The position numbers were made by a program, and so were the translations under genes. A DNA stretch of 64,000 nucleotides, from positions 1,302,001 to 1,366,000 of the forward strand of contig NZ_CP049866.1 in the NCBI RefSeq assembly GCF_011300215.1, written 5' to 3'. The DNA comes from Nocardioides piscis (lineage in GTDB: Bacteria; Actinomycetota; Actinomycetes; Propionibacteriales; Nocardioidaceae). This document shows, piece by piece, positions 1 to 64,000 of the stretch. Position 1 is the stretch's first letter, and every line of letters begins with the position of its first letter. The notes under the pieces are model-generated. The model saw only the letters and a program-made list of their open reading frames with translations, was not told the DNA's origin and made no database searches.

Positions 1-114
1 ATCACATTCATGAACGCCGAGGTCGCCTACCGCACCCAGCGGATGCGCAACGACCTGGGACGGCGTCGGGTCCTGACCACGACCCGTCGCCGGCGGGACG
101 CCGCGATCAGTTGA
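1..114 (+). CDS. C-terminal end of an unidentified protein (truncated by window edge)
   Basis: The reading frame is open from the first base and ends at TGA 112-114, giving 37 residues. The tail is strongly basic (a run of Arg around residues 31-35), with no recognisable motif. It sits directly upstream of the LuxR-family ATPase and slightly overlaps the longest possible version of that gene, which could mean co-transcription. Function cannot be assigned from this fragment; only the frame and stop are solid. Confidence 0.45.
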   Translation: MTFMNAEVAYRTQRMRNDLGRRRVLTTTRRRRDAAIS

Positions 115-161
115 CCCGTTCGACGACCACACCCGTCGCAGTGTCGGCGGGGGAGGACACA

Positions 162-3094
162 ATGTCGTTCGTGTCCACCTCGCGCAGTGTCGACCTCGTC
201 GGACGCGACGACGAGCTGTCGGCCCTGGTCTCACAGCTGGGCATCAGCTCGTTCCCGGGCACCAGCCGCGCAGTGCTGCTCGCCGGCGACGCAGGGGTGG
301 GAAAGACGCGCCTGCTGACCGAGCTGCGCGACGTCGCCGTCGAGGCGGGTTGGCTGGTGCTCGCCGGACACTGTCTCGACCTCGCCGAGGGGTCCATGCC
401 CTATCTCCCCTTCACCGAGATCCTCGGGCGCGTGCTGACCGAGCGGCCGGAGGTGGCGGCGAGCGTCATCGAACGCCATCCCACCCTCGCCCGTCTCGCG
501 CCGGGCCGCAGGCTGCAGGTCAGTGAGGACCGGGACGAGGCACAGTCCCTCGACCGGGGAAACGTCTTCGCCGCGGTCCACGACCTCTTCGAGGCGGTGG
601 GGCAGAGCGCGCCGCTGCTCGTCGTCGTCGAGGACACCCACTGGGCCGACCAGTCGACCCGCGACATGCTCAGCTTCCTCTTCGCCCGCCCCTTCGACGG
701 CCAGGTTGCGCTGGTGGTCTCCTATCGCTCCGACGACCTGCACCGCCGCCACCCGCTCCGCCCCCAGGTCGCCGAGTGGGCGCGGCTGCGCGGCGTCGAG
801 CGGATCCAGGTCGACCCCCTCGACGAGACCCAGGTCCGCCGGCTGATCCACGCGATGCACACCGAGTCCCCGCTCGCCGAGGCGAGCGTCGCCGAGATCA
901 TCGACCGCGCCCAGGGCAACGCCTTCTTCGTCGAGGAGCTGGTCGGCGTCAGCTGGTCGACCGACGGGCCCATCCCCTCGGAGCTGGCCGACGTGCTGCT
1001 GGTCCGCCTCGACCGGCTCGACGAGCGGACGCTGGAGGTGGTGCGGGCGGCCAGTGTCGCCGGCCGCCGGGTCTCCCACACCTTGCTGGCCGCCGTCACC
1101 GGGCTCGCCCCCGCCGAGCTGGAAGCCGCCCTGCGCTCCGCGGTCGAGTCCAACGTCCTCGAGCAGACCCGCGGATCGGCATACCGCTTCCGACACGCGC
1201 TGCTGGGCGAGGCCGTCTATGACGACCTGTTGCCCGGCGAGCGCGTCCGGCTCCACACCGCCTTCAGCGCGGCCCTGCAGTCGGGCCTTGCCCGGGGACC
1301 GCGGCCGAGCTGGCGCTCCACGCCCGCCGGGCCGGCGACCGGCTGACGGCGGCCAGGGCGAGCGTCGACGCCGGCAACCAGGCGTTCGCCGTCGGCGGTC
1401 CCAACGAGGCGGCGATGCAGTTCCTCGAGGCCCTCGACCTCCTCGCCACCGACGTGGAGGTGCCCGATGACATCGACCTGCTTGCGCTCGTGCGTCGGTG
1501 CGCGGAGGCCTTTATCGCGTCCGGCCGCGTGTCCAAGGCTGTCAAGGTGCTCCGCCGCCAGCTGGCCCTGCTCCCCGACGACTCCCCCGACCTCGACCGT
1601 GGACAGCTGCTGACCGCCCTGGCCGGCGCGCTGCTGCTGACCGACAGCACCGAGGACCCCGAGGCCATCGCGGCGGAGGCTGTGACGCTGCTGGCCGAGG
1701 CGCCACCGCGACTCCGCGCCCGCGCGCTCAACGTCTATGCCCAGTGCATGGCCCGCGGCAACGAGGAGCGGGCCCGGGCCGTCGCGATGGAGGCCTTGGC
1801 GCTGGCCGAGCGACACAGCCTGACCGGGCAGGTCGTCGAGATCTCGACGACCCTGATCCGTCTTGACGACACCACCGACCTCGAACAGCTGCGTGACTCG
1901 TGGCGCGAGATCGCCCAGCGCGCCCGCGACTCCGGACACCTGGAGGCCGAGCTCAGGGCCACCTATTTCCTCGGCCGTTCCGACCACGACCGCGGCGACC
2001 TCGACGCCGCTCTCCAGGCCTATGGCGAGGTCATCCGCCGCGGCGAGGAGGTCGGCCAGCGATGGGCACCCCTGCCCGCAGAAGCGCGCTACATGAAGGC
2101 GAGCATCCTCACCCACCTCGGCCGGCTCGACGAGGCCTTCGCCCTGCTCGACGTGTCGGGCCTCAACCCGCCGCTCGTCTACGAATGGCTCTACTTCGCC
2201 CACCAGATGCTGGTCTGCGCCCTGCGCGAGGGATGCAGGCCCGACCCGCTGCGAACCCTGCGCGACTACTGGTCCCGCGACGGGCTCATCGCCATCGTCG
2301 CCGCCTCTGCCGAGCTGCAGATGGCCGAGCGGACAGGAGACCCGGCGAGTGCGCTCGAGACCTACGACCACCTCGTCGAGACGGTCCGGCCGCTGTGGCA
2401 CGAGTGGTTCCAGGCACGCCTTCGCCTGTCGACGACGGTGGTGGCCATCCATGCGTCGGCTGCCGCCTCCCAGAGCGCGTCCGAGCGGGCGGCAGCGGCC
2501 GAGGTGGTGCGCCGACTGCTGGAGGACGGCGCCCGGGTGATCGACTTCTATGCCGAGTACGAGACCTCCCGTGGCCCCGAATACCAGGCCTGGGTGGCGC
2601 GCCGCGCGGCCGAGGAGCTGCGCTGGCGCTGGCTCAGCGAGATCGATGCGCCCACCGCCGACGAGCTCGTGGCCGCGTGGCGCGAGGCCGAGAGCGCCAC
2701 CGTGGCACACGGCCACACCTATGAGATCGCCCGCGTCCGTGCCCGGCTCGCCCAGGTGCTGCGGGCCACCGGCGACCTGGCGGGTTCGCGCGCGAGCGCC
2801 GACCTCGCCCGGGACGGCGCGCGACAGCTCGGTGCCAGCGCCCTGGTGGCCGAGCTCACCGCCCTCGGCTCGACGCCGCAGCCGCTCGAGCGCTCGACCG
2901 GCACGTCCCTGACACCGCGTGAGACGGAGATCCTGGCGCTGGTCGCCGAGGGGCGCACCAACGGGGAGATCGGCAAGCACCTCTTCATCAGCACCAAGAC
3001 AGTCTCGGTGCACGTCTCCAACATCCTCGGCAAGCTCGATGCGTCCTCGCGCACCGAGGCCGCAGCCATCGCCCGGCGGGTCGGGCTGCTGTGA
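162..3094 (+). CDS. LuxR-family AAA ATPase transcriptional regulator (LAL type), split by a frameshift
   Basis: Large ATP-binding regulator, about 977 residues once repaired. The N-terminal half has an AAA-type ATPase with Walker A GDAGVGKT (residues 42-49) and a Walker B-like segment ending VVEDTHWAD. The middle is a long helical repeat region, and the C-terminal 60 residues are a LuxR/GerE helix-turn-helix (LTPRETEILALVAEGRTN...). ATG 162 is chosen because GGGGAGGA lies just upstream; a TTG at 111 is less likely. The frame shifts by one base in a G run at 1294-1297. Adding one G restores a continuous protein (GTAAELALHARRAGD follows), so a missing base in the data is likelier than a dead gene. 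Family members are ligand- and ATP-responsive activators; the target is unknown. The next gene starts inside its stop codon. Confidence 0.85.
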
Positions 3095-3876
3095 GTGACG
3101 ACTTCCGCTGCTCGGTCGACAGCCGCAACGACCACGAGCAGCTCGCCGGGACTGCGCCGGCCGACACCGAGCTGTTGCTGGTCGAGCACCCCGGCCCGTG
3201 GGGACGTCAGGCCGTGGCCGAGAGTCGGCTCCCCGCTGAGGTCAAGGACCACCTGGCGGCGCTCGACGGCGTACGGGTCCAGCTGGTCCGCAGGCCCGGT
3301 GGGGTCGGCGGGCCGGGCGTGCGGGTCTTCCACGCCACGGCGACCGAGGCCGGCTTCCGGGTCACCACCGCCCGGCTGGCCCAGGTCGACGACCTGCTCG
3401 CCCTCGACCTGGGGAGCCTGTCGCCATACGAGGGAGTGCTGTGGCTGGTGTGCACCAACGGGCGACGCGACCGCTGCTGCGCCGAGGTCGGCCGCCCGAT
3501 CGCGGCCGGGCTCGCCGCCCGCTGGCCCGAGGAGACCTGGGAGACCACCCATCTCGGTGGCCACCGGTTCGCCGGCACCCTGCTGGCGCTACCGAGCGGA
3601 CACACCCTGGGCCGGCTGAGCGCCGACAACGTGGTCGCGGCCTGTGCCGAGCTCGAGGCGGGCGGGGTGCCGCTCGACCTGAGCCGGGGCCGCGCCGGCC
3701 GCAGCGGAGCCGACCAGGTCCGCGAGCTGCACGCGCTGGCCGGCGGTGACCCGGACGACGAGGTGGTCGAGGTCGCGGGCCCGGATCGGCGGCAGAGCTG
3801 CGGCGGCCTCGAGCTCAAGGCGACCACCCGGTTCGAGGTCAGGCCTCGAGGGCGTCCCGCACCTGCGCCTCGGTGA
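3091..3876 (+). CDS. Sucrase/ferredoxin-like family protein (thioredoxin-like fold)
   Basis: 261 residues, GTG start overlapping the stop of the LuxR-family gene (GTGA), so probably translationally coupled. It carries the Suc_Fer-like family hallmarks: a cysteine cluster CTNGRRDRCC near residue 120 followed by HLGGHRFAGTLLALP, as in the thioredoxin-like 2Fe-2S ferredoxin fold. Family members are presumed redox proteins; the 'sucrase' name is historical and no sugar activity is implied. Its last 38 bases overlap, tail to tail, the convergent sulfotransferase gene. Confidence 0.8.
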   Translation: MSDDFRCSVDSRNDHEQLAGTAPADTELLLVEHPGPWGRQAVAESRLPAEVKDHLAALDGVRVQLVRRPGGVGGPGVRVFHATATEAGFRVTTARLAQVDDLLALDLGSLSPYEGVLWLVCTNGRRDRCCAEVGRPIAAGLAARWPEETWETTHLGGHRFAGTLLALPSGHTLGRLSADNVVAACAELEAGGVPLDLSRGRAGRSGADQVRELHALAGGDPDDEVVEVAGPDRRQSCGGLELKATTRFEVRPRGRPAPAPR

Positions 3877-4981
3877 GGCCGTAGTCCGCGAGGTCGTAGT
3901 CGTGTCGCGGAGCGCGTACGCCGCTGCGCGAACGCTCCAGCTCCTCGGTCACCGAGGTCGCGGTCTCGTCGTCCCACGCCAGCCCTGCGGCCGCATAGAC
4001 GCCGCGCACCGTCGCGACCGGGTCGGCCACGAGGTCGTCGTAGGCCACGTCGATGGCATCGCCGGGGTGGGCGCTGGCGCGGAACGCAGCCTGCTCGCGC
4101 GCCAGCAGGTCGAGCTGGGTGCGGCCGATCGTCTCGCCGACGAACACCTCGGACGTGCCCCGGGTGGAGGCTGCCGCGAGCGAGCACATCGACGCCGTAC
4201 AAGCCACCGGGTCACGGTGGGTCACCACGACCACGGCGTCGGGATAGACGTCCTTGAGCGCGTCGAGCGCGATCAGGTGGCTGGGGTTCTTCAGGATCCA
4301 GCGCTTGTCCGGCTCGTTGAACCCGATCAGCTGCAGCAGGCTGCGGTGGCGTCGGTAGGCCTGGACCCAGTCCTGCTGGCCCAGCCAGGCGGAGTAGCCG
4401 GGGGTGTAGGCCTGGGTCTCGAAGGCGACCGACTGGCCGGAGTGCTGCAGCAGGCGCCAGCACTCCTCGTGCGAGGCGGCGTCGGAGTAGTGCAGCCCGG
4501 CCAGCTCCGGGTTGGCCTCGTGGAAGGCGGCATAGCCACCCTGCATCGCGCTGAAGATGGGGTCGTCGTCCCAGGTCTCCCGGGGCGGGCGCGGCTGGGG
4601 GAGATCGGCGAGCCACTGCTCGAGGCCCTGGTGGCGGGGGTCGGCGGTCAGCAGCCGCTGCAGCAGGGTCGTCCCGGACCGGGGGAGACCCATGATGAAG
4701 ACGGGTCGCTCGATCGCGACGCCGTCCACGCCGGGATTCCTCGCGCGTCCCTGCTGCGCCATCAGCTTCGCCACGAGCAGGCCCTTGACCATCGAGCGCA
4801 TGCGGTAGTTGCCCTCCCCGGTCAGCCCGGCGGCGGAGGCGTAGTCGTCGACCAGGACGCCCAGTCCCTCCACGTGCGCGTCGTCGCCGAAGTCGCTGAG
4901 ACCGGTGGCGCGTACGGCGGCGGCCGTGATGTCGTCGAGCGAACCGACGTCGCCCCGGACCCGAGGAGCAGCGGTGCTCAC
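3839..4981 (-). CDS. Sulfotransferase family protein
   Basis: 380 residues. The 5'-phosphosulfate-binding loop of PAPS-dependent sulfotransferases is clear at about residues 98-108 (GLPRSGTTLLQ), with a later THRDP segment resembling the 3'-phosphate-binding region. Actinobacterial members of this Sulfotransfer_3 group often act on lipids or sterols, but the substrate here is unknown. ATG 4981 overlaps the stop of the upstream SDR gene by four bases, so the two form one operon behind the KstR-like operator at 5785-5800. It is therefore inferred to belong to the lipid/steroid-type island. Confidence 0.85.
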   Translation of the reverse strand: MSTAAPRVRGDVGSLDDITAAAVRATGLSDFGDDAHVEGLGVLVDDYASAAGLTGEGNYRMRSMVKGLLVAKLMAQQGRARNPGVDGVAIERPVFIMGLPRSGTTLLQRLLTADPRHQGLEQWLADLPQPRPPRETWDDDPIFSAMQGGYAAFHEANPELAGLHYSDAASHEECWRLLQHSGQSVAFETQAYTPGYSAWLGQQDWVQAYRRHRSLLQLIGFNEPDKRWILKNPSHLIALDALKDVYPDAVVVVTHRDPVACTASMCSLAAASTRGTSEVFVGETIGRTQLDLLAREQAAFRASAHPGDAIDVAYDDLVADPVATVRGVYAAAGLAWDDETATSVTEELERSRSGVRAPRHDYDLADYGLTEAQVRDALEA

Positions 4982-5775
4982 GAGTGGAACTCCCCGCAGT
5001 CGACGTTGAGGGTCTGGCCGGTCACGGCGCTCGCTAGGTCGCTGGCCAGGAACAGCGCCGCCCGCGCGATCTCGTCCGGTGTCGCGAGTCGCTTCAGGTC
5101 CGTCGGGGCGGCCTTCTCGGCGTACACCTCGTCGTGCGTTCGTCCGGACTCCGAGGCGATCCAGTCGAAGTAGGCCTTGTTGACGTCCTCATAGATGTAG
5201 GACGGGGCGACGGAGTTGACCCGGATGCCGCGCGGGCCCAGCTCGGTGGCCAGGCTCGAGCTGAGGTGCGCCAGCGCGCCCTTGGAGAGCTTGTAGCCGC
5301 TGAACTCCGGCTGTGAGCTGTAGACCACGCACGACGTGATGTTGATGATCGACCCGCTGGTCGCCGCGAGGGCGTCGGCGAACAGCGCGCTCAGGCGCAG
5401 CGGCGCGAGCACGTTGGTCTCCTGGGCGGCCCGCAACCCGTCGAGGTCGAGAGTCGTGATGGGGTCCATCGGGGGGATGGCGAACGCGTTGTTGATCAGG
5501 CAGTCGACCCGGCCGAACTCATCGACCGCGCGCGCGACGAGCGCAGCGCGCTGCTCCTCGTCAGTGATGTCGGTGGGCACGACGAGTGCCCGCCTCCCGT
5601 GGGACCGCACCACCTCGGCCATCTTCTCCAGCCGCTTCTCCGTGCGGCTGACCAGGACCAGGTCTGCGCCCATGCGAGCAGCCTCCTCGCCGAGGGCCCG
5701 GCCGAGTCCCGGGCCGACACCCGACAGCACGATCACCTTGTCGGCCAGGATTGGGGGTAACGCGTCGACGCTCAT
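4978..5775 (-). CDS. Short-chain dehydrogenase/reductase (SDR) family oxidoreductase
   Basis: 265-residue classical SDR, a soluble NAD(P)-dependent alcohol/ketone oxidoreductase. The cofactor loop GVGPGLG (19-25), NNA (95-97), and the catalytic Ser148, Tyr161 and Lys165 (YKLSK) are all visible. The C-terminus has the usual SAVTGQTLNVDCG segment. The ATG lies only about nine bases downstream of the palindrome at 5785-5800 with no Shine-Dalgarno sequence, so the mRNA may be leaderless and the operator would cover the promoter/start region. First gene of a two-gene operon with the sulfotransferase. The substrate, perhaps a hydroxy-steroid or hydroxy-acyl compound, is inferred only from context. 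Confidence 0.9.
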   Translation of the reverse strand: MSVDALPPILADKVIVLSGVGPGLGRALGEEAARMGADLVLVSRTEKRLEKMAEVVRSHGRRALVVPTDITDEEQRAALVARAVDEFGRVDCLINNAFAIPPMDPITTLDLDGLRAAQETNVLAPLRLSALFADALAATSGSIINITSCVVYSSQPEFSGYKLSKGALAHLSSSLATELGPRGIRVNSVAPSYIYEDVNKAYFDWIASESGRTHDEVYAEKAAPTDLKRLATPDEIARAALFLASDLASAVTGQTLNVDCGEFHS

Positions 5776-5784
5776 GCGAGCACA

Positions 5785-5800
5785 CTAGAACGTGTTCTAG
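5785..5800. promoter_or_regulatory. KstR-like operator palindrome upstream of the SDR-sulfotransferase operon
   Basis: CTAGAAC-GT-GTTCTAG is a perfect 7-bp inverted repeat around a two-base centre. It fits the KstR consensus TnnAACnnGTTnnA, known from mycobacterial and rhodococcal cholesterol-catabolism genes. It lies nine bases before the SDR start codon. A near copy, preceded by the same CACA, lies at 8073-8088. A TetR-family repressor is the likely binder, but none is encoded in this window. Confidence 0.65.
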
Positions 5801-5828
5801 CAACCGTCGAGAGCTGTCCGCTCCCGGC

Positions 5829-5938
5829 GAGTCGGCGTGGGGTGCAGGCCGAGTCGGCGCTTAGCACCCGCCGAGTCGGCGTGGGGTGCAGGCCGAGTCG
5901 GCGCCGGGCGCGCACTGAGTCGGCGCTGCCCGCAGACC
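5829..5938 (+). repeat. Array of five 22-bp repeats, forward arm
   Basis: The nonamer GAGTCGGCG recurs at 5829, 5851, 5873, 5895 and 5917, exactly 22 bp apart, each followed by a variable 13-bp segment (units 1 and 3 are identical). The period is not a multiple of three, so this is not a coding repeat. The array meets its mirror image (5937-6046) at a dyad centred on about 5937.5. Confidence 0.85.
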
Positions 5939-6046
5939 GTGCGCACGCGCGCCGGCTCGACAGGTGTTGCGCGCCGACTCGACGGGTGTTGCGCGCCGAC
6001 TCGGCTGGTGTTGCGCGCCGGCTCGACAGGTGTTGTGCGCCGACTC
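5937..6046 (-). repeat. Array of five 22-bp repeats, inverted arm
   Basis: The reverse complement of the same nonamer, CGCCGRCTC, ends at 5958, 5980, 6002, 6024 and 6046, again exactly 22 bp apart. The 13-bp segments resemble each other (GAC/GGC-RGGTGTTGYG). The last unit overlaps the stop codon of the DUF1214 gene. Together the two arms form a 218-bp perfectly symmetric head-to-head array that could fold into a long hairpin and might end transcription of the DUF1214 operon. Function unknown. Confidence 0.85.
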
Positions 6047-7187
6047 AGCTGATCATCCGCCGAGCGATGCCGACCTGACGGGCCTCGATCCGCGCGCGCC
6101 AGGTTTCGGGAGTGACGCGCTGCGCGGCGAGGTCGGCCCGGCCGGCCAGGGACGCGAACGGCACGACCTCCACCTGCGGACCGTCGGCCTGCCCGAGCGA
6201 CCGCTCGACCCGCTGCCAGCGCAGCATCATCACACCGGCCGCGTGACCGGTCGTCTCCACCCAGTTGGCCAGCCCGGGGTCGCGCTCGGCGATGACGTAG
6301 CGGATCAGCCCGCCGTCGTCGACGTGCGACTGGGCGCGGGTGAGCGAGGTCTGGTGATGCTCGTAGTCGGTCGAGACATACCACTTCGAGCCGACCTGGA
6401 TCGCTTGGTATGGCGCCGCCTCGCACGCCGGGACGGTCACGACCAGCGCCTCGTCGGGCTCGAGCGCGTAGTGCCCGATCGAGGAGAACTGCGTGGTGAG
6501 CCCGCCCGGAGTCGTCGCCGGGACGGTCAGGGTGTTGACCGGTTCCTTGTAGGTGAACCACTCCGGGAAGGCGAACCACGTCCTGATCCGCCCGGTGAGC
6601 ATCTTGGCCGCGACGCCGTACCTCTTCTCGACGCGTTCCGACGTCACCGGACCGCGAGGCACGCCCGCGGTGTCCAGCCGCTGGATCCGCAACTGGCCGC
6701 GCTCCTCGGTGGACCAGTCGGAGAAGACCTCACGCACGATCAGGGTCGCGCCCTTCTGCAGGCCCAGCTCGGGCCCGAAGCGCCACTCGAAGGTGCCGTC
6801 CGCGGCGATGTCGAGCTCGCGGTCGTCGAAGGCGGCCAGGGTCTCGGGCGCGCCCGCGTCGGAGTAGGTGCCTGCCATCACCTGGAAGGAGAGGTCGGCG
6901 CTCGACCCGCGGCGACCCGACACGACGTAGGAGGCACCGTGCGTGAGGTAGGCGTTGAGGTAGACCGCGTCGGGGTTGTCGAGGCCCTGGCGCGCGTACT
7001 GGTGTGTCGGGTTGATCAGCACCGGGTGGTCGAGGTCGTAGTCGAACGCCATCTGGATCGAGGAGCGGATCGACCCGGCGAGATAGTCCAGCCCCTCGGC
7101 GAGCTCCTGCTCGGTGATCTCGAACGGCGGGTTGCGCACCAGCGCCTCGGCCTCCGCGATCGCTGCGCGGAACAGCTCCAGGCTCAT
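6045..7187 (-). CDS. DUF1214 domain-containing protein
   Basis: 380 residues, no signal peptide or membrane segment. The C-terminal third (around residues 260-340) has the DDGGLIRYVIAERDPGLANWVET pattern typical of DUF1214 proteins; this assignment is moderate. The ATG at 7187 overlaps the stop of the upstream luciferase-like gene (ATGA); a longer open frame reaching 7706 merely runs through that gene out of frame and is not used. It is the second gene of an operon reading from the operator at 8073-8088. Members occur beside lipid and xenobiotic degradation genes, but their chemistry is not established. Confidence 0.7.
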   Translation of the reverse strand: MSLELFRAAIAEAEALVRNPPFEITEQELAEGLDYLAGSIRSSIQMAFDYDLDHPVLINPTHQYARQGLDNPDAVYLNAYLTHGASYVVSGRRGSSADLSFQVMAGTYSDAGAPETLAAFDDRELDIAADGTFEWRFGPELGLQKGATLIVREVFSDWSTEERGQLRIQRLDTAGVPRGPVTSERVEKRYGVAAKMLTGRIRTWFAFPEWFTYKEPVNTLTVPATTPGGLTTQFSSIGHYALEPDEALVVTVPACEAAPYQAIQVGSKWYVSTDYEHHQTSLTRAQSHVDDGGLIRYVIAERDPGLANWVETTGHAAGVMMLRWQRVERSLGQADGPQVEVVPFASLAGRADLAAQRVTPETWRARIEARQVGIARRMIS

Positions 7188-8071
7188 GGGTTCACCTTCG
7201 CGATCACGGACTCGGCATAGCGTTCGAGGTGCTCGACCTTCTTCGCCAGGGGCTCGGTGTCGGGGCCCACGACATAGGGCACCCGGAAGCCGACGATGCA
7301 GTCGGTGACTCCCTTGTCGGCCAGCTGCTTGACGCCGTCGGGGGAGTAGGCGTCGTAGGAGATGACGTGGACCTCGAAGTCGTCGCGGGTGTCGCCCTCC
7401 TCGGCGCGGATCTCGGCCAGCCGGGTCAGCAACCGGTCCAGCTCCTCGCCGTCGCCGCCCGCGTGCATCCATCCGTCCCCCTTGCGTACGGCGCGTCGCA
7501 GCGCCGCGTCGCTGTGGCCGCCCACGAGCAGCGGGATCGGCTGCGTCGGGGCGGGGCTCTGCTTGAGCTCGGGGAAGCTGTAGAACTCCCCGTCGTAGCC
7601 GAAGAACTCGCCGCCGGTGAGGCCGCGCAGGATGTCCATGCACTCGTCCATCCGCTTGCCCCGGCGCTCCCACGCAACGCCCATCGCGATGAAGTCCTCG
7701 GGCCACGGCGAGAGGCCGACACCCAGCCCGAGGCGGTTGTCGGACAAGAAGGCCAACGACGACGCCTGCTTGGCGACCAGCACCGGCGGGCGGACGGGCA
7801 GCTTCAGCACGAAGGGCGTCAGGCGCAGCGTCGAGGTCACTGCGAACAGGTGTGCGCAGAGGATCATCGTCTCGACGAACTCCTTGCCCTCGAGGAACTC
7901 GCGGTCACCCGTGTCGGTGTAGGGGTAGGTCGAGTCGGACTCGCGTGGATAGATCAGCGAGTCGGCCACCGTCATGGAGGTGTAGCCGGACTGCTCGGCG
8001 GCCTGGGCGAGCGGGGCGTAGAACTGCGCCTGGGTCATGGCCTCGGCATACGTGAATCGCATGGGACTCAC
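7184..8071 (-). CDS. LLM-class F420-dependent oxidoreductase
   Basis: About 295 residues with a luciferase-like TIM barrel. Signatures include LGLGVGLSPWPEDF near 115-130, then WERRGKRMDE and PIPLLVGGHSDAALRRAVRKGDGWM, the flavin/F420-phosphate-binding part of the family. It is probably a hydride-transfer enzyme using coenzyme F420. The start may be GTG 8071 or, equally likely, ATG 8062. Either sits almost on the KstR-like palindrome with no ribosome-binding site, which suggests a leaderless message. Translationally coupled to the DUF1214 gene and divergent from the SnoaL-like gene. Confidence 0.88.
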   Translation of the reverse strand: MSPMRFTYAEAMTQAQFYAPLAQAAEQSGYTSMTVADSLIYPRESDSTYPYTDTGDREFLEGKEFVETMILCAHLFAVTSTLRLTPFVLKLPVRPPVLVAKQASSLAFLSDNRLGLGVGLSPWPEDFIAMGVAWERRGKRMDECMDILRGLTGGEFFGYDGEFYSFPELKQSPAPTQPIPLLVGGHSDAALRRAVRKGDGWMHAGGDGEELDRLLTRLAEIRAEEGDTRDDFEVHVISYDAYSPDGVKQLADKGVTDCIVGFRVPYVVGPDTEPLAKKVEHLERYAESVIAKVNP

Positions 8072-8072
8072 A

Positions 8073-8088
8073 CTAGAACGTGTTTCAG
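8073..8088. promoter_or_regulatory. KstR-like operator between two divergent operons
   Basis: CTAGAAC-GT-GTTTCAG: core TAGAACGTGTTTCA (8074-8087) matches TnnAACnnGTTnnA. The block CACACTAGAACGTGTT is shared with the site at 5785-5800. It lies in the 32-bp gap between the F420 luciferase-like gene (minus strand) and the SnoaL-like gene (plus strand), so one bound repressor could control both. Confidence 0.6.
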
Positions 8089-8103
8089 TGTCACAGTAGT
8101 GGG

Positions 8104-8526
8104 GTGGACGTCCGGGAGCTCTGCGATCGCCAGGAGATCATCGATCTCATCACCCGCTACACGTTGTCGGTCGACACCAAGTCCTATGCCGACCTCTTCG
8201 ACGTGTTCACCCCGGACGCCGTCATGGACTACTCGATGGTCGGCGGTCCGAAGGGTCCCCCCGACGAAGTCGTCCCGTGGATCGAGCAGGGACTGGCCGG
8301 GTTCGACCGCTTCCAGCACGTCATCGGTCAGATCGCCATCCAGCTGGACGGCGACAGCGCCAGCGCCACGGCCTACTTCACCAACCCGATGGTGAGCGTC
8401 GCGCCGGACGGCACCGAGCGGCTCTTGGAGGTCGGCGGCTTCTACCACCACGACCTCGTGCGGACGCCGATAGGTTGGCGCTCGCGCGGGATCATCGACG
8501 ACATGGTCTGGCACCGAGGATTTTGA
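8104..8526 (+). CDS. SnoaL/NTF2-like family protein
   Basis: About 140 residues from GTG 8104. The sequence reads as a SnoaL-like alpha+beta barrel: an N-terminal helix LCDRQEIIDLITRYT, then DVFTPDAVMDYS, and a C-terminal strand region ending WRSRGIIDDMVW. This small-fold family includes ketosteroid isomerase-type enzymes and dehydratases; the exact reaction cannot be read. GTG is preferred to the in-frame ATG at 8080, because that codon lies inside the palindrome at 8073-8088. First gene of a pair with the deazaflavin nitroreductase. Confidence 0.8.
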   Translation: MDVRELCDRQEIIDLITRYTLSVDTKSYADLFDVFTPDAVMDYSMVGGPKGPPDEVVPWIEQGLAGFDRFQHVIGQIAIQLDGDSASATAYFTNPMVSVAPDGTERLLEVGGFYHHDLVRTPIGWRSRGIIDDMVWHRGF

Positions 8527-8537
8527 TGGAGGGACAG

Positions 8538-9023
8538 ATGACGACCCCGCCGAAGCCGCGCCCGGGGTGGCTCGACAAGGACTCCGCGCTCAGCGCGACC
8601 CGGCGCATGGCCAAGGTCAACGTGTGGCTCTACCAGCACACCGGGGGGCGGGTCGGCGGCAAGTGGCGCGTCGGCTCCGCGTTCCGCAAGCCTGCCCCGG
8701 TGCTCCTCCTGAGCCACGTCGGTCGCAAGTCCGGCACGAGCTACACCACCCCGCTCCTCTATCTCCACGACGGACCCGACGTGGTCGTGGTGGCGAGCTC
8801 GGGCGGGATGCCCAGGGACCCGCAGTGGCTCGGCAACCTGCTGGCAGCCCCGGAGACCGAGCTCCAGATCAGGTCCGAGGTCGTGCCGGTGCGGGCCCGG
8901 CTGGCGTCCGCGCAGGAGAAGGCGCGACTCTGGCCCCGCCTGGTCGACCTCTATGCCGACTTCGCGTCCTACCAGTCGTGGACCGACCGGGACATCCCAG
9001 TCGTGATCTGCGAACCACGTTGA
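8538..9023 (+). CDS. Nitroreductase/deazaflavin-dependent oxidoreductase family protein
   Basis: 161 residues with the Ddn-like split beta-barrel pattern: LLLSHVGRKSGTSYTTPLLYLHDG followed by VVVASSGGMPRDPQWLGNLLAAP. This is typical of actinobacterial F420-dependent nitroreductase-fold proteins. ATG 8538 is chosen because GGAGGGA stands a few bases upstream; an ATG at 8526 overlapping the preceding stop is less well placed. Together with the luciferase-like gene it makes the island rich in F420 users. Substrate unknown. Confidence 0.88.
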   Translation: MTTPPKPRPGWLDKDSALSATRRMAKVNVWLYQHTGGRVGGKWRVGSAFRKPAPVLLLSHVGRKSGTSYTTPLLYLHDGPDVVVVASSGGMPRDPQWLGNLLAAPETELQIRSEVVPVRARLASAQEKARLWPRLVDLYADFASYQSWTDRDIPVVICEPR

Positions 9024-9043
9024 ACACTCGAGGAGACCAGCAC

Positions 9044-9649
9044 GTGACCGACGACCGGGACCGCCTCAGCGCCGGCGCCCTCGGCGACCCCCGAGACGAC
9101 GGGCGCGACGAGAGCGGCCCTCGCATCCAGGACCGACCGGTCGTGATGGGCCTGGTCGCCCTGGTCGCGGTGGCGGTCGTGGTCGGGGTCCTCGGCGGCG
9201 TGGCCGCGCTCGTCGGCAGCAGGGTCCTGGGCCTGGACGGCGATGCCTCGTCAGCAGCCGAGTCGGATGCCACCAGCGGGAGCTCGCTCTATCTCCCCGA
9301 GCCGACGATCACCTCCGAGGCCCCGCCGGTGGACGCCGAGGCGCCGGCGACCAGCGAGCCGTCCACGACGGCCGCCACGACCGAGATCTCGCTGTCCGCC
9401 AACCAGTCGTCGGTCGGCCCGATGCAGCAGATCGACCTGACCGGCACCTATCCCGCCGGTGAGGGCGCGATCCTGCAGGTGCAGCGCTTCGAGGACGGCG
9501 CCTGGTCGGACTTCCCGGTCACCATGTCGGTCAGCAACCAGACCTTCTCGACCTATGTCCAGACGAGCCGGCCCGGTCCCAACAAGTTCCGCGTGATCGA
9601 CACCGACACCGACCTGTTCTCCAACGAGGTCGTCGTCACCGTCGGTTGA
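9044..9649 (+). CDS. Single-pass membrane protein with extracellular Ig-like tail, function unknown
   Basis: 201 residues from GTG 9044 (GAGGAGACC upstream). A short acidic/Arg-rich cytoplasmic segment is followed by one hydrophobic helix at about 36-60. Next come a Ser/Thr/Pro/Ala-rich linker (about 70-110) and a C-terminal region of about 85 residues with alternating strands (ISLSANQSSVGPMQQIDLTG...), resembling an Ig/CARDB-like fold. The last 14 bases overlap the convergent transporter gene. I do not recognise a named family; a surface-exposed anchored protein is the safe description. Confidence 0.7.
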   Translation: MTDDRDRLSAGALGDPRDDGRDESGPRIQDRPVVMGLVALVAVAVVVGVLGGVAALVGSRVLGLDGDASSAAESDATSGSSLYLPEPTITSEAPPVDAEAPATSEPSTTAATTEISLSANQSSVGPMQQIDLTGTYPAGEGAILQVQRFEDGAWSDFPVTMSVSNQTFSTYVQTSRPGPNKFRVIDTDTDLFSNEVVVTVG

Positions 9650-10835
9650 GCCGGTCGAGCCGGCGGGTGAAGACGCCGACCCACACGGTGCCCGCTCCCG
9701 CGAGCCCGCCCATCACCACGCAGGCGACCGCCAGGGGTGCGACGGCGGCGGCGACGCTGACCAGGAGTGCGCCGCCAGAGATGCCGATGTCGCCGCACAG
9801 GCGCCAGGCGCCGAGATATTGAGCCCGTCCCTCGACCGGGGCCGTGTCAGCCCCGAGCGTCATCACGATCCCTGAGGCCAGCCCGTTGCCGACCGCCATC
9901 AGCACCATCACCGCCCCGACGCCCACCACGCCGGAGGTGAGCGGCAGGAGGAGGCAGGCGAGGGCGGTGGTCGCAACGACAGGCACGGCGACGACGGCCC
10001 GGCCGTGGTTGTCCATCAGCCAGCCGCCCGGGAAGAAGAACGCGATGTCCACGGCAGCCGCCACGGCGAAGATCAACGACGTGGTGCTCGCGGACAGTCC
10101 GAGGTGGTCGGCCCACAGCGGCAGCAGCCCGATGCGCAGCGACCGGCTCGCGGCGATGATGACGACAGCCACGCCGACCGTCAGCAGCGTGTGCCGATGG
10201 GCGACCAGCACGGAGACGACCGACAGGTGCGTCGCCGTACTGCGCTCGTCCGAGCCGTAGTCCGGCATCAGCCGCGCCAGCACGGCGGAGGCCAGCGACA
10301 TCGCGGCTGCCAGCCAGAACACCGAGGTGAGGTCGCTGAGGTGGATCAGGCCGGCGCCGAGCAGCGGTCCGACGAGCACTCCGACCCGCATGCTGCCGCC
10401 GAGCCCGGCCATCGCGCGGGCCCTGAACGCCACGGGGACGGCGTCGATCATGTAGCCCTGGCGGGCCATCAGGAACACCGTCCACGTCATCCCGCTGAAC
10501 GTCACGGCGAGCCCGAGGGCCCACACCGAGTCGGTGAGTGCGGCAGCGGCCATCGCGACGGCGTCGAGGAACCCCACGGTGGTCAGGGCCCGGCGTTCGC
10601 CGATGCGCGCCACCAGCGCGCCGGCCGGCAGCGACGCCACCAGGCTGCCCAGTCCGAGCAGGGCCACCACCATCGCGGCGGTCGACACGTCGGCGCCGAG
10701 CTCGCGGGCACGCAGCACCAGGATCGGGATGACCGCGCCGTGCCCGATCGCGTTGACGACCATCGGGGCGTAGGCCGCCAGCGCGATGTCGCGCAGGCGG
10801 AAGTCGGTGTCCGCCCCAGCGGTGTCGGCCTTCAC
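9636..10835 (-). CDS. MFS transporter
   Basis: 399 residues with about twelve hydrophobic helices and the major facilitator layout. An N-terminal loop ARIGERRAL after the second helix resembles the family motif between TM2 and TM3 (GxxxDRxGRR). Start GTG 10835. Drug or metabolite efflux is plausible; no substrate clue is visible. It reads in the same direction as the GDSL hydrolase gene 63 bp upstream. Confidence 0.85.
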   Translation of the reverse strand: MKADTAGADTDFRLRDIALAAYAPMVVNAIGHGAVIPILVLRARELGADVSTAAMVVALLGLGSLVASLPAGALVARIGERRALTTVGFLDAVAMAAAALTDSVWALGLAVTFSGMTWTVFLMARQGYMIDAVPVAFRARAMAGLGGSMRVGVLVGPLLGAGLIHLSDLTSVFWLAAAMSLASAVLARLMPDYGSDERSTATHLSVVSVLVAHRHTLLTVGVAVVIIAASRSLRIGLLPLWADHLGLSASTTSLIFAVAAAVDIAFFFPGGWLMDNHGRAVVAVPVVATTALACLLLPLTSGVVGVGAVMVLMAVGNGLASGIVMTLGADTAPVEGRAQYLGAWRLCGDIGISGGALLVSVAAAVAPLAVACVVMGGLAGAGTVWVGVFTRRLDRLNRR

Positions 10836-10898
10836 CCGGCCATTGTCCGCGGTGGCCGCGCGCGGCGTTCGAGCAGGCCGCCCGTCGACGCCGTTGCG

Positions 10899-11668
10899 TC
10901 AGTCCAGCAGCCCCAGCGTGCGCAGCTCCGCGGCGACGAAGTCACCGAAGGCGGCGTGGCCGGCCGCAGTCAGGTGCAGGCGGTCAGGCAGGTAGTCCAG
11001 GCGTATGGCGCTGGCATCGACGTACGGCACGTCGAGCTCCGCGCACAGCTGCTCGAGCACGGTGTCGACCCGGCCGACACGGGCCGCTCGGGCCGGGGCG
11101 GTCGCCGGCCCCACGACGACCAGCTCGTGGGTGCCCACTTTGTTCACGAGGGAGCGGAGCCCCGCGCGGATGTCTGCAGCCGACTGGTCGTGGTCGTTGA
11201 GCCCGCCGGCGACGACCACCAGGTCGGCATCCCGCGCGGCGCGGACCCGGGTCGCGAAGGACCGGTCGCCACAGTGGCTGGCCCCCTGCTGAACCCGGAG
11301 CCGGAGAAGCCTGCCACGTCGACGCGTCCCGGAAGTCGGGCCGGCCAGGACTGATGCAGGTCACGCAGGCCCAGGCCGACGCTCCACGAGTCGCCGATCA
11401 CCACGGTCGAGCCACCGCGTCCGGTGGTGCCGCGGGCACGCTCGGCGGCGTCGACCTGGTGCCGTTCGCACAGTGCCTGCGCGGAGGCGCGTGCTCGCAC
11501 GGTCGCGAGCGCCGCCATCGCTGTGGCGATGACGACCACGACGACCGCCAGCGCGGTGAGCTGGCGTGCTGAGGGGAGAGGGCGAAGGAAGCCGGCCCGG
11601 GGTGTCACCCGGCGATCATCCTCCGTCGAACCCACCGCCGTACCCCGTTTGGGCAAGTCTTCCCCCAC
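10899..11668 (-). CDS. Membrane-anchored SGNH/GDSL-family hydrolase, split by a frameshift
   Basis: About 256 residues once repaired. An N-terminal hydrophobic anchor (residues 37-58) precedes an SGNH hydrolase domain. Block I is VVIGDSWSVGLG with the nucleophilic Ser, block III is GGLND, and block V is DRLHLTAAGH with the catalytic Asp/His. The domain probably works outside the membrane as an esterase or lipase. The frame breaks at a run of five C (11282-11286). Adding one base joins the N-terminal half to ASHCGDRSFATRVRAA and the rest. The start is uncertain: GTG 11668, or GTG 11608 with GGAGG twelve bases upstream. Confidence 0.8.
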
Positions 11669-11768
11669 AAAGAGGAGCGCGCACGATGGCCATTGGGGTG
11701 GAACCCCCTCGGGTGCCCTGTGGGATAGTCGATGGGCCGTTCAAGCCCCCGCGAAAGGACCACCCTGC

Positions 11769-12413
11769 ATGTCGCCAGGCAGCCTGCCTACCGCTGCGAC
11801 GATGCGGTTCGGTGAGCTCGACATCGCCTATGACGACCGGTTGCTCGTGCCGCGGGAGTGGACGCTCGCGCAGTCCCGCTGGGCGAGCGAGATCCTCCGG
11901 ACGACCCCGCCCGGGCGGGTGCTCGAGCTCTGCTCCGGCGCCGGGCACATCGGGCTGCACGCGGTGCTGGAGTCGGACCGTGCGTTGGTGTGCGTCGACG
12001 ACGCCGAGGTCGCCTGCGACTACACCCGCCGCAATGCGCAGGCGGCGGGGCTGGCAGGCCGGGTGGAGGTGCGGTGCGCCCGGCTGGAGGAGGCGTTGGC
12101 GCCCGACGAGCGGTTCGCCCTGGTCGTCGCGGATCCGCCGTGGGTCCCCAGCGGTGGGATCGAGCAGTTCCCCGAGGACCCGCCCCACGCCATCGACGGC
12201 GGGGCTGACGGGCTCGACCTCGTGCGCGCCGTCCTGACCGTTGCCGGGCAACACCTGGTCGAGGGCGGGTCACTGCTGCTGCAGGTCGGTCCCGGCCAGG
12301 AGGCGGGGGTGGCCGAGCGCGCCGGCACGAACGGGCTCGTGGTCGTCGACGTACGCCACGAGGGCGACCGGGGCTCGCTGATCCGCCTGGACCGACACGA
12401 GGGAAGTGACTGA
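11769..12413 (+). CDS. Class I SAM-dependent methyltransferase (small-domain, HemK-like)
   Basis: 214 residues. SAM motif I is VLELCSGAGHIGLHA, followed by an acidic motif II (LVCVDDAEVA) and ADPPWVPS at motif IV. That last tetrad replaces the NPPY of glutamine/adenine N-methyltransferases with DPPW, so an N-methylating enzyme is likely but the substrate is open. AAAGGA lies ahead of ATG 11769. It starts a run of four genes that all overlap by four bases (with the diiron protein, CDGSH protein and UbiB kinase), hence one transcript. Confidence 0.85.
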   Translation: MSPGSLPTAATMRFGELDIAYDDRLLVPREWTLAQSRWASEILRTTPPGRVLELCSGAGHIGLHAVLESDRALVCVDDAEVACDYTRRNAQAAGLAGRVEVRCARLEEALAPDERFALVVADPPWVPSGGIEQFPEDPPHAIDGGADGLDLVRAVLTVAGQHLVEGGSLLLQVGPGQEAGVAERAGTNGLVVVDVRHEGDRGSLIRLDRHEGSD

Positions 12414-13420
12414 TGCGTCTGCCAAGCTCCCGCGGGCCCGTCTCCGAGGCCGTCATCGCGGCGCTCACCTCTGGAACCCTCGCCGAGGTCGTCGTCCGGC
12501 CCAGCCCCGATCCGCTGGCCGACGAAGACATCCAGCTGTCCCTGTGGCTGCTCTACTCCCTGCACTACGAGGGCCTGGACGACGTCGACCCTGCGCTGGA
12601 GTGGGACCCCGAGCTGATCCGGCTCCGTCGCTCGCTGGAGGGGCTGGTGCTGGACGCGCTGCGCACCCGGACGGCCGAGGTGGTCGACCAGGTGGCGGAC
12701 GGCGAGGCTGCCCTCGCCGACCGCATCTTCGAGCTGTGCGACTCCTTTCCCGGACCGTCCGTGGCGCGCTTCATCCAGCGCGAGGCCACCGCGGACCAGT
12801 TCGCCGAGCTGCTGGTCCACCGCAGCATCTACAACCTGCGTGAGACCGATCCGCAGATGTTCGCGATGCCGCGTCTGCCCGGGCGTGCCCAGGTGGCGAT
12901 GGCAGAGCTCGCCTACGACGAATACGGCGGCGGCCACCCTGACCGACTGCACAGCCTGCTCTACGCCCGGGCGATGGAGCAGTGTGGCCTGGTCAGCGAG
13001 CCCGGGGGCTACGTCGACTCCGTTCCCGCGACCACGCTGGCCGTGGTCAACGTGATGCACCTCTTCGCGCTGCGCCGCGAGCTGGCGCCGGCCTCTGCGG
13101 GCCACTACGGCGTCTTCGAGGCGACCAGCTCCGCACCCAGCAAGCAGCTCGCGTCGGGTGCTGAGCGACTCGGGCTCCCGGATGCGGTCCGCGACTACTT
13201 CGAGGAGCACGTGGAGGCCGACGCCGTGCACGAGCAGCTGGTGCTCCGCGACATCTGCGGCGCGCTGGTCGACCACGATCGCGCCAACGAGCCCGTCGTG
13301 CTGTTCGGAGCTGCCAGCTGCCTCGTGGTCGAGGCGGCGGCGGGCGAGGTCCTGCTGCAGGCATGGCAGGACGGGCGCAGCAGCCTGCGCGAGGCCACCG
13401 GCGAGCGGGTCGCGTCGTGA
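12413..13420 (+). CDS. Iron-containing redox enzyme family protein (haem-oxygenase-like diiron fold)
   Basis: 335 residues. The C-terminal 200 residues match the haem-oxygenase-like 'iron-containing redox enzyme' family: AELAYDEYGGGHPDRLHSLLYARAM followed by YFEEHVEADAVHEQ, supplying the Glu/His ligands expected for a dinuclear iron site. Family members oxidise small molecules or build iron cofactors. Start ATG 12413 sits in the stop of the methyltransferase (ATGA-type overlap), and the next gene is a CDGSH Fe-S protein. This pairing recurs in actinobacteria, as I recall. Natural substrate unknown. Confidence 0.82.
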   Translation: MRLPSSRGPVSEAVIAALTSGTLAEVVVRPSPDPLADEDIQLSLWLLYSLHYEGLDDVDPALEWDPELIRLRRSLEGLVLDALRTRTAEVVDQVADGEAALADRIFELCDSFPGPSVARFIQREATADQFAELLVHRSIYNLRETDPQMFAMPRLPGRAQVAMAELAYDEYGGGHPDRLHSLLYARAMEQCGLVSEPGGYVDSVPATTLAVVNVMHLFALRRELAPASAGHYGVFEATSSAPSKQLASGAERLGLPDAVRDYFEEHVEADAVHEQLVLRDICGALVDHDRANEPVVLFGAASCLVVEAAAGEVLLQAWQDGRSSLREATGERVAS

Positions 13421-13662
13421 CCTCGGTCGCCCGTGTCCGCGTGACCGCCTGCCCGGACGGGCCGCTGCTCCTTCGCGGCGCGGACGAGCTGACGGACGAG
13501 CAGGGCGTCGTCCACCCGGTGACTCGCCCGGTCGTCGCCGTCTGCCGGTGTGACATGTCCCAACGGATGCCCTGGTGCGACGGAACCCACCGCGCGCTCC
13601 AGCGCGCCCGTCTCAACCGCGAGGACAACGAGCGCACCCCCAGAGCAGGAGACGACTCATGA
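13417..13662 (+). CDS. CDGSH iron-sulfur domain protein (mitoNEET-like)
   Basis: 81 residues from GTG 13417, overlapping the previous stop. It contains the complete 2Fe-2S binding motif C-x-C-x2-S-x3-P-x-C-D-x2-H as CRCDMSQRMPWCDGTH, near residues 46-61. CDGSH proteins hold a redox-active, labile 2Fe-2S cluster and can transfer electrons or clusters. Being stitched between a diiron protein and a UbiB kinase suggests that it is the electron or cluster donor for the diiron protein; that is inference. Confidence 0.9.
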   Translation: MTSVARVRVTACPDGPLLLRGADELTDEQGVVHPVTRPVVAVCRCDMSQRMPWCDGTHRALQRARLNREDNERTPRAGDDS

Positions 13663-15359
13663 AGGCCGACCCGTCCGAGACGGCCGCGACGTCCAGCGTC
13701 ACCTACGCCGCGCTGGCCAGGCTGGCGTGGCGCCACGGCCGCTCAGACCTGCTGTCGGGGTCGTCGTCGGACGACTTCGGCTTCGTCGACGACGAGCAGC
13801 CGTTGGGCGAGGCGGACCGGGGCGAGGCGCTCGCCCGCGACCTCGAGAAGCTGGGTCCCACCTTCATCAAGCTCGGGCAGCTGCTGTCCACCCGTTTCGA
13901 CCTGTTGCCCGCGAGCTACACGACGGCCCTGGCGCGGCTGCAGGACGAGGTCGAGCCCTTCGCCTTCGAGACGGTCAAGGAGATCGTCGAGGCCGAGCTC
14001 GGCGCTGACCTTCGACACCTGTATGCCGACTTCGACCCCGAGCCGATCGCGGCCGCGTCCCTGGGGCAGGTGCACCGGGCCACCCTGCGGAACGGACGCG
14101 AGGTTGTCGTCAAGGTCCAGCGGCCCCACGTGCGCGACGTCGTCCGCGCCGACATGGAGGTGCTGGGCCGGCTGGCCGCCACCGCCGACAAGCGCACCGA
14201 CCTGGGTCGGCGCTACGGCTTCGAGAAGCTGCTGACCCAGTTCCGGCGCTCCCTGGCCGGAGAGCTCGACTACCGCCGCGAGGCGCGCAACCTCCTGCGC
14301 TTCATCGACCTCACGCAGGGCTACGACCTGCTCGTCGTGCCCGAACCGGTCATGACCCACACCACCGGGCGCGTCCTGACCATGGACCGCGTCGAGGGAC
14401 GCAAGGTCACCGACGTCGGGCGCCTCGGGCTGATCGACATCGACGCGCGTCCGATCGTGGAGCAGCTGTTCGCGTGCTACCTGGAGATGATGCTCGACAA
14501 GGGCGTCATCCACGCCGACCCCCACCCGGGCAACCTCATGCTGACCGACGACGGCCGGCTGGCCCTGATCGACTTCGGGATGATCGCCACGGTGCCCTCC
14601 CGCATGCAGGACCACGTGCTGAAGCTGCTCCTGGCGATCAGCGACGGCGAGGGCGAGGAAGCGGCCCGGGTGCTCGCCGCCATGGGACATCCGTTGGCCG
14701 ACTATGACGCGGCAGCCTTCCGTGACGACGTGACCCACCTCGTCTCCGAGGCGGTCAACGCCGGCTCCGACCTGCAGGCCGGCTCGGTGCTCGTCGAGCT
14801 CAGCCGGCTCTCGGGACAGCACGGCCTCCAGCCGCCGGCGGAGATGTCGATGATGGGCAAGGCGCTGCTCAACATCGACCAGGCCACCTTGCACCTCGAC
14901 CCCGACTTCTCGCCCGCCGAGGCGCTGCGCGACAACGTCGGCGGCATGCTCTCGCACGGGATCGGGATCAGCCCCAGCGGGCTGATCGCCGCAGCGATGG
15001 AGGCCAAGGAGTTCACGGCGATGCTGCCCAAGCGCGCCAACCGGATCCTCGACACCCTCGCCGACGGCGAGTTCCACGTCCGGGTGGACGCGATCGACGA
15101 GGAGCGCCTGCACACCGTCCTGCAGCGGGTGGCCAACCGCCTCACCCTGGGCCTGATCATCGCCGCCACGATCATGGGCGCCGCGCTGCTGGCCCGGGTG
15201 CCGGGTGGTGCCGAGCTCTTCGGCCTGCCCGCTGTCGCCCTGTTCTTCTTCACCTTCGCCGTGTGTGCGGGGGTCGCGCTCACGGTCTGGATCGTGTCGA
15301 CCGACCGCAAGGTCGCGCGCACCACCCGGGCCTCCGGTCGCACCGACTCCCGCAGCTGA
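13659..15359 (+). CDS. ABC1/UbiB/AarF atypical kinase family protein
   Basis: 566 residues. The family hallmark KxGQ is present in LGPTFIKLGQLLSTR (near 65-80), the Ala-rich nucleotide loop as AAASLGQVHRA, the catalytic loop as HADPHPGNLML, and the metal-binding IDFG as well. Two hydrophobic helices close the C-terminus (about residues 490-545). UbiB proteins act as membrane-associated ATPases or kinases that support lipid and quinone metabolism. ATG 13659 overlaps the CDGSH stop by four bases, so it ends the four-gene operon. Confidence 0.92.
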   Translation: MKADPSETAATSSVTYAALARLAWRHGRSDLLSGSSSDDFGFVDDEQPLGEADRGEALARDLEKLGPTFIKLGQLLSTRFDLLPASYTTALARLQDEVEPFAFETVKEIVEAELGADLRHLYADFDPEPIAAASLGQVHRATLRNGREVVVKVQRPHVRDVVRADMEVLGRLAATADKRTDLGRRYGFEKLLTQFRRSLAGELDYRREARNLLRFIDLTQGYDLLVVPEPVMTHTTGRVLTMDRVEGRKVTDVGRLGLIDIDARPIVEQLFACYLEMMLDKGVIHADPHPGNLMLTDDGRLALIDFGMIATVPSRMQDHVLKLLLAISDGEGEEAARVLAAMGHPLADYDAAAFRDDVTHLVSEAVNAGSDLQAGSVLVELSRLSGQHGLQPPAEMSMMGKALLNIDQATLHLDPDFSPAEALRDNVGGMLSHGIGISPSGLIAAAMEAKEFTAMLPKRANRILDTLADGEFHVRVDAIDEERLHTVLQRVANRLTLGLIIAATIMGAALLARVPGGAELFGLPAVALFFFTFAVCAGVALTVWIVSTDRKVARTTRASGRTDSRS

Positions 15360-15450
15360 GCCTCGCGACCTTCGTCACAGCGGACCGGGGCGATTTCGCC
15401 CCGACCCCGGGAACAATCCGGCGACGCCTGCGTTGTAGCCTGTGAACCAA

Positions 15451-15471
15451 GTTGAGTGGATGCGGCGCAAG
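15451..15471. promoter_or_regulatory. Candidate HAIR operator (HspR site) upstream of dnaK
   Basis: GTTGAGT-N7-GCGCAAG compares with the HAIR consensus CTTGAGT-N7-ACTCAAG: six of seven bases match on the left arm and five of seven on the right. It lies 74 bp before the dnaK start, and the HspR repressor is encoded at the end of the same operon. A much better copy precedes clpB (30076-30096). Confidence 0.6.
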
Positions 15472-15544
15472 TTGTTTGTCTGGTCATCAAGACCACGGCA
15501 CACTGGCCGCTCCCGGACATCCCTTGCGAGAGAGAGGCACCACC

Positions 15545-17402
<1,858 letters not shown>

Positions 17403-17406
<4 letters not shown>

Positions 17407-18059
17407 CCAGCTCCTCCGAGACGGGCGCGGAGGGCACTGGCCAGGAGGGGTCCTTCGGTGACGAGGCTGCGGAGATGACCGACCAGACCGAGGTCGAGGT
17501 GCCCCTCGAGGGCGCCTCGGCCCCGGCCGTCGCTCCGGAGGTCCAGCAGGAGGACGCGGAGGCGGACTCGCAGGAGGGCTCGCAGGCGAGCTCGGAGCAG
17601 GGCCCGGAGGAGTCAGAGGACGACGGGCCCTCGGCCGACGAGCAGCTCCTCGAGATGACCGCAGACCTCCAGCGGCTGCAGGCGGAGTTCCTCAACTACA
17701 AGCGCCGGGTCGACCGCGACCGGGCTCTGATCGCGGAGAACGCGACCTACAAGGTCCTCCAGCCCATCATCGAGGTGCTCGACACCATCGACCGGGCCCG
17801 TGAGCACGGCGAGCTCGACGGTGGGTTCAAGGCCGTGGCCGAGCAGCTCGAGCGCATCGTCACCGGACTCGGGCTGACCAAGTTCGGCGCGCCCGGCGAC
17901 GTCTTCGACCCGACGATCCACGAAGCGCTGAGCCACATCGGCGAGGATCCTGACGTCGAGGTCACCACGGCCAAGGTCGTGGCCAAGGCCGGCTACAAGA
18001 TCAACGACCGGGTGGTGCGGGCGGCCCAGGTGCTGGTGGTGGATCCCGTCAGCGCCTAG
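17403..18059 (+). CDS. grpE: Nucleotide exchange factor GrpE
   Basis: 218 residues from GTG 17403, overlapping the dnaK stop (GTGA). A long acidic, disordered N-terminus (to about 75) leads into the coiled-coil [26 protein letters not shown] and the compact C-terminal beta domain with [13 protein letters not shown]. It releases ADP from DnaK. The acidic extension is common in actinobacterial GrpE. A hairpin follows before dnaJ. Confidence 0.95.
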
Positions 18060-18072
18060 CCCGACCCGGACA

Positions 18073-18114
18073 CGTCATGGGGGCTGGTCACCCTGACAGC
18101 CAGTCCCCATGACG
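18073..18114 (+). terminator. Hairpin between grpE and dnaJ (attenuator-like)
   Basis: A 15-bp stem, CGTCATGGGGGCTGG paired with CCAGTCCCCATGACG with a single G-U pair, around a 12-base loop. No T-run follows, as is usual for high-GC hairpins. It could lower dnaJ-hspR transcription relative to dnaK-grpE, or stabilise a processed mRNA end. Confidence 0.6.
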
Positions 18115-18150
18115 TCCCAGCAGACCGGACACACGAGAGGAGGTGCGCGC

Positions 18151-19326
18151 ATGGCTGAGAACGACAGCTTCCGCAACGACTGGGCGACCAAGGACTTCTA
18201 CCAGGTCCTCGGCGTCAGCAAGGACGCCAGCGCCGAGGAGATCAAGAAGGCCTACCGCAAGCTGGCGCGCGCCAACCACCCCGACTCCAACCCCGACGAC
18301 GACGCCAAGCACCAGAAGTTCAAGTCGGTCGCCGAGGCCTACGACGTCGTGGGCGATGCCGACAAGCGCAAGAAGTACGACGAGTTCCGATCGCTGTCCG
18401 CAGGCGGGTTCCCCGGCGGGTTCAACCGCGGCGGGGGCGGCGGCGGGGGTGCGGGCGGCTTCGACATCAACGACCTGCTGCGCGAGCAGGGCGGTGCCGG
18501 TGGCTTCGGTGACATGTTCGGCGACCTGTTCGGCGGGGGTGCCCGCCAGCAGCGCCAGCCGCGGCCGCGCAAGGGCCAGGACATCGAGACCACTGCCAAC
18601 ATCGGGTTCACCGACGCGCTGGAGGGGGTCACGATCTCCCTGCGGCTGACCTCCGACGCCGCCTGTGCGACCTGCAAGGGATCGGGCGGCAAGCCCGGCA
18701 CCCGGCCGCACATCTGCCCGGAGTGCGAGGGGGCCGGCTATGTCGTCGCAGGCGTCGGCGGCGCCTTCTCGATGAACGAGACGTGCCCGACCTGCCGTGG
18801 TCGCCAGCTCGTCTATGACGACCCGTGTCCGTCCTGCCGTGGGAGCGGACGAGGCACCTCGGCCCGGACGATCCAGGCGCGCATCCCGGCCGGGGTCAAG
18901 GACGGCCAGCGGATCCGGGTTCGTGGCAAGGGCGCGACCGGGGAGAGCGGTGGCCCGGCCGGCGACCTGCTCGTCAAGGTGGCGGTCGCAGCCCACCCGG
19001 TCTTCGGTCGCAAGGGCGACAACCTGACGATCGACGTCCCGGTCTCCTTCGACGAGGCTGCGCTGGGGGCGGACATCAAGATCCCGACCCTCGGCGGCGC
19101 GCCTGTGACCCTGAAGGTCCCGCCCGGGACCCCCAACGGCCGCACCTTCCGGGTCCGTGGCAAGGGCGCGACGAAGAAGGACGGCACCAGGGGTGATCTG
19201 CTCGCCACGATCGAGGTGAGCGTCCCGCCCACCCTCGACCCCGCTGCCCGGGAGGCGCTCGAGGCCTATCGCAGCGCCACGGCCGGCATCCCGCTGCGCG
19301 ACCAGCTCTTCTCGCAGGCGAGGTGA
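18151..19326 (+). CDS. dnaJ: Chaperone protein DnaJ (Hsp40)
   Basis: 391 residues. J domain with the HPD triad (ANHPDSN near 50), a Gly/Phe-rich linker, and four zinc-binding repeats CATCKGSG, CPECEGAG, CPTCRGRQ and CPSCRGSG (about 170-230); then two beta-sandwich substrate domains. It delivers clients to DnaK and stimulates its ATPase. ATG 18151 follows GAGAGGAGGTG. It is the DnaJ1 type found with hspR. The hspR start lies a few bases after its stop. Confidence 0.96.
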   Translation: MAENDSFRNDWATKDFYQVLGVSKDASAEEIKKAYRKLARANHPDSNPDDDAKHQKFKSVAEAYDVVGDADKRKKYDEFRSLSAGGFPGGFNRGGGGGGGAGGFDINDLLREQGGAGGFGDMFGDLFGGGARQQRQPRPRKGQDIETTANIGFTDALEGVTISLRLTSDAACATCKGSGGKPGTRPHICPECEGAGYVVAGVGGAFSMNETCPTCRGRQLVYDDPCPSCRGSGRGTSARTIQARIPAGVKDGQRIRVRGKGATGESGGPAGDLLVKVAVAAHPVFGRKGDNLTIDVPVSFDEAALGADIKIPTLGGAPVTLKVPPGTPNGRTFRVRGKGATKKDGTRGDLLATIEVSVPPTLDPAAREALEAYRSATAGIPLRDQLFSQAR

Positions 19327-19332
19327 GTGCTG

Positions 19333-19763
19333 ATGAGCTTCGGTGCCCCACCCCCCGACGCAGCCGTCTATGTCATCAGCGTGGCGGCCGAGCTGACCGG
19401 CCTGCACCCCCAGACGCTGCGCGCCTATGAGCGGATGGGCCTGATCACTCCGGGCCGGACCGGTGGCGGCGGCAGGCGCTACTCCCACCGCGACCTCGAG
19501 CTGCTGCGGGAGATCGCCGACCTGACGTCGTCCGGGATCGGCATCGAGGGCGTGCGCCGCATCCTGGAGCTCGACAACCAGGTTGCCGCCCTGCGCCAGC
19601 GCAACGAGGAGCTCGTCGCGGAGCTGAAGGCGACGCGTGCGGCCCTGCGCCAGGCGCTCGAGGCCGCAGCCGCCGCCGGGGCCGCCATCCCCCGAGCCGG
19701 CTGCCCGTGCTGCGCGAGCACGGCGTGGGCCGCTCGGTCCTGCTGTGGCGTCAGGGTTCCTGA
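19333..19763 (+). CDS. hspR: Heat-shock repressor HspR (MerR family), C-terminus frameshifted
   Basis: About 143 residues once repaired. The MerR-type helix-turn-helix is clear (residues 15-80: HPQTLRAYERMGLITPGRT and RRYSHRDLELLREI), followed by a coiled coil. HspR binds HAIR palindromes and represses dnaK and clpB, using DnaK as co-repressor. In the raw frame the protein would run on far into the opposite-strand acyltransferase gene. Adding one C in the run 19689-19693 gives SRLPVLREHGVGRSVLLWRQGS and a stop at 19761-19763, a natural HspR tail. ATG 19333 is preferred (AGGTGAG five bases upstream) over GTG 19327. Confidence 0.9.
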
Positions 19764-19788
19764 CGCACGGTCGCGGCACGCGCGGCGA

Positions 19789-20580
19789 TCACGCCAGCGC
19801 GGACTCCGGCACGCCGAGCGGGTGGGGCGCCGACTCGCCACGCAGCTCTGCGACCCGGCTGATCAGCTGACCCATCACCTCGTCGGCGAGCCGACGGATC
19901 GTCGCGTCGTCGGGCACCTCGTCCCCGACGACGCCTGCCAGGCGGCGTACGTCGATGGGCTCGCCGACCGCGACCCGGACCACGGGGCGCCACAGCAGGT
20001 TGCGCAGCAGGCGAGTGACGACCCGCGTGGTGCCGACGACGTCGTGGGCGCCGACCAGGGCGACCGGGACGATGGGGGCGCCGGTGCGCAGCGCCAGCCG
20101 GACGGCCCCGGTCTTGCTGCGCTCGGGCCACTTCGCCGGGTCGCGCGTGATCCGGCCCTCCGGGAACAGTCCCACCGCCTCGCCCGCAGCCAGCGCCAGC
20201 TCGGCCTGGCCCAGCGAGTCGGCCGCGGTCGCGGTGCCACGCAGCACGGGGATGAAGCCCAGTCGGCGCAGCAACGGGCCGAGGAGGGGGTGGCGGAACA
20301 CGCCACCGGTGGCCATCAGGCGCAGGGACCGGCCCAGGCGCCGCCCCACGATGGCCAGCAGGAAGCCGTCGGCGAAGCCGGTGTGGTTGGCCACGACGAT
20401 CACCGGACCGGCAGGCAGGGGGTGGTCGGGCATCGCCCGGCGGGTGAGCTCGAGCCGGCTGACGGTGCCCGCCACGGTGCCGACCAGACTGGTCAGGAGG
20501 GCGTAGAGGACGGCGGCCCGGAGGCCGGGCTGCTGCCACGAGGGGGTGATCATCTGGACAGTGTGGTGCGCGAGCGCCAC
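19789..20580 (-). CDS. Lysophospholipid acyltransferase family protein (PlsC-like)
   Basis: 263 residues. Acyltransferase block I NHTGFAD (NHx4D type, about residue 65), block II-like GFIPVLRG, and block III LFPEGRIT are all present, so catalysis is likely intact. An N-terminal hydrophobic segment suggests membrane association. It probably transfers an acyl group in glycerolipid synthesis; exact acceptor unknown. Start GTG 20580, or ATG 20553. Convergent with hspR, and 30 bp downstream of the pilD gene in the same direction. Confidence 0.85.
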   Translation of the reverse strand: MALAHHTVQMITPSWQQPGLRAAVLYALLTSLVGTVAGTVSRLELTRRAMPDHPLPAGPVIVVANHTGFADGFLLAIVGRRLGRSLRLMATGGVFRHPLLGPLLRRLGFIPVLRGTATAADSLGQAELALAAGEAVGLFPEGRITRDPAKWPERSKTGAVRLALRTGAPIVPVALVGAHDVVGTTRVVTRLLRNLLWRPVVRVAVGEPIDVRRLAGVVGDEVPDDATIRRLADEVMGQLISRVAELRGESAPHPLGVPESALA

Positions 20581-20610
20581 CTCGCGCGTGGGTAGCGGTG
20601 CTCAATGGGG

Positions 20611-21396
20611 CTACAGGTGCAGTCCGGCCAGGTAGACCTCGCCCCACCCGCCGGCGCCGAGGACGGAGGCCCAGGCCGCCATGAGCATGAACGGGCCGAA
20701 GGGCAGGGCGGTACGGCGTCCGGCCCTCCCGCCGACCATCAGGAGCAGGCCCACGATGCTGCCCAGCACGAAGGCGCCGAACCCGGCCGTCAGCAGGGCG
20801 CCCCAGGAGAGGTAGGCCGTCATCGCCCCCACGACCCCGGCGAGCTTGACGTCGCCGTACCCCATGGCCCCGGGGGCGCACACTGCGACCACCAGGAAGA
20901 CGGTGAACAGGATCAGCGCGCCGAGCGCAGCGCGCAGCAGGCCCGCTGGGTCCGCATCGAGCAGGAGCAGGGCCGCGAGGACAGGGTAGGCCGGCGCCAC
21001 CAGGGCGTTGGGGAGGCGATGGGTGTCGAGGTCGATCAGTGCCAACACGATCGCACCGGCGGCGAACGCGAGATAGGGGCCCAGCAGCGCCGGTCGATCC
21101 GCGAACCGCCAGCCCGCCAGGGCGAAGAGCGCGGCTGTCCCCAGCTCGACGACCGGGTAGCGCGCGCTGATCGGCAGGCCGCAGTCGTAGCACCGTCCAC
21201 GCAGCACGAGCCAGCCGATCACCGGGACGTTGTGCCGAGCCCTGATCGCCCGGCCGCAGCGTGGACAGGCCGAAGGTGGGCTCACCACGGACTCGCCCCG
21301 CGGCACCCGGTGGACCACGACGTTGAGGAACGAGCCGATGGCGAGGCCGAGCACGGCTGACAGGGCAGCGATCATCGCGGTCGGGATCTCGCTCAT
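20611..21396 (-). CDS. pilD: Prepilin peptidase (A24 family, leader peptidase/N-methyltransferase)
   Basis: 261 residues, polytopic. N-terminal GSFLNVVVHRVPRGESVV, then the zinc-binding CPRCG...CYDCG pairs (about residues 43-72), and the two catalytic aspartates in LIDLDTHRLPN and GYGDVKLAG. It cuts prepilin leaders at the membrane and N-methylates the new first residue; it should process the pilins encoded upstream. ATG 21396 overlaps the stop of the preceding gene by four bases, so it is the last core gene of the pilus operon. Confidence 0.93.
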   Translation of the reverse strand: MSEIPTAMIAALSAVLGLAIGSFLNVVVHRVPRGESVVSPPSACPRCGRAIRARHNVPVIGWLVLRGRCYDCGLPISARYPVVELGTAALFALAGWRFADRPALLGPYLAFAAGAIVLALIDLDTHRLPNALVAPAYPVLAALLLLDADPAGLLRAALGALILFTVFLVVAVCAPGAMGYGDVKLAGVVGAMTAYLSWGALLTAGFGAFVLGSIVGLLLMVGGRAGRRTALPFGPFMLMAAWASVLGAGGWGEVYLAGLHL

Positions 21397-23504
21397 CGCT
21401 GCTCCGCCCAGCTCAGGACCTCGACCCGCCGGCGACCCGGCTCCGGGCGCGCCGGCCCGCTGCCCCACGTGGTGTACGGCGGGTCGGTGATGCTCGCGCG
21501 CACCGTCAGGGCATGGGTGCCCCCGCTGGCGCAGGTGGGCTGCTCGACACAGACGTGGACCGCGAGGTCGACGACCGTCACCTTGTTGCCGAGGCCGTGG
21601 CCCGCGTCCGGCATCGAGACCAGCGGATAGCCGAAGGTCTGCGAGGGCTGCGCCTTCAGGTCGACGCCCGAAGCGACCAGTCCCCAGCGGAAGGCGACCA
21701 GTGCGCTGGTGGAGGAGCCCGGATCGAGGTCGACGTATCCCCTGGGTGCGAACGTCGCGCCCTGCACGACGAACTCGCCGTGGAAGTTGCCGCCGGGAGC
21801 CAGGACGAAGGCGACGTCCTGTGCTGCGCGGAGGGAGGCAGGCGCGTAGGTGAGCGTCAAGGTGGCGGCGTCAATGGTCAGGGTGTCGTTCTTGGCGGCG
21901 TCCATCATCCGCAGCTCGAGGGTTGGCCTGGTGGCGTCGAACCCACCCCCGGCCAGGAGGTTGCGCAGCTGGTCGGCGAGCTGCACGGATCCCCAGCCTG
22001 CTCCGTCCGGAGCGCTGACGGGCAGGGCAGCAGGGAGCTGGGAGTTCACGGTGACCTGCAAGGGGCGGGCGCTCGACTTCGCATATCTCACCCTCAGCTC
22101 TGCAGAGGAGATGTCACCTCCGGCCGGGATGGCCGAGAGGCCCGGGAAGTTGCGCAGGTCGATGCCGACGTCGTCGTTGTTCCCCGCGATGGTCCAGGTG
22201 ACGTTCGACGCGTCCGCGGCAGCGATGGCGCTCTGGAGGGAGGTCGGCGGCGTCGTCACCGGTGCCACCGTTCCCGCGGTCCATTTGTCGCCGCCGGCGT
22301 TGCCTGTCCGCTGGTCGACGTTGCCGGCGCTGACCGGACCCATCGTGATCGGTGCGACCGCTACCCCTGATTGCTGCTGGAAGAGTGTCAGCGGAGGCTC
22401 GCCGCCGTTCGACGGTCCGCAGAGCTCGACGTGCGCCGTGTCGCTGACGGTGAGGCGACTGGTCCCACCGAACACGAACTGCACTCCGGCGATCGGGTCG
22501 TTGAAGATGGGGCTCTTGCACGTGCCCGGGATCGTGCCGCCGACGTATTCGCCGCCGACGACAGTCCTGGTGATGTTCCAGACGTTCTGGCCACCGTGCA
22601 TCTCGTCGTTGAAGTCGAAGTAGTACGTGCCGGAGGCGAAGCGCGCCGTCGCACACGCGTTGACGGCGGCCGACAGGGCCGCGGCGTTGTTGTAGAACCC
22701 GGGCGAGAACACGCAGCCCGTGACAGAAGCAGGGTTCTGGTAGGGCGGCACCGAGGCCAGCGGCGACGGCGGTGCCACCGGCATCGGGACGCTGCCCGCC
22801 TGGTTGCAGGCCTTCGCCGGGTTGCTCACGATCACGCCCGTGCAGGTGCCCTCCGCCTTCACGTAGCCGTCGGTCACGAGCGCGCCGTTGTCGACGGTGA
22901 TGTAGGACTTCGAGGCGATGCCGCCGCGCACCGGCATCGCCGCCGTGTTGCCGGTCCCGAGTGGCTTGAGGATCATCCCCTGCCTCACCCCGGCGGTTCC
23001 GACGGTTGTCAGCGACCGGGCGAAGGCGTCGGTCGGGTCCGGGTCCTCGATGCCGACACCGCTGCCTGCTCCGAAGATGCCCGTGCCGGGCACGACGGAG
23101 CACTCGACCCGAGCCGAGCCGTCGGCCGACTGGTCGCCTGCCTTCGGATAGAGGTTCTTCAGCTCGAGCGTGTTCTTGGGCAGGACCCCATCGGCGCCGA
23201 AGCAGCCGGCCCCGTCCGCGTTGTTGGTGTAGACCCAGTCGCTCCAGAAGCCGGGGAAGGTGGGGGTCACCCAGCCAGGTGCCCTCGCCCCGAGGCGCAG
23301 GTCGTTGAGCGCGACCTTGGCGCCGGTGTCCGCGGCGTACGACGACGCGGCAACACCCTCGAGCGCTGCCGTCGCCCGGAAGTTGGTCCGGCCGTGGGAG
23401 AGCAGGGCCCCGGTCACGAGGGCCACCGCGGTGATGATGATGAGCGCCACGATCAGCATCGCCCCGGTGTCGTCGGCGCGCAGCTCCTGAAGACGCGTTC
23501 TCAT
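21393..23504 (-). CDS. Large PilX-like pilus-associated protein
   Basis: 703 residues, unusually long for a minor pilin-type gene. The N-terminus has an acidic run and one hydrophobic segment DTGAMLIVALIIITAVALVTGALL (about 12-36) like PilX/GspK-type proteins, but without a good prepilin cleavage motif. The rest is exported and rich in Gly, Ser and Thr, with several Cys. Start ATG 23504 overlaps the previous stop. Its position among minor pilins suggests a surface-exposed or tip component; the long ectodomain has no family I can name. Confidence 0.75.
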   Translation of the reverse strand: MRTRLQELRADDTGAMLIVALIIITAVALVTGALLSHGRTNFRATAALEGVAASSYAADTGAKVALNDLRLGARAPGWVTPTFPGFWSDWVYTNNADGAGCFGADGVLPKNTLELKNLYPKAGDQSADGSARVECSVVPGTGIFGAGSGVGIEDPDPTDAFARSLTTVGTAGVRQGMILKPLGTGNTAAMPVRGGIASKSYITVDNGALVTDGYVKAEGTCTGVIVSNPAKACNQAGSVPMPVAPPSPLASVPPYQNPASVTGCVFSPGFYNNAAALSAAVNACATARFASGTYYFDFNDEMHGGQNVWNITRTVVGGEYVGGTIPGTCKSPIFNDPIAGVQFVFGGTSRLTVSDTAHVELCGPSNGGEPPLTLFQQQSGVAVAPITMGPVSAGNVDQRTGNAGGDKWTAGTVAPVTTPPTSLQSAIAAADASNVTWTIAGNNDDVGIDLRNFPGLSAIPAGGDISSAELRVRYAKSSARPLQVTVNSQLPAALPVSAPDGAGWGSVQLADQLRNLLAGGGFDATRPTLELRMMDAAKNDTLTIDAATLTLTYAPASLRAAQDVAFVLAPGGNFHGEFVVQGATFAPRGYVDLDPGSSTSALVAFRWGLVASGVDLKAQPSQTFGYPLVSMPDAGHGLGNKVTVVDLAVHVCVEQPTCASGGTHALTVRASITDPPYTTWGSGPARPEPGRRRVEVLSWAEQR

Positions 23505-24154
23505 CCCTGCCTCCGGTCGGCCGAGACAGTCGTGGTGTAGCCCTGGCTGTTCGGGTTCGCGGCGTCCTTGACGCTGAACGTCATCGAGACCCGGTTGGGC
23601 GGCGTGGCGGCCCCACAGGTGGTGTCGCAGTCGATGGTGGGTGACACCGTGAGGTTGCGTGCGACCGTCTGGGGCTGGCTCGCCGCACTGTTGCGGCACC
23701 GCACCCGCCGGAGCAGCAGGCGGCTGCCGGCGGGCACGGTCACGTAGGCCACCTCGTGCGGGGTGACGTCCCAGGCGTTCGCGGGGTTCGCGGCGTTGAC
23801 GTTGAACTCGTTCCAGGCGAAGGCGACCACGACCGTTCCCACGGCGGTACCACAGCTCCCCGGCCCGGCGGAGCCGACGAACACCGACTGGTCAGGCGTC
23901 AGGGCACTCGACGAGTTGAGCGTCTGCCGTCCGAGGCTGCTGACGTCGTTCTGCCAGTAGGTCGAGATGAACTGCTGGTCGGTCGACTCGGTGAGCCGCG
24001 CACTCGTGTCGGTGGTGGTCTTGAGGTATTGCAGCACGATCTCGCAGAGCGCGGCGGAGACGATGCCGAGGATCGCGACGCTCAGCACGAGCTCGATCAG
24101 CGTGAAGCCGTCATCTGCGTGCCTGCGACCTCGACCTCCAGTCATCAGCTGCAT
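23501..24154 (-). CDS. Prepilin-type N-terminal cleavage protein (PilW/GspJ-like minor pilin)
   Basis: 217 residues. Class III-type leader followed by the cleavage/methylation motif DG-FTLIELVLSVAILG (cleavage after Gly16), then the single hydrophobic helix of a type IV pilin and a C-terminal domain with several Cys. It would be processed by the prepilin peptidase of the same operon. ATG 24154 lies inside the end of the upstream minor pilin gene. Confidence 0.85.
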   Translation of the reverse strand: MQLMTGGRGRRHADDGFTLIELVLSVAILGIVSAALCEIVLQYLKTTTDTSARLTESTDQQFISTYWQNDVSSLGRQTLNSSSALTPDQSVFVGSAGPGSCGTAVGTVVVAFAWNEFNVNAANPANAWDVTPHEVAYVTVPAGSRLLLRRVRCRNSAASQPQTVARNLTVSPTIDCDTTCGAATPPNRVSMTFSVKDAANPNSQGYTTTVSADRRQG

Positions 24155-24627
24155 GGGTCTGCCCCCGCGGTGGCCGCGCTGCCGTTGCAGGGGCGGCGCA
24201 GGATGACGGTCAGTCTCTCGTCAGCACGGTGGAGGGCATCCCCCGTCGTCGTCACCTTGAGGTCGAGCCGTTGCAGGCCGTCGGTGGTGCAGGGGCCCCA
24301 TGCGGAGCCGTTCCAGGACTGCACCGCCGTCACTGTCTTCGTGTAGCCCGCGGGCAGGTCGCGCACGGTGACGAGCGCGTAGCCGGACTGGGCGTTCGCG
24401 CAGGTCTTGTAGCCGTTGGTGTCGACATCGGTCTGGATCGCCTCCGCGAAGCTGCGGACATAGGCGCCGCCCGACGCGTCGTTGCGGTGCATGACCGAGG
24501 TCTGGATGCCCACCAGGAGCCCTTCGAGGATGGCCGCCGCGGCGATGCCGATGATGGCGATTGCCACCACCAGCTCCACGAGGGTCTCGCCACGGTCAGT
24601 GCGCTGCGGCGTTCGACGGGATTCCAT
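24145..24627 (-). CDS. Prepilin-type N-terminal cleavage protein (PilV/GspI-like minor pilin)
   Basis: 161 residues from ATG 24627, one base after the pilC stop. The cleavage motif is G-ETLVELVVAIAIIG (residues 13-27), with Glu in place of the usual Phe/Met at +1 but the invariant Glu5 kept. Four or more Cys occur in the ectodomain. Minor pilins of this type prime pilus assembly. A longer version beginning at 24657 would start within pilC and is less likely. Confidence 0.82.
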   Translation of the reverse strand: MESRRTPQRTDRGETLVELVVAIAIIGIAAAAILEGLLVGIQTSVMHRNDASGGAYVRSFAEAIQTDVDTNGYKTCANAQSGYALVTVRDLPAGYTKTVTAVQSWNGSAWGPCTTDGLQRLDLKVTTTGDALHRADERLTVILRRPCNGSAATAGADPCS

Positions 24628-24628
24628 G

Positions 24629-25834
24629 TCACACGTCGACCTGCCGGAAGATGCCATACATCGCAGAGACCAGCGCGATCGCGACGAAGCCGACGATCAG
24701 GCCCATGACGACGATGACGATCGGTTCGAAGAGCGCGGTCAGCTTCGCGATCTTGTAGTTGAGCTCGGTCTCGTAGTACTCCGCCGTGACCTCGAGCTGG
24801 GTGTCGAGGGAGCCGGTGTCCTCGCCCACCCGGAGCATCTGGGTGGCGGTCCCGGGGAAGAGCCCTGTCCGCGCCAGCGGCCCTGCGACGCCCTGTCCCT
24901 CGAGAATCTGCTCGTTCACCTCCCCCAGCCGCTTGACGTAGACCCGGTTGCGCAGTGCCTCGGTGGTCACCGCCAACCCCTCGGTGAGGTTGACCCCGGC
25001 GCCCACCATCGAGGCGAGCACGCGGCAGAAGCGCTCGACCAGGGCGTACTGGATGGTGACCCCGAGCACCGGCACCTTGAGCAGCAGTGCATCGCGGGCG
25101 TACTTGCCCTGCTTGGTGCTGGTGATCGCGATGAACAGCACGACGATGGCCACGAGCCCGGCGGCGATCGCCCACCACCAGTCCCCGAGGAAGCCGGTGA
25201 TCCCCATCAGGATGCGGGTCGGCAGCGGAAGCTCGGCATCGAGGTCGGCGAAGAAGTCCTCGAACTTGGGAAGCACGTAGATCGCCAGGATCACCACGGT
25301 GACCATCGACATGACGACGACGACGAGCGGATAGGTCATCGCGGACTTGAGCTTGCGCCGTGCCTCCAGGTCGCGCTCGATGTAGCCCGAGAGGCGCGCG
25401 AGCACGGTGTCGAGCTCGCCGGTGAGCTCGGCGGACCGGACGATGCCGCGGTAGAAGGGGGGAAAGACCTTCGGGAAGGCGTCCAGGCAGTCCGAGAACC
25501 GCTCGCCGGACCGAAGCTGGTCCTCGATGGTGTTCATCATCCGCCTCACGGAGGAGTTCTCGCTCTCCTTGCCGATGGTGTGCACCGCCTCGAGGATCGG
25601 CAGGCCGGCCCGGAGGAAGGCGGCGATCTGCCGGGACAGGTGCATGACCGCCTCGCGCTTGATGCGGGGGCCGGAGATCTCGTAGTGGAGGATGCTCTTC
25701 TTCTCGGTCACCTGGAGATGACGCACCTGCTGCTCGTAGAGCGAGACCTCGGCGTCGGCGCGGCTGGCTGCCTTGTGCGTCCCCTTGACCTCGACGCCCT
25801 CCACGTCCACGCCGATATAGGCGAACTTGGGCAT
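24629..25834 (-). CDS. pilC: Type IV pilus inner-membrane platform protein (GspF/PilC family)
   Basis: 401 residues. Two GspF domains with the characteristic LSRQIAAFLRAGLPILEAV (around residue 70) and a second copy FCRVLASMVGAGVNLTEGL, with three hydrophobic helices. It forms the membrane platform on which PilB and PilT act. It begins just one base after the stop of pilB and is followed directly by the minor pilins. Confidence 0.93.
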   Translation of the reverse strand: MPKFAYIGVDVEGVEVKGTHKAASRADAEVSLYEQQVRHLQVTEKKSILHYEISGPRIKREAVMHLSRQIAAFLRAGLPILEAVHTIGKESENSSVRRMMNTIEDQLRSGERFSDCLDAFPKVFPPFYRGIVRSAELTGELDTVLARLSGYIERDLEARRKLKSAMTYPLVVVVMSMVTVVILAIYVLPKFEDFFADLDAELPLPTRILMGITGFLGDWWWAIAAGLVAIVVLFIAITSTKQGKYARDALLLKVPVLGVTIQYALVERFCRVLASMVGAGVNLTEGLAVTTEALRNRVYVKRLGEVNEQILEGQGVAGPLARTGLFPGTATQMLRVGEDTGSLDTQLEVTAEYYETELNYKIAKLTALFEPIVIVVMGLIVGFVAIALVSAMYGIFRQVDV

Positions 25835-25835
25835 C

Positions 25836-27581
25836 TCAGACTCCCGCCACGTAGATGGAGCGCATGACCTCGGCCGCCGTCGTCGACCCGTCCCGCACGA
25901 GCCGCACCGCCTGCTCCTGGAGGGTGCGCATGCCCTGGCTCAGCGCAAGCTTGCGCATCTCGTCGTGGGGAGCGCGCTGCACGATGAGCTCGCGCACCTC
26001 GTCGGTCACCGTGAGGAGCTCGTACACCCCGGTCCGCTCCAGATAGCCGGTCTGGGCGCACAAGTGGCACCCGGCACCGTGCCGGAAACTCTCGACCGGC
26101 TCGGGGCCGCCGGCACCTCCGACCATGCGGAGGAAGGCCATCTCCTCGGCGGACGGCTCGTGGGGCTCGAGGCAGTGAGGGCAGTTGCGCCGGACCAGGC
26201 GCTGGGCCACGACCGCCGTCACCGACGATGCGATCAGGAAGGACTCGATCCCCATGTCGAGCAGCCGGTAGAGAGCGGACACCGCCTCGGTGGCGTGCAG
26301 CGAGGAAAGCACGAGGTGGCCGGTCAGGGCGGACTGGACCGCGATCCGCGCCGTGTCGGCGTCCCGGATCTCGCCGACGAGGATCACGTCCGGGTCCTGG
26401 CGCAGGATCGACTTCAGGCCACCGGCGAACGTGATGCCGGCCTGTTCGTTGATCTGGATCTGGTTGATCGAGTCGAAGGTGTATTCCACCGGGTCCTCGA
26501 TCGTCATGATGTTGCGGTCGGGCGTGTTGAGCTCCCCCAGCGACGCATAGAGCGTGGTGGTCTTGCCACCTCCGGTGGGGCCGGCGCAGATCACCATCCC
26601 GTACGGCGCGTGGATCAGCGTGCTGTAGCGGTCGGCCGTGTCCGGCGGCATGCCGAGCTGCTCGACCCGGAACAGTGGTCGGGACTTGTCCAGCAGCCGC
26701 ATCACGACCTTCTCGCCACCGACCACGGCGGTGCTCGCCACTCGGATGTCCACCGGGCGGCCCTCCACCTCCATGGAGATCTGGCCGTCCTGGGGTCGCC
26801 GCCGCTCGACGATGTTCATGCCACCGAGGATCTTGAGCCGACTCACCATCGCGGGTCCCATCGAACCGGGGAGATCGAGCACGTCCGTGAGGGCACCGTC
26901 GATGCGGTAGCGGACTCGGACGCGTTCACCCGACGGCTCGATGTGGATGTCGGACGCACGGTCGCGCAGTGCCTGGGTGACGATCATCTGCACCACCCGG
27001 ACGACGGGCGCAGCCTCGTTGACGTGTGCGGTCTCGAGCTGGGCGGCCTCACGGCGCAGGCTGTCGCGTGCCTCGAACTCCTGGATCTGCCGACTCACCT
27101 CCCCGGTGGCCTTGTAGGCGCTGCCGAGGGCACTCTCCAGGGCTGGCTGCGTCGTGACCCTGGCGATCACCGGCCGACCGATCGCCGCCGCGACGGCCGC
27201 CAGGTGCTCCGGGGCGGGGTCCAGGACCCCCACGACGACCTTCTCGCCGTCGACCGTGACCGGGAGCGCCATCAGCGACCGGGCCACGTCGCCCGCCAGG
27301 AGGGCAACCGCCTCCTGCTGCGGCGCGGTGCTGCGGAAGTCGAGCACCTCGACGCCGTAGTGCTCGGCCACGGCGCACGCGAGCTCATCGTCGGTGATGA
27401 CGCCGGCCTCGATCAGCGCGGACGCGAGCGTGCCTTGGGTGCAGGTGCTGCGGACAGCGTCGAGGCGGTGCGGATCCACGCGACGCGACGTGACGAGGAT
27501 GGTGGCCATCCGCTCGTCATATCCGTCGGCGGCAGGGATCGGCGCCGGCTTGTCCGGAGCGTGGCGGGCGCGCATCTTCAT
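25836..27581 (-). CDS. pilB: Type IV pilus assembly ATPase PilB (GspE family)
   Basis: 581 residues from ATG 27581, four bases after the pilT stop; a longer frame into pilT is not needed. N-terminal MshEN/GspE-N region, then the secretion ATPase core: Walker A GPTGGGKTTT (about 334-343), Asp box IEDPVEY, Walker B DVILVGEIRDADTA, His box HLVLSSLHATEA, and two CxxC pairs of the zinc-binding subdomain near the C-terminus. It powers pilin polymerisation from the cytosolic side. Confidence 0.95.
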   Translation of the reverse strand: MKMRARHAPDKPAPIPAADGYDERMATILVTSRRVDPHRLDAVRSTCTQGTLASALIEAGVITDDELACAVAEHYGVEVLDFRSTAPQQEAVALLAGDVARSLMALPVTVDGEKVVVGVLDPAPEHLAAVAAAIGRPVIARVTTQPALESALGSAYKATGEVSRQIQEFEARDSLRREAAQLETAHVNEAAPVVRVVQMIVTQALRDRASDIHIEPSGERVRVRYRIDGALTDVLDLPGSMGPAMVSRLKILGGMNIVERRRPQDGQISMEVEGRPVDIRVASTAVVGGEKVVMRLLDKSRPLFRVEQLGMPPDTADRYSTLIHAPYGMVICAGPTGGGKTTTLYASLGELNTPDRNIMTIEDPVEYTFDSINQIQINEQAGITFAGGLKSILRQDPDVILVGEIRDADTARIAVQSALTGHLVLSSLHATEAVSALYRLLDMGIESFLIASSVTAVVAQRLVRRNCPHCLEPHEPSAEEMAFLRMVGGAGGPEPVESFRHGAGCHLCAQTGYLERTGVYELLTVTDEVRELIVQRAPHDEMRKLALSQGMRTLQEQAVRLVRDGSTTAAEVMRSIYVAGV

Positions 27582-27585
27582 GGCG

Positions 27586-28686
27586 TCAGAACCTGCCCGC
27601 GGCAGCGATGCGCGGCCTGGTGTCGATGTCATTGGGATAGAGGCTCCGTGCGGCCGCGTCGGACTCGCTGACGACACCGTTCTGGATCAGGACCGAGAGG
27701 GACTGCTCCAACGTGACCATGCCGTCGCGCATCCCCGTGACGAGGCTGTTGCGCAGCTGGTGGGTCTTGCCCTCCTTGATCAGGTTGCGCACCGCAGGTG
27801 TGGCGACAAGGACCTCGTAGGCCGCGGTCATCCCGCCGCCGATCCGGGGGACCAGGCGCTGGTAGACCACGCAGCTGAGGGCGGCCGCAAGCTGGACCCG
27901 GATCTGTGCCTGCTGCTCAGCTGGGAAGACGTCGATCATCCGACCGATCGACTGCGCCGTGTCGTTGGTGTGCAGGGTGGCGAAGACGAGGTGGCCGGTC
28001 TCGGCCACAGTGAGCGCGAACCGGATGGACTCGAGGTCGCGCATCTCGCCGACGAGGAGGACGTCGGGGTCCTCGCGGAGCACGCTGCGCAACGCGTCGG
28101 GGAAGTTGGCCGTGTCGGTGCCCACCTCACGCTGGTTCACCGCCGACATCTTGTGGTCGTGGACGTATTCGATCGGGTCCTCGACCGTGATGATGTGGCA
28201 GCCACGGGTGCTGTTGATCAGGTCGATGAGCGAGGCCAGCGTGGTCGACTTGCCCGACCCGGTCGGGCCGGTCATCAGCACCAGGCCCTGGTGCCGCAGC
28301 GACAGCTCGCGCAGCACCGGCGGCAGGCCCAGCTGGTCGGGCGACGGGATCAAGCGGGGGATCATCCGCAACGCCACGGCGGTCAGCCCCCGCTGGGTGA
28401 AGGCATTGCCGCGGATCCGGGCGTCGTCGCGCCAGGAGAACGAGAAGTCGTACTCGTGGCTGCCGGCCCAGGTCTGGCCCTGCTCGGGCGTGAGCACCTC
28501 TGCCAGGAGCGCGTCGGTGTCCTCGGCGCTGAGCGCGCTGGTGTCGGGCGCTGGGGTCAGGACGCTGTCGACCCGGAGCATCGGCGGCAGGCCCACGGAG
28601 AGCAGGAGGTCGGTGCCGCCGGCCTGCCACAGCGCGGCGAGCAGCCCGTCGATCCGGCCGCCGATGTGATGGATGTTGGTGTGCAT
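27586..28686 (-). CDS. pilT: Type IV pilus retraction ATPase PilT
   Basis: 366 residues. Walker A GPTGSGKST (140-148), Walker B DVLLVGEMRDLE, His box HLVFATLHTND, and the PilT-specific C-terminal motif AVRNLIKEGKTHQL (AIRNLIRE type), which separates it from PilB. It drives pilus disassembly, hence twitching or DNA uptake. ATG 28686 lies downstream of a strong hairpin that separates it from the major pilin gene. Confidence 0.95.
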   Translation of the reverse strand: MHTNIHHIGGRIDGLLAALWQAGGTDLLLSVGLPPMLRVDSVLTPAPDTSALSAEDTDALLAEVLTPEQGQTWAGSHEYDFSFSWRDDARIRGNAFTQRGLTAVALRMIPRLIPSPDQLGLPPVLRELSLRHQGLVLMTGPTGSGKSTTLASLIDLINSTRGCHIITVEDPIEYVHDHKMSAVNQREVGTDTANFPDALRSVLREDPDVLLVGEMRDLESIRFALTVAETGHLVFATLHTNDTAQSIGRMIDVFPAEQQAQIRVQLAAALSCVVYQRLVPRIGGGMTAAYEVLVATPAVRNLIKEGKTHQLRNSLVTGMRDGMVTLEQSLSVLIQNGVVSESDAAARSLYPNDIDTRPRIAAAGRF

Positions 28687-28724
28687 GCTTGGGTCCCCTC
28701 AAGCGTCGCTGGAAGTGCTGAGCC

Positions 28725-28754
28725 GGGAGGACCGCGGCTGGCCGCGGCCCTCCC
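28725..28754 (-). terminator. Hairpin between pilA and pilT
   Basis: GGGAGG-A-CCGCGGC / GCCGCGG-C-CCTCCC: 13 pairs with one mismatch and a two-base nominal loop. It lies just after the pilin stop (28767) and before pilT. A leaky terminator here would explain high expression of the major pilin and lower expression of the machinery genes. Confidence 0.75.
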
Positions 28755-28766
28755 GTCAGGAGGCGA

Positions 28767-29105
28767 TCAGCAGCCGGCGGCCTTGCCGTCGGCGTCGATC
28801 GCGGTGGCTCCAGTCATGGAGGTGGGCACCGACTTGATGTACTTGTCGTCAACCAGCTTCTGGACGTTGGCCGGGTAAGCACCGGTGGGCGACTTAGCGG
28901 CGAACGCCTCGGCAGCGACCGAGACGGTCTTGCAGTCGGCTCCCTTGGCCGCGGTCACGGCGTCCTGGCGGAAGGTGCCGACCCCGAAGACGACGATCCC
29001 GGCGAGGACGCCGAGGACGACGATGACGATCAGGAGCTCGATGAGCGTGAAGCCGCCCTCGTTCTCGTGACGCTTGGCAAGGCGGGTTCGCATGGTTCGG
29101 ATCAT
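28767..29105 (-). CDS. pilA: Type IV major pilin, prepilin
   Basis: 112 residues. An 18-residue basic leader, then GG-FTLIELLIVIVVLGVLAG (cleavage after Gly18), leaving a mature pilin of about 94 residues, which is small. Two Cys, one after the helix (ADCKTVS) and one at the very C-terminus (AAGC), could form the D-region disulfide. AGAGGGGACACC precedes the start. It is first in the operon and separated from it by a hairpin, which fits a highly expressed major subunit. Confidence 0.92.
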   Translation of the reverse strand: MIRTMRTRLAKRHENEGGFTLIELLIVIVVLGVLAGIVVFGVGTFRQDAVTAAKGADCKTVSVAAEAFAAKSPTGAYPANVQKLVDDKYIKSVPTSMTGATAIDADGKAAGC

Positions 29106-29249
29106 GATGGTGTCCCCTCTTGGATGTCAGTGAGTGGTTGTGCTCTCGAGCTGACATGCAGTGAAAGAGGAGGTAGGCGCCATCTAGTTGTAAGCGGCGC
29201 TTGATACCCAATTAAGAGGAGCCCTCACCACCCCAAAGGGGGTCAGGGG

Positions 29250-29984
29250 TCAGACCGACAAGCGAGCGCGGGACGGAGTCGCGACGCGTCCGGTGCGTCC
29301 CAGGTCGGCCCGCCGGCCCGCGGCGTGCCCGTCGGCGATTCCACCTCCGGAGAGATGGCGCGGCGCTGCCGTTCGCAGGTCGGGATAGAACTCGGCGGCG
29401 GTGCGGTCGGCGAGCGCGGCCCGGTCGGCCAGGACCAGGGCGGCCGACGTGCCGGCTGCGGCGAAGTCGGTCTCGGACTCGCGGGCGGCCGCCCGCTCCA
29501 CCTCCTCGAGGCGATGCCCGATCGCGGCCGCGAACCCGAGCCACCAGGTGCGGCGGTAGGCCGCGGCGTGCTCGCCGCGCGGGACCGGGCGCCGGGTGAT
29601 CTCGCCGGTGCCTTGGACCAGCAGGCTGGTGAGCAGCATCTCGGCCAGCAGCAGGTCGGTGGTCGCCCCGAACAGGTGCAGCGAGTAGGTCGTCGACCCG
29701 TCCTCTCGGCGCTTGCGCAGGACCGCGCTGCAACGCAGCCCGCGCGCGACTGCCGCCCCGAGGCTGCCCTTCTCGTGGGCGTATGGCGCCAGCAGCTCCA
29801 CGGTGAGGTCGCCGACCACCTCGCGACCCGGGTCGCTGGCGGCCAGCAGGGCGGCGTCGACGCCGTGTCTGGCCATCAGCTCGGTGGCCTTGGCGTTGAA
29901 CGCCTCCGCCTCCGCAGCCGTGGCGGCCGGGTCTTCGGCCTGCGCCAGCAGCTTGCGGACCCGGGCCAGCTTGTCGTCGTTCAT
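29250..29984 (-). CDS. DUF2786 domain-containing protein
   Basis: 244 residues. The N-terminal 40 residues (KLARVRKLLAQAEDPAATAAEAEAFNAKATELMARHGVD) match the DUF2786 domain, a short helical module of unknown role found in actinobacteria and phages. The rest is a helical, Ala/Arg-rich domain containing TWWLGFAAAIGHRLEEVE, shared by bacterial members. ATG 29984 fits the domain start. It is divergent from clpB, sharing the 174-bp intergenic region with the HAIR site, so it could also respond to heat shock; that is inference. No catalytic residues are evident. Confidence 0.85.
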   Translation of the reverse strand: MNDDKLARVRKLLAQAEDPAATAAEAEAFNAKATELMARHGVDAALLAASDPGREVVGDLTVELLAPYAHEKGSLGAAVARGLRCSAVLRKRREDGSTTYSLHLFGATTDLLLAEMLLTSLLVQGTGEITRRPVPRGEHAAAYRRTWWLGFAAAIGHRLEEVERAAARESETDFAAAGTSAALVLADRAALADRTAAEFYPDLRTAAPRHLSGGGIADGHAAGRRADLGRTGRVATPSRARLSV

Positions 29985-30075
29985 GCGTCTCCTCACGTGG
30001 TGACTCCGCACGATGGCACGCATCACCGACACTGCGTGGAGGCTGTCCACAGAGGTCGACACGACGTTGGTTAAA

Positions 30076-30096
30076 GTTGAGGGGAATCGACTCAAC
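30076..30096. promoter_or_regulatory. HAIR operator (HspR site) upstream of clpB
   Basis: GTTGAGG-N7-ACTCAAC fits the HAIR pattern CTTGAGT-N7-ACTCAAG. The surrounding bases extend the dyad to AAGTTGAG...CTCAACTT (30074-30098). It lies about 60 bp before the clpB start. HspR, encoded at 19333-19763, is the expected binder. Confidence 0.8.
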
Positions 30097-30158
30097 TTGT
30101 CGAGCGTTGTCGTAGATGTCATCACGGTGATGACCATGGAGTGTGCAGAGGAGCCCCG

Positions 30159-32741
<2,583 letters not shown>

Positions 32742-32755
32742 GGTTTGGGTGCGCC

Positions 32756-32789
32756 TGGTGGAGTCCCCGGCTGACCGGGGACTCCACCA
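32756..32789 (+). terminator. Terminator hairpin after clpB
   Basis: A perfect 15-bp stem, TGGTGGAGTCCCCGG / CCGGGGACTCCACCA, with a four-base CTGA loop, 14 bases after the clpB stop. No T-run, but stem strength and position support termination. Confidence 0.85.
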
Positions 32790-32835
32790 CGTGTCAGGCG
32801 TTGCAACCCCTGATACGTGAGGGACTTGCCTGACA
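32789..32835. repeat. Overlapping palindromes downstream of clpB
   Basis: ACGTGTCAGG (32789-32798) pairs with CCTGATACGT (32809-32818), and TGTCAGGC (32792-32799) could alternatively pair with GCCTGACA (32828-32835). The two foldings exclude each other. This may be a short dispersed palindromic element or a second terminator for the convergent DoxX gene. The remainder up to 32951 shows nothing recognisable. Confidence 0.45.
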
Positions 32836-32951
32836 AGTGCCCGTGGGGGAGTCGAGTAGCAGGGCTTCCCGGCCGTTCGGAGGGTCGTTCAGTGCGACCA
32901 ACCGCCGGTTGCATCTGGATGGGGCCGACGGGGGGCTCGCCAACAGGGAAG

Positions 32952-33356
32952 TCAGTCGCGAGCAGTACGGCGGCGTAGCCAGCCGCCACCCCACAGCGCC
33001 CACAGCACGAGGACCGGCTGGAAGAACAGCCGGACGAGGCGCTTGCGGTCGGTGTCGAGCCCGAAGGCGTCGGTGCCCTCGACGTATTGCGCGATGTTGC
33101 CCGGGAAGATGATCACGAAGAACGCGGCGAGCAGCCCGCCGATCAGCCGCTTCTTCTGCGGCACCGCGATGAACGTCGCGCCGAGCGCGATCTCGACAGC
33201 GCCCGAGGCCAGGACCGTGAAGTCGTCGTCGAGCGGGAACCAGTCAGGCACCTGGGCCTGGAACTCAGCGCGCTGCGCGGTCAGGTGGAGCACCCCCGCC
33301 CCGACCATCGCGGCGCCGAGGGTGAGCCGGGCGATCGTGCGTGCGGGAGAGGCCAT
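32952..33356 (-). CDS. DoxX family membrane protein
   Basis: 134 residues with four hydrophobic helices and the DoxX-type segment GAVEIALGATFIAVP. DoxX-family proteins are small integral membrane proteins, some tied to thiol/redox homeostasis. ATG 33356 is the only good start; six bases separate it from the stop of the upstream FAD-linked oxidase gene, so the two are probably co-transcribed. Confidence 0.8.
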   Translation of the reverse strand: MASPARTIARLTLGAAMVGAGVLHLTAQRAEFQAQVPDWFPLDDDFTVLASGAVEIALGATFIAVPQKKRLIGGLLAAFFVIIFPGNIAQYVEGTDAFGLDTDRKRLVRLFFQPVLVLWALWGGGWLRRRTARD

Positions 33357-33361
33357 GCCAG

Positions 33362-34792
33362 TCAGCCTAGGGGCAGGACCTTGCCGGGGTTCATCAGTCC
33401 ACGGGGGTCGAGTGCGTCCTTCACCGAGCGCATCAACGACACCTCCACCTCGCTCTTGTATGCCGATGCGGCGGCCGCCTTCGAGGAGCCGAGCCCGTGC
33501 TCGGCGCTGATCGAGCCGTCGAGCTCCACGGTGCAGTCGTGGACGATCGCGGAGAGCTCGGCCGCTCGCGCCCAGAACGCGTCCGGCTCCAGGGACTCGG
33601 GCCGGCTCAGGTTGTAGTGCAGGTTGCCGTCGCCGACGTGGCCGTAGACGATCGGCCGGATGCCGGGCAGGGCCTGCTCCAGGGCTGGTGCGAGCCGGGA
33701 GACGAGGTCGTCGAGCGAGGTGATCGGCACCGACACGTCGTGCTTGATGGTCGGTCCGAGCGATTCCTGGGCCTCCGAGATCCGTTCCCGCAGCGCCCAG
33801 AGCCCGTCGCGCTGCGCGGGCGAGCCGGCGATGGCGGCGTCGAGGACCAAACCGGCCTCGACGGCAGCACCCAGCGCCGACTCGAGGTCGTCGCCGACCG
33901 TGGCTCCGGCCGGCCCGGCGAGCTCGATCAGCCCGAACCACGGCGCGTCGCAGGCCAGCGGGTCGGGCACGCCCTGCGACACGACGAGGTCCAGCGCCGG
34001 CCGCGAGACCAGCTCCCACGTGGTGAGGCGCTCGGCGGCGTGGTCGCGCAGGAGGGGAAGCAGCGATGCTGCCGCGGCGACCGACGGCAGGGCCACCCAC
34101 GAGGTCGCCCGGGCGGGGGTGGCCGGGTGGAGGGTCAGCACGGCGCCGGTGACGATGCCGAGGGTGCCCTCGGCCCCGATGAACAGCTGGGTCAGGTCAT
34201 AGCCGGTGTTGTCCTTGCGCAGCGACCGCAGCCCGTCCCAGACGCGGCCGTCGGGCAGGACGACCTCGAGCCCCAGCACGAGGCTGCGCATCATCCCGTA
34301 GCGCAGCACGGCGGTCCCGCCGGCGTTGGTGGCGATGTTGCCGCCGACGGTGCAGCTGCCCTCCGCCGCCAACGACAACGGGAACAGCCGGTCCACCGAG
34401 GCCGCCGCCTGCTGGACCTCCGCCAGCACCACGCCCGCGTCGACGGTCATGGTGCTGCTGACCGGGTCGACGTCGCGGATCTTCCGCATCCTTCCCAGCG
34501 ACAGCACGACCTGCGATCCGTCGCCCGACGGGGTCGCGCCCCCGCACATGCCGGTGTTGCCGCCCTGCGGCACGATCGCGACGCCGGCCTCGTGGGCGAG
34601 TCGTACGACCGCCGAGACCTCGTCGGTCGACCCCGGCCGCACCACGGCGAGCGGCGTGCCGGCATACGCACCCCGCCAGTCGGTGGCATAGGGCGCGACG
34701 TCGGCCGCGTCCGTGAGCACGTGGTCGGCTCCGACAACAGCCGCGAGGTCGGTGGTCAACGAGGAAGGCACAGGAGTCACGGGGTCCATCAT
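33362..34792 (-). CDS. FAD-binding oxidoreductase, glycolate oxidase subunit GlcD / D-2-hydroxyacid dehydrogenase type
   Basis: 476 residues. FAD-binding (VAO/PCMH) domain with PQGGNTGMCGGATP, GSCTVGGNIATNAGG and GAEGTLGIVT. The C-terminal FAD-oxidase domain carries YGHVGDGNLHYN and the terminal SAEHGLGSSK, then DPRGLMNPGKVLPLG. These are hallmarks of D-lactate/glycolate/D-2-hydroxyglutarate dehydrogenases. The start is ATG 34792 or the adjacent ATG 34789; the frame upstream of it overlaps the next gene and is not coding. Substrate not determinable. Confidence 0.92.
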   Translation of the reverse strand: MMDPVTPVPSSLTTDLAAVVGADHVLTDAADVAPYATDWRGAYAGTPLAVVRPGSTDEVSAVVRLAHEAGVAIVPQGGNTGMCGGATPSGDGSQVVLSLGRMRKIRDVDPVSSTMTVDAGVVLAEVQQAAASVDRLFPLSLAAEGSCTVGGNIATNAGGTAVLRYGMMRSLVLGLEVVLPDGRVWDGLRSLRKDNTGYDLTQLFIGAEGTLGIVTGAVLTLHPATPARATSWVALPSVAAAASLLPLLRDHAAERLTTWELVSRPALDLVVSQGVPDPLACDAPWFGLIELAGPAGATVGDDLESALGAAVEAGLVLDAAIAGSPAQRDGLWALRERISEAQESLGPTIKHDVSVPITSLDDLVSRLAPALEQALPGIRPIVYGHVGDGNLHYNLSRPESLEPDAFWARAAELSAIVHDCTVELDGSISAEHGLGSSKAAAASAYKSEVEVSLMRSVKDALDPRGLMNPGKVLPLG

Positions 34793-34797
34793 CGCGC

Positions 34798-35937
34798 TCA
34801 GGCGGTGATGGCGTCGCCGTGCGCCTTGGCGTGAACCAGGCGATCGCGGCGCCGTACGAGCTCGGCCACTGCCTCGAGGAAGCGGGTGGTGCTGTCGCCG
34901 ACCTGCAGGTCGTCGAAGTAGAAGTGGCGCATCGCGTGGCGTTCGAAGTGGTGCGAGTCCTGCGCGAGGCGGGCCGTCAGCAGCGAGGCCAGGTCGTCGA
35001 CGTTGGACTCGTCGACGACGTCGGCGCAGTGGCTCACCGGGACCTCGTCGCGGAACCGGGCAGGGTCGCAGTGGCGATCGGTGATCAGGATCGGCTTGTC
35101 GGTGCAGAGATAGAGCCAGTCGAGTCCCACCGACGAGACGTCGGTGACCATCGCGTCGCAATCGGGCATGACCGCGAGGATGTTGCCGGTCAGCACGGTG
35201 GTGTGGCCGGCCTCGGGCTCCCGCGCGGCCGCCTCGGCGATCATCTCCAGGATCGCCAGGTGGCCCGACTGGATGGCCGGTGTCAGGCTGGTGGTCACCT
35301 TCGGGTGCGGCTTGTAGACGACCCGCACGTCGGGGACTGCCAGGACGCTGCGGACGATCTCGGGACCAATGGTGTCGACGGAGGTGTAGTCGTTGTAGTC
35401 GGCGTCGCCCTCCCACGTGGGGGCATAGAGGACCGTACGGCGCGTGGTCGGCTCGATCACGGGCGCCGGCCGCAGGTCCAGCTGAGGTCGACCGACCCGC
35501 ACCAGACGGGCGGGGTCGAACTCCAGCAGTCCGCTCAGGTGGCGCTGCACCGCGGCCTCCCCGGCGACGAAGACGCGGTCGTAGGCCTTGGCGTTGTTGC
35601 TCGCCATGCTCTGCTTGTCGCTCTCGCCGTGGTTGATGTGCACGTGGAGCATCTCGCCGTTGACGAGTGACTGGAAGTTGAGCGCGGAGTTGTTGCAGTA
35701 GAGGACGACCTTCGCCTCGAGCGCGGCATAGAGCTCGGTCAGCTCGGAGAAGGTCGGCGCCAGGAAGATCGACAGCCTCGTCCGGTCGCGCAGGATGGCT
35801 GCGACGTCAGGGTCGCGCACGACCAGCGCCACCGGCTGCTGTGCGTCCAGCACCTCGAGGACCTCCAGCCACTGGATCAGCTGATAGCTCCGCGTGGGGT
35901 CATCTGCGTAGTACGCAAGGGCGTGGGCGCCGTTCAC
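34798..35937 (-). CDS. CDP-glycerol glycerophosphotransferase family protein (TagB/TagF-like)
   Basis: 379 residues. The C-terminal half has the family signature: VLYAPTWEG, then VVYKPHPKVT, LAVMPDCDAMVTDVSSVGLDWLYLCTDKPILI. The N-terminal part is a Rossmann-like GT-B half with HINHGESDKQS. Such enzymes add glycerol- or ribitol-phosphate to build teichoic-acid-like wall polymers. Start is GTG 35937. It is a single isolated copy here, so it may decorate a glycopolymer rather than polymerise a chain. Confidence 0.85.
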   Translation of the reverse strand: MNGAHALAYYADDPTRSYQLIQWLEVLEVLDAQQPVALVVRDPDVAAILRDRTRLSIFLAPTFSELTELYAALEAKVVLYCNNSALNFQSLVNGEMLHVHINHGESDKQSMASNNAKAYDRVFVAGEAAVQRHLSGLLEFDPARLVRVGRPQLDLRPAPVIEPTTRRTVLYAPTWEGDADYNDYTSVDTIGPEIVRSVLAVPDVRVVYKPHPKVTTSLTPAIQSGHLAILEMIAEAAAREPEAGHTTVLTGNILAVMPDCDAMVTDVSSVGLDWLYLCTDKPILITDRHCDPARFRDEVPVSHCADVVDESNVDDLASLLTARLAQDSHHFERHAMRHFYFDDLQVGDSTTRFLEAVAELVRRRDRLVHAKAHGDAITA

Positions 35938-35946
35938 ACACGGATC

Positions 35947-36765
35947 TTAGTCGCGGGTGTAGCCCTCACGAAAACTACGACGGGTGGGCTGCCAACCGCT
36001 GGCACGCAGGCGTGCGTTGGACAGCCGCTTGCCGTGCCCCTGGGCGGGATCGGCGGCGGGAGGGGAGGGTGCGCCCAGCAGCTCGGCGAGGAACGCGGCG
36101 ACGTCGCCCAGCTGTGCCGGCTCGTCGTCGGTGCCGAGATAGAGCCGCTCCGGCGGGTCGGGACGGGTGAGCAGGTGGACGACGGCGCTCGCCGCGTCCT
36201 CGCGGTGGATGCGGTTAGTCCAGCGATGCGGGTCGTCGATCCGGCCTTGGCGGACCCGGTCGAGCAACCGGGTGCTGGTGCCGCCGTACAACCCGGACAA
36301 CCGCAGCACGGTGCCGCTCGGCAACCTCTCGGCGAAGAGCTCCTCGGCTGCAAGCAGCATCCGGCCCGGCCCGTCGACCGGGTGCGCCGGCGTGGACTCG
36401 TCGTCGAGGGGCGGGAGCTGCCGGCTCGCCATCACGGCGGTCGACGACACCAGGACCGCGCGCTCGGGCAGCGACCCGGAGTCGGCCAGCGCATCGAGGG
36501 CCCGCCGCATGCCGTCGACGTAGGTCGCCCGGTAGGCCTCCTCGGTGCGTGGTCGTGCGGTGAGCGCGACGACCAGGAACCGTGCTCGCAGGTCAGGCAG
36601 GACCGGAGCCTCCCGGGTCAGGTCGACGGACAGCGCGCGCAGCCCAGAGGGCACCCTGCTCGCGTTGCGGCGCAGGGCCAGCACGTCGTGCCCGCTCTCG
36701 GCCAGCCGCAGGCCGACGCTCGCGCCGAGGTCGCCGCACCCGACCAGGAGGACATCTGAGGTCAC
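35947..36765 (-). CDS. NAD(P)-binding / NAD-dependent epimerase-like protein
   Basis: 272 residues from GTG 36765. N-terminal Rossmann motif LLVGCGDLGASVGLRLAESGHDV, then VLVSSTAVMA and LRLSGLYGG, typical of the atypical/extended SDR 'YeeZ-like' proteins. The active-site Tyr-Lys is not obvious, so enzymatic class is uncertain. Its start overlaps the stop of the upstream hypothetical gene by four bases. Confidence 0.78.
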   Translation of the reverse strand: MTSDVLLVGCGDLGASVGLRLAESGHDVLALRRNASRVPSGLRALSVDLTREAPVLPDLRARFLVVALTARPRTEEAYRATYVDGMRRALDALADSGSLPERAVLVSSTAVMASRQLPPLDDESTPAHPVDGPGRMLLAAEELFAERLPSGTVLRLSGLYGGTSTRLLDRVRQGRIDDPHRWTNRIHREDAASAVVHLLTRPDPPERLYLGTDDEPAQLGDVAAFLAELLGAPSPPAADPAQGHGKRLSNARLRASGWQPTRRSFREGYTRD

Positions 36766-37337
36766 CGTTGAACGGTACGCGGGCGCCCTGGCGGCCACGC
36801 GGTGCGCGCCAGCATCGCGAGGGTGGCGGCGCTCAGCATGGGACGGCCGCGATCACCGCGCTCGGCGCGGTGCTTGGCGTTGACGGGGTGCAGCGTGCGG
36901 GGGAGGTCCACGAACTCGTGGCACAGGACCTTGACGTCCTCGGGAATGACCGAGCTGCCGTAGGCCGCGACCTGCAGGCTGGACGTGCGCAGCCGTGCCA
37001 CGAGGGGGTGCGTCGACCCCGAGGACGCGACGTCCTGGTGGATCAGCGCCTCCAGCCAGGCGTCCAGCTGCTGTTGCGTCCGGCGATGCGCCCGGACGAC
37101 GTCGTGCTCCTCTGGGTCGTCGTGGTCGATCGCGGTGGGCATCCACACCGGCCGGGCTGCAGGGGCCCCGTGGGCCCGGGCCCGGCTCTCGACGGCCTCC
37201 GAGAGGGTGACCCACTGCCTCACCAGGACGGCCAGGCTCAGGTCGGTCGAGCCGGCGACCTCATCGGCTCCAGCGGTGGTTGTCCCGAGACCTGCGGCGG
37301 TGTGCCATTCCCCTGTGAGTTCCACGTTCTTCACCAT
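36762..37337 (-). CDS. Hypothetical protein, helical, unknown function
   Basis: 191 residues, no membrane segment or signal peptide. Predominantly helical and charged, with conserved-looking patches WVTLSEAVESRARAHG and HEFVDLPRTLHPVNAKHR. I do not recognise a family. Start ATG 37337 or the following GTG, which has GCAGGA five bases upstream. It overlaps the epimerase-like gene by four bases, so both are likely one operon. It is divergent from the NAD(P)H-binding gene at 37472. Confidence 0.65.
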   Translation of the reverse strand: MVKNVELTGEWHTAAGLGTTTAGADEVAGSTDLSLAVLVRQWVTLSEAVESRARAHGAPAARPVWMPTAIDHDDPEEHDVVRAHRRTQQQLDAWLEALIHQDVASSGSTHPLVARLRTSSLQVAAYGSSVIPEDVKVLCHEFVDLPRTLHPVNAKHRAERGDRGRPMLSAATLAMLARTAWPPGRPRTVQR

Positions 37338-37471
37338 CCTGCGGGCGTCATGTTCGCTTTCGAGGGTGCGCCTCGCTGCGGGAGGTCGCGGCAGAACCGG
37401 CAGAATTCGCCACCTGGACTAGACATCTCGGCGGCCGGGCCGGCTGCGGGCCCGCGGCTACAGTCGACCGA

Positions 37472-38500
37472 ATGAAGATCCTGGTGACGGGCGCGACTGG
37501 TTATGTCGGCGGCCGACTGGTCCCCCTGTTGCTCGAGCGCGGCCACGACGTCCGGACGACGACGTCCAACCCGGACCGCGAGCCAGCGTGGTGGGGACAC
37601 CGGGTCGAGACGGTCGTCATGGATGCCCTCGACGCCGAGCAGGTGGCGGCCGCCTGCCATGGCGTCGACGCGGTCTACTACCTGATCCACGGGATGGGTG
37701 GCGACGACTTCGCGCAGACCGACCGTGCGGCAGCCAACAACCTCGCGGACGCCGTGCGCGCCCAGGGGGTGCCCCGGGTCGTCTACCTGTCCGGCGTCGT
37801 GCCGGACGTCAGCGACGACGAGCTCTCCGAGCACATCGAGTCGCGTCGCGAGGTCGAGCGGATCCTGGCCGAGTCGCCCGCCCTGGTGGTCGTCCTGCGC
37901 GCGGCCGTGCTCCTGGGCAGCGGGTCGACCTCGTTCGAGATCATCAGGCAGGTCAGCAAGCGCCTGCCCGTCCACACCGTCCCGACCTGGATGGACTCGA
38001 TGGTCCAGCCGATCGCCGTCGTCGACGTGCTGGAGGCGCTCGTCGGAGCCCTCGACTACTCCGGCCCCTCGCGCCACTTCGACGTGGGCGGACCCGACCG
38101 GCTCCGCTACGGCGCTCTGCTCGAGGCCTACACCGCGCACGCGGGTCTGGCGCGGCCCCAGGTCGACGTCCCGCTTCTCCCCACCGCGCTCGTCGGGACG
38201 CTGGTCGGCAGCCTGACCGACGTGCCGCGACCGACGGTCGAGGCCCTCGTCGAGAGCCTGCGCCACGACATGGTGGCTGCCGACGACGACTTCGCCGCGC
38301 TGTTGCTGCCTCCGGCGCACTCCCTCGTCGGGCTCGACGAGGCGTTCGGCCGCTCCCTCGCGCCACCCGCGACGCGACCCGAGGACGCCGACCCGATGGG
38401 ACCGCTGCCGCAGGACCCCTCATGGGCCAGCGGTGGCGACGACCGCCCGGTCCTCGCCAAGGTGGTCGACGCGGTCAAGGACGTCCTGCCGGACGCATGA
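37472..38500 (+). CDS. NAD(P)H-binding protein (NmrA/atypical SDR family)
   Basis: 342 residues. Begins with MKILVTGATGYVGGRLVPLLLERGHDV, a textbook TGxxGxxG nucleotide-binding loop, followed by VYYLIHGMGGDDF and VVYLSGVVPD. Typical of proteins related to NmrA and complex I assembly-type atypical SDRs, many of which bind NAD(P) without a catalytic Tyr-Lys pair. Short hydrophobic patches near 200-250 may help it touch membranes. It stands alone upstream of the hemerythrin gene. Confidence 0.85.
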   Translation: MKILVTGATGYVGGRLVPLLLERGHDVRTTTSNPDREPAWWGHRVETVVMDALDAEQVAAACHGVDAVYYLIHGMGGDDFAQTDRAAANNLADAVRAQGVPRVVYLSGVVPDVSDDELSEHIESRREVERILAESPALVVVLRAAVLLGSGSTSFEIIRQVSKRLPVHTVPTWMDSMVQPIAVVDVLEALVGALDYSGPSRHFDVGGPDRLRYGALLEAYTAHAGLARPQVDVPLLPTALVGTLVGSLTDVPRPTVEALVESLRHDMVAADDDFAALLLPPAHSLVGLDEAFGRSLAPPATRPEDADPMGPLPQDPSWASGGDDRPVLAKVVDAVKDVLPDA

Positions 38501-38566
38501 TCGGGCGCCTCCGGGGGTACGGCGCCAGCAGCCAAGCAAACGTTTCGAACTCCTGGAGGCACACAC

Positions 38567-39067
38567 ATGTCCAACGACGCCATCGTCCTGCTCAAGGAAG
38601 ACCACCAGGAAGTCCGTCGGGTCTTCACCGACTTCGAGAACGCCGGTGAGAACGCAGAGGTCACCAAGGGCAAGCTCGTCGACAAGATGATCGAGCTCCT
38701 GACCGCGCACACCTACATCGAGAACGAGGTCATGTACCCGCGTGTGCGTGAGCTCCTCCCGGACCTCGAGGACGACGTGCTCGAGTCCTACGAGGAGCAC
38801 CACGTCGCCGACGTGCTGGTCGTCGAGCTCGCCGCGATGAAGCCGAGCGACGAGCGCTTCGACGCCAAGACCACCGTCCTGATCGAGAACGTCCGCCACC
38901 ACATGGACGAAGAGGAGCAGGAGTGGTTCCCCAAGGTGCGTGAGGGCCTCGGACGCAAGGCGCTGCAGGAGATCGGCGACGAGCTCATCGCCGCCAAGAA
39001 GAAGGCACCGAAGCGTCCGTCGCAGCCGAGCGCGCTCAAGAAGACGATCGACGCAGTCATCTCCTGA
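38567..39067 (+). CDS. Hemerythrin HHE domain-containing protein
   Basis: 166 residues. An HHE cation-binding four-helix bundle: VLLKEDHQEVRR, LTAHTYIENEVMYP, YEEHHVADVLVVEL and HHMDEEEQEWFP supply the His/Glu ligands of a non-haem diiron centre. A Lys-rich C-terminal tail (AAKKKAPKRPSQPSALKK) is added. Such proteins bind or sense O2 or NO, or store iron. GGAG stands before ATG 38567. Confidence 0.9.
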   Translation: MSNDAIVLLKEDHQEVRRVFTDFENAGENAEVTKGKLVDKMIELLTAHTYIENEVMYPRVRELLPDLEDDVLESYEEHHVADVLVVELAAMKPSDERFDAKTTVLIENVRHHMDEEEQEWFPKVREGLGRKALQEIGDELIAAKKKAPKRPSQPSALKKTIDAVIS

Positions 39068-39111
39068 GGTCCGACTGCGTGATCCAACCACCCCGATGAT
39101 CCAATGATGGG

Positions 39112-40089
39112 GTGACCAAAGCCACCAGCACCCGCCCGAGCCAGACGACCATGGCCGGGGTGATGGTGATGCTGGCGGGCTTCTTCGTCGTCGTGTCGGT
39201 GTGGGACTCGGTCTCGAGGTTGCGGTCCATCGAGACCCGCGAGGCGATCGAGAAGTTCCTCGCCGAGCCGCCCGGCAACGAGCTGTCGCTCTCCGTGGAG
39301 TCGGTCATCGACGTCCTGCACGTGACGTCGATGATCGCGGCGGCGTGCGCCATCGCGGCCGTCGCGCTGGGCTGGCAGGTCCTGCAGCGCAGCCGGTCGG
39401 CGCGGTTGGTCCTGTCCCTGGTCGCCATACCGCTGTTCATTACCGGCCTCGTCGCCGGCGGCTTCATGTCGGCCATCGTCGCCGTCGCGACCGCCCTGCT
39501 GTGGCTGTCCCCGTCGCGTGAGTGGCTGGCCGGGCAGGATGCACCACGGCCCGCGCAGGACCGACCCGTCGCGGCCCCGACCGCGACCTCGACCCCGGCC
39601 TCGATCTCGCCCCCGCTCTCGACCTCGACCCCGGCCCGGCGCCGACCCGACCCGGTGACGAGCGCGGTGGTCATCACCATCGTGACCGCCGGCCTGGTCT
39701 TCGTGATGACCCTGGCGAGCGTGGTGCTGTTCGCCACTCAGCCCGATCTGGTGCTGGACGAGCTCCGCCGCCAGAACCCCGACATCGAGGAGAGCGGCCT
39801 GAGCGAGGCGACGCTGGTCGCCACGTCCTACGTCTCCGGCGGCATCGGCATGCTCTGGTCGCTCCTGGCGATCGCGCTCGCAGTCCTCACGGGTGCCGGC
39901 CGGGGCTGGGCCGCGCGCGGGCTCGTCATCTGTGCCGCCGTGTGTGCCGTCCTGTGCGTGATGGCGGCCCTGGCCTCGCTCGCGGCGCTCGTCCCGGCCA
40001 TCGCCGCGATCCTCACGGTCTCCCTGCTACGACGTCCGGAGTCCCGGGCGTGGTTCAGCGACGCAGGTCGGCCGCCGCCAGCCGGCTGA
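39112..40089 (+). CDS. Polytopic membrane protein, unknown function
   Basis: 325 residues from GTG 39112. Seven or so hydrophobic helices (TM1 about 13-30, three between 65 and 130, three between 185 and 310), separated by a Pro/Ser/Thr/Ala-rich cytoplasmic linker (about 142-182). No motif of a transporter or enzyme is visible. Its end overlaps the convergent aminotransferase gene by 35 bases. Confidence 0.7.
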   Translation: MTKATSTRPSQTTMAGVMVMLAGFFVVVSVWDSVSRLRSIETREAIEKFLAEPPGNELSLSVESVIDVLHVTSMIAAACAIAAVALGWQVLQRSRSARLVLSLVAIPLFITGLVAGGFMSAIVAVATALLWLSPSREWLAGQDAPRPAQDRPVAAPTATSTPASISPPLSTSTPARRRPDPVTSAVVITIVTAGLVFVMTLASVVLFATQPDLVLDELRRQNPDIEESGLSEATLVATSYVSGGIGMLWSLLAIALAVLTGAGRGWAARGLVICAAVCAVLCVMAALASLAALVPAIAAILTVSLLRRPESRAWFSDAGRPPPAG

Positions 40090-41245
40090 CGCCTTCACCG
40101 ATGAGCGAAGGCTGCTTGCAGAACGCCCAGCGGACCAGGTGTCGCCCCTCCTCGTGGTCGTCGTAGAACGCCTGGTTGGGGATGGCGACGACACCCGCAC
40201 GCTCGGGCAGGGCCAGGCAGAACGCCCGGCCGTCCTCCCAGCCGAGGTGACGGATGTCGGTGGTCGCGAAATAGGTCCCCTCGGGCACCCGGGCCGTGAG
40301 CCCGGCCCCGGCGAGGCCCGCGACCAGCAGGTCTCGACGCGCCTGGAGGTCCTCGGCCAGAGCGGCGGGGAAGTCTGGTTCGTGGTCGAGCGCGTGGGCG
40401 ACGGCCGGTTGCAGCGGTGATCCGGAGGTGAAGGTCAGCCACTGCTTGGCTGCCATCACGGCAGCGACCAGGTCGACCGGTCCGGTGGCCCAGCCGACCT
40501 TCCAGCCGGTGAACGAATAGCTCTTGCCGGCGCTGGAGAGCGTCAGCGTGCGCTCGCGCATGCCCGGCAGGGTGGCCAGCGGGACGTGCTCGTTGGAGTC
40601 GAAGACGAGGTGCTCGTAGACCTCGTCGGTGATCACGATCAGGTCGTGCTCGATCGCCACGTCTGCGACCGCCCGGAGCTCGTCGCGAGTGAGCACCGTG
40701 CCGGTGGGGTTGTGCGGTGAGTTGAGGAGGATCGCGCGGGTCCGGGGACCGACCGCCCGCCGCAGGTCGGCCGGGTCGAGGCGGAAGTCGGGGGCTCGCA
40801 GGGTCACGGGTCGGCGGGAGCCGCCACACATCTCGATCATCGCGAGATAGGAGTCGTAGAAGGGCTCCAGCACCACCACCTCGTCCCCGGGGTCGACCAG
40901 ACCGAGGAGGGCTGCGGCGATGCCCTCCGTGCAGCCGGTGGTGACCACGACCTCACGGTCGGGGTCGAGCTCGATGCCGTAGTGGCGGTGCTGGTGCCGT
41001 GCGATCGCCTCGCGCAGCGCGGGGACGCCGAGGCCCGGCGCATATTGGTTGGCGCCCGACTCGAGGGCCTTGATCGCGGCCGCGATCACCGACGACGGCC
41101 CGTCGACGTCAGGGAAGCCCTGCCCGAGGTTGATCGCCCCGGTGCGAACCGCCAACGCCGACATCTCGGAGAAGACCGTCGGCGGGATCGATCGGACGCG
41201 CCGGGCCTGCTGGCGTCGCTGGTCGCTGGGCCGGTCGTGGGGCAT
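40055..41245 (-). CDS. PLP-dependent aminotransferase class I/II
   Basis: 396-residue fold-type I aminotransferase. INLGQGFPDVDGP near the N-terminus, LNSPHNPTGTVLT, ITDEVYEHLVF and the Schiff-base lysine in SSAGKSYSFTGWKVGW are diagnostic. The sequence resembles the actinobacterial DapC/YbdL group (N-succinyldiaminopimelate or methionine aminotransferases), but the substrate cannot be fixed. It is divergent from pyrE (30 bp apart). Confidence 0.92.
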   Translation of the reverse strand: MPHDRPSDQRRQQARRVRSIPPTVFSEMSALAVRTGAINLGQGFPDVDGPSSVIAAAIKALESGANQYAPGLGVPALREAIARHQHRHYGIELDPDREVVVTTGCTEGIAAALLGLVDPGDEVVVLEPFYDSYLAMIEMCGGSRRPVTLRAPDFRLDPADLRRAVGPRTRAILLNSPHNPTGTVLTRDELRAVADVAIEHDLIVITDEVYEHLVFDSNEHVPLATLPGMRERTLTLSSAGKSYSFTGWKVGWATGPVDLVAAVMAAKQWLTFTSGSPLQPAVAHALDHEPDFPAALAEDLQARRDLLVAGLAGAGLTARVPEGTYFATTDIRHLGWEDGRAFCLALPERAGVVAIPNQAFYDDHEEGRHLVRWAFCKQPSLIGEGVSRLAAADLRR

Positions 41246-41275
41246 GCGCTCGACCCTAGTGCGACAATCGCGGCC

Positions 41276-41815
41276 ATGTCCGACCAGATGGCCGACCCCA
41301 CCCTTGCCGCCGACATCGACGCGATCTGCCGCTTGACCGGCGAGTTCACCCTCCGCTCGGGTCAGGTGGCCGACACCTACTTCGACAAGTATCTCTTCGA
41401 GGCCGACCCGTCCCTCCTCGACCGGGTGGCGACGCAGATGGTGGCCCTGCTGCCGCCCGACACCGAGCTCCTGGGCGGGCTCGAGATGGGCGGGATCCCG
41501 ATCGCGACGATGGTGAGCGCGAAGACCGGGATGTCCGCCCTCTTCGTGCGCAAGCAGGCCAAGGAGTACGGCACCTGCAAGCTCGCCGAGGGTCCTGACA
41601 TCGCCGGTCGCCGAGTGACCCTGATCGAGGACGTGATCACCACGGGGGGTGCGGTGCGGGACGCGACGCAGGCACTGCGCGCGGCGGGCGCCGTCGTGGA
41701 GACCGTCGTGTGCGCGATCGACCGGTCGCCGGCCGGGGAGAACCCCCTCGCCGACGTCGACCTCGAGGTCCGCTCCGTCCTCACCCGGGCCCAGCTCGAC
41801 GCCGCCCAGGGTTAG
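41276..41815 (+). CDS. pyrE: Orotate phosphoribosyltransferase
   Basis: 179 residues from ATG 41276. Conserved FDKYLFEADP, LGGLEMGGIPIATMVS, VRKQAKEYGT and the PRPP-binding loop VTLIEDVITTGGA. It converts orotate and PRPP to OMP in pyrimidine synthesis. The stop (41815) abuts the convergent DedA gene. Confidence 0.93.
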   Translation: MSDQMADPTLAADIDAICRLTGEFTLRSGQVADTYFDKYLFEADPSLLDRVATQMVALLPPDTELLGGLEMGGIPIATMVSAKTGMSALFVRKQAKEYGTCKLAEGPDIAGRRVTLIEDVITTGGAVRDATQALRAAGAVVETVVCAIDRSPAGENPLADVDLEVRSVLTRAQLDAAQG

Positions 41816-41816
41816 G

Positions 41817-42539
41817 TCAGACGTCCTGGCCGAGGATGTCGCGGTCGGGACGACCGTCGCCGTCGTTGTCGTCGGCCTCGGGTGAGCTGGTGCGCTTGTG
41901 CCGCCACCACTCGAAGGCCATGGGGAGCACCGAGAAGGCGACGATCAGCAGGATCGCGGTCTCCAGGTTGTTCTCGACCGCCGGGACCGTGCCGAGGAAG
42001 TAGCCGATCATCACGATCGAGGCCACCCACAGCACCGCACCGATGAAGCTCCAGGTGAAGAACCGCCGACGGTCCATGCGGGTGACACCGGCGACGACGG
42101 TGATGAAGGTGCGGACGACGGGCACGAACCGGCCCAGCACCAGCGCCTTGTTGCCGTGCTTGTCGAAGAACACCCGGGTCTGGTCGAAGTACTTCCGCTT
42201 GAGGATGCGACCGTCGCGCTCATAGAGGGCGGGCCCGATGAAGCGGCCGATCTCGTAGCCCGCGACGTTGCCGCCGAAACCGGCGGCGATCAGTGCGGGG
42301 ATGGCGACCCACAGGCTGATGTCGATGTCGCCCCCGGCGATGAACATGCCCATCGCGAAGAGGAGGGAGTCGCCCGGCAGGATGGGGAAGAGCAGCCCGC
42401 ACTCGACGAAGACGATGACGAGACTGATCCAGAAGAAGTGCTGACCGTAGTTGTCCAGCCACCACTGCGGGTCCATCCAGTCCAGGCCGAGCAGCTGGGG
42501 CTGGAGGAGCAGCGGGGAGAGCTCGAGTAGCGCGGTCAC
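41817..42539 (-). CDS. DedA family membrane protein
   Basis: 240 residues with about five hydrophobic segments. DedA signatures GLLFPILPGDSLLF and GRFVPVVRTFITVVAG are present. DedA/Tvp38-like proteins help recycle lipid carriers and maintain the proton gradient. It reads away from the neighbouring RNA methyltransferase, with a 37-bp shared upstream region. Confidence 0.93.
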   Translation of the reverse strand: MTALLELSPLLLQPQLLGLDWMDPQWWLDNYGQHFFWISLVIVFVECGLLFPILPGDSLLFAMGMFIAGGDIDISLWVAIPALIAAGFGGNVAGYEIGRFIGPALYERDGRILKRKYFDQTRVFFDKHGNKALVLGRFVPVVRTFITVVAGVTRMDRRRFFTWSFIGAVLWVASIVMIGYFLGTVPAVENNLETAILLIVAFSVLPMAFEWWRHKRTSSPEADDNDGDGRPDRDILGQDV

Positions 42540-42576
42540 ACGAGCAACCCTAACGAGAGATCCTTAGGGTTCTGGC

Positions 42577-43245
42577 ATGGACGAGGAACGGGCGCCGTAC
42601 GACCCCATGCCCCACGGCCCGGCCGAGGTCGGGCTCGGGCCCTGGGAGGGCGAGTGGCCCGCGGGCGAGCACTACGACCCCGAGCTCCTGCGCGACGGCG
42701 ACCGGCGCAACGTCGTGGACCGCTATCGCTACTGGACCCTCGAGTCGATCGTCGCCGACCTGGACACGCGGCGGCACTGCTTCCACGTCGCGATCGAGAA
42801 CTGGCAGCACGACTTCAACATCGGCACGATCGTCCGCACCGCCAACGCCTTCCTCGCCGCCGAGGTCCACATCGTCGGCAACCGTCGCTGGAACCGCCGC
42901 GGCGCGATGGTCACCGACCGCTACCAGCACGTCCGCCACCACGAGACCGCCGCCGCGCTGGCTGACTACCTGCACGAGCGCGAGGTCCGGCTCCTCGGCA
43001 TCGACAACCTGCCCGGCAGTGAGCACCTCGAGACGATGATGATCCCGCGCGACGTGTGCTTCCTCTTCGGCCAGGAGGGTCCTGGCCTGTCCGCAGGCGC
43101 CCGAGAGGTCTGCGACGGCACCTTCTCCATCGCCCAGTTCGGCTCGACCCGTTCGATCAACGCCAGCTCGGCAGCGGCCATCGCGATGCACTCCTGGATC
43201 CGTGAGCATGCCGACGTCTCGACCGGAGATGCCTGGCGCGGCTGA
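42577..43245 (+). CDS. TrmH/SpoU-family RNA ribose 2'-O-methyltransferase
   Basis: 222 residues, SPOUT fold. FHVAIENWQHDFNIGTIVRTANAFLAAEVHIVG is motif 1, FLFGQEGPGLS motif 2 and GSTRSINASSAAAIAMHSW motif 3, forming the trefoil knot for SAM. Methylates a ribose in tRNA or rRNA; which one is not clear. The unusual N-terminal 40 residues are acidic and Pro/Gly-rich. Confidence 0.93.
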   Translation: MDEERAPYDPMPHGPAEVGLGPWEGEWPAGEHYDPELLRDGDRRNVVDRYRYWTLESIVADLDTRRHCFHVAIENWQHDFNIGTIVRTANAFLAAEVHIVGNRRWNRRGAMVTDRYQHVRHHETAAALADYLHEREVRLLGIDNLPGSEHLETMMIPRDVCFLFGQEGPGLSAGAREVCDGTFSIAQFGSTRSINASSAAAIAMHSWIREHADVSTGDAWRG

Positions 43246-43279
43246 GGGTCCGTCGGCATACGGTGCGTGGCTCCAACCC

Positions 43280-43332
43280 GGACCGCGGCCCCGGGCTCCC
43301 GCGCCGGACCGCGGGCCCCAAGCTCCCGCGCC
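43280..43332 (+). repeat. Imperfect tandem duplication of about 26 bp
   Basis: GGACCGCGGCCCCGGGCTCCCGCGCC is followed at once by a copy differing by one insertion and two substitutions. It lies in the 234-bp gap between the RNA methyltransferase and the sigma factor gene; nothing else recognisable is seen there. Confidence 0.7.
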
Positions 43333-43479
43333 GGTCAGCCGGTCACCCCTGTCACACGCGGGTGTTGTGGGCGTATGGCGACAGGGACCCGCGCAGACCG
43401 CCGCATGAGCGACCACCTGACCCCACCAGCCGCGGGTGACCGGGCTGGTGCTTGTCGCCGCCCGCCTGTCGCGGCCGAC

Positions 43480-43977
43480 CTAGCGCGAGGCTGTCGGGCC
43501 CAGCACCTGCTGCAGCGCGCTGAGGCCGCGCGAGCTGTGGCTCTTGACCGTGCCCTCGGCGATGTCGAGCTCGCGCGCGGTCTCGCGGACGTCGAGTCCG
43601 AGCCAGTGGCGCAGCACGACCACCTTGCGCTGCATGACGGGCAGCGCCTGCAACGCCTCGAACAGTGCTGATCGTTCCTCGACCGGCAGCGGCTCGCGGA
43701 CCTCGGCGTCGTGACCGTCGAGCCCGGGTCGTTCGCGGCGGTGCGGCCTGCGGGTGTCGTCGATGTGCGAACGGACGATGATCTGCCGCACGTAGGCGTC
43801 CTCCGCGCCGTCCTTCTGTATGCGCGGCCAGGCGACATAGAGCTTGGTCAGCGCGGTCTGCAGCAGGTCGTCGGCCTGGTGCCAGTCGCCGCAGACCGCA
43901 TAGGCGATCCGCCGCAGATGGGTCTGCCGTGCGGCGACATAGGCGGTGAAGGCAGCGTCTCGCTGGGCGGCTCTCAT
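43480..43977 (-). CDS. SigE-family RNA polymerase sigma factor (ECF-like)
   Basis: 165 residues. Region 2 (RRIAYAVCGDWHQADDLLQTALTKLYVAWPRI) and region 4 (LPVMQRKVVVLRHWLGLDVRETARELDIAEGTVKSHSSRGLSAL) are both intact. It is of the SigE family common in actinobacteria. ATG 43977 overlaps the stop of the membrane protein gene just upstream, so the regulator-like membrane gene is transcribed first. It would recruit RNA polymerase to stress or envelope promoters; targets unknown. Confidence 0.9.
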   Translation of the reverse strand: MRAAQRDAAFTAYVAARQTHLRRIAYAVCGDWHQADDLLQTALTKLYVAWPRIQKDGAEDAYVRQIIVRSHIDDTRRPHRRERPGLDGHDAEVREPLPVEERSALFEALQALPVMQRKVVVLRHWLGLDVRETARELDIAEGTVKSHSSRGLSALQQVLGPTASR

Positions 43978-44854
43978 CGCACGCCCCCACCCGACTCGAA
44001 CTGGGCGGCTACCCAGATGACGAAGGCGTCGAGGTCGGCGTGCCTGGTGGCGAACTCGTCGACCTGGGGACGGCCCTCGACGAGACGGGCGAAGACCCAC
44101 AGCGGTCGGCCGTCTGCCGTGGCCACCTGGGCGGCGATCGGCTTGTCACCCTGGCTCGTCAGGACCGGCGGCAGGTCCGCAGCGGCCCGGACCCCCACCA
44201 CGCGTGCCCCCGCGGGCATGGCCAGGTCACCGTCCGCCGTCATCCGGACCTGCCTGAAGGGCTCCGCTGACGCCCCGGCAGGTCTGCCGCTGGCCCCGTC
44301 GAGCGCTCGCTGGTTGGCCACGACGGTGGGGAGCCAGTCCGAGAGTGATCCCGCTGCGTCGTTGGCGTGGGTGCTGAAGCCGTTGCGGGTGCCGGCCAGC
44401 ATCACGAACTTCTCGAGCCCGTCGCGGACGACGTGCAGGCCGACCGAGCGCCACCCGGGACGGGTGTAGCCCATCGGGTTGTCGATGGTCTCGACCACCG
44501 TCCAGCCCGGGGCCACGCGCACCTCGGTCCTCGAGTCGAAGGCCGCGGGGTTGCCCAGGAAGTCGACGCGTTCCTGGCGCTCGGCGGCCTTGGTCTCCTC
44601 GGACGCGCCGCGCTCGGGCGACGGGCTCGGCGCCTGTGTCGCGACCTGCCCGTGCGGGGGGTCCCGGCGCCCGGTGACATGGCCCAGCCGACGCCGCCGA
44701 CGACGAGGACGCTGGCGAGGGCGGCGGCGCCCATCGCCATACGGCGCCGGCGCAGTGCCGCGCGCCCGGCGTGCAGGTAGTCGGCCGGTGGTCGCCCCTC
44801 AGGTGTGCCGAAGGAGGCGTCGAGCTCATGGCCCCAGTCGATGTCGGTGCTCAT
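43974..44854 (-). CDS. Membrane protein, putative sigma-factor partner, split by a frameshift
   Basis: About 293 residues once repaired. N-terminal cytoplasmic segment (MSTDIDWGHELDASF...), one membrane helix (about 40-60: MAMGAAALASVLVVGGVGW), then an extracellular domain with WTVVETIDNPMGYTRPGWRSV. The layout and overlap with the sigma gene suggest an anti-sigma-like role, but no known anti-sigma domain is visible. The G run at 44656-44661 is one base short. Adding it joins GTPPHGQVATQAPSPSPERG to the rest. The N-terminal 15 residues resemble those of the sigma-like protein at 47182-47706. Confidence 0.75.
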
Positions 44855-44933
44855 CGATCCCCCTTCAACGTCAGCCTGTCACCACCCAGACGGAGCGTGC
44901 AGGCGATCGGTTGCCTCGTGCGGCACGTGAAAA

Positions 44934-44971
44934 GACGGCGACCGCCCTCCGGGTGGAGGACGGTCGCCGTC
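44934..44971 (-). terminator. Terminator hairpin after the M14 carboxypeptidase gene
   Basis: GACGGCGACCG-C-CCTCC / GGAGG-A-CGGTCGCCGTC, a 16-pair stem with one mismatch and a GGGT loop, 15 bases beyond the carboxypeptidase stop. It insulates that gene from the membrane protein gene further along the same strand. Confidence 0.85.
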
Positions 44972-44985
44972 TGTGGGTGCGGTGG

Positions 44986-47091
44986 CTACCTGCGGCTGCA
45001 CGCCCGCAGGTCGACGCTGAGGTGCTGCCCCCGGTCGATCACGACGGGCACCGTCTGGCGCACCTGCCCGTCGACCTCGCAGGTCAACGTCCAGGCCTCG
45101 ACCAGTGGAGCGGTCTGCTGCTCCGTGGCGTTGTAGAGGGCGGCCGTCAGCGTGTAGGTCGGCGTCACGGAGGCGAAGTTGATCACCCGCAGCACGTAGG
45201 TGCCGGGCGTCGGCGCGTTGATCGTCGCCTTCTCCTTGTCGCCCACGAAGTTGCCCGAGCTGCCGACCGCGGTGAGGGAGCCGTCGGCGTTCTTGCGATA
45301 GACCTCCAGGTCGAGGTCGTCCGGCGTCGGCCAGTCGAGGTCGACCTGCAGGATCTCCTGGTCGGCCTCGGTCACCACGAACTCGTGGTCCACCGAGCCG
45401 CCGGGCGGCGGCGTGCCGGTGAAGGTCTCCGAGCGCGTCGGCTCCTCCTCGAGCAGCTTGATCAGCCGGGACTGGACGACTGGGCGGGTCGACTGGTTGA
45501 TGTCCCAGGTGAAGGTCTTGCCGCTGGTGACCATGCTGGTCTCGAGCGAGTCGGTGAAGTCGTTCTCCGGGCTCCACGTCGGGGTCGAGAACTCCTTGCG
45601 CAGCCGGAGCGTGGCACCGGCGGGGGCCTTGCCCGAGATCACTGCGTGGGAGGAGCGGTCCACAGCGTTCTCGAAGGCGACGAGGTAGGCCTCGCGGTTG
45701 CCCTTCCCGGCATAGGCACCGGCACCGACGTATTCGTCGACGACCTGGGCGAACGGCGGGTGGAACTCGTTGGGGCCGATCTCGAAGGTGTAGCCGTAGC
45801 CACCCGTCGCGTTGTAGGACCAGTCCTCGGTGGTGCCGGTGGTGTCGTAGAGCTCCCAGCCGTGGATGTTCGCATAACCGTTGTTGGCCGTCATCTCGGC
45901 GCCCAGGACCTTCATCGCCTCCTCGTCGGGGGCGTCGCCGACCGGCAGCCCGTCGTGCCCGATGGTGGTCGGGTTGACCCCGTTGGGCCGCAGGACGAGG
46001 TTGGAGAAGGTGTGGTTGGAGATCATCATCGTGACCTGGCGGGTGGAGATGAGGTCACGCACGTTGCGGGTCTCCGGCTCCGAGAAGGGCTCGGCCCCGC
46101 GATAGGTCGGGTCGGCGAACAGGTCGGAGGCGCCGGGCCCGCCCCACAGGCCGCCGTAGTTGCGGTTGAGGTCGGTGCCGATGAGGAAGCCGCCGGGGCT
46201 GGTGGCGCTGAAGGCCGCGCAGGTGCCGTCGGGGGTGTCCTGACCGTCGACGACGCGGCAGTTCTTGCGCTTGTAGGCGTTGCCGGGGGTGCCGAGGATG
46301 GTCGCGGTCCCACCACCGTCGATCTCACGCAGGTCGACGAGTTGGCCGTCGGTGAAGGACAGGTGGAACCCGTCGGGGTTCACGACAGGTACGACGACCA
46401 TGCGACCGCGCTCGAGCAGTCCGCTGATCCGGGGGTCGCCGGCGCGGGCACCCTTGACCAGGTCGACGGCGAACTCCATCGCGTGCTCGCCCGAGGGCCA
46501 CTCGCGTGCGTGGTGGACGCCGAACATCGCGAAGGTCGGCCGGCCGTCGCGGGCGGCGACGTTCTTGGCGATCTCGACGCCATGGACGGTCCGGCCGTCC
46601 AGCGTCTTCTCGGGCAGCGTGAGCAGCTTGACCAGACCGGGGTTGGCCTCGGCCATCGCCTTCATCTCGGCGTTGTAGTCGGCCAGGCTGCGATAGGCGT
46701 CGCGTCCCGAGGGCAGCGACGTCCGGAGGGTGGTGGCTGCGAACAGGTCGTCGAGCCGGTTGATCTCCGCCTCCCGACGCAGCAGGTCGGGGATCCGTAC
46801 GTCATAGGTGAAGCCGGCCGCGCGCAGTGCCTCGCGGTCTGCGGCGGTGTGCAGCACGACCTCGATGTAGTCGTGGCCGGCGTGCTCGGTGAGGTCGAGG
46901 CCGAGAGCCTGCAGACGCGTCTTCGCGTCTCGGTCGGGGGTGTCGACCGTGACGAGCTGGGGTGCGAAGACGTCGGTGAGCACCGGGACGCCCTGGGCGG
47001 ACGACGGGACCGTGAAGGCCGCAGCGGTGAGGGCGAGAGCGACGAGGGCAGCGGCCGCTGCCGGGCGGCCGCGAGAGGAGCGAAGACGCAT
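44986..47091 (-). CDS. Secreted M14-family zinc carboxypeptidase
   Basis: 701 residues with a Sec signal peptide (about 1-33, ...AAFTVPSSAQG). An N-terminal propeptide-like part precedes the peptidase domain. Zinc ligands lie in GVHHAREWPSGEH (His194, Glu197), the third His near NHTFSN, and the catalytic Glu in TFEIGPNEFHPP. LNRNYGGLWGG contributes the Asn-Arg substrate pair. The last 150 residues form a beta-rich domain ending in several Thr and Cys. GGAGGA lies upstream of ATG 47091. Extracellular protein or peptidoglycan breakdown is likely. A terminator follows. Confidence 0.92.
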   Translation of the reverse strand: MRLRSSRGRPAAAAALVALALTAAAFTVPSSAQGVPVLTDVFAPQLVTVDTPDRDAKTRLQALGLDLTEHAGHDYIEVVLHTAADREALRAAGFTYDVRIPDLLRREAEINRLDDLFAATTLRTSLPSGRDAYRSLADYNAEMKAMAEANPGLVKLLTLPEKTLDGRTVHGVEIAKNVAARDGRPTFAMFGVHHAREWPSGEHAMEFAVDLVKGARAGDPRISGLLERGRMVVVPVVNPDGFHLSFTDGQLVDLREIDGGGTATILGTPGNAYKRKNCRVVDGQDTPDGTCAAFSATSPGGFLIGTDLNRNYGGLWGGPGASDLFADPTYRGAEPFSEPETRNVRDLISTRQVTMMISNHTFSNLVLRPNGVNPTTIGHDGLPVGDAPDEEAMKVLGAEMTANNGYANIHGWELYDTTGTTEDWSYNATGGYGYTFEIGPNEFHPPFAQVVDEYVGAGAYAGKGNREAYLVAFENAVDRSSHAVISGKAPAGATLRLRKEFSTPTWSPENDFTDSLETSMVTSGKTFTWDINQSTRPVVQSRLIKLLEEEPTRSETFTGTPPPGGSVDHEFVVTEADQEILQVDLDWPTPDDLDLEVYRKNADGSLTAVGSSGNFVGDKEKATINAPTPGTYVLRVINFASVTPTYTLTAALYNATEQQTAPLVEAWTLTCEVDGQVRQTVPVVIDRGQHLSVDLRACSRR

Positions 47092-47181
47092 CGGAAAATT
47101 CCTCCGGGGGATGAGGTCTGCGGCGGGTCTTCGCCGCATGACCACCATCAACGGCCAGGAGTGCCGGAGGTCACGCTGGGT

Positions 47182-47706
47182 TCAGGCCGGCTCCAGCATC
47201 AGGAAGTTGATGGCCGACCGAGCGCGGGCGGCGTGGCGCTGGACCTCGGCGGCGGTGATCTGGAGGATGTCCGCGACGTCGGGGACCGACACGTCGAGCC
47301 AGTGGTGGAGCACCAGCGCCTTGCGCTGGATGACGGTCAGGGACTGGAGGCCGTCGAAGAGCAACGACTCGTCCTCGAACGGGTAGTCGTCCCCGCGGGC
47401 GTTGCAGCTGCGCGGCGTGGGCGAGTCCGTGACGACGGCGTTCCCGAGGGCGCGGTGGACGAATTCGTCGGCTCGGGCGGGATCGCCGATGCGGGACCAG
47501 CCGAGCTGCAGGCTCGTCAGGATGGCGAGCGACAGCGTCTCGGCCTGGGTCCAGTCGCAGCAGATGGCGTGAGCGAGGCGGCGTACGTAGGGGCCGCGCT
47601 CGGCGGCGTAGTCGAAGAACGCAGCGGAGGGCGGGCAGCGCCAGTCCAGTGGTGTGCCGACCAGGGACGCGTCGATCTCGTGCACCCAGTCGATGCTGGT
47701 GGTCAT
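47182..47706 (-). CDS. SigE-family sigma-like protein, degenerate
   Basis: 174 residues. It aligns with the SigE-type factor at 43480: AAFFDYAAERGPYVRRLAHAICCDWTQAE (region 2 part) and LQSLTVIQRKALVLHHWLDVSVPDVADILQITAAEVQRHAARA (region 4). Region 2 has lost its acidic DDLLQ motif (TQAETLSLA instead), so promoter melting may be impaired. The first 15 residues (MTTSIDWVHEIDASL) resemble the start of the membrane protein at 43974-44854. ATG 47706 is chosen over 47733. Ahead of the M14 gene on the same strand. Confidence 0.75.
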   Translation of the reverse strand: MTTSIDWVHEIDASLVGTPLDWRCPPSAAFFDYAAERGPYVRRLAHAICCDWTQAETLSLAILTSLQLGWSRIGDPARADEFVHRALGNAVVTDSPTPRSCNARGDDYPFEDESLLFDGLQSLTVIQRKALVLHHWLDVSVPDVADILQITAAEVQRHAARARSAINFLMLEPA

Positions 47707-47820
47707 GTAGTTGTTGACGCTCCAGCTGCCCATTTGGTTGCGATGGGCCTCGTTCCCGCGGGGGCCGTGGACCGATTAGGGTCGTGGTCGACAGCGTCGA
47801 TGTCTTCCGAGGAGCAACAC

Positions 47821-48855
47821 ATGCCCATCGCCACCCCCGAGATCTATGCGCAGATGCTGGACGACGCGAAGGCCAAGTCCTTCGCCTTCCCGGCCATCAA
47901 CGTGTCCTCGTCGCAGACCCTCAACGCTGCCCTGAAGGGCTTCGCCGACGCCGGCTCCGACGGGATCATCCAGGTCTCCACGGGCGGTGCCGAATATCTG
48001 TCGGGCCCCTCGGTCAAGAACATGGTGACGGGCTCGGTCGCCTTCGCCGCCTATGCAGCCGAGGTCGCCAAGAACTACCCCGTCAACATCGCGCTGCACA
48101 CCGATCACTGCCCCAAGGACAAGCTCGACGGCTTCGTCCGGCCGCTGGTCGCCATCTCCGCCGAGCGCGTGGCTCGCGGCGAGAACCCGCTCTTCCAGTC
48201 GCACATGTGGGACGGCTCCGCGGTGCCGCTCGACGAGAACCTCGAGATCGCCCGTGAGCTCCTGGCGCAGTGTGCTGCCGCCAAGATCATCCTCGAGGTC
48301 GAGATCGGCGTCGTGGGTGGCGAGGAGGACGGTGTCGCCAACGAGATCAACGACCAGCTCTACACCACGCCCGAGGACGCGCTGGCCACCGTGCGTGCGC
48401 TCGGAACCGGCGAGAACGGTCGCTACATCACCGCGCTGACCTTCGGCAACGTGCACGGGGTCTACAAGCCCGGCAACGTCAAGCTCCGCCCGGAGATCCT
48501 GCGCGACGCCCAGTCGGCCGTGACCGCCGAGCTCGGTCTGGCCGACGACGCTCGTCCGTTCGACCTCGTCTTCCACGGTGGGTCGGGCTCGACGCCTGCG
48601 GAGATCGGTGCTGCCGTCGACTTCGGCGTCATCAAGATGAACGTCGACACCGACACCCAGTACGCCTTCACCCGCCCCGCCGCCGCGCACATGTTCACCA
48701 ACTACGACGGCGTGCTCAAGGTCGACGGCGAGGTCGGCAACAAGAAGGCCTACGACCCCCGCGCATGGGGCAAGGCTGCCGAGGCCGGCATGGCCGCGCG
48801 TGTCGTCGAGGCGTGCGAGAACCTCCGCTCGGCAGGGACCTCGCTGGGGGCCTGA
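47821..48855 (+). CDS. fbaA: Class II fructose-bisphosphate aldolase
   Basis: 344 residues from ATG 47821 (GAGGAGC upstream). IALHTDHCPKDK carries a zinc ligand; EVEIGVVGGEEDGV, TFGNVHGVYKPGNVKL and FHGGSGS provide the metal site and sodium/phosphate loops. MNVDTDTQYAF completes the class II core. It makes and splits fructose-1,6-bisphosphate in glycolysis and gluconeogenesis. The same frame stays open far upstream but without coding meaning. A terminator and a DUF3151 gene follow, the usual actinobacterial neighbourhood. Confidence 0.96.
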   Translation: MPIATPEIYAQMLDDAKAKSFAFPAINVSSSQTLNAALKGFADAGSDGIIQVSTGGAEYLSGPSVKNMVTGSVAFAAYAAEVAKNYPVNIALHTDHCPKDKLDGFVRPLVAISAERVARGENPLFQSHMWDGSAVPLDENLEIARELLAQCAAAKIILEVEIGVVGGEEDGVANEINDQLYTTPEDALATVRALGTGENGRYITALTFGNVHGVYKPGNVKLRPEILRDAQSAVTAELGLADDARPFDLVFHGGSGSTPAEIGAAVDFGVIKMNVDTDTQYAFTRPAAAHMFTNYDGVLKVDGEVGNKKAYDPRAWGKAAEAGMAARVVEACENLRSAGTSLGA

Positions 48856-48902
48856 GCCTTCCTTCTCTGTCGCGGACCAGCCTCCGCTGAGTGGTCCACG
48901 TG

Positions 48903-48938
48903 AGCACCCCCGCCCCCATCAGTGGGAGCGGGGGTGCT
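48903..48938. terminator. Terminator hairpin after fbaA
   Basis: AGCACCCCCGC-C-CCCA / TGGG-A-GCGGGGGTGCT, 15 pairs with one mismatch and a TCAG loop, between the convergent fbaA and DUF3151 genes; likely bidirectional. Confidence 0.88.
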
Positions 48939-48977
48939 TCGTCGTCGGAGCAGTTGCCGCAGGGGTTGCGTCAGGCG

Positions 48978-49391
48978 TCAGGCCAGCAACGCGTCGTACG
49001 CCGACTGGCTGGAGTCGCGCAGGAACGTCGAGCACCGCTCCCACTCCGCGGTCTCTCCGATGGCCCGGGCGCTGAGGGCGAGCATCGCCAGGCAGGTCAG
49101 GAAGCCGCGGTTGGGCTCGTGCTCCCACGGCACCGGGCCGTGGCCCTTCCAGCCGTTGCGGCGCAACATGTCGAGCGAGCGGTGGTAGCCGACGCGCGAA
49201 TAGGCATAGATGGTCACGTCGTCAGCGCCCTCGTCCTGGGCCCGCCGCGCCATGGCGGCCCACGCCGCGGGGGAGTCGGGGTGCCGGCGGACCACGGCCT
49301 CGGGCGCGTCCCCGGCCTCGACCTCGGCAGCAGCGGGATCGACGGGAAGATGCGTGGGCGGGGGACCGGCTAGGAGATCGACGTGGCTCAT
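48978..49391 (-). CDS. DUF3151 domain-containing protein
   Basis: 137 residues. The DUF3151 pattern is clear: VDPAAAEVEAGDAPEAVVRRHPDSPAAWA, followed by YHRSLDMLRRNGWKGHGPVPWEHEPNRGFL. Actinobacteria-restricted family of unknown function, almost always next to fba, as here. ATG 49391 is the only reasonable start. Helical, soluble, no catalytic motif. Confidence 0.93.
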   Translation of the reverse strand: MSHVDLLAGPPPTHLPVDPAAAEVEAGDAPEAVVRRHPDSPAAWAAMARRAQDEGADDVTIYAYSRVGYHRSLDMLRRNGWKGHGPVPWEHEPNRGFLTCLAMLALSARAIGETAEWERCSTFLRDSSQSAYDALLA

Positions 49392-49423
49392 GGGGCCAGC
49401 CTAGGCGCGGGGCCCCATTCACC

Positions 49424-49495
49424 TTGTAACGCGCTGTCCGCGGCAGTCCCGACCCGTCGCTACGGCGCAGTTGTGCGCCGGACAGCGCGTTACAA
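49424..49495. repeat. 72-bp hairpin palindrome, copy 1
   Basis: Perfect 17-bp inverted arms TTGTAACGCGCTGTCCG (49424-49440) and CGGACAGCGCGTTACAA (49479-49495) around a 38-base loop. It lies upstream of the AbiEi/DUF559-type gene. A second, related copy ends that gene at 50635-50704. Confidence 0.9.
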
Positions 49496-49607
49496 CGCGC
49501 ACGGGGGTGGGGAGGCAGGCATCCACAGGGGGACCCGGCGGTGGTGCGTCCACAGGCAGTCGCAGCTCGGGCGACGCGACGCCGGAGCCGAGGGTCACCC
49601 TGACGCC

Positions 49608-50639
49608 ATGGAGACACGGATCGAGGCAGCAGTAGCCGCGGGAGGAGGTCTGGTCACAGCCAGATGCCTCCGGGAGCTGGGCGTGGATCCGCGCAGGATC
49701 ACGCGAGCCGTCCGCGACCGAGAGCTCGTCGCCGTACGCCGCGGTGTCTACACCACGGCCGCACGGTGGGACGCGCTCGATGAGTTCAGCGGGCGCCCCT
49801 TGGCTCGGGTGCAGTCCGTGCACCGCACGGTGTCGCTGCCACATGTGTTCAGTCACGACTCCGCGGCGCTGATCCACGGGCTGCCGCTCATCGACGCGCG
49901 CACTGCCGACGTGCACCTCACCCGGGCAAGGTGCCTGGGATCGAGGGTCCGTCACGGCGTGCGGCATCACGGCGCGCCATACGCCCCGGCCTCCGTGATC
50001 GACGTCGAGGGGCTGCCCGTGCTGCCCATCGCCCGCACCGTCGCGGACCTGGCCCGGGAGCACGGCTACGAGGCGGGGTTGGTGGCTGCCGACGCCGCAC
50101 TGCGCAGAGGGGCCACAGTCCGAGAGCTTCGAGATGCGTATGCCGACATGCGCTCCTGGCCGGGCGTCTCGTGCTGTCGCGCCGTCGTGGACGACGCCGA
50201 CGCGGGAGCCGAGAGCGCCGCCGAGACGTTGGCGCGCATCCTGGTCAACGAGCTGGGGATCGGTCCGGTGGAGACCCAGTTCCCGGTCGTCGTCGACAAC
50301 CGGGTCCGGTGGGCCGACCTGCGAGTGGGATGCCACCTATTCGAGGTCGACGGGTTCATCAAGCTCCTGCCGGCCGCCGATGGTGGGGTGGCGACCAGGT
50401 CTGCTGCCCGGGTCGTGTGGGACGACCGCAAACGTGACCGAGAGCTGGGCGCCGTCGGGCTGGGGATCAGCCACCTCGTGTGGGCTGACTTCTTCGGCTT
50501 GCGGCGCGCCCAGGCACTCGAACGCCTGGCCGCTGAGCATGCGATCACCACCGCTCGCTTCGGTGCGAGGCTGCCCGACCACCTGGAGATCGCGGCGAGG
50601 CGGCTGCGCGGGCGTCGCACCCCCACCGTGGGTCTGTAA
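49608..50639 (+). CDS. AbiEi-type antitoxin/DUF559-like protein, flanked by palindromes
   Basis: 343 residues from ATG 49608. The N-terminus is a winged helix like AbiEi antitoxins (LVTARCLRELGVDPRRITRAVRDRELVAVRRGVY), followed by the characteristic HDSAALIHGLPL and PIARTVADLAREHG. The C-terminal third (LARILVNELGIGPVETQFPV then VRWADLRVGCHLFEVDGF) resembles the DUF559/Vsr-like endonuclease fold, but key acidic residues are only partly recognisable. No AbiEii toxin gene is adjacent. Its stop codon TAA lies inside the second hairpin. Such solo proteins are abundant in actinobacteria; role unproven. Confidence 0.8.
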   Translation: METRIEAAVAAGGGLVTARCLRELGVDPRRITRAVRDRELVAVRRGVYTTAARWDALDEFSGRPLARVQSVHRTVSLPHVFSHDSAALIHGLPLIDARTADVHLTRARCLGSRVRHGVRHHGAPYAPASVIDVEGLPVLPIARTVADLAREHGYEAGLVAADAALRRGATVRELRDAYADMRSWPGVSCCRAVVDDADAGAESAAETLARILVNELGIGPVETQFPVVVDNRVRWADLRVGCHLFEVDGFIKLLPAADGGVATRSAARVVWDDRKRDRELGAVGLGISHLVWADFFGLRRAQALERLAAEHAITTARFGARLPDHLEIAARRLRGRRTPTVGL

Positions 50640-50704
50640 CGCGCTGTTAGCTGCGCACCCGCCCCGTTGCAGTGGCGCGGCAGTGCGAGTAGCAGCGCGT
50701 TACA
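50635..50704. repeat. 70-bp hairpin palindrome, copy 2
   Basis: Arms TGTAACGCGCTGTTA (50635-50649) and TAGCAGCGCGTTACA (50690-50704), 14 of 15 paired, with a 40-base loop. The core TGTAACGCGCTG is shared with copy 1. The left arm contains the TAA stop of the AbiEi/DUF559-type gene, and the right arm contains the TAA stop of lysS on the other strand, so it terminates two converging genes. Confidence 0.88.
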
Positions 50705-52403
50705 AGGACACGGCCGGCGCGCCGAGCAACGAGCGGACGGTGTCCTGGCCGAGCGCGACGATCAGCGTCGGCAGGCGGGGGCCGCGGTCGGCGTCGACCA
50801 GCAGGTTGTAGAGCAACCTGAAGAACGCCTTCTGGTCGGCCTTGACCTCATCGGTCGGGGCGTCGTCGAAGCCGAGGCCCCGAGCCACCTTCGGGACGCC
50901 GTAGACGACCGTGGTCACCGACTCGAGCTCGAGCTCCTCGGGCAGCCGGTCGAGGAAGAGCCGCAGCCACAGCTCCTCGTCCTCGGACAGCGACGCGAGC
51001 CGTGCGGTGTCCGGCGTGGCCCGCACGGTCGTGCGCTCCGACTCGGGCAGCGATGCGGTCCACGCCATCGCTCGGCCGAGGCGCGGTTCGAGGTCGGCGA
51101 CGGATGTGTGGGGGAAGCCGAGGTGCTCGATGACCCGGCTGATCAGGTCGGCCGAGCCGGCCGTCACGTCAGCCACCGAGGACAGGGTCCGGAACGGCAC
51201 CGGGACCGCCGAGGTCGGCAGGGGACCGGCGGCGGTGGCCGAGGCGCGTTCGAAGGCGAGGACCTGGGCGTCGCGCTTGGTGGGGTCGGCGGCCTTGCGT
51301 CGCAGGGCGTCCCACTCGTCGTACAACCGCACGACCTCGGGGCCGAAGTCGATGGTGAACGCCTGCTTGGGAGCCCGCCGGGTGTAGAGCCAGCGCACCA
51401 TCGGCGCCTCCAGGATGGCCAGCGCGTCGGCCGGCGTCGGCACCCCACCGCTCGACGACGACATCTTCTGCATCCCCGCGATCCCGACGAACGCATAGGT
51501 CACGCGCGCCGGTGCCCGCCAGTCGAAGATCGACGAGACGAGCTCCTGGCCGACGGTGTAGGAGGAGCCGGGCGTCATGTGGTCGAGCCCGGCCGGTTCG
51601 AAGTTGACCTTCTCCCAGGCCCACCTCATCGGCCAGTCGACCTTCCAGACGAGCTTGCCGCCGTCCTCGCTCGTGACGTTGGTGACGCCGCTGAAGCCAC
51701 AGACCTGACAGGTGTAGGAGAGGTCGGTGGAGTCGTCGTCATAGGCCGTGACGTCGGTGGTGTCGCGACCGCACTGACCGCACCACGGCTTGTAGGGGAA
51801 GCGGGAGAGAGCGCCGGAGCCGGTCGTCTCCTCCTCGTTGGCGACGGACTCGGCGAGCGAGGCTGCTTCCTCGTCGCTCTCGGCGACCGGACCGGTCTTG
51901 GTGCGATAGCCGGCGAGGACGTCCTCGATCCGGTCGCGGTGCCGGATGGCGTGCAGGATCTGGTCGCGATAGGTCCCGGCCTGATACATCAGCGTCTGGC
52001 TGATCTCGTCCATCTCGACGCCGAGCTCGGCCAGCGACGCCTGCAGCGGGGACTTGAAGTGCGTGGCCCAGGAGTCGTGGCACCCCCACGGGTCGGGTAC
52101 GGCGGACAGCGGCCGCCCGATGTGGTCGCTCCACTCCGGGGGGACCCCGGCAGGGACCTTGCGGAAGCGGTCGTAGTCGTCCCAGGAGTGCAGGTGGCGC
52201 ACGGCGATGCCCCGGCGCCGCAGCTCCTCCGCCACGAGGTGCGGGGTCAGGAACTCGCGCAGGTTGCCGAGGTGGATGGGTCCCGACGGGCTGGCGCCGG
52301 ACGCGACCGTGACGAGGTTGCCCTCGCCGGCGTGCCGGACGGCGTCGTCAGCCGCGCGCGTGACCCAGTCGATGGGGTCGCCGGACTGTCCGCCTCGTGT
52401 CAT
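50700..52403 (-). CDS. lysS: Class I lysyl-tRNA synthetase
   Basis: 567 residues from ATG 52403. HIGH-like ASPSGPIHLGNL (about 37-48), a KMSKS-like KMSSSSG, and two zinc-binding Cys pairs (CGQCG and CQVCG), then VWKVDWPMRW. These are features of the archaeal-type class I LysRS, structurally unrelated to the class II LysS of most bacteria. It charges tRNA-Lys. Whether a class II enzyme also exists lies outside this window. The longer open frame to 52553 is not used. The stop is in a hairpin arm. Confidence 0.9.
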   Translation of the reverse strand: MTRGGQSGDPIDWVTRAADDAVRHAGEGNLVTVASGASPSGPIHLGNLREFLTPHLVAEELRRRGIAVRHLHSWDDYDRFRKVPAGVPPEWSDHIGRPLSAVPDPWGCHDSWATHFKSPLQASLAELGVEMDEISQTLMYQAGTYRDQILHAIRHRDRIEDVLAGYRTKTGPVAESDEEAASLAESVANEEETTGSGALSRFPYKPWCGQCGRDTTDVTAYDDDSTDLSYTCQVCGFSGVTNVTSEDGGKLVWKVDWPMRWAWEKVNFEPAGLDHMTPGSSYTVGQELVSSIFDWRAPARVTYAFVGIAGMQKMSSSSGGVPTPADALAILEAPMVRWLYTRRAPKQAFTIDFGPEVVRLYDEWDALRRKAADPTKRDAQVLAFERASATAAGPLPTSAVPVPFRTLSSVADVTAGSADLISRVIEHLGFPHTSVADLEPRLGRAMAWTASLPESERTTVRATPDTARLASLSEDEELWLRLFLDRLPEELELESVTTVVYGVPKVARGLGFDDAPTDEVKADQKAFFRLLYNLLVDADRGPRLPTLIVALGQDTVRSLLGAPAVSL

Positions 52404-52430
52404 GGCCGGAAGGCTATCCGGCGCACGACG

Positions 52431-52470
52431 AAGGCACCGAAGTCGTCCCCTGCGGCGACTCCGGTGCCTT
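52431..52470. promoter_or_regulatory. Hairpin in the lysS leader region
   Basis: AAGGCACCG-A-AGTCG pairs with CGACT-C-CGGTGCCTT (14 of 15 pairs, 10-base loop), 28 bases before the lysS start, in the gap between lysS and the divergent LuxR-type gene. Possibly a leader structure for lysS or a dispersed palindrome; nothing shows a T-box. Confidence 0.45.
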
Positions 52471-52594
52471 GTGCGTCTGCTGCCATGTCGGCGGTCGGGC
52501 GGCACACCCCCCGGTGCTTCGCCCGACCTCGACGCAACCCCCATTGTGAACAAGTGCGATGCGCTATCCGTGGCCCAAAGCGGCCGGTGACACT

Positions 52595-53581
52595 ATGCTG
52601 CCAGTCGTGCCCCGTCGTCCGCTCGCCCAAGCTTTCGGTCTCCCGGCGCCCATGGACGAGCTCTATCGCACAGTGCTGACCGGGTCGGGTGGTTCGCTCG
52701 GCGAGCTCGCCCAGTCGCTGTTCGTGACGCCCGAGCAGCTCCTGCAACGTCTTGGCCCGCTGATCGCGAACGACATCGTCCGGGTCGACGGCGACACCCT
52801 GGACGTGGCCTCCCCGGTCGACGCGGTGTCGAGGTTCGTGACCGCCCAGGCCGACGCGCTCGCTGAGGCGGGCAGCCAGCTGCGTCGGATCGCCTCGTCC
52901 CTCCCGGTCCTGGTCGAGATGGGGGGCGAGCCCGCTCATGCCCCCTCCACGGTCATCGGTGCCGAGGTCGACACCGACAGCGAGGCCCTGGAGTCACTGC
53001 TCGGCATGATCGCGGAGTCGCACGGTGACCTGTGCTTCCTCCGTCCGGACCAGTGGCGGCTCTCCAGCGAGTCGACCATGGCCCTGGCCGTGAACAGTGC
53101 CGTCAGGTCAGGACGACGAGTGCGCGCCATCTATCCGGCGGGGGCGCTGAAGGAGGCGCCCGAGATCCTGATCGGGCGAGCCGCCATCGGCGAGCAGATC
53201 CGGGTGCTGCCCGAGGTCCCCAGCAGGCTGGCGATCGTGGGCGCCACCCGAGCCGTGCTGCCCGACCCCCTCGGTGTCCGCAACCAGCGGTGGCTCATCG
53301 TGCAGCACCAGACCATCGTGGCGAGCCTCACCGCGTGGTTCGACCTGCTGTGGGGATCGGCGACCGCCGTACCGATGCTCGACCGCGGAGAGGCACGACC
53401 CGACCTGCGGCGACTGCTGCTGGCCCAGCTCGCCGCCGGCGCCAAGGACGAGCAGATCGCGCGCAACCTCGGGACCAGCCTGCGAACGGTCCGCCGGCGC
53501 GTCGCCTCGCTGATGGACGAACTCGGCGTGGACAGCCGGTTCCAGGCCGGTGCAGAGGCCGCACGCCGGGGCTGGCTGTAG
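52595..53581 (+). CDS. LuxR/TrmB-type helix-turn-helix transcriptional regulator
   Basis: 328 residues from ATG 52595. N-terminal winged helix of TrmB type (LDELYRTVLTGSGGSLGELAQSL region), a central domain with YPAGALKEAPE and MLDRGEARPD, and a C-terminal LuxR-like HTH (AAGAKDEQIARNLGTSLRTVRRRVASLMDELG). A regulator of this form often precedes actinobacterial peptide or secretion loci. It is 141 bp upstream of the repeat protein gene, in the same direction, hence a probable local activator. Confidence 0.85.
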   Translation: MLPVVPRRPLAQAFGLPAPMDELYRTVLTGSGGSLGELAQSLFVTPEQLLQRLGPLIANDIVRVDGDTLDVASPVDAVSRFVTAQADALAEAGSQLRRIASSLPVLVEMGGEPAHAPSTVIGAEVDTDSEALESLLGMIAESHGDLCFLRPDQWRLSSESTMALAVNSAVRSGRRVRAIYPAGALKEAPEILIGRAAIGEQIRVLPEVPSRLAIVGATRAVLPDPLGVRNQRWLIVQHQTIVASLTAWFDLLWGSATAVPMLDRGEARPDLRRLLLAQLAAGAKDEQIARNLGTSLRTVRRRVASLMDELGVDSRFQAGAEAARRGWL

Positions 53582-53722
53582 GCGCGTGGCAGCCTCACCC
53601 ATAGGGATGGATCGCGGCTGATCTGAGGCATTTGATCGGTCTAATGTGGGATATCGACCACATGTCACGACACCGATCTACGGCCCGCCACCGATCGTGG
53701 CGGGGACCAGGGAGGGACACCC

Positions 53723-55213
53723 ATGAGCACCGAAGAGCACGCACCCCTGACACCCGAGGAGCTCGCCGGGGAGGGCATCACGGCGCTGCCGGACAAGGAG
53801 GTCATCTCGATCCTCGACCTCGCCGCTGACGTCGACCTCGCGATCGACGGAGCAGCCCCGATCGACCTCGCCGTGGCTCTCAACGCCAACATCGTCGCCC
53901 CGATCGACGCTGCCGTCAGCGCCAACCTGCTGAGCGACAACTCCACCAGCCAGGCACTGGCGGACCAGGGCGTCCAGATCACGCAGACGATCGACGCCGA
54001 CGCGCTGGCAACAGGGGTCCAGGACAGCCAGATCGACCAGAGCGACACCGTCGTCCCCGGCACCACCGAGTCCGGCACCGGCACGACGGGCGGCGCCACG
54101 ACCGACGGCACCTCGGGCGACGGCATGCTGACGGCTGCCACGACCACCGACGACGCGACCCAGCCCCAGACCGAGGCCCTCTCCGCCACGAACAGTGAGC
54201 CCGTCGACGGCAGCGTCGTCGTGGACTCGGCCGGCAACGTGATCGGCACGCTCGACAGCGCGACCGGCAACGTCATCGGGTCGGACGGAGCCATCCTCGG
54301 TTCCCTCAACGAGACGACGGGTGTGGTCGTCGACTCGGCCGGCAACCTGATCGGCACCGTGACCGACATCATCGACGGCGCGACGGTCGTGGGCTCCAAC
54401 GGTGCGGTCCTCGGCGTCCTCGATGCCGCGACCGGCAACGTGCTCGACGCGTCGGGCAACGTGGTCGGCACCCTTGACCCGCTCACCGGTGAGGTGCTCA
54501 ACACCGTCGGCACCGTGGTGGGGACGGTCACCGGTCTCGTCGACGGCACGACGGTCCTCGACTCCGCCGGCAACGTGGTCGGGACCCTCGACGGCGTCAC
54601 CGGCAACGTCGTCGACTCCGCCGGCAACGTCATCGGCGCGCTCGACCCGATCACCGGTCAGGTCCTCGACGCCGCCGGCAACATCGTGGGCACGGTCGGT
54701 CAGGTCGTCGACGACGTCACCGACACGCTCGGCGGACTCAACACGGGCGACCTGCTCAAGGGCGACCTGCTCAACGTCGACGTCAACGTCGACCTCGACG
54801 CCGACCTGGCCGCGCCGATCAACGGCGCCGTGGCCGCCAATGCCAACGTCGCGGCGCCGATCGACGCCGCGGTCGCGGCCAACATCCTGTCCGAGGGTTC
54901 CGAGGCGACCGCCCTCGCCCAGCAGGACGCGATCATCACCCAGTCGATCACCGGTGTCGCGGAGGCGACCTCCGAGCAGACCTCGGACATCAACCAGTCC
55001 TCGGTCGAGCCGGTCGACACGGACACGGCCTCCGCTGACGGTGTCGACGGCATGGTCACCTCGGGCGACACCGAGTCGACGGGGACGACCGACCCCGCGC
55101 AGGTGGACCCCGCTCCTGAGGTCGTCGCCGAGGACCCCGCGACGACACCCACCGATGAGTCGACTGCGACCGACACCACGACGCCCGCTCCGGCGGAGAC
55201 CACGACGCAGTGA
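53723..55213 (+). CDS. Leader-bearing Ala/Gly/Thr-rich repeat protein, putative substrate of the M50 protease
   Basis: 496 residues, no signal peptide. AGGGAGGGAC precedes ATG 53723. Residues 1-33 look like a leader (acidic/Gly, ending LPDKEVISILDL). Module A (about 39-107) and module B (about 356-427) are duplicates sharing a core of the type VAPIDAAVxANxLS. Between them lie nine repeats of about 18 residues (165-330), consensus VVDSAGNVIGTLDPxTGN, a beta-solenoid-like pattern; about 70 residues at the end are acidic and rich in Thr, Asp and Pro. Its stop overlaps the start of the PqqD-M50 gene (GTGA), so they are translationally coupled. I know no named family for it. Confidence 0.8.
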   Translation: MSTEEHAPLTPEELAGEGITALPDKEVISILDLAADVDLAIDGAAPIDLAVALNANIVAPIDAAVSANLLSDNSTSQALADQGVQITQTIDADALATGVQDSQIDQSDTVVPGTTESGTGTTGGATTDGTSGDGMLTAATTTDDATQPQTEALSATNSEPVDGSVVVDSAGNVIGTLDSATGNVIGSDGAILGSLNETTGVVVDSAGNLIGTVTDIIDGATVVGSNGAVLGVLDAATGNVLDASGNVVGTLDPLTGEVLNTVGTVVGTVTGLVDGTTVLDSAGNVVGTLDGVTGNVVDSAGNVIGALDPITGQVLDAAGNIVGTVGQVVDDVTDTLGGLNTGDLLKGDLLNVDVNVDLDADLAAPINGAVAANANVAAPIDAAVAANILSEGSEATALAQQDAIITQSITGVAEATSEQTSDINQSSVEPVDTDTASADGVDGMVTSGDTESTGTTDPAQVDPAPEVVAEDPATTPTDESTATDTTTPAPAETTTQ

Positions 55214-57768
55214 CCACGCTGGTCGACGCCCCGGCGCGCGTCGACGGCGTCCAGCTCATCGGCGAGATGGTGGGGTCCGGCTATCGGACCCCACCGTCCC
55301 TGGTGCGCCGCGCCGACGGGCAGGTGCTCCAGCTCACCCCGCTGCTCTACCTCGTCCTGAGCGCTGTCGACGGCCGGCGCAGCTGTGCAGACATCGCAGG
55401 GCTCGTGGGCCCTGCGATGGGTCGGTCGGTGAGCGAGGACAACATCCGGACGCTGGTCGACGGGCAGCTGCGCCCACTCGGCCTGCTCCGGAAGGCTGAC
55501 GGGTCCGAGCCGGAGCTCAAGCGCTCCGACCCGCTCCTCGGCCTGAAGCTGCGCTGGGCAGCCACCGACCCCAGCACCACCCGTCGGCTCACCGACCCGT
55601 TCAGGCCGTTGTTCCGGCCGGTCGTCGCGGCCGCGGTCACGTTGGGCTTCGTGCTGGTCGTCGCCTGGGTCTTCTTCGACCGCGGGTTGGGAAGATCGGC
55701 GTACGACGCCTTCGACCGCCCGCACCTGTTGCTGCTCGTGTTCGCCGTCTCGGTCCTGTCAGGGGGATTCCACGAGTTCGGGCATGCCGCCGCAGCGCGC
55801 TACAGCGGCGCCCAGCCCGGTGTGATGGGGGCCGGGCTCTATCTCGTCTGGCCGGCTTTCTACACCGACGTGACCGACAGCTACCGGCTCGGCCGGGCCG
55901 GCCGGATCCGCACCGACCTGGGCGGTCTCTACTTCAACGCCATCGTCGTGTGCCTGACGTTCGTCTGGTGGTGGGCCACCGGTTGGGAGGCGCTGCTGCT
56001 GCTGGTCGCGACCCAGGTCCTCCAGATGGCCCAGCAGCTCCTGCCCCTGCTGCGCTTCGACGGCTATCACCTGCTCGCCGACATCGCCGGCGTCCCCGAC
56101 CTCTATCACCGGATCCGCCCGACCCTGCTCGGCCTGCTGCCGCACCGCTGGAACGACCCCGAGAACGCCGTCCTCAAGCCGTGGTCGCGCGCCGTGATCA
56201 CCCTGTGGGTCTTGATCACCATCCCGATGATGGCGCTCATGCTGTGGGCGCTGGTCATGGCCGTCCCCAGGCTCCTCGGCACTGCGGGAGGCGCGATCGA
56301 GCGTGACACCGAAGCCGTGGCCCGGGCGTGGGCAGACGGCGGTGCCATCGACGTCGCCGCCCACGTGCTCCAGGTCCTGGCGGTCGTCCTGCCGATCCTC
56401 GCCTGCGCGATGATCCTGGGCCGGATCGGCGTCAGGTGGTTCGGCGGACTGGCGAAGTGGAGCCGCGGCTCGGCCCCCAAGCGAGTGTTGGCCGCTGCCG
56501 CGAGCGCCCTGCTCGTGACCGGGCTCTCCTGGGCCTGGTGGCCGAATCCTGGCACCTACCGTCCCATCGGCCCCGATGAGCGCGGCCTCGTCACCAGCCT
56601 CCTGCCCGTGTCGAGCACGGGCCCAGCTGACGTGGTGGGTCGCGCCGCGCCCGGCATGCTGGCCGATCCCGGGTCGCGCCCGATCGGCTCGGCGGCCCAG
56701 GAGCGTCTCTCCAGCGGCGAACCCCTGGTCGCGGTCCTGGAGAAGGGTGAGAAGCGCCCGACGAAGCAGGACCCGGTCATGGCGATGGTGCTCGTCCCGA
56801 CGAGCGAGCCGGGTGCCACCGCCTCGGCGACGAGCTCCCCGGACGTCTTGCCGTCCGACGGGCCCGCTCCCACTGCCGCTCCCCCTGCGACGACTCCGGT
56901 GGCCACGGAGCCCCCCGGTGGCACGTGGGTCTTCCCGTTCGACCAGCCGTTGGCACCCGAGGAGGGCGACAACCAGGCGCTGGCGGTCAACACCACCGAC
57001 GGCTCCGTCACCTACGACCTGGCCTTCGCCCTCGTGTGGGCCGAGGACGACGAGGTCCTCAACGTGAACGAGGCCCACGCCTACGCCTCGTGCACCGACT
57101 GTGCCGCCGTCGCGGTCGCCTTCCAGGTCGTCCTGATCATGGACGACGCCCAGGTGGTGATCCCGCAGAACCTCGCGACAGCCGCCAACTACGAGTGCCT
57201 GCGGTGCATCACCGCGGCCATCGCCAACCAGCTCGTCCTGTCGGTGCAGGAGGCACCGGGCGAGGAGGAGCTGCACGACCTCGCTGACGTCTGGACGCGG
57301 CTGCTGGAGTTCGGTCAGAACATCACGTCCTACACCTTGACGGAGGTCGCCGAGCAGCTGGAGACATTCAAGGAGGAGATCATCACGATCCTCGGTGAGT
57401 CCCCCGTGGTGGAGCTGGACGACTCGACCACGGCGACTCCTGCCGACGGTTCGACAAGTCCGTCGCCGACCACGACGACGTCGGGCACCGCCACGCCCTC
57501 TCCGTCGACGACGACCAGTCCGTCGACGACGTCCTCGCCCTCGCCCACCCAGAGCAGCAGCACGACGCCGGCGCCGACCACGTCCACCAGCTCACCCACG
57601 ACGACCAGCTCGCCGACGACCACGAGCTCGCCGACCACGACCACGACCACCACGCCGTCGCCGACCACGACGTCGTCGCCGTCACCGTCGACGACCCAGT
57701 CGTCCTCGACGTCGACGGCATCGACGTCGACGTCGAGCGGAACGGTGTCGCCGACCGCCACACCCTGA
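55210..57768 (+). CDS. Membrane M50-type zinc metalloprotease with N-terminal PqqD/RRE-like domain
   Basis: 852 residues from GTG 55210. Residues about 30-95 match a PqqD/RRE-like fold (RRADGQVLQLTPLLYLVLSAVDGRRS). Membrane region 135-440 with about eight helices contains the zinc motif HEFGH (188-192) and a probable third ligand in FDGYHLLAD (283-290), as in the site-2/YydH-type M50 proteases. An extracellular part (about 450-735) carries two CxxC pairs (CTDC 628-631, CLRC 663-666) with AVAVAFQVVLI-like repeats. The last 115 residues are almost only Ser, Thr and Pro. Likely binds the leader of the preceding protein and cleaves it; inference. Confidence 0.85.
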   Translation: MTTLVDAPARVDGVQLIGEMVGSGYRTPPSLVRRADGQVLQLTPLLYLVLSAVDGRRSCADIAGLVGPAMGRSVSEDNIRTLVDGQLRPLGLLRKADGSEPELKRSDPLLGLKLRWAATDPSTTRRLTDPFRPLFRPVVAAAVTLGFVLVVAWVFFDRGLGRSAYDAFDRPHLLLLVFAVSVLSGGFHEFGHAAAARYSGAQPGVMGAGLYLVWPAFYTDVTDSYRLGRAGRIRTDLGGLYFNAIVVCLTFVWWWATGWEALLLLVATQVLQMAQQLLPLLRFDGYHLLADIAGVPDLYHRIRPTLLGLLPHRWNDPENAVLKPWSRAVITLWVLITIPMMALMLWALVMAVPRLLGTAGGAIERDTEAVARAWADGGAIDVAAHVLQVLAVVLPILACAMILGRIGVRWFGGLAKWSRGSAPKRVLAAAASALLVTGLSWAWWPNPGTYRPIGPDERGLVTSLLPVSSTGPADVVGRAAPGMLADPGSRPIGSAAQERLSSGEPLVAVLEKGEKRPTKQDPVMAMVLVPTSEPGATASATSSPDVLPSDGPAPTAAPPATTPVATEPPGGTWVFPFDQPLAPEEGDNQALAVNTTDGSVTYDLAFALVWAEDDEVLNVNEAHAYASCTDCAAVAVAFQVVLIMDDAQVVIPQNLATAANYECLRCITAAIANQLVLSVQEAPGEEELHDLADVWTRLLEFGQNITSYTLTEVAEQLETFKEEIITILGESPVVELDDSTTATPADGSTSPSPTTTTSGTATPSPSTTTSPSTTSSPSPTQSSSTTPAPTTSTSSPTTTSSPTTTSSPTTTTTTTPSPTTTSSPSPSTTQSSSTSTASTSTSSGTVSPTATP

Positions 57769-57782
57769 TCCGTCCGGGTGTC

Positions 57783-58688
57783 CTAGCGGGGCAGGACCAT
57801 CTGGTAGGCGGCGCGCTCGAGTCGCCAGGAGCGACTGCGCTCGGGGCCATAGACCTCGCCGTCGGCGGAGACCCAGAACTCGTCACCGCGCACCGAGACC
57901 TCGTTGCCGCGGACATAGAGGACGTCGTCGCGCTCGTGGTGCTCACCGCGCCGCAGGTGTGCGACATAGCCGAGCTTGGCCGTGACGGAGACGGCTCGGG
58001 AGATCATCACGTCCAGGCTCCCGCTCTCGGGGTCGGCCTCCGGGGTGAGCTCGGTCCCGCCGCCGACGTTGGCGCCGTTGCCGACGGCCACCATCAGGAC
58101 GGGGCGGTCGAGGTCGTTGACGACCTTGCCGTCGACCTCGACGAGCAGCCGTTGGCTGGGGGGCTCGAACGCGGCGAGGACCGCCCCGATCGGATAGCCG
58201 AGCTTGCCGAGGTTGAGCCGGCCGACACCGACGCTGCCGAGTCGCCCCTTCCACCGGTGGCCTCGCCGACTGGCCTGGGCGCCGGCGCCGACGTGGACGT
58301 TGTTCACGACGACCGCGCCCGTCTCGTCGATGATCAGGTCGACCGGTCTCGGCTCGCCGTCCAGCGCGAGGTGTGCGGCCTCCTCGATGTCGAGGGGGAT
58401 GCCGGTGCCTCGCGCGAAGTCGTTGCCCGTGCCCATGGGGAGCAGTGCGAGGGTCTTGGTCGACAGCTCGTTGCGCTTGTGGAGCGCCGCGACGACCGCG
58501 TGGAGGCTTCCGTCGCCGCCCGCGACCACGATCCGGCGCGAACCCGCGCGGTGCAGCACGCCGTCGAGCTCACCGGGGTTGGAGGTCGCGCACACCTCGA
58601 CCGAAGCCTCGTGGCGGAGGATCGCCAAGGCCTGCTCGAGCGACGCCTCGTCGGAGGTGCCGGCGTCGCTGTTGGTGATGACCAGCAT
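57783..58688 (-). CDS. Diacylglycerol kinase-family lipid kinase
   Basis: 301 residues from ATG 58688. DAGK catalytic domain with VVAGGDGSLHAVVAAL (nucleotide binding) and LPMGTGNDFARGTGIP. The C-terminal half has VMVAVGNGANVGGGTELTPEADPESGSLDV, as in YegS/DgkB-type lipid kinases. It phosphorylates diacylglycerol or a related lipid. The longer frame to 58790 lacks support. It is convergent with the M50 gene and divergent from purA. Confidence 0.92.
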   Translation of the reverse strand: MLVITNSDAGTSDEASLEQALAILRHEASVEVCATSNPGELDGVLHRAGSRRIVVAGGDGSLHAVVAALHKRNELSTKTLALLPMGTGNDFARGTGIPLDIEEAAHLALDGEPRPVDLIIDETGAVVVNNVHVGAGAQASRRGHRWKGRLGSVGVGRLNLGKLGYPIGAVLAAFEPPSQRLLVEVDGKVVNDLDRPVLMVAVGNGANVGGGTELTPEADPESGSLDVMISRAVSVTAKLGYVAHLRRGEHHERDDVLYVRGNEVSVRGDEFWVSADGEVYGPERSRSWRLERAAYQMVLPR

Positions 58689-58726
58689 GGGATCCACCCG
58701 GCGGACAGTAGTCGACGGTGCGTTAA

Positions 58727-60115
<1,389 letters not shown>

Positions 60116-60166
60116 GGTTCGAGACGCCTCGTTGCGCCGCGGGCGCCTGACCCCCATGGTGTGGGC

Positions 60167-60973
60167 ATGGCTCGCGAACTCAACGACCTGACCGTCGCCA
60201 TCACCGGCGGCGCCCGCGGCATCGGGGCCGCCACCGCCGAGCGGCTCGAGCGGGCCGGCGCGGACGTGGTCATCGGTGACCGGGACGCCGACGTCCTCGC
60301 GGCGACGGCGCGCGACCTCGGTGTCCGCAGCCACCCCCTGGACGTCACCGACGCGACGAGCTGGCGAGACTTCGTCGCAGCAGCCGGCGCCGTCGACGTG
60401 CTCGTCAACAACGCCGGCATCATGCCGATCGGCTCGATCCTCAAGGAGGACGAAGCCGTCACCCGCGCGGTCGTCGACGTCAACCTGCACGGCGTCATCA
60501 TCGGCACGAAGGCGGTCGCCCCGCAGATGGCCGAGCGGGGGCGTGGACACATCATCAACGTGGCCTCGGCGGTCGGCCGGGTGGCCACGGCCGACGGTGC
60601 GACCTACACGGCCAGCAAGTTCGCGGTCGTCGGCTTCAGTGAGGCGACCCGCCTGGAGCTGGCCCCGCAGGGGATCGAGGTGTCGCTGGTGATGCCCACC
60701 GTGGTCCGCACCGAGCTGGCCGCGGGCATCAGGCAGGCCAAGGGCGTCAAGGAGATCGGGCCCGAGGACGTGGCCGAGGTGATCGAGCTGATGATCCGCA
60801 AGCCCAGGCCCGAGATGTGGGTGCCGCGCTGGACCCAGCCCATGTCGCGAGTGACGACGATGCTGCCCAAGCGCGTCCAGCAGGTCATCAGCGACCGCTT
60901 CGAGGCCAACGTGCTGGCCGAGCGTGACGACGCTGCCCGCTCCGCCTACGAGGAGCGCGTGCGACGCAGCTGA
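60167..60973 (+). CDS. SDR family oxidoreductase
   Basis: 268 residues. Cofactor loop TGGARGIG (13-20), VNNAGIM, catalytic Ser in NVASAVG, and YTASK with Tyr/Lys. NAD(P)-dependent oxidoreductase of unknown substrate; the C-terminal 80 residues (with PRPEMWVPRWTQPMSRV) extend beyond the core and suggest a longer, membrane-near 'SDR family 5-type' member. Start ATG 60167 (GTG 60161 possible). Between purA and purD, no purine role evident. Confidence 0.88.
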   Translation: MARELNDLTVAITGGARGIGAATAERLERAGADVVIGDRDADVLAATARDLGVRSHPLDVTDATSWRDFVAAAGAVDVLVNNAGIMPIGSILKEDEAVTRAVVDVNLHGVIIGTKAVAPQMAERGRGHIINVASAVGRVATADGATYTASKFAVVGFSEATRLELAPQGIEVSLVMPTVVRTELAAGIRQAKGVKEIGPEDVAEVIELMIRKPRPEMWVPRWTQPMSRVTTMLPKRVQQVISDRFEANVLAERDDAARSAYEERVRRS

Positions 60974-61046
60974 TCGAGTCCCTGCGACCGACCAGCGAGA
61001 TGAACGGGTTCGGGGAGTCGCTGCGCCGCCGATAGGATCAGCGCCC

Positions 61047-62330
61047 GTGAAGACTCTCGTGATCGGCACCGGAGGCCGCGAGCACGCCCTCGCACTGGCC
61101 CTGTCCCTCGATCCTGAGGTCAGCGAGGTCCACGCGGCGCCGGGCAATCCCGGCATCGGCGCGGTCGCCACCCTCCACGACGTCGACCCGATGGACGGTG
61201 CCGCGGTCGCGGCCCTCGCCTCCTCCCTCGACATCGACCTGGTGGTCGTCGGGCCCGAGGCGCCGCTGGTGGCGGGCGTCGCGGACGCAGTGCGTGAGGC
61301 CGGGATCGCCGTCTACGGGCCGTCGCAGGCCGCCGCGCAGCTCGAGGGGTCGAAGGCGTTCAGCAAGGAGGTGATGGCAGCCGCGGGTGTGCCGACGGCA
61401 GCCTCGCGGACGTGCGAGACGCCGGAGCAGGTCGCCGCCGCACTCGACGAGCTCGGAGCGCCATACGTCGTCAAGGACGATGCGCTCGCAGCCGGCAAGG
61501 GTGTCGTGGTGACCGGTGACCGCGACGAGGCGCTGGCCCACGCTGCGACCTGTGGGCGGGTGGTGATCGAGGAGTTCCTCGACGGGCCCGAGGTCTCCGT
61601 CTTCGCGGTCTGCGACGGGCAGCAGGCGCGGGCCCTCATGCCGGCCCAGGACTTCAAGCGGATCTTCGACGGTGGCCACGGCGCCAACACCGGCGGCATG
61701 GGCTCCTACGCTCCGCTGCCCTGGGCGCCGCCCGGGCTGGCGGACCAGGTGCTCGCGACCGTCGTCCAGCCGACGCTCGACGAGATGAACCGCCGTGGCA
61801 CCCCGTTCGTCGGCACCCTCTACGTCGGCCTCGCGCTGACCGTGGGCGGGCCGCGGGTGATCGAGTTCAACTGCCGCTTCGGCGACCCCGACACCCAGCC
61901 CGTCCTTGCCCTGCTCACCTCGCCCCTCGGTGGGTTGCTCAAGGCAGCCGCGGACGGCGACCTCGACTCGGTGCCCGAGCCCACCTTCGCCGACGGCGCC
62001 TGCGTCACCGTCGTGATGGCGAGCGCCGGCTATCCCGAGTCGTCATCGAAGGGCGACGTGATCGTGGGGACGGAGACCCTCGCCAAGGAGCCGGACGTCG
62101 ACGTGATCCACGCCGGCACGGCCCGCACCGACGCCGGGCTCGTGACCGCCGGCGGGCGCGTGCTCGCCGTACGCGCGACGGGATCGGACGTCGCCGATGC
62201 CCGGGCCAAGGCATATGAGGGCGTCGCCACCATCTCGTTCCCCGGCGCCCAGTGGCGCCGCGACATCGCGGCCGAGCCGCTCGGTGTCGTCGAGGGCGCC
62301 TCGTTCACCACCCCGACCGGAGAGTCCTGA
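61047..62330 (+). CDS. purD: Phosphoribosylamine--glycine ligase
   Basis: 427 residues from GTG 61047. ATP-grasp enzyme: VLVIGTGGREHALALAL-type start, VVVGPEAPLVAGVAD, VVKDDALAAGKGVVV, VIEEFLDGPEVSVF, and FNCRFGDPDTQPVL. It adds glycine to phosphoribosylamine in purine synthesis. The start overlaps nothing; the stop is one base before the purB start, so purD-purB are coupled. Confidence 0.96.
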   Translation: MKTLVIGTGGREHALALALSLDPEVSEVHAAPGNPGIGAVATLHDVDPMDGAAVAALASSLDIDLVVVGPEAPLVAGVADAVREAGIAVYGPSQAAAQLEGSKAFSKEVMAAAGVPTAASRTCETPEQVAAALDELGAPYVVKDDALAAGKGVVVTGDRDEALAHAATCGRVVIEEFLDGPEVSVFAVCDGQQARALMPAQDFKRIFDGGHGANTGGMGSYAPLPWAPPGLADQVLATVVQPTLDEMNRRGTPFVGTLYVGLALTVGGPRVIEFNCRFGDPDTQPVLALLTSPLGGLLKAAADGDLDSVPEPTFADGACVTVVMASAGYPESSSKGDVIVGTETLAKEPDVDVIHAGTARTDAGLVTAGGRVLAVRATGSDVADARAKAYEGVATISFPGAQWRRDIAAEPLGVVEGASFTTPTGES

Positions 62331-62331
62331 C

Positions 62332-63750
62332 ATGACCGTCCCCAACGTGCTCGCCACCCGCTATGCCGCGGCCGACCTCGCGGCCATCTGGTCGCCCGAG
62401 CACAAGATCGTCATGGAGCGGCGGCTGTGGCTGGCTGTGCTCAGGGCGCAGCGCGACCTCGGCATCGAGGTGCCGGACGGTGTCGTCGAGGCCTACGAGG
62501 CCGTGGTCGACCAGGTCGACCTCGACTCGATCGCGGCGCGCGAGCGGATCACCCGGCACGACGTGAAGGCGCGGATCGAGGAGTTCGCCGCGCTCGCCGG
62601 GCACGAGCACATCCACAAGGGGATGACGAGCCGCGACCTGACCGAGAACGTGGAGCAGCTCCAGGTCAAGCAGTCGCTGGAGCTGATGCGCGACCGCGCC
62701 GTGGCGGTGCTCGCCAGGCTCGCTCGCCTCGCGGCAGAGCACGAGACCACGGTGATGGCCGGCCGCTCGCACAACGTCGCCGCGCAGGCGACGACCCTCG
62801 GCAAGCGTTTCGCCACCGTCGCCGACGAGCTGATGATCTCGCTGCAGCGCGTCGAGGAGCTGCTCGCGCGCTATCCCCTGCGGGGCATCAAGGGCCCGAT
62901 GGGGACCTCGCAGGACATGCTCGACCTGCTCGGCGGCGACGAGGCCAGGCTCGACGACCTCGAGCACCGCGTCGCCTCCCACCTCGGCTTCGACCACGTC
63001 CTGATGAGCGTCGGCCAGGTCTATCCCCGCTCCCTCGACTTCGACGTCCTCAGCTCGCTCGTGCAGCTGGTGTCGGCTCCCTCCAACCTCGCCACCACCA
63101 TCCGGCTGATGGCCGGCATCGAGCTGGTGACCGAGGGCTTCAAGGAGGGCCAGGTCGGTTCATCGGCCATGCCCCACAAGATGAACACCCGTTCCTGCGA
63201 GCGCGTCAACGGCCTGGCCGTGGTGATCCGCGGCTATCTCTCCATGGTCGGCGAGCTCGCCGGCGACCAGTGGAACGAGGGCGACGTCTCCTGCTCGGTC
63301 GTACGCCGAGTGGCGCTCCCTGACGCGTTCTTCGCCGCCGACGGGCTGTTCCAGACGTTCTTGACGGTGCTCGACGAGTTCGGGGCCTTCCCGGCCGTGA
63401 TCGAGCGCGAGCTCATGCGCTACCTCCCGTTCCTGGCGACGACCAAGGTGCTGATGGCGGCCGTGCGCAACGGCGTCGGGCGCGAGGTCGCCCACGAGGC
63501 AATCAAGGAGGCCGCCGTCGGCGTCGCGCTGGACATGCGCCAGGGCCAGGCCGAGAACGACGTCTTCGACCGGCTCGCGGCGGACGACCGCCTGGGTCTG
63601 AGTCGTGCCCAGATCGACGAGCTCGTCTCGTCGCCGCTGGAGTTCACCGGCGCCGCCGTCCAGCAGGTGCAGGCGGTGCTCGCCCGTGTCGAGGACGTCG
63701 TACGACGCCACCCCGACGCGTCGGCATACGCGCCCGGCGCGATCCTCTGA
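62332..63750 (+). CDS. purB: Adenylosuccinate lyase
   Basis: 472 residues from ATG 62332. Fumarase/ASL superfamily; the signature loop GSSAMPHKMN is intact, as are TSRDLTENV, GRSHNVAAQATTLGKRF, and the C-terminal region ending DVVRRHPDASAYAPGAIL. It cleaves adenylosuccinate and SAICAR in purine synthesis. Coupled to purD. Confidence 0.97.
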   Translation: MTVPNVLATRYAAADLAAIWSPEHKIVMERRLWLAVLRAQRDLGIEVPDGVVEAYEAVVDQVDLDSIAARERITRHDVKARIEEFAALAGHEHIHKGMTSRDLTENVEQLQVKQSLELMRDRAVAVLARLARLAAEHETTVMAGRSHNVAAQATTLGKRFATVADELMISLQRVEELLARYPLRGIKGPMGTSQDMLDLLGGDEARLDDLEHRVASHLGFDHVLMSVGQVYPRSLDFDVLSSLVQLVSAPSNLATTIRLMAGIELVTEGFKEGQVGSSAMPHKMNTRSCERVNGLAVVIRGYLSMVGELAGDQWNEGDVSCSVVRRVALPDAFFAADGLFQTFLTVLDEFGAFPAVIERELMRYLPFLATTKVLMAAVRNGVGREVAHEAIKEAAVGVALDMRQGQAENDVFDRLAADDRLGLSRAQIDELVSSPLEFTGAAVQQVQAVLARVEDVVRRHPDASAYAPGAIL

Positions 63751-63762
63751 CGCACGCCGGCG

Positions 63763-64000
63763 TCAACGCGCGGCGTGTCCCCACGCCTGTGACAGCCAGC
63801 CGCGGACCTCGTCGTCCACCTGGCTGACGTCGTCGACCTCGAGGTGGTGCATCCAGACCTTCGGTGACGGGTGGGCGACCTCCTTGAAGCGGGGGGAGTC
63901 GAGCCGTGTCGGGAGGGCGATGGACAGCACGACGGGAACGCTCGAGCGGACATAGCGCCCGGGACGCCACACGAAGGCGAAGGCGACGTCACGCCTGAAG
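63763..64000 (-). CDS. DUF5655 domain-containing protein (5' end outside window)
   Basis: The frame is open from the right edge to the stop at 63763-63765, 78 residues visible. The sequence (DSPRFKEVAHPSPKVWMHHLEV and DDEVRGWLSQAWGHA) matches the C-terminal half of the DUF5655 family, small proteins of unknown function. The start lies beyond base 64000. Convergent with purB. Confidence 0.75.
   Translation of the reverse strand, partial: FRRDVAFAFVWRPGRYVRSSVPVVLSIALPTRLDSPRFKEVAHPSPKVWMHHLEVDDVSQVDDEVRGWLSQAWGHAAR

Follow-up and report, generated by a model that had tools for sequence, protein, structure and literature searches.

A conserved gene pair of Nocardioides piscis and other Actinomycetota encodes a large leader-bearing repeat protein and a candidate RRE-site-2 protease partner

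The window analysed here, a 64,000-nucleotide stretch of Nocardioides piscis contig NZ_CP049866.1, carries on its forward strand a gene for a helix-turn-helix (HTH) regulator (open reading frame 52559-53581, with an in-frame ATG at 52595), followed after a gap of 141 nt by a gene for a 496-residue repeat protein (53723..55213) and, overlapping the latter by 4 nt, a gene with a GTG start for an 852-residue membrane protease (55210..57768), referred to below as the putative substrate and the M50 protein, respectively. The open reading frame list bears out the sizes and the overlap described in an earlier note on this DNA. The M50 query found a single match in the whole 3.78-Mb contig, and a DNA pattern for the leader motif LPDKEV, partly degenerate (Leu codons CTC/CTG only), matched the genome once, its reversed control giving no match. 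Those close matches that are named come from Terrabacter and Nocardioides.

The substrate is organised as a leader, a core domain A, a linker of beta-flower repeats, a second core domain A' and a Thr/Asp/Pro-rich tail. The leader (residues 1-33, 53723..53821) opens with L-x3-EL and closes with LPDKEVISILDL (residues 22-33). This N-terminus is hydrophilic, and the most hydrophobic 19-residue window of the protein lies internally (residues 47-65, mean 1.52), in keeping with the earlier description of a leader-like start with no signal peptide. Core domain A (residues 34-107, 53822..54043) runs from AAPIDLAVALNANIVAPIDAAVSANLLS to IDQ, and core domain A' (residues 346-426, 54758..55000) is a second copy without a leader. 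Between them, the linker repeats (residues ~158-328, 54194..54706) consist of DUF3659/Bflower_2-like units, the former matched above and the latter below the Pfam cut-off, and AlphaFold2 models residues 161-320 with a mean pLDDT of 76-95 per block; the same model places long strands at residues 78-105 and 397-424, with a confidence per block of only 57-69. The 463 residues that remain after the leader include 1 Lys and 69 acidic residues, with no Arg, His, Cys, Trp, Tyr or Phe.

The M50 protein begins with a predicted winged-helix fold of three strands followed by three helices (residues ~2-98) that resembles the RRE domains of RiPP enzymes (lasso B1, TbiB1, LynD, TruD, CteB and McbB) at 10-12% identity in the aligned rows; those domains belong to soluble proteins or enzymes, not membrane proteases. 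The RRE-like, or PqqD-like, fold on which the earlier reading depended is therefore predicted, and we place the domain at residues ~6-95 (55225..55494). The features of a site-2 protease are present in the form of HEFGH at residues 188-192 (55771..55785), where it had been reported and where it falls on a transmembrane helix, and a second-motif-like FDGY at 283-286. Hydropathy gives seven transmembrane helices with the N-terminus inside and the C-terminus outside; their ends were placed by hand, and hydrophobic windows at 626-651 were assigned to an outer domain with two CxxC pairs (Cys4 domain, residues ~573-735, 56926..57414) and not to the membrane. A Ser/Thr/Pro-rich C-terminal tail follows (57415..57765). 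Family searches place the protein only at a distance from known groups: it matches Pfam M50 weakly (E 0.4, below cut-off), the daptide protease family NF041824 with E 6.8e-28 and 97.9 bits (cut-off 300 bits), and the YydH/LiaK family NF058609 with E 1.5e-9 and 37.9 bits (cut-off 225 bits), the last over the protease core alone (residues 171-293).

Scanning an alignment of 20 M50 proteins against species genomes gave 286 relatives, the best 80 of which, plus the window's own locus, make up our locus set. An LP[DA]KEV protein lies directly upstream of the M50 gene in 79 of these best 80 of 286 and in the own locus, while in the exception (L041) the contig starts inside the upstream gene, which carries core sequence; the conserved linkage that the earlier reading required is thus found in other genomes. 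Genera with the pair among the best 80 of 286 include Nocardioides, Terrabacter, Arthrobacter, Pseudarthrobacter, Sinomonas, Mycolicibacterium, Mycobacterium, Pedococcus, Phycicoccus, Kribbella, Actinokineospora, Geodermatophilus and Microbacterium, among others. One metagenome-assembled genome labelled Chloroflexi is also among these best 80 M50 loci, and one of the pairs (L049) belongs to the soil strain Arthrobacter globiformis NBRC 12137. When open reading frames of at least 70 aa were grouped into families across the 81 loci, the M50 protein was present in all of them and the substrate in 80; any further family found in at least 48 loci lies, by position, on the opposite strand or in another frame over the pair genes, and the next sense-strand neighbour family (~770 aa; a prolyl oligopeptidase in L014) recurs in 22. 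No modifying enzyme common to the 81 loci was found among these unannotated families, and no common immunity, transporter or regulator gene was seen in this clustering of frames of 70 aa or more.

Broader genome draws gave a similar pairing. Among 120 genomes of the family draw, 18 are matched by M50 residues 1-450, and the 15 matched by substrate profile A3 all fall within those 18; two of the M50-only genomes (G067, G082) hold an M50 protein of another type, ~40% identical, and in the third (G059) the gene runs off the contig. Among 346 genomes of the phylum draw there is an M50 match in 47, many of them weak, and a substrate-profile match in 18, 17 of which also have an M50 match. In the remaining one (G125) the peptides sit within 111 nt of the contig start on the minus strand, so that a gene following them would fall off the contig. 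The full two-core type occurs in 8 of the 18, each time with the leader protein upstream of the M50 gene.

Conservation does not extend to the regulator. A tblastn search with it gave no match in 91 loci, a set in which 76 loci were hit by the substrate query and all 91, own locus included, by the M50 query. The reach of this search is limited, as the own locus in the set begins after the regulator and the sequence ahead of the substrate is shorter than 2 kb in 6 of the 80 paired loci. Of the three genes that had been read as one unit, the substrate and M50 pair is therefore kept, and the regulator is, as far as can be told, a bystander outside the conserved module, albeit one that could act on the repeat gene that follows it. 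Its assignment to a TrmB/LuxR type stands in part, with GerE and HTH_23 matches just above the Pfam cut-off and the TrmB family absent among its nine Pfam rows at E <= 1.

Across the 80 substrates, which measure 209-506 aa with starts chosen, the mean majority share is 0.90 for the motif LPDKEVxSxLDL, a value raised by selection, as the substrates were picked by LP[DA]KEV.[ST] and L, P, K, E and V stand at 1.00 partly by construction; among the 81 loci that pattern missed only the contig-cut L041. Core domain A has a mean share of 0.78, and the region before the motif, in which L, E and L hardly vary, one of 0.63. Two core copies flank a linker of 23-240 residues in the 70 of 80 substrates measured, and the leader stands on the first copy only, the second profile match per locus starting at profile position 15-22. 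The composition is likewise shared: after the leader motif Lys accounts for 0.10% and Arg for 0.09% of residues, Cys is absent, and 45 of the 80 have neither Lys nor Arg, so that almost no tryptic peptides are to be expected from the product. On the protease side, HEFGH is present in all 81 M50 reading frames, at least two CxxC lie beyond the transmembrane region in 81/81, and the last 80 aa are more than 75% S/T/P/A/G/E in 80/81.

Further afield in the phylum, in classes other than that of N. piscis, the hits of the substrate profile are series of short open reading frames. In three loci (L175, L176, L178) an RRE-M50 gene is preceded by three peptides of 60-76 aa in tandem, whose leaders (for example LTQEELQAQSGEELPEREEM) lead into the core known from the window protein (for example ALINANLAAPVNAAVAANVLSDNSVAYANAEQDVDIDQ). 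Such short peptides are also present in L177, L180, L181 and L182; in L180 and L182 they lie on the strand opposite to the M50 gene, the M50 matches of the L177 genome sit on other contigs, and the leader Pro is replaced in L181 and in one L177 peptide (LEDREE, LQDREE, LAEREE). Two further loci (L179, L183) combine one short peptide with a protein of 140-180 aa that has one leader and two cores, which is, judged by its layout, an intermediate form. Elsewhere (L127, L128, L187, L188, L189) short peptides with an unrelated core keep an LP.RE leader and accompany other RRE-M50 genes; in L185, L190 and L191 a short leader peptide was not found beside the RRE-M50 gene. The layout of a leader-core precursor is thus recognisable by sequence in the short forms, as leader and core, and in the window protein, as leader and two cores. 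Because distant loci have short leader-core peptides, the size of the substrate, which the earlier note had seen as far larger than usual for a RiPP precursor, may be explained by the window protein being what it looks like, an expanded form of them.

The outer Cys4 domain has a parallel distribution. In the phylum draw both CxxC pairs are present in all six whole M50 proteins beside two-core substrates (L137, L138, L139, L140, L146, L147; L141 was left out of this comparison), and no CxxC pairs were found in the 13 other M50 proteins read, several of which are incomplete or away from a known peptide. In short-peptide loci the domain is instead a separate gene (1439-2164 in L175 and 1761-2453 in L182) that overlaps the end of the M50 gene by 4 nt. 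These proteins match the window domain by BLASTP at 41% identity (E 1e-26) and 39% (E 4e-20), respectively; a profile built from 67 of the 81 fused M50 proteins and searched against the frames of 19 distant loci recovered both (E 7e-33 and 1.5e-26) and found further copies in L177 (5e-22) and L180 (4e-16). The fusion of the domain in one lineage and its encoding alongside the protease in another point to a shared function of the two, and its predicted outer placement agrees with the signal-peptide-like stretch, judged by eye, at the start of the separate proteins of L175 and L182.

From all this, we consider it probable that the gene pair is a module for leader-guided processing. The cytosolic-side RRE domain of the M50 protein would bind the leader L-x3-EL...LPDKEV.S.LDL of the upstream protein, the site-2-protease core would cut near the leader end at the membrane, and the leader-less product would be released or displayed outside, where the outer Cys4 domain may handle it. 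The support computed here comprises the conserved pairing and leader, the modelled RRE-like fold, the intact zinc motifs, and the distant short forms with the same leader style and core; from these we infer that the leader is bound, that it is cut and where, that the product leaves the cell by or together with the M50 protein, and what role the product has. The mechanism is weakest where processing passes into export, as no transporter was seen common to the loci. The earlier reading of leader-guided processing with an oversized substrate thereby gains from the linkage, the fold and the short forms, and loses the regulator from its unit.

The architecture itself has a precedent. The daptide leader peptidase MpaP is an RRE fused to a site-2 protease with leader removal as its assigned role, and the daptide leader motif is given as ELExMEAP (PMC10036551). 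MpaP shares with the M50 protein an RRE N-terminal to the M50 core and adjoining precursor genes, so that the RRE-site-2-protease architecture is already known from daptides, and leader motif and substrate are what differ here, together with the score below the family cut-off and the added outer Cys4 domain and Ser/Thr-rich tail. For another M50 protease, EpeP, both cleavage and export of its peptide have been proposed, though loss of epeP did not fully abolish EpeX (PMC10885120). The M50 protein is a relative of EpeP/YydH, limited to the protease core and below cut-off. A description of the present module was not found in the literature searched, which lacks most subscription journals.

With regard to the product, a surface fibre or coat is the option that we prefer, in view of its size and composition, the strand-rich nature of its two cores and the wall-like tail of its partner. 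The Gln/Asn/Ala-rich alternating strands and outer location proposed here recall curli and chaplins by resemblance only: the curli (CsgA) repeat S-x5-Q-x-G-x2-N-x-A-x3-Q was absent from the window substrate, the one protein to which this pattern search was applied, and Pfam reported no chaplin or curlin family at E <= 1 or E <= 10, thresholds at which HMMER filters may drop weak matches. Moreover, curli and chaplins both use ordinary signal peptides. The main rival to a fibre or coat is a bacteriocin-like antibacterial peptide or protein, unmodified or with an unrecognised modification, whose two membrane-active cores the M50 protein would mature and export as is proposed for EpeX, a short modified peptide. 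The resemblance of the short forms to tandem precursor peptides, the RiPP proteases among the M50 relatives and the moderately hydrophobic A/V/I-rich segment of the core speak for such a product; its acidic nature does not fit peptides that usually carry a positive charge, the core stays well conserved from genus to genus where bacteriocins usually change fast, and neither an immunity nor a transporter gene recurs among the frames clustered, which together leave this explanation rather unlikely.

Less probable again is a pair that works as a signalling system, in which the M50 protein would bind its neighbour through the RRE as a chaperone or regulator without processing it, with regulated cleavage of a different membrane protein as one example. 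Signalling is a frequent role of site-2 proteases, and cleavage here is a prediction; the leader, however, stands at the extreme N-terminus of substrates that differ greatly in size and core, as in leader-guided processing, the HEFGH motif is intact throughout, and a regulator gene common to the loci was not seen. It is very improbable that the locus is a normal cluster for a daptide or another known RiPP whose long precursor has been wrongly called, despite the related protease and a short-chain dehydrogenase gene (60161-60973), a kind counted in daptide clusters, 2.4 kb downstream past a diacylglycerol-kinase-like gene and purA, since the protease scores far below its family cut-off, the leader motif is LPDKEV, 335 relatives show the long frame to be conserved at the protein level, and no aminotransferase, methyltransferase, iron alcohol dehydrogenase or oxidative decarboxylase was found among the six neighbours scanned from 49383 to 62327 (class I LysRS, AbiEi_4-like, DAGK, purA, SDR and purD). 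The lack of a modifying enzyme common to the loci, among families of at least 70 aa, may argue against a RiPP label in general.

Returning to leader-guided processing and a surface fibre or coat, we offer a more far-reaching version as a tentative conjecture, itself more doubtful than not: an undescribed route of Actinomycetota in which a leader-reading intramembrane protease alone would replace signal peptide, signal peptidase and dedicated exporter, the outer Cys4 domain, which deeper lineages would secrete as a free protein, would receive the Lys/Arg-poor, Cys-free, beta-rich product and assemble it into a trypsin-invisible fibre or coat, and the whole would have grown from RiPP-like tandem peptides through the fusion of two cores into a single chain. 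RRE domains are known to read the leaders of small peptides, and the same logic appears here to be tied to proteins of ~209-506 aa, in a two-gene module spread over Nocardioides, Arthrobacter, Mycolicibacterium, Pedococcus, Kribbella and other genera. If so, large proteins would gain a further route of processing and perhaps of export, a path from peptide precursor to structural protein would come into view, and the product, for want of trypsin sites, is predicted to be missed by standard proteomics. The M50 proteins would also be likely partner enzymes for a large set of uncharacterised short peptides, a few loci of which were inspected here: a search with one short peptide gave 4408 relatives among 4410 candidates. 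Scans of six short peptides gave nothing in Pfam and, in NCBIfam, nothing better than E 0.07. Among the matches listed (120 of the 4408) the names read 'hypothetical protein', and two come from Acidimicrobiales.

The leader-bearing substrate gene and the RRE-M50 protease gene occur as a pair twice in genome G024, with a two-core substrate at each locus and M50 proteins sharing 74% and 55% identity with that of the window (L135 and L136). At the short-peptide locus L177 of genome G286, tandem short peptides adjoin a secreted Cys4 protein, while the M50 matches of the same genome lie on other contigs, and the parts of the module can therefore be unlinked. Both of the short-peptide loci L175 and L182 carry a gene for a secreted Cys4 protein followed by one for a lipoprotein-like protein of approximately 260 residues (L175:666-1442 and L182:961-1764, both on the minus strand), which returned no match above the cut-off in a Pfam scan and which, judged only by eye, appears to resemble LppX/LprG-type carriers.

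Two distant RRE-M50 proteins (L127:3834-6125 and L128:3483-5861, both minus strand) contain in their C-terminal part a P-loop region with the sequence KGGVGKTT, which we take to be MinD/ParA-like; each is a predicted ATPase fused to a putative leader-reading protease. Upstream lie two short-peptide ORFs with the leaders LPTRETLT and LPRRETMS/LPRRETLS.

Some relatives of the window substrate (P0124, P0126, P0128 and P0134) bear the recent Pfam number PF27499, which was not reported for the window substrate itself in a scan with the Pfam copy used here. In Pseudarthrobacter (L014), a 284-residue protein encoded upstream of the substrate gene (5731-6585, plus strand) looks by eye like the M50 protein's C-terminal portion with the protease core missing; the match fetched at this locus extends over it.

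Neighbouring genes in the window encode a protein with a weak, below-cut-off AbiEi_4 match (49383-50639, plus strand; E 0.00028, 21.4 bits versus 25) and a class I lysyl-tRNA synthetase (50700-52553, minus strand; PF01921, E 9.9e-110).
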